Shown here: piece by piece, positions 1 to 10,899 of the stretch
Layout: every line of letters starts with the position of its first letter
Position numbering within the stretch: position 1 is the stretch's first letter
Source: Nitrospirae bacterium CG2_30_53_67
Lineage (GTDB): Bacteria > CG2-30-53-67
Assembly: GCA_001873285.1 (NCBI GenBank)
Contig: MNYV01000033.1
Location: forward strand, 1 to 10,899
Length of the DNA: 10,899 nt
Direction of reading: 5' to 3'
Program-made: the position numbers and the translations under genes
The notes under the pieces: model-generated
The model's input: only the letters and a program-made list of their open reading frames with translations
What the model was told of the DNA's origin: nothing
Database searches by the model: none

Positions 1-30
1 GAAAATACCCCACAAGTGTTCTCCCTCTTG

Positions 31-327
31 TCAGCCCTTCATCAGTCTTTTTCTTATCCAACTTGGGCTCCGACGGCAATCAAGAACAGCAAGGACCAGA
101 ATCACGTTATCAATGATCCGGTAATATACGGCAAATGGGAACCGCTTGGAAAGCAGGCGGTGGCATCCAAAGACCAGTTGGTGAATCCCTCCGAAGTATG
201 CTAAGGAGTCAATATCCGAATAAAGGGAATCGAGGAAATACGATCCGAGGCCGGGAGACTGCGACTCATAGAATCGATATCCCTCCTCGAGGTCCCTTTC
301 GGCTGGGCTAAGGATTCCTATCTTCAT
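31..327 (-). CDS. ParE/RelE-superfamily toxin of a type II toxin-antitoxin pair
   Basis: This 98-residue protein is a probable ParE/RelE-fold toxin. ParE members poison DNA gyrase and RelE members cut ribosome-bound mRNA; the sequence alone does not decide which applies. The N-terminal helix carries the usual pattern of charged residues (SPAERDLEEGYRFYES), followed by a GLGSYFLDSL helix. The C-terminal half has the family core HRLLSKRFPFAVYYRI, then VILVLAVLDCRRSP and a basic tail (RKRLMKG). The length matches typical ParE-like toxins, and the chain appears complete with no internal stop. Its ATG overlaps the stop of the upstream antitoxin gene by four bases (ATGA, 324-327), so the two are very probably translationally coupled. 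The family call is confident; the cellular target is not known. Confidence 0.88.
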   Translation of the reverse strand: MKIGILSPAERDLEEGYRFYESQSPGLGSYFLDSLYSDIDSLAYFGGIHQLVFGCHRLLSKRFPFAVYYRIIDNVILVLAVLDCRRSPSWIRKRLMKG

Positions 328-545
328 GAGATCTTTTTCTTAATTCTCTTCTTACTCTGTTCCCAATCCGAGGCAGTCACTTTACCAGCCGTGAAAGCCT
401 GTTCTCGGTCCTTAAGGATGGCTTCATGCCAAGCCGGGGATTTCATTTTCTTGTCATCTCGAGTTAGTTCCGACCAGAGCTTCTCCATCAAATCCAGCTT
501 CTGGGCAAGTGAAAGTTTGGAAATGGGCAAATCAATTCTTTTCAT
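324..545 (-). CDS. Antitoxin, addiction-module component (Unstab_antitox / TIGR02574-like)
   Basis: This 73-residue protein matches the small unstable antitoxins that accompany ParE/RelE toxins and neutralise them by direct binding. Visible family features are the N-terminal LSLAQKLDLMEKLWSEL amphipathic helix with its conserved Leu and Trp positions, the central SPAWHEAILKDREQAF segment, and a lysine-rich C terminus (QSKKRIKKKIS). The start is supported by a strong AAGGAG ribosome site six bases before the ATG. It is the first gene of a two-gene operon with the toxin and overlaps it by four bases. Antitoxins of this kind often repress their own promoter. I see no convincing long operator palindrome here, so autoregulation is inference. 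Confidence 0.87.
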   Translation of the reverse strand: MKRIDLPISKLSLAQKLDLMEKLWSELTRDDKKMKSPAWHEAILKDREQAFTAGKVTASDWEQSKKRIKKKIS

Positions 546-582
546 AGCGTCTCCTTTTTATTATGCAGCCACGCTGTCATGT

Positions 583-612
583 TATATACACCTGAAAAAG
601 TAGATGGGTCAA
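583..612 (-). promoter_or_regulatory. Sigma-70-like promoter for the antitoxin-toxin operon
   Basis: On the minus strand a TTGACC -35 box (607-612) is separated by 18 bases from a TATATA -10 box (583-588). It lies about 40 bases upstream of the antitoxin start, with the AAGGAG ribosome site in between. Both boxes are close to consensus and the placement fits a short 5' leader. This is a motif-based call only. Confidence 0.5.
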
Positions 613-655
613 GGCAAAATTTCCAATGATCCTGGTCCGGTCGGGCCTGTCCGGT

Positions 656-685
656 TTGACAGAATAAAGAAACCTGTGGCTTGAT
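656..685 (+). promoter_or_regulatory. Weak candidate promoter ahead of the TusA-like gene
   Basis: A perfect TTGACA (656-661) is followed after 18 bases by CTTGAT (680-685), which matches the -10 consensus at only three of six positions. It lies about 90 bases before the preferred ATG at 777. A better-looking GATAAT (686-691) sits too far away, at 24 bases. The call rests on the -35 box and is tentative. The rest of 546-776 holds no gene that I can see. Confidence 0.22.
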
Positions 686-776
686 GATAATAGATGGATG
701 TGATTTGAGAAAAGTCATGAATAAAAATTAGCCGGGCCAATGCTTGGTGCAGGATATGAGAAAGGATGATGAAATC

Positions 777-1013
777 ATGAGAATTATCGATGCAAGAGAA
801 GATTACAGCCTCATTCAGGAATACAAGGATCTGATCGTGAATGACAATTGCAGCGAACCGCGCGGGATACAGGTCCTGCTGGACAAGGAGAAGACAGCCC
901 GCAGGTTGAGCCTCTATACCTCCATCCTTGGTTACTCGAATGCGGTGGACAGTGTGGGAGACGATTGGGCCTTGACCGTTAAAATAGGAAAGTGTATCTG
1001 TCCCGTGGCATGA
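777..1013 (+). CDS. Small protein of possible TusA-like fold, lacking the CPxP motif
   Basis: I do not firmly recognise this protein of 78 residues. The ATG at 777 is preferred because AAAGGA lies ten bases upstream; in-frame TTG (744) and ATG (756) starts lack a well-spaced site. The predicted element order resembles the beta-alpha-beta-alpha-beta layout of TusA/SirA: RIIDAR, a helix around SLIQEYKDLI, a GIQVLLD strand, a helix through KTARRLSLYTSILGY, and a DDWALTVKI strand. TusA carries sulfur on a Cys in a CPxP motif near its N terminus, and that motif is absent. The Cys residues are instead in NDNCSEP and near the C terminus (GKCICPVA). It could be a non-catalytic relative or an unrelated small protein. 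It stands alone, with a repeat element downstream. Confidence 0.5.
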   Translation: MRIIDAREDYSLIQEYKDLIVNDNCSEPRGIQVLLDKEKTARRLSLYTSILGYSNAVDSVGDDWALTVKIGKCICPVA

Positions 1014-1054
1014 TCAAGACCGTTCCTATTATTAGAAATGACATCATATTGGAA

Positions 1055-1255
1055 ATCCCTCCCTCGATAAACCCATTCGAGGGCAGGCGCCGGGAGGAAT
1101 TTCATCTTCCCTTCCTTTGTAAGGAGGGGAATGGGTTTATGGCTCGTTGAGCCAACGGCTCATAGAGGAGGTAGACTTCCCTGGCTCTACCCCACCTATC
1201 CTCCCCTTACAAAGGGGAGGCGAATAGCGGGCCGCCCGGGGGACGGTTCCCGGAA
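1055..1255. repeat. Palindrome-rich intergenic repeat element (MITE-like)
   Basis: The stretch is a nest of inverted repeats. CCCTCGA (1061-1067) pairs with TCGAGGG (1077-1083). ATAAACCCATTC (1067-1078) is a perfect 12-base inverted match of GAATGGGTTTAT (1129-1140). A hairpin with a TGT loop occupies 1109-1129. TGAGCC/GGCTCA pair at 1148-1162. A perfect 9-base hairpin CCTCCCCTT-ACA-AAGGGGAGG occupies 1200-1220. The 1109-1129 and 1200-1220 hairpins are inverted, diverged versions of one another, like terminal inverted repeats. No transposase is encoded. The right edge is placed near 1255 because HEPN-like coding sense on the minus strand stops there. The edges are approximate, and dispersed copies cannot be checked here. 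Confidence 0.6.
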
Positions 1256-1354
1256 ACGCGTACTGAATTCGACATTCAGCATCCGTTCGGCCTCCTGCAG
1301 GGTTTCCTCGGCCTGCTTCATCCGATATTCGAAGAGGCTCTCCGTATCGGTCAT
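1196..1354 (-). pseudogene. HEPN-domain toxin gene, truncated after about 32 codons
   Basis: The minus strand from an ATG at 1354 encodes about 32 residues (beginning MTDTESLFEYRMKQAEETLQ and ending near FSTR) that match the first helix of HEPN proteins, the RNase toxins of HEPN/MNT modules. Intact members continue with a segment like SIVNRAYYAMFYA and then the RX4-6H active site. None of that is present. From about 1255 the frame runs into the palindromic repeat, adds roughly 20 unrelated residues, and stops at 1196. Its start overlaps the stop of the MNT remnant by four bases (ATGA, 1351-1354), which preserves the operon arrangement. The toxin cannot be functional. The family call rests on recognising the N-terminal helix and on its MNT neighbour. 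Confidence 0.72.
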
Positions 1355-1530
1355 ACTTTCACCCCCTCCTCGCTGATGTTCTTCACGATCGGAGAAGACC
1401 GCAGAGGAGTGTTCTCAAGTTCGTATCGTGTAAAGATCAGGGGCGATATGTAGACAGAATGCGCAAAACCCACCTCCCACACGGCTTGGTGGATTTTATC
1501 CTCCAGGTTACGGTCGAGGGATTCCACTTC
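1351..1530 (-). pseudogene. MNT nucleotidyltransferase antitoxin, N-terminally truncated remnant
   Basis: The minus-strand frame ending with TGA at 1351-1353 gives 59 residues (EVESLDRNLEDKIHQAVWEV, then GFAHSVYISPLIFTRYELEN, then TPLRSSPIVKNISEEGVKV). These correspond to the C-terminal half of MNT-type nucleotidyltransferase domain proteins, the antitoxins of HEPN/MNT modules. The missing N-terminal half would carry the GSxxRG and DxDxD catalytic motifs. Upstream the frame is blocked by a TGA at 1531-1533 and the DNA there belongs to a PEP-CTERM protein gene. The next gene on the strand is the equally broken HEPN partner. No start codon with a ribosome site is visible, so this is a fossil of the antitoxin. 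Confidence 0.75.
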
Positions 1531-2056
1531 TCAGTTTTCGGAGCAGACCCAGTCCGATCAAACCGGAACAAAAGAGCAATATAGAGGCCGGTTCAGGGAC
1601 GAAGACTGAACTGTGGGGACTACCCGGCGAGGAGAGAATATCTATGGAACCACCGGCATTGCCCATGGGAACCATCTGCCAGGCCCCCCCGCCGCCGCTG
1701 CCTGGATAGTAGAGTCCGAAATCCCAGGATTGCACGATCGTTCCGGTGTTCCAGTCATACCAGGACTCCACGGCATCCAGATACAAGTCGGTCTTCGATC
1801 CGGCCCACCACTGCGTAGCAATGATATTCTGAATACCATAATCCCCTGTGGTAAACCATTGCGCCTCCAAACCCGTGTCGTCTTGCCAGTATGACCACCC
1901 GACAGGCAAATCCGCCGAGGCAAAGGGTTGATTGGACCACAGTGTAACCAGATTCGGTTTTTCATCGGTTACAAATGCCTGGCTCCAATCGGCCTCACCG
2001 GGAATGGTCCTCAACATGAAGATGCAGACCATGAATAGGAATAAGGTGTTTTTCAT
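1508..2056 (-). CDS. PEP-CTERM sorting domain protein, secreted
   Basis: This 182-residue protein is predicted to be exported and processed by an exosortase. An N-terminal signal peptide (about residues 1-22, hydrophobic LFLFMVCIFML then GEA) precedes a Trp/Tyr/Gly-rich body with no recognised enzyme fold. The C terminus has the diagnostic VPEPAS (153-158), a short hydrophobic helix, and a basic RKLR. The ATG at 2056 is chosen over a start 34 codons upstream because GGGAG lies just before it and the signal peptide begins there. The last six residues (SGIPRP) and the stop are read from DNA that, in another frame, is the MNT remnant. The native 3' end may therefore have been replaced. The gene stands alone; its exosortase must be elsewhere. 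Confidence 0.88.
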   Translation of the reverse strand: MKNTLFLFMVCIFMLRTIPGEADWSQAFVTDEKPNLVTLWSNQPFASADLPVGWSYWQDDTGLEAQWFTTGDYGIQNIIATQWWAGSKTDLYLDAVESWYDWNTGTIVQSWDFGLYYPGSGGGGAWQMVPMGNAGGSIDILSSPGSPHSSVFVPEPASILLFCSGLIGLGLLRKLRSGIPRP

Positions 2057-2167
2057 AAATGACTCCCGTGCTTTAAGGGATACCGGCCCTATCACGCTGT
2101 CTCGGCACGTCCCTTGAGTTTTTAAACCATTCAAAAACTTATTCAAAACCGCCAACATCTCTTATCC

Positions 2168-2195
2168 CCTATGTCTCTCAAGAAATTCAAGTCAA
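2168..2195 (-). promoter_or_regulatory. Weak candidate promoter upstream of the PEP-CTERM gene
   Basis: On the minus strand TTGACT (2190-2195) is followed after 16 bases by CATAGG (2168-2173), about 110 bases before the preferred start at 2056. Only the -35 box is close to consensus. I looked for a -24/-12 sigma-54 element between here and the start and did not find a convincing one. Confidence 0.22.
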
Positions 2196-2554
2196 TAAGG
2201 ATGATTTCGTCCATTTATTTCTATTTTAACGATAATTAATCCGTTTTCTCCCTTTTTTATTATTTTAACATACTTTTTGAAAAAATGTAGCATTATTTTG
2301 GATTTTCTTGCGATGAGGATATCAAAACGGTTGGGGCAGAGTGAGAAGGTGCAAAGGGTCTTGGATAAAATATCAGCACCCTTCAGGATGACATCAAGTA
2401 GTTTCCATCTGCATTTCACAGAAGGATGCGTTCTGCCGTGTACATATTTGCAAATACGGCGGCATTCGAGCGCGTCCCCGTATTGAAGAACAGAGCCGCT
2501 GCCCCATCTCACCTATATCTGGCGGGGTCAGGATGGGATGCAACGGAATTGATT
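2196..2554. other. Gene-free spacer with an AT-rich core
   Basis: No coding region in this stretch looks real. The one long minus-strand open frame (2192-2512) has no ribosome site and an unconvincing composition. Roughly 2205-2310 is clearly richer in A and T than the surrounding genes, with runs of T and A. The remainder, towards the lemA-like 3' end, is of average composition. I see no strong terminator hairpin after the stop at 2555. Confidence 0.5.
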
Positions 2555-4429
2555 TCAATATGAGAAGCTGATCCGTACGTCATTGCCGTCCTCACGATTG
2601 ATCTGCCACAGCACCTTGGGCTGATAATCAAACAGTTTGGCCACAAACACATCCGGAACCCTTTCGATACGGATATTATAGATATTCACCCCTTCATTGT
2701 AGAGCTCTCGGCGGTCGGCAATTTCTTCCTCAAGTTCCGTTATTCTTGCCTGGATCTGTCCGAAGCTTTTGTCCGCCTTGAGTTCCGGGTACTTTTCCGA
2801 AACGGCAAAAAGGGACTTCAGGGCTTCGGTAATCATCCCGTCGGCCTTGCGTTTTTCTTCCATGGTGTTTGCATTGGACATCATGGCCCTGGCCCGGGTG
2901 ACTCTCTCCAGGGTGTCGGCCTCGTGTTTCATATACCGCTCGCAGACCGAAACCAGTTTAGGGAGTTCGTCGTGCCGCTGTTTCAGGAGCACATTGATAT
3001 TGCTCCAGGATTTGTCCACGTTGTTCCTGACAACAACCAGCCCGTTGTAAATAATTCGGTATTTCTTATAGGAGTAATAGACACAGTCGGTCTGGGAGTA
3101 TGGGGTTTTTAAAAAATATTTCTGTCTTGCCTTACCCTTGACTTCCACAAGCCCCATGGGCATGGACCGGATCTTGCTGGTCGGACAGTTCTCCAGGGCA
3201 CGCTTCCGTTTGATCATGATGAATGAATGTATAAAGCCGATCAGTCCTAAAAAGATGAGTCCTGCGGATAAAAAATGAAACTGCTTTACGGCATAGCACC
3301 AGGCTATGGAGCAAAAAAAACCAGCCGTGAGCGGATAGATAAGGACCGGAGGCCCCAGCCTCCGGACGTGCCTCCTGTATTGCCGCAGAAACAGCTTGAG
3401 GCCGCTCCCCCACGTCCTGATCTCCCCTGTCACCACCTCGATCGGGGATTCCGGAGGGGACGGTGGAATCCGTGAAGCTTTCCCCGATGGACCGGATGCG
3501 CGGCCAGGATCTTCCCAAGGGTCCTCTTTCACCTCCTGACGGCCCAAGAGAGGGCCGGTCAAAAGCAGTCCATCCAGTTCACCGAGGGCCTGGACCGGAG
3601 AGACCGGATCCCGGTCATGGACCGTACGGAACATATCCTGGGTATAGGCCAGATAGACGAAACGGGAATAGAGAGCGAACTCATTGAGAAGCCTCTCCGG
3701 AGAATCCGAATCCGGTGAATTCAGGAAAGGAAGCTCGCTCTCACCAAACCCCGCATCCATCACGGCCCTGACTGAAAATTTTCTGATCAGCTTGATCACC
3801 TCCGGGAAGTTTTGTGTGATGGATTTCAGGCTGCCTTCCCCGAGTGAATGAAAATTGAACCGTTGGCTGTCCAGCCGCAGAGGCGTATTGGATCCTGAGA
3901 TGTAGATATCCATGACCGGATGGTTCTGGAAAATAAACCTCAGCCGTCTGCTCAAAGGATATTCCACATCCTTTCCCACGACAAGCCTTGCGATCTGTTT
4001 TTTCTTGAGCTCTCCGGGTTTCATGGTCGTAAGAACAAGAATCGTTTCCTGAGTTCGGTCGAGCGAGGTTATTTCCCCTCCTCCCGGCGCCATAAAGCGC
4101 AATCTCTCCAGGCCTGCCTCAAGATCTGCTGCCCGGATGCTCCGTGCTCCCTTTTGAAGCTCCCTTTTGCTGATCACACAGCACGGGAAACCCTCGGCTT
4201 TTAAACTTCCCGATAAATGCTCAAGGATGTCCGCATCCTGTCCTGACAAAAGGACCTGGAGGGCCTCGCCCGTAAATTTTTGCCGTATGGTCGCTTTGTC
4301 CAGACCGGTAAGTTCTGAAAGGGGCGCAAGATAGGGATCGATCTTATGAGGATCCGTAGAAAAAGGGCGGATGACCAGGTAGTGGTGGGTGCTCTGCTCT
4401 ATGGACCTAACCGTCTCGGATGCACGCAT
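2555..4429 (-). CDS. Membrane protein with GIDE-like segment and C-terminal LemA domain
   Basis: This 624-residue protein has several parts. Residues 20-90 form a small compact unit (LTGLDKATIRQKFTG, LSGQDADILEHLSGSLKAEG) that may resemble an L7/L12- or ClpS-like module. Residues 100-270 are an uncharacterised region. A Pro/Gly-rich linker occupies 300-335, and two membrane helices lie near 360-380 and 386-406. Residues 411-458 (ENCPTSKIRSMPMGLVEVKG, TDCVYYSYKKY) resemble the start of GIDE/MULAN-like membrane domains. A helical LemA domain covers 463-605, with NNVDKSWSNINVLLKQRHDE and the family-typical YNEGVNIYNIRIERVPDVF. The function of LemA proteins is poorly defined. The ATG at 4429 is supported by AGGGG seven bases upstream. 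LemA proteins are usually about 190 residues, so this is an extended fusion. The LemA call is strong and the other domain calls weaker. Confidence 0.85.
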   Translation of the reverse strand: MRASETVRSIEQSTHHYLVIRPFSTDPHKIDPYLAPLSELTGLDKATIRQKFTGEALQVLLSGQDADILEHLSGSLKAEGFPCCVISKRELQKGARSIRAADLEAGLERLRFMAPGGGEITSLDRTQETILVLTTMKPGELKKKQIARLVVGKDVEYPLSRRLRFIFQNHPVMDIYISGSNTPLRLDSQRFNFHSLGEGSLKSITQNFPEVIKLIRKFSVRAVMDAGFGESELPFLNSPDSDSPERLLNEFALYSRFVYLAYTQDMFRTVHDRDPVSPVQALGELDGLLLTGPLLGRQEVKEDPWEDPGRASGPSGKASRIPPSPPESPIEVVTGEIRTWGSGLKLFLRQYRRHVRRLGPPVLIYPLTAGFFCSIAWCYAVKQFHFLSAGLIFLGLIGFIHSFIMIKRKRALENCPTSKIRSMPMGLVEVKGKARQKYFLKTPYSQTDCVYYSYKKYRIIYNGLVVVRNNVDKSWSNINVLLKQRHDELPKLVSVCERYMKHEADTLERVTRARAMMSNANTMEEKRKADGMITEALKSLFAVSEKYPELKADKSFGQIQARITELEEEIADRRELYNEGVNIYNIRIERVPDVFVAKLFDYQPKVLWQINREDGNDVRISFSY

Positions 4430-4442
4430 GGATTACCCCTGA

Positions 4443-4619
4443 TTAACAAGGCCCCTGCCGGATGAAAACACAGGTCGAAAGATCAATATACCCGCATGCC
4501 AGGAACCCCTTGGAGCCCTTGACGATCAGGAGGGGGAGCGCCAGTTCAATGCGTTCCTTTGAAAGACCGGTCCAGTCCACTGCATGGCCCTTCTTAGTCC
4601 CCGACGATCCTCTCGGCAA
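4443..4619 (-). pseudogene. Truncated DUF1805-like protein remnant
   Basis: A 58-codon open frame encodes DWTGLSKERIELALPLLIVK followed by GSKGFLACGYIDLSTC, then VFIRQGPC and a stop. The leucine-rich LPLLIVKGSKGFLACGYI segment resembles the core of DUF1805 (YunC-like) proteins, whose function is not established. There is no ATG: the frame opens after a TAG at 4626-4628, and the most upstream candidate start is a TTG at 4619 with no convincing ribosome site. Family members are usually about 90-100 residues and continue well past the CGYI core, so both ends look cut. It lies 13 bases upstream of the lemA-like start on the same strand. It is probably a decayed gene, though a short functional peptide cannot be excluded. 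Confidence 0.5.
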
Positions 4620-4623
4620 GTCA

Positions 4624-4642
4624 CCCTATTTTACGAATAGGG
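4624..4642. repeat. Short perfect hairpin CCCTATT-TTACG-AATAGGG
   Basis: A 7-base perfect stem with a 5-base loop lies at the 5' edge of the DUF1805-like remnant and 79 bases past the 3' end of the flavodoxin-family gene. There is no T-run on either side, so it is not a classical intrinsic terminator, although it could stabilise the 3' end of that transcript. The rest of 4643-4720 shows nothing recognisable. Confidence 0.35.
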
Positions 4643-4720
4643 CCGCTTAACCGATGATACAAAGCCTCGGCACTCAATCAAAAAGACGATACGGCTGAAG
4701 AAAACAGGGGGCGGATGTCC

Positions 4721-5449
4721 CTACTGATCGGATACGTCTCGATCCAGGGCTTCCTGAAAAGCCCGGTTTGCATCCTGGATATATCTCTCCCTGGGAAGGA
4801 GCACACGGCTGACGATATCGAGGGTTCCGGATGCCATCCTGCCGTCCCTGATCAGCTGGCGCCCTGCCTCTTTGGCCGCATCAAGGATGTCCTGCACCGG
4901 TTCGCCTATCTTCAGCATCACCCGAAACGCCTCGCCGTGCGGCCGGAGAAGCGCCCCTGCAAACTCAAGCCCTGCATTCCGGCAAAACGCCTTCATGTGG
5001 GCCAGCATGGGATCAAAATTGTCCTTTTCCCAGAGCCCGCAATTGGAGACGAGCGCCAGCTTGCCGGCCGTGTTTCCGTCCCTTCTCGGATGGCGGGAGT
5101 GATTGTCGCACAGCTCAAAATAAGGCTGTACCATCGGAAGCATCCGGTCCATCAGGTTCTTCACCGGTCCGGGAACACCGTCGCAATAGACGGGCACAGC
5201 AAACACCCAGATATCTGCGGCGCTCAGTTTGGGAAGGAGCATCGCCATATCATCCTCCTGGAGGCACTCCCCCGGCGTGCTGAACCAACAGTTAAACTCC
5301 GCGAGACAGGGGTTGATCTTCAGTTTCCGTGTATAGACCAGTTCAACCTTGGCGCCGGCCTCTTCCATGCCATCGAGGAATGGAACAAGGATGAGGGCGG
5401 TGTTTCCCACACCCATCTTCGGGCTGCCGTTGATTGCAATGACGTTCAT
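4721..5449 (-). CDS. Flavodoxin-family NAD(P)H-dependent FMN reductase-like protein
   Basis: This 242-residue cytoplasmic flavoprotein belongs to the NADPH-dependent FMN reductase / iron-sulfur flavoprotein group. It starts with a beta strand and the FMN phosphate loop INGSPKMGVGNTA (6-18). Further landmarks are the DDM (66-68), the FAVPVYCDGVPGPVKNLMDR segment (83-102) that borders the flavin, and the LVSNCGLWEKDNF strand-loop (133-145). Between residues 48 and 62 lie three Cys spaced C-x5-C-x7-C (PCLAEFNCWFSTPGEC). This differs from the compact CX2CX2C cluster motif of archaeal Isf proteins, so binding of an iron-sulfur cluster is doubtful. The physiological substrate is unknown. The start is supported by AGG seven bases upstream. 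The gene is monocistronic as far as can be seen. Confidence 0.83.
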   Translation of the reverse strand: MNVIAINGSPKMGVGNTALILVPFLDGMEEAGAKVELVYTRKLKINPCLAEFNCWFSTPGECLQEDDMAMLLPKLSAADIWVFAVPVYCDGVPGPVKNLMDRMLPMVQPYFELCDNHSRHPRRDGNTAGKLALVSNCGLWEKDNFDPMLAHMKAFCRNAGLEFAGALLRPHGEAFRVMLKIGEPVQDILDAAKEAGRQLIRDGRMASGTLDIVSRVLLPRERYIQDANRAFQEALDRDVSDQ

Positions 5450-5685
5450 AGCTGCCTGATCATTTCAGATGTTGGCCGGTTCGAGCACAGCCGGTCGGAA
5501 CGTTCCAATACCGGACATTCACGCGGGACATCGGCATTGCATAAGAGGATGCGTCTTCATACTCCATCTTAAAGGAACGGGCCGAACGGCTCCACCCTCT
5601 ATAGGAAAAATACCAACTAATTCATACCCTGTCAACTGCTTTGTAAAACTGCACAAAATCCCTTGGAATGCGGCATTAAATTGGT

Positions 5686-5697
5686 ATATGATCATAT
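5686..5697. promoter_or_regulatory. Perfect 12-base palindrome ATATGATCATAT upstream of the VKOR gene
   Basis: The palindrome is followed directly by an AT-rich run (TATATTTTAAAG) and lies 53 bases before the VKOR start, where a regulator site or -10 region could be. The stretch 5450-5749 between the divergent flavodoxin-family and VKOR genes otherwise holds no gene that I can support. A single short AT-rich palindrome can arise by chance. Confidence 0.3.
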
Positions 5698-5749
5698 TAT
5701 ATTTTAAAGCCCTCAATTGCGGCTAAAAACCCGCTGATGGTTATCTCAT

Positions 5750-6667
5750 ATGAATAAGATCATGTATCGTACGGCCCTGACCGCCAGTCTGATGATAGGC
5801 GCTCAAGTGATGATGATTCTGCTGAGGGGAGAATCCGCCTGCCTGAACCAGGGTTGCAAGGTGGTTGAAGGCCTGATGACCCTTTCCCCCCTTCTGTTCA
5901 ACCTGGCGGGGCTGGTTTACTTTCAGCTTCTATTCTGGATCTTGTTCCGGACGAGGTTCAGGCCTCAGGCCGCCATGGAATGGATTTCGATCCTGCTTCT
6001 TGCCGGTCTTTCGGTGGAAGGGGTGCTCCTCTCTTATCAGATCTTTGTGGCCCGGGCCTTCTGCTCCTACTGTATCCTGCTTTTTCTGATGGTCCTGCTG
6101 ATGAACGCCTTGGCCGGACGGCAGCAGCTCTTCAAGGGAGCGGCGGTTGTCGTTGCCGTCATCTCGATATTCTCCCTGCTCAGCTTCGGCCCCTCGATGG
6201 TTTTGTCCCGGTATCAATCCCTGGATTCAGGGACATTTGCCGTAAAGACCTGTTCCTCGCCGGTCAAGAAACTCTATCTGATCTTCTCTTCAGAGTGCCC
6301 CCATTGCCGGAACGTGATCAAGGCGCTGGAGAACTGCAACAGCTGCGATTTTCATTTTAATCCGGTTGACCGGATAAAAACTCTGGATCTTCCTGACCTG
6401 GAACGCAGGGCATCCTATTCCGCAGAGTTCAACCGTCTCGTCCTTTCACTCATGGGCATCAAGGAGGTGCCTGTGGTGATTGCAAAAAATCCGGACGGCT
6501 TTTCCATTATCAAAGGGGAGACGAACATTATCCAATATATCGAGGAAGCCTGTTTTCAAAAGGCCCCGCTTTCGTATATAAACCCGTCATGGTCCCCTGG
6601 TCAGGAAGAGATGAAATCGTCCGAAGATGAGAATGGTCTCTGCGGTGAGGGCTCGGAATGTCATTGA
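5750..6667 (+). CDS. Vitamin K epoxide reductase family protein fused to a thioredoxin-like domain
   Basis: This 305-residue inner-membrane protein is predicted to make or relay disulfide bonds, doing the job of DsbB with a tethered DsbA-like partner and passing electrons to quinone. The N-terminal half is a VKOR four-helix bundle: the loop Cys pair C31/C36 (ACLNQGCKVVEG), membrane helices near 8-25, 45-66, 79-99 and 104-122, and the quinone-side CxxC at 105-108 (CSYC). A fifth helix lies at about 129-148. The thioredoxin-like domain follows, with FSSECPHC (CPHC 183-186) and the cis-proline loop EVPVV (P241). Extra Cys occur at 196, 199 and 268 and in a hydrophilic tail (C298, C304). The ATG at 5750 has only a weak ribosome site. 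The family call is strong; the disulfide-forming direction is inferred. Confidence 0.9.
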   Translation: MNKIMYRTALTASLMIGAQVMMILLRGESACLNQGCKVVEGLMTLSPLLFNLAGLVYFQLLFWILFRTRFRPQAAMEWISILLLAGLSVEGVLLSYQIFVARAFCSYCILLFLMVLLMNALAGRQQLFKGAAVVVAVISIFSLLSFGPSMVLSRYQSLDSGTFAVKTCSSPVKKLYLIFSSECPHCRNVIKALENCNSCDFHFNPVDRIKTLDLPDLERRASYSAEFNRLVLSLMGIKEVPVVIAKNPDGFSIIKGETNIIQYIEEACFQKAPLSYINPSWSPGQEEMKSSEDENGLCGEGSECH

Positions 6668-6759
6668 ATAGCGGGAAGTTTTTAGAAAGTTAAACCCATG
6701 GCCGCCGTGCCGGGAAACATTCTCTATATGCTATACCATGATAGGGTGCAGCTTTAAAT

Positions 6760-6776
6760 CCCTTGATTTTCAAGGG
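6760..6776. repeat. Short hairpin CCCTTGA-TTT-TCAAGGG between the VKOR and PHP genes
   Basis: A perfect 7-base stem with a 3-base loop sits in the 159-base gap after the VKOR stop. The sequence that follows is GGGAATTTGTT rather than an uninterrupted T-run, so it is at best a weak terminator for the VKOR gene. It could equally be a leader element for the PHP operon. Confidence 0.35.
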
Positions 6777-6826
6777 GGAATTTGTTAGTTTGTCTCATAA
6801 TTTAAACCAAAGGGGATGCACGATCT

Positions 6827-7474
6827 ATGATTGACCTTCATACCCATACGCTTCTGAGTGACGGCGCGCTCCTCCCTTCTGAGCTGGCCCGCCGGGCCGA
6901 GGTGATCGGTTACAAGGTCATGGCCTTCACCGACCATGTGGATCATTCGAACCTGGACTATGTCGTTACGAGCATCCTCATGGTCTGTAAGGTGATCAAC
7001 GCCAGGGGCGGGCTTCGTGTCATCCCGGGCGTGGAGATCACCCACGTCTCTCCGGCTCAGTTCGGGGACCTGGCGGCGAGGGCCAGGGCGCTGGGCGCTA
7101 AAATCGTGGTGGCCCACGGGGAGACCCTGGTGGAGCCGGTGGCCCCCGGGACCAACCGTGCGGCCATAGAGGCCGGGGTGGATATCCTGGCGCATCCGGG
7201 CCTGATCTCCGAGGAAGAGGTGGAACTGGCCATGGAACGGAGGGTTCTCCTCGAGATCACCACGAGAAAGGGACACTCGCTTTCCAACGGCCACGTGGCC
7301 AGGCTGGCTATGAAGCTGAAGGCCGGGCTTGTCATCAATACGGATACGCATGATCCCCAGGATTTGGTGGAAAGATCCATGGCCGAGAGGATATTGATGG
7401 GGGCCGGCCTCACCCCGGATACGGTGCATGCCGTTTTTAAAAATTCCGAGGCGCTGGTCCAAAGACTGAAATAA
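6827..7474 (+). CDS. PHP-domain metal-dependent phosphoesterase (histidinol-phosphatase-like)
   Basis: This 215-residue cytoplasmic protein is a complete single PHP domain, a barrel that hydrolyses phosphoesters with two or three bound metals. The ligand set is intact: HTH at 5-7 with D12, TDHVDH (H37, H40), GVEITH (E70), AHGE (H97), AHPG (H123), and the closing NTDTHD (D173, H175). The length matches stand-alone PHP proteins, which are often annotated as histidinol phosphatase-like. Substrate specificity cannot be read from sequence, and no other histidine-biosynthesis gene is nearby. AAGGGG lies about 11 bases before the ATG. It is the first gene of a probable three-gene operon, with 21 bases to the TPR gene. 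Confidence 0.88.
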   Translation: MIDLHTHTLLSDGALLPSELARRAEVIGYKVMAFTDHVDHSNLDYVVTSILMVCKVINARGGLRVIPGVEITHVSPAQFGDLAARARALGAKIVVAHGETLVEPVAPGTNRAAIEAGVDILAHPGLISEEEVELAMERRVLLEITTRKGHSLSNGHVARLAMKLKAGLVINTDTHDPQDLVERSMAERILMGAGLTPDTVHAVFKNSEALVQRLK

Positions 7475-7495
7475 ACAAATAAGGGAGAAAAAAGA

Positions 7496-8152
7496 ATGTC
7501 CAAAGATAAAAAACTGCAGGAACCGGACGAGTTTCTTGTATCCCTGCGGCGGATCTACCAGTACACCCTGGAGAACATCAAGTTCATCTCACTGATCATC
7601 GGCGGGATCACGGCCGGGGTGTTGATCATCATCCTGGTTTTGTATCAGGTCAAGACGCAGAGGGAGAAAGAGAGCCTGCTTTCGACCCAGGCGATCACCG
7701 CCTATCATGAGGGGCGCATCCAGGATGCCCTGAGCTCTCTGAAAGGCCTTTCCGGAAGCCAGGGTGTTTCCGGGGCTATAATCGAACTGTACCAGGGGAA
7801 CATCCTCTATGGAGAAGGTCAATATGAGGATGCCCTGAAACATTTCAAGAAGGCTCAGGACCTCGCCGAAGGAAAGAAACTTGAAACCATACGGGGGCTT
7901 GCCTCCCAAGGCCTCGCCTATACCGAGATGGCGCTGAAGGACTATGGCAAGGCCGAAGAGGCCTTCAAAGGGATGGGTGCGCACTTTCAAGATCTCTCCC
8001 TCCTGGAGTTGAGCCGGCTCTATGCTTCAAAGGGAGAGAGCAGCAAGGCCAAGCATCTCCTCGATGAGATGATCAATTCCTTTCCGGAATCCCCCTGGGT
8101 CCCCGCCGCCAAGGCATTGAAGGACCAGGAAACGGGCAAATCATCCGGTTGA
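7496..8152 (+). CDS. Membrane-anchored tetratricopeptide repeat protein (YfgM-like)
   Basis: This 218-residue protein has a charged cytoplasmic N terminus, a single membrane helix at about residues 30-51 (ISLIIGGITAGVLIIILVLY), and a periplasmic helical-repeat domain. TPR-type helix pairs are visible at 96-126 (YQGNILYGEGQYEDALKHFK), about 135-160 (GLAYTEMALKDYGKAEEAFK) and 168-200 (SRLYASKGESSKAKHLLDEM). The layout matches YfgM-like proteins, which in E. coli associate with the SecYEG translocon and periplasmic chaperones. Orthology is inferred from architecture only. The start is supported by AAGGGAG seven bases upstream. It sits between the PHP and Ppx/GppA genes in one short-gap operon. 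Confidence 0.82.
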   Translation: MSKDKKLQEPDEFLVSLRRIYQYTLENIKFISLIIGGITAGVLIIILVLYQVKTQREKESLLSTQAITAYHEGRIQDALSSLKGLSGSQGVSGAIIELYQGNILYGEGQYEDALKHFKKAQDLAEGKKLETIRGLASQGLAYTEMALKDYGKAEEAFKGMGAHFQDLSLLELSRLYASKGESSKAKHLLDEMINSFPESPWVPAAKALKDQETGKSSG

Positions 8153-8177
8153 TCCCATTGGAATCGAGGACCCATGC

Positions 8178-9143
8178 ATGGACCGCATAGGCGTTTTGGA
8201 TCTGGGCACCAACACCTTCCGTCTTCTCATCGCCGGTCGGACGGCGAATCATCCTCTTGAAAGAAATCTGATGGACCGGCGGGTTGTCCGCATCGGGGAA
8301 GGGTTTGTCCGGAGCATGAGGATCTCTATTCCTTCGGTGAAGCGGGGAATTAAGGTCTTGAAGGAATTTGCTTCACAGCTTAAGCGCCATGGTGTGGACC
8401 GGGTTCTATCCGTGGCCACAGGGGTTTTTCGAGAGGCTGGAAATGCAGCCGAAGTCATAGAGGAAATCGAAGCCTCATGCAGGTTCCCGATCCGGGTCCT
8501 CACGGCATCCGAGGAAGGAACCTACACCCTGAAGGGTGTCCGGGCTGGGATGAACCTGAGCGGGACCCGTGAAGCCCTGATCGTGGATATCGGCGGAGGA
8601 AGCACGGAGTTTGTCCGGACCGGCCCGTCAGGCAAGGACCGGGTCCTAAGCATTCCTGCCGGCGCGGTCTATCTGAAAGAAAGATTTGAACCTTCAGCAT
8701 CCTCTGAACCGAAAGCGTTTTCCGCCATGCAGCAATGGATCGAGAATACGCTGGAAGGCGTTCTTTCGAATGTCTCGGATTCCGATGCCATGACCTGCAT
8801 CGGCACAGGAGGTTCGATCACAACCTTGTCCTACATGGTCATGGGACTCCGACGATATGACCCGGCCAGGATCCACGGCGCCCTGCTGACCCTCGATGAG
8901 GTGGATCGTCTTTTGGCAGAGGTCAGGACGGGATCATGCCGGATGATTCAAGAGCGTTTTCATCTTGAGACTGGGAGAGCGGATCTGGTCCTCTATGGAG
9001 GGGCCCTGACTCAAGGGATATTGAGGAGATTGCCGAGCCGGTCTTTGACGGTCAGTGACTACGGCCTTCTGGAAGGCCTGGCATTGGAGATGCTGGAAGA
9101 CCGGAAGGGAGATGCCGCGCCCGGAGACACAGGCAGAGACTGA
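8178..9143 (+). CDS. Ppx/GppA-family exopolyphosphatase / pppGpp phosphatase
   Basis: This 321-residue protein has the two-lobed ASKHA phosphatase fold of Ppx/GppA, which removes terminal phosphate from polyphosphate or converts pppGpp to ppGpp. Motifs appear in order: DLGTNTFRLL (8-17), the VATGVFREAGN segment (79-89), SEEGTYTL (111-118) with the probable catalytic Glu, DIGGGSTEF (137-145), GTGGSITTL (209-217), and DYGLLEG (294-300). It has only the ASKHA core and lacks the C-terminal HD-like and further domains of the roughly 500-residue E. coli enzymes, as do many short bacterial members. Which substrate it prefers is unknown. GAGG lies about eight bases before the ATG. It ends 17 bases before the end of the convergent lolD. 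Confidence 0.9.
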   Translation: MDRIGVLDLGTNTFRLLIAGRTANHPLERNLMDRRVVRIGEGFVRSMRISIPSVKRGIKVLKEFASQLKRHGVDRVLSVATGVFREAGNAAEVIEEIEASCRFPIRVLTASEEGTYTLKGVRAGMNLSGTREALIVDIGGGSTEFVRTGPSGKDRVLSIPAGAVYLKERFEPSASSEPKAFSAMQQWIENTLEGVLSNVSDSDAMTCIGTGGSITTLSYMVMGLRRYDPARIHGALLTLDEVDRLLAEVRTGSCRMIQERFHLETGRADLVLYGGALTQGILRRLPSRSLTVSDYGLLEGLALEMLEDRKGDAAPGDTGRD

Positions 9144-9160
9144 GCCGGAACAGGAACTTT

Positions 9161-9850
9161 TCATGTGTAGATCTGACCGTCCACCATGTGCACAATGCGG
9201 TCGCTCTTTCCGGCCAGATGCTCGTTATGGGTAACGATGACAAAGGTGACTTTTTTCCTCCGGTTGAGATCGCGCAGCATCTCATGTACCGACTCTCCGG
9301 TGGCGGTATCCAGGTTGCCGGTGGGCTCATCCGCAAAAACGATTTTCGGATTCATGCAGAGGGCCCTGGCCACGGCCACGCGCTGCTGTTCTCCGCCGGA
9401 CAGCTCTCCGGGCTTGTGGTCGGTGCGGTCTGCAAGCCCCACGTCGGAGAGAAGCTCTATCCCCCGTTCCATGCATTGATGCCGGGGTTCTCCTGCGATC
9501 AGAAGAGGCATGATCACATTTTCCAGAGCGGTAAATTCAGGGAGGAGATGGTGGAACTGGAAGACAAAACCGATGACCCGGTTACGGAAATCGGCAAGTT
9601 TGTCGTCATTCAGGGAGAAGACATCGGTTCCTTCATACAGGACCTTACCGCCGCTGGGATGCTCCAGGGTCCCTAATATATGAAGGAAGGTGCTTTTCCC
9701 CACACCCGAGGCCCCGCAAATGGCCATCATTTCACCCGCGCGAATCCTGATGTTGATCCCCTTCAGCACGCCCAGAGATTCGGGGCCGGCCCGGAAGGAT
9801 TTTCTTAGATCCGTTACTTCTACAAGGATATGGTTATTGTCTGTTGTCAT
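9161..9850 (-). CDS. lolD: LolD-type ABC transporter ATP-binding protein
   Basis: This 229-residue ATPase belongs to the LolD/MacB group. LolD works with LolC/LolE to release lipoproteins from the inner membrane towards LolA. All nucleotide-binding motifs are intact: Walker A GASGVGKST (46-54), Q-loop Q98, the group-typical FHHLLPEFTALENV (99-112), signature LSGGEQ (150-155), Walker B with DE (IVFADEP, 170-176) followed by TGNLD, and the switch His in VTHNEH (H208). The start at 9850 is chosen because MTTDNNHI begins normal family sequence; the open frame extends 39 codons upstream without similarity. Its GAGG is only two bases from the ATG, so initiation may be weak. No permease gene adjoins it. 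A MacB-like ATPase is the alternative. Confidence 0.86.
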   Translation of the reverse strand: MTTDNNHILVEVTDLRKSFRAGPESLGVLKGINIRIRAGEMMAICGASGVGKSTFLHILGTLEHPSGGKVLYEGTDVFSLNDDKLADFRNRVIGFVFQFHHLLPEFTALENVIMPLLIAGEPRHQCMERGIELLSDVGLADRTDHKPGELSGGEQQRVAVARALCMNPKIVFADEPTGNLDTATGESVHEMLRDLNRRKKVTFVIVTHNEHLAGKSDRIVHMVDGQIYT

Positions 9851-9911
9851 AGCCTCTTTCTCGATCCTTTTTTTATCACAGGGCGACTGCGAAGTAAAGG
9901 GAAGAATCAAC

Positions 9912-10778
9912 ATGGACGATCTGGCCGTGAATCTCAGGAAGCACGTGATGGAACTCTCGGAGCGCATTGGGGAAAGAAATGCCGTGCGCTATGAGTCATT
10001 GAACAAGGCCGCGGACTATATAGAACAGCGCTTCAAGGCATTCGGATTTGAGCCTGCGAGTCAATTCTACGTTCTGGAGGGGAGGAGGTACAGGAACATC
10101 TATGTTACAGTCCCAGGGAAGCGTGCGCCGGAAGAGATCATCGTGATCGGCGCCCATTATGACACGGTCTTCGGGACCCCCGGAGCGGATGACAATGCCA
10201 GCGGGGTCGCCGGCCTCCTGGAACTCTCAAGACTCTTTGCAGGCGAATCCCAGGGGCGGACCATCCGGTTTGCAGCCTTCACTAATGAAGAACCCCCTTT
10301 TTTCCGTACCGGGAGCATGGGGAGCCGGGTCTATGCCAGGGAGGCCAGGGCAAAGGGGGAGAACATTCTCGCCATGCTCTGCCTGGAGATGATTGGATAT
10401 TTCTCCCCGGACAAGGGAGCGCAGGGGTATCCGCTTCCTCTGATGAAGGCCTTCTACCCGAAGACAGCCGACTTCATCGCTGTGGTGGGAAATCTCGGAT
10501 CTCGGTCCCTGGTGAACCGTGTGGCAGAGAGTTTGAAGAGCCGGCCCGGGCTCGGCGTGGAGTCCCTTTCCACATTCGAATGGGTTCCGGGCGTGGATTT
10601 CTCGGATCACTATTCCTTTTATCAAGAGGGCTATCGCGCCGTCATGATCACGGACACGGCCTTTTACCGGAACGCCAACTACCATAGGCACACGGATACG
10701 CCCGACACACTCGATTATGCCTCCATGTCGGAGGTTGTTAGCGGGCTGCGTCAGAGCATCCTCGACCTTGCTCGATAA
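9912..10778 (+). CDS. M28-family zinc metallopeptidase (aminopeptidase-like)
   Basis: This 288-residue protein is a complete M28 peptidase domain, a two-zinc exopeptidase fold. The metal and catalytic residues are recognisable: GAHYDT (H82, D84), GADDNASGVAGLLEL (bridging D93), TNEEPPFF (E126 as base, E127 as ligand), LEMIGYF (E159), and YHRHTDTPDT (H258). SDH (231-233) and MITDTAF (245-251) are further family landmarks. The ATG at 9912 follows AAAGGGAAG with suitable spacing. An in-frame TTG at 9837, with AAGGA eight bases before it, would add 25 residues forming a signal-like hydrophobic stretch. The protein could therefore be exported, although that start overlaps the 5' end of lolD and lacks a basic N terminus. 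The peptide substrate is unknown. Confidence 0.9.
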   Translation: MDDLAVNLRKHVMELSERIGERNAVRYESLNKAADYIEQRFKAFGFEPASQFYVLEGRRYRNIYVTVPGKRAPEEIIVIGAHYDTVFGTPGADDNASGVAGLLELSRLFAGESQGRTIRFAAFTNEEPPFFRTGSMGSRVYAREARAKGENILAMLCLEMIGYFSPDKGAQGYPLPLMKAFYPKTADFIAVVGNLGSRSLVNRVAESLKSRPGLGVESLSTFEWVPGVDFSDHYSFYQEGYRAVMITDTAFYRNANYHRHTDTPDTLDYASMSEVVSGLRQSILDLAR

Positions 10779-10823
10779 GATGAAGAAAATCAGGGGCTCG
10801 GACCGCTCAGTCTGTTCGAATCA

Positions 10824-10898
10824 TCACAGGATTTCCGGAAGGACACGGCCAAGGGCTGATCTCATATCTTTTAGTTCCGGGTACTTCCTCAGATTTTC
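10824..10898 (-). CDS. 3' end of a minus-strand gene, partial at the window edge
   Basis: The minus-strand frame entering at the right edge gives 24 residues before a TGA at 10824, with an amphipathic, charged composition (LRKYPELKDMRSALGRVLPE). This looks like a real protein C terminus, convergent with the M28 gene and 45 bases from its stop. The plus strand also has an open frame from an ATG at 10781 to the window edge, but its Arg/Ser/His-rich translation is less protein-like. The fragment is too short to assign a family. Confidence 0.35.
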   Translation of the reverse strand, partial: ENLRKYPELKDMRSALGRVLPEIL

Positions 10899-10899
10899 C

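Follow-up and report, generated by a model that had tools for sequence, protein, structure and literature searches.

The only member of the LemA family that has been tied to a process is MamQ, which is needed for normal magnetosome membranes (PMC4902198). The BAM/GIDE domain connects bacteria to a mitochondrial ligase; in human MAPL it sits in the intermembrane space, and its ancestral role has been called open (PMC4457424). In a literature search that included links via MAPL, PspA and TPM, no papers were found that join the LemA and GIDE families. In the DNA analysed here, parts of both occur within one open reading frame (ORF).

The fused reading frame and its parts

The stretch that was analysed (the window) covers bases 1-10899 of contig 33 in the source genome, a MAG of 2.36 Mb in 183 contigs that is 95% complete. 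The chain of 624 residues that the preliminary description had reported at 2555-4429 is indeed encoded by an uninterrupted ORF, which starts with ATG and runs on the minus strand from 4429 to 2555, the plus strand of the interval being full of stops. A possible purine-rich stretch (AGGGG) is located just 5' of its start. The frame can be divided as follows:

2555..4429, minus strand: fused ORF of 624 aa, with head, second domain, transmembrane (TM) hairpin, GIDE stub and LemA
4163..4396, minus strand: head module, residues 12-89, predicted ClpS/ribosomal L7-L12 C-terminal fold (AF2 and VIA)
3641..4153, minus strand: second domain, residues 93-263, possibly PH-like (weak; AF2 and structure comparison)
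3410..3640, minus strand: proline-rich low-complexity linker, residues 264-340 (low pLDDT at the modelled end; length varies among relatives)
3218..3346, minus strand: TM hairpin, residues 362-380 and 386-404 (hydropathy and K/R flank counts)
3059..3211, minus strand: GIDE-protein remnant, residues 407-457, the region preceding the Pfam GIDE core (segment profile, 2e-35)
3056..3058, minus strand: fusion junction, residue 458 (Arg); around 710 bp of the two-gene relatives is absent here
2558..3055, minus strand: LemA part, residues 459-624, lacking its own N-terminal TM helix (PF04011 match)

Elsewhere in the window, a likely toxin-antitoxin pair is present at 31-545 (minus strand), in which a ParE-like toxin of 98 aa, just below the cut-off, lies downstream of an Unstab_antitox (PF09720) antitoxin. 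The gene at 1508-2158 (minus strand), which adjoins the fused gene, encodes a protein that ends in a PEP-CTERM sorting signal. At 5750-6667 (plus strand) lies the gene for a membrane protein of 305 aa, part of which weakly resembles VKOR and whose C-terminus carries a thioredoxin-like CPHC motif; it may be a disulfide-forming fusion.

The sole Pfam match in the fused protein is that to LemA (PF04011, residues 474-622, E 4.1e-45, covering profile positions 1-149 of 149), in agreement with the LemA domain that had been proposed for the end of the chain. The closest solved structure is that of Thermotoga maritima LemA (PDB 2etd, 3e-26), and the LemA part is 77-78% identical to the stand-alone LemA genes found in the same family. 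The layout of a small single-TM LemA is absent, as the protein measures 624 aa and is anchored by the TM hairpin of its partner. The two membrane helices of this hairpin had been recognized correctly (around residues 362-380 and 386-404), and each of its outer flanks carries 5 K/R. Outside the window, the LemA domain also matched a ciliate-type mitoribosomal 'S18' chain of 549 aa (PDB 6z1p_Br, E 0.003 over 138 residues), which may point to a LemA-like extension in that chain.

The GIDE-like segment that was proposed to precede LemA stands only in part. The Pfam GIDE model (PF12483) matched neither the fused protein nor anything else in its genome, whereas residues 387-464 match the profile of the pre-GIDE region of the two-gene relatives at 9.6e-40 (2e-35 for residues 407-457 alone), a segment profile that also matches other GIDE proteins. 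The similarity to a GIDE profile at 411-458, which had been put forward as a test, is therefore split: negative for the Pfam domain and positive for the region before it. The Pfam model misses the fused protein because in the relatives it begins downstream of the retained part. Given the strong pre-GIDE match, the segment is best read as what remains of a GIDE domain that was deleted, and not as a short GIDE domain. The usual placement of GIDE between two TM regions is not found either, as the C-terminal TM that is present in the relatives is absent from the fused ORF.

The N-terminal half gave nothing significant in sequence searches against Pfam, NCBIfam and the PDB, in line with its earlier description as unassigned; matches to designed proteins were judged compositional. 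An AF2 model of residues 9-282, built with eight sequences, reached a pLDDT of 84 and a pTM of 0.85. Within it, the compact module that had been suspected at 20-90 is recovered as a head of around residues 12-89, with a pLDDT of around 90. In a comparison with VIA, the head aligned with ClpS (9ayn) at Z 9.2 (76 aligned residues, 2.9 A) and with L7/L12 (1ctf) at Z 6.5. Foldseek returned no match to the head with an E below 0.07, so that the ClpS/L12 assignment rests on VIA-align, and neither the Pfam ClpS nor the L7/L12 family matched. The head motif (TGL.....) is nearer to that of L7/L12, as judged against approximate control sequences, and the residues with which ClpS binds N-degrons (Asp-Asp, His) were not seen in a MAFFT alignment against an approximate ClpS sequence. 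Judged from the model, the head has the fold that ClpS and L7/L12 share, although the fold alone does not show function. The second domain, modelled separately (residues 93-282, pLDDT 80, pTM 0.81), found its best structural matches at Z 4.7 or less, including several PH-like ones at Z 3.3-4.3 (3hsa at Z 4.3), which are too weak to name it. In four genomes (G003, G047, G379 and G079) the head and second domain also make up separate proteins of about 256-368 aa, to which no Pfam domain could be assigned; the two domains are thus a mobile module that is independent of LemA. Stand-alone copies were located at L053 2806-3576 (minus strand), L055 2911-4017, L056 285-1058 and L058 3050-3847, one of them with a zinc ribbon.

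Two-gene relatives and the origin of the fusion

In a protein search that covered 60 relatives and GTDB contigs, the full sequence was found to be split into two genes in all nine other genomes or contigs that carry it (L004, which is the same as L034; L033; and L035-L041), and the two-gene order was found again in genome G321. In the nine, an ORF of 645-703 aa (partial in L036) is followed on the same strand by a LemA of 184-189 aa, at a distance of -4 to about +230 nt. The long partner consists of the ClpS/L7-L12-fold head, the second domain, the TM hairpin, a GIDE domain with an EF-hand loop and a last TM, and the separate LemA carries an N-terminal TM of its own. PF12483 scored above the cut-off in six of the eight long partners scanned; the EF-hand-like loop was recognized in all eight, each time below the Pfam cut-off. 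In L041 (genome G002, 4920-6946) the long GIDE-type gene consists of two overlapping ORFs, with a frame change in the linker region.

The relation between the two arrangements is clear from genome G004, where the match to residues 11-458 stops at 22424 and the match to residues 457-624 resumes at 23137, within another ORF. In the window, the retained GIDE-side sequence stops at residue 457 and LemA restarts at residue 459; between them the Pfam GIDE core, EF-hand and last TM of the long partner and the TM of LemA are missing, and what had been called a GIDE-like segment is the leftover stub of 50 residues. The fused ORF was thus very probably created by an in-frame deletion of around 710 bp, which joined an adjacent, co-oriented GIDE-type gene and its partner LemA and is real in some cell of the population. 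The fused form was found in no other genome searched. The locus is missing entirely from G001, a genome of the same genus, no such gene pair is present in G001, G003 and G005 of the same family, and the gene neighbours beyond the pair differ between the genomes of the relatives. On these sequence comparisons, the fused ORF is a lineage-specific secondary fusion and not the original architecture. The large fusion of the preliminary description therefore holds as a single ORF, but only for this one lineage.

Considering that the source is a MAG in 183 contigs, that the fusion was unseen in every other genome searched and that a random deletion has a one-in-three chance of keeping the frame, the organism might possess the normal two genes, the contig being a chimera or carrying the deletion of a minor strain. 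Comparison of the junction DNA with the two breakpoints of the relatives revealed no more than a few bases of homology, not enough for an assembler to have made the join. Moreover, the sequences to either side of the junction have the same GC3 (0.65), trees of each half place the window sequence beside L004, and neither a second intact copy, the missing fragment nor a GIDE core was found elsewhere in the 95%-complete genome. An artefact of assembly or strain mixture is unlikely, although it deserves to be taken seriously. The deletion could also be a recent loss of function that destroyed the GIDE domain and left the fused ORF as a remnant without a role of its own, en route to loss. The conserved GIDE core, EF-hand, last TM and LemA TM are all missing, and the absence of the pair from the three genomes of the same family indicates that the system can be lost. 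Nevertheless, the ORF is in frame without other lesions across 624 codons, and its head and LemA part are constrained: compared with L004, identity of the LemA part at codon positions 1/2/3 is 81/92/41% (91.5% at the second and 40.9% at the third), and in a relative-rate test 17 v 10 changes (p 0.25) gave no indication of decay. In addition, membrane sidedness is preserved (see below) and GIDE and LemA are stably fused in another family too, which makes such a decaying remnant improbable. Faster evolution of LemA after the fusion was hinted at by branch lengths and was not significant (p 0.25).

A single open chain with a folded head, TMs and LemA might in principle have evolved as one design, in which the short GIDE-like module, the head and LemA formed an original multidomain platform. 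This is hardly credible, as all relatives show two genes and a full GIDE domain and the end of the GIDE-like segment coincides exactly with the deletion junction. The membrane platform with a partner-binding head that was suggested earlier does fit the layout of the protein, with its TM hairpin and with a folded head and a LemA bundle both on the cytosolic side; what the two-gene relatives contradict is a designed multidomain architecture. Together, the data argue for a deletion fusion that is a genuine, still-constrained gene, known from one assembly.

GIDE and LemA across genomes

The two families were surveyed in 372 genomes, of which 23 encode GIDE and 230 (~60%) LemA. In 12 of the 23 GIDE genomes the gene immediately downstream of GIDE, on the same strand, is a LemA gene (G002, G004, G015, G321, G201, G273, G093, G349, G079, G332, G244 and G131) and in G167 the two constitute one ORF; at the remaining GIDE loci examined LemA was absent nearby. 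Given one to four LemA genes per genome, such adjacency would be rare by chance. The family of G167 (f14), an unrelated bacterial family, contributes five proteins of 442-490 aa from three genomes (L091 and L093-L096) with the order GIDE-TM-TM-LemA in one chain, four of which have Pfam matches to both domains. A complete example is found at L091 3013-4401, and three copies occur in one genome (G387). No description of such fusions was found in the literature search. Among the best ~160 LemA matches listed, no open frame exceeds 458 codons, apart from that of the window, which stands alone with 625.

It is possible, if somewhat short of probable, that GIDE/BAM proteins and LemA belong to a single bacterial inner-membrane system that is widespread and has gone undescribed, and that the fusions, which have arisen at least twice, reveal a direct interaction on the same side of the membrane. 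The fusion is most useful as a Rosetta-stone pointer to such a GIDE-LemA membrane system, of which the literature search yielded no description.

Topology, a possible mechanism and comparison with known systems

From K/R counts we infer that the head, the GIDE lead-in and the LemA bundle are on the cytosolic side. Between GIDE and LemA there are two membrane crossings in the intact partners, two in the f14 fusions and none in the window ORF, so the GIDE side and the LemA side agree in each case. As the deletion takes out two crossings (the last TM and the LemA TM), LemA would keep its original side of the membrane. Against this topology, the C-terminal domain of LemA has been predicted to lie outside the cytosol (PMC3905215).

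With this orientation, we infer that the fused protein would act as a scaffold at the cytosolic face of the inner membrane, with the head now carried on LemA within a single chain. In the two-gene ancestor, the head with its ClpS/L12 fold would be cytosolic and bind a partner, and the GIDE domain, with an EF-hand loop that may respond to Ca2+, would regulate beside the membrane. LemA, as a helical bundle on the same face, would be a scaffold for the assembly of further membrane proteins, as its relative MamQ is early in the formation of the magnetosome membrane. The fusion would tie head and LemA permanently in a 1:1 ratio, making their coupling constitutive, and the loss of the GIDE/EF-hand step would leave the same membrane scaffold unregulated. 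This specific division of roles (LemA as scaffold, head as binder of a cytosolic partner, GIDE/EF-hand as regulator) is drawn by analogy and rather doubtful; the analogy to MamQ is distant, the fused protein scoring 68 bits against the MamQ equivalog of NCBIfam, short of the cut-off of 250. Taken as one statement, a deletion fusion of GIDE and LemA genes with a membrane-scaffold mechanism is considered reasonably probable.

If true, a GIDE-LemA system would provide a prokaryotic context for the BAM domain of MAPL/MUL1 and likewise for LemA, whose known process is limited to magnetosome formation. Both the repeated pairing of the genes and the existence of two types of fusion lead to a simple, testable claim, namely that LemA and GIDE proteins cooperate on the same membrane face. 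If the fusion is functional, the GIDE core, the EF-hand and two TMs may be dispensable.

Compared with the LemA family (PF04011; 2etd, MamQ), the C-terminal 166 residues of the fused protein constitute a full-length LemA domain, but this domain is preceded by an alien part of 458 residues and lacks the usual N-terminal TM helix. With the GIDE/BAM proteins (PF12483; human MAPL/MUL1 and prokaryotic BAM without RING, the latter domain being absent from every prokaryotic relative seen) it shares the TM hairpin, the basic patch and the lead-in PTSKIRSMPMG.VEVKG...CVYYSY; it differs from them by the deleted GIDE core, EF-hand insert and C-terminal TM. The head has its predicted fold in common with ClpS and the C-terminal domain of ribosomal L7/L12, though it lacks a Pfam match to either. 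Finally, the f14 fusions resemble the window ORF in that a GIDE protein and LemA are joined in one chain and in the same order, whereas they possess a complete GIDE core, have kept both TMs, lack the head domain and are of independent origin.
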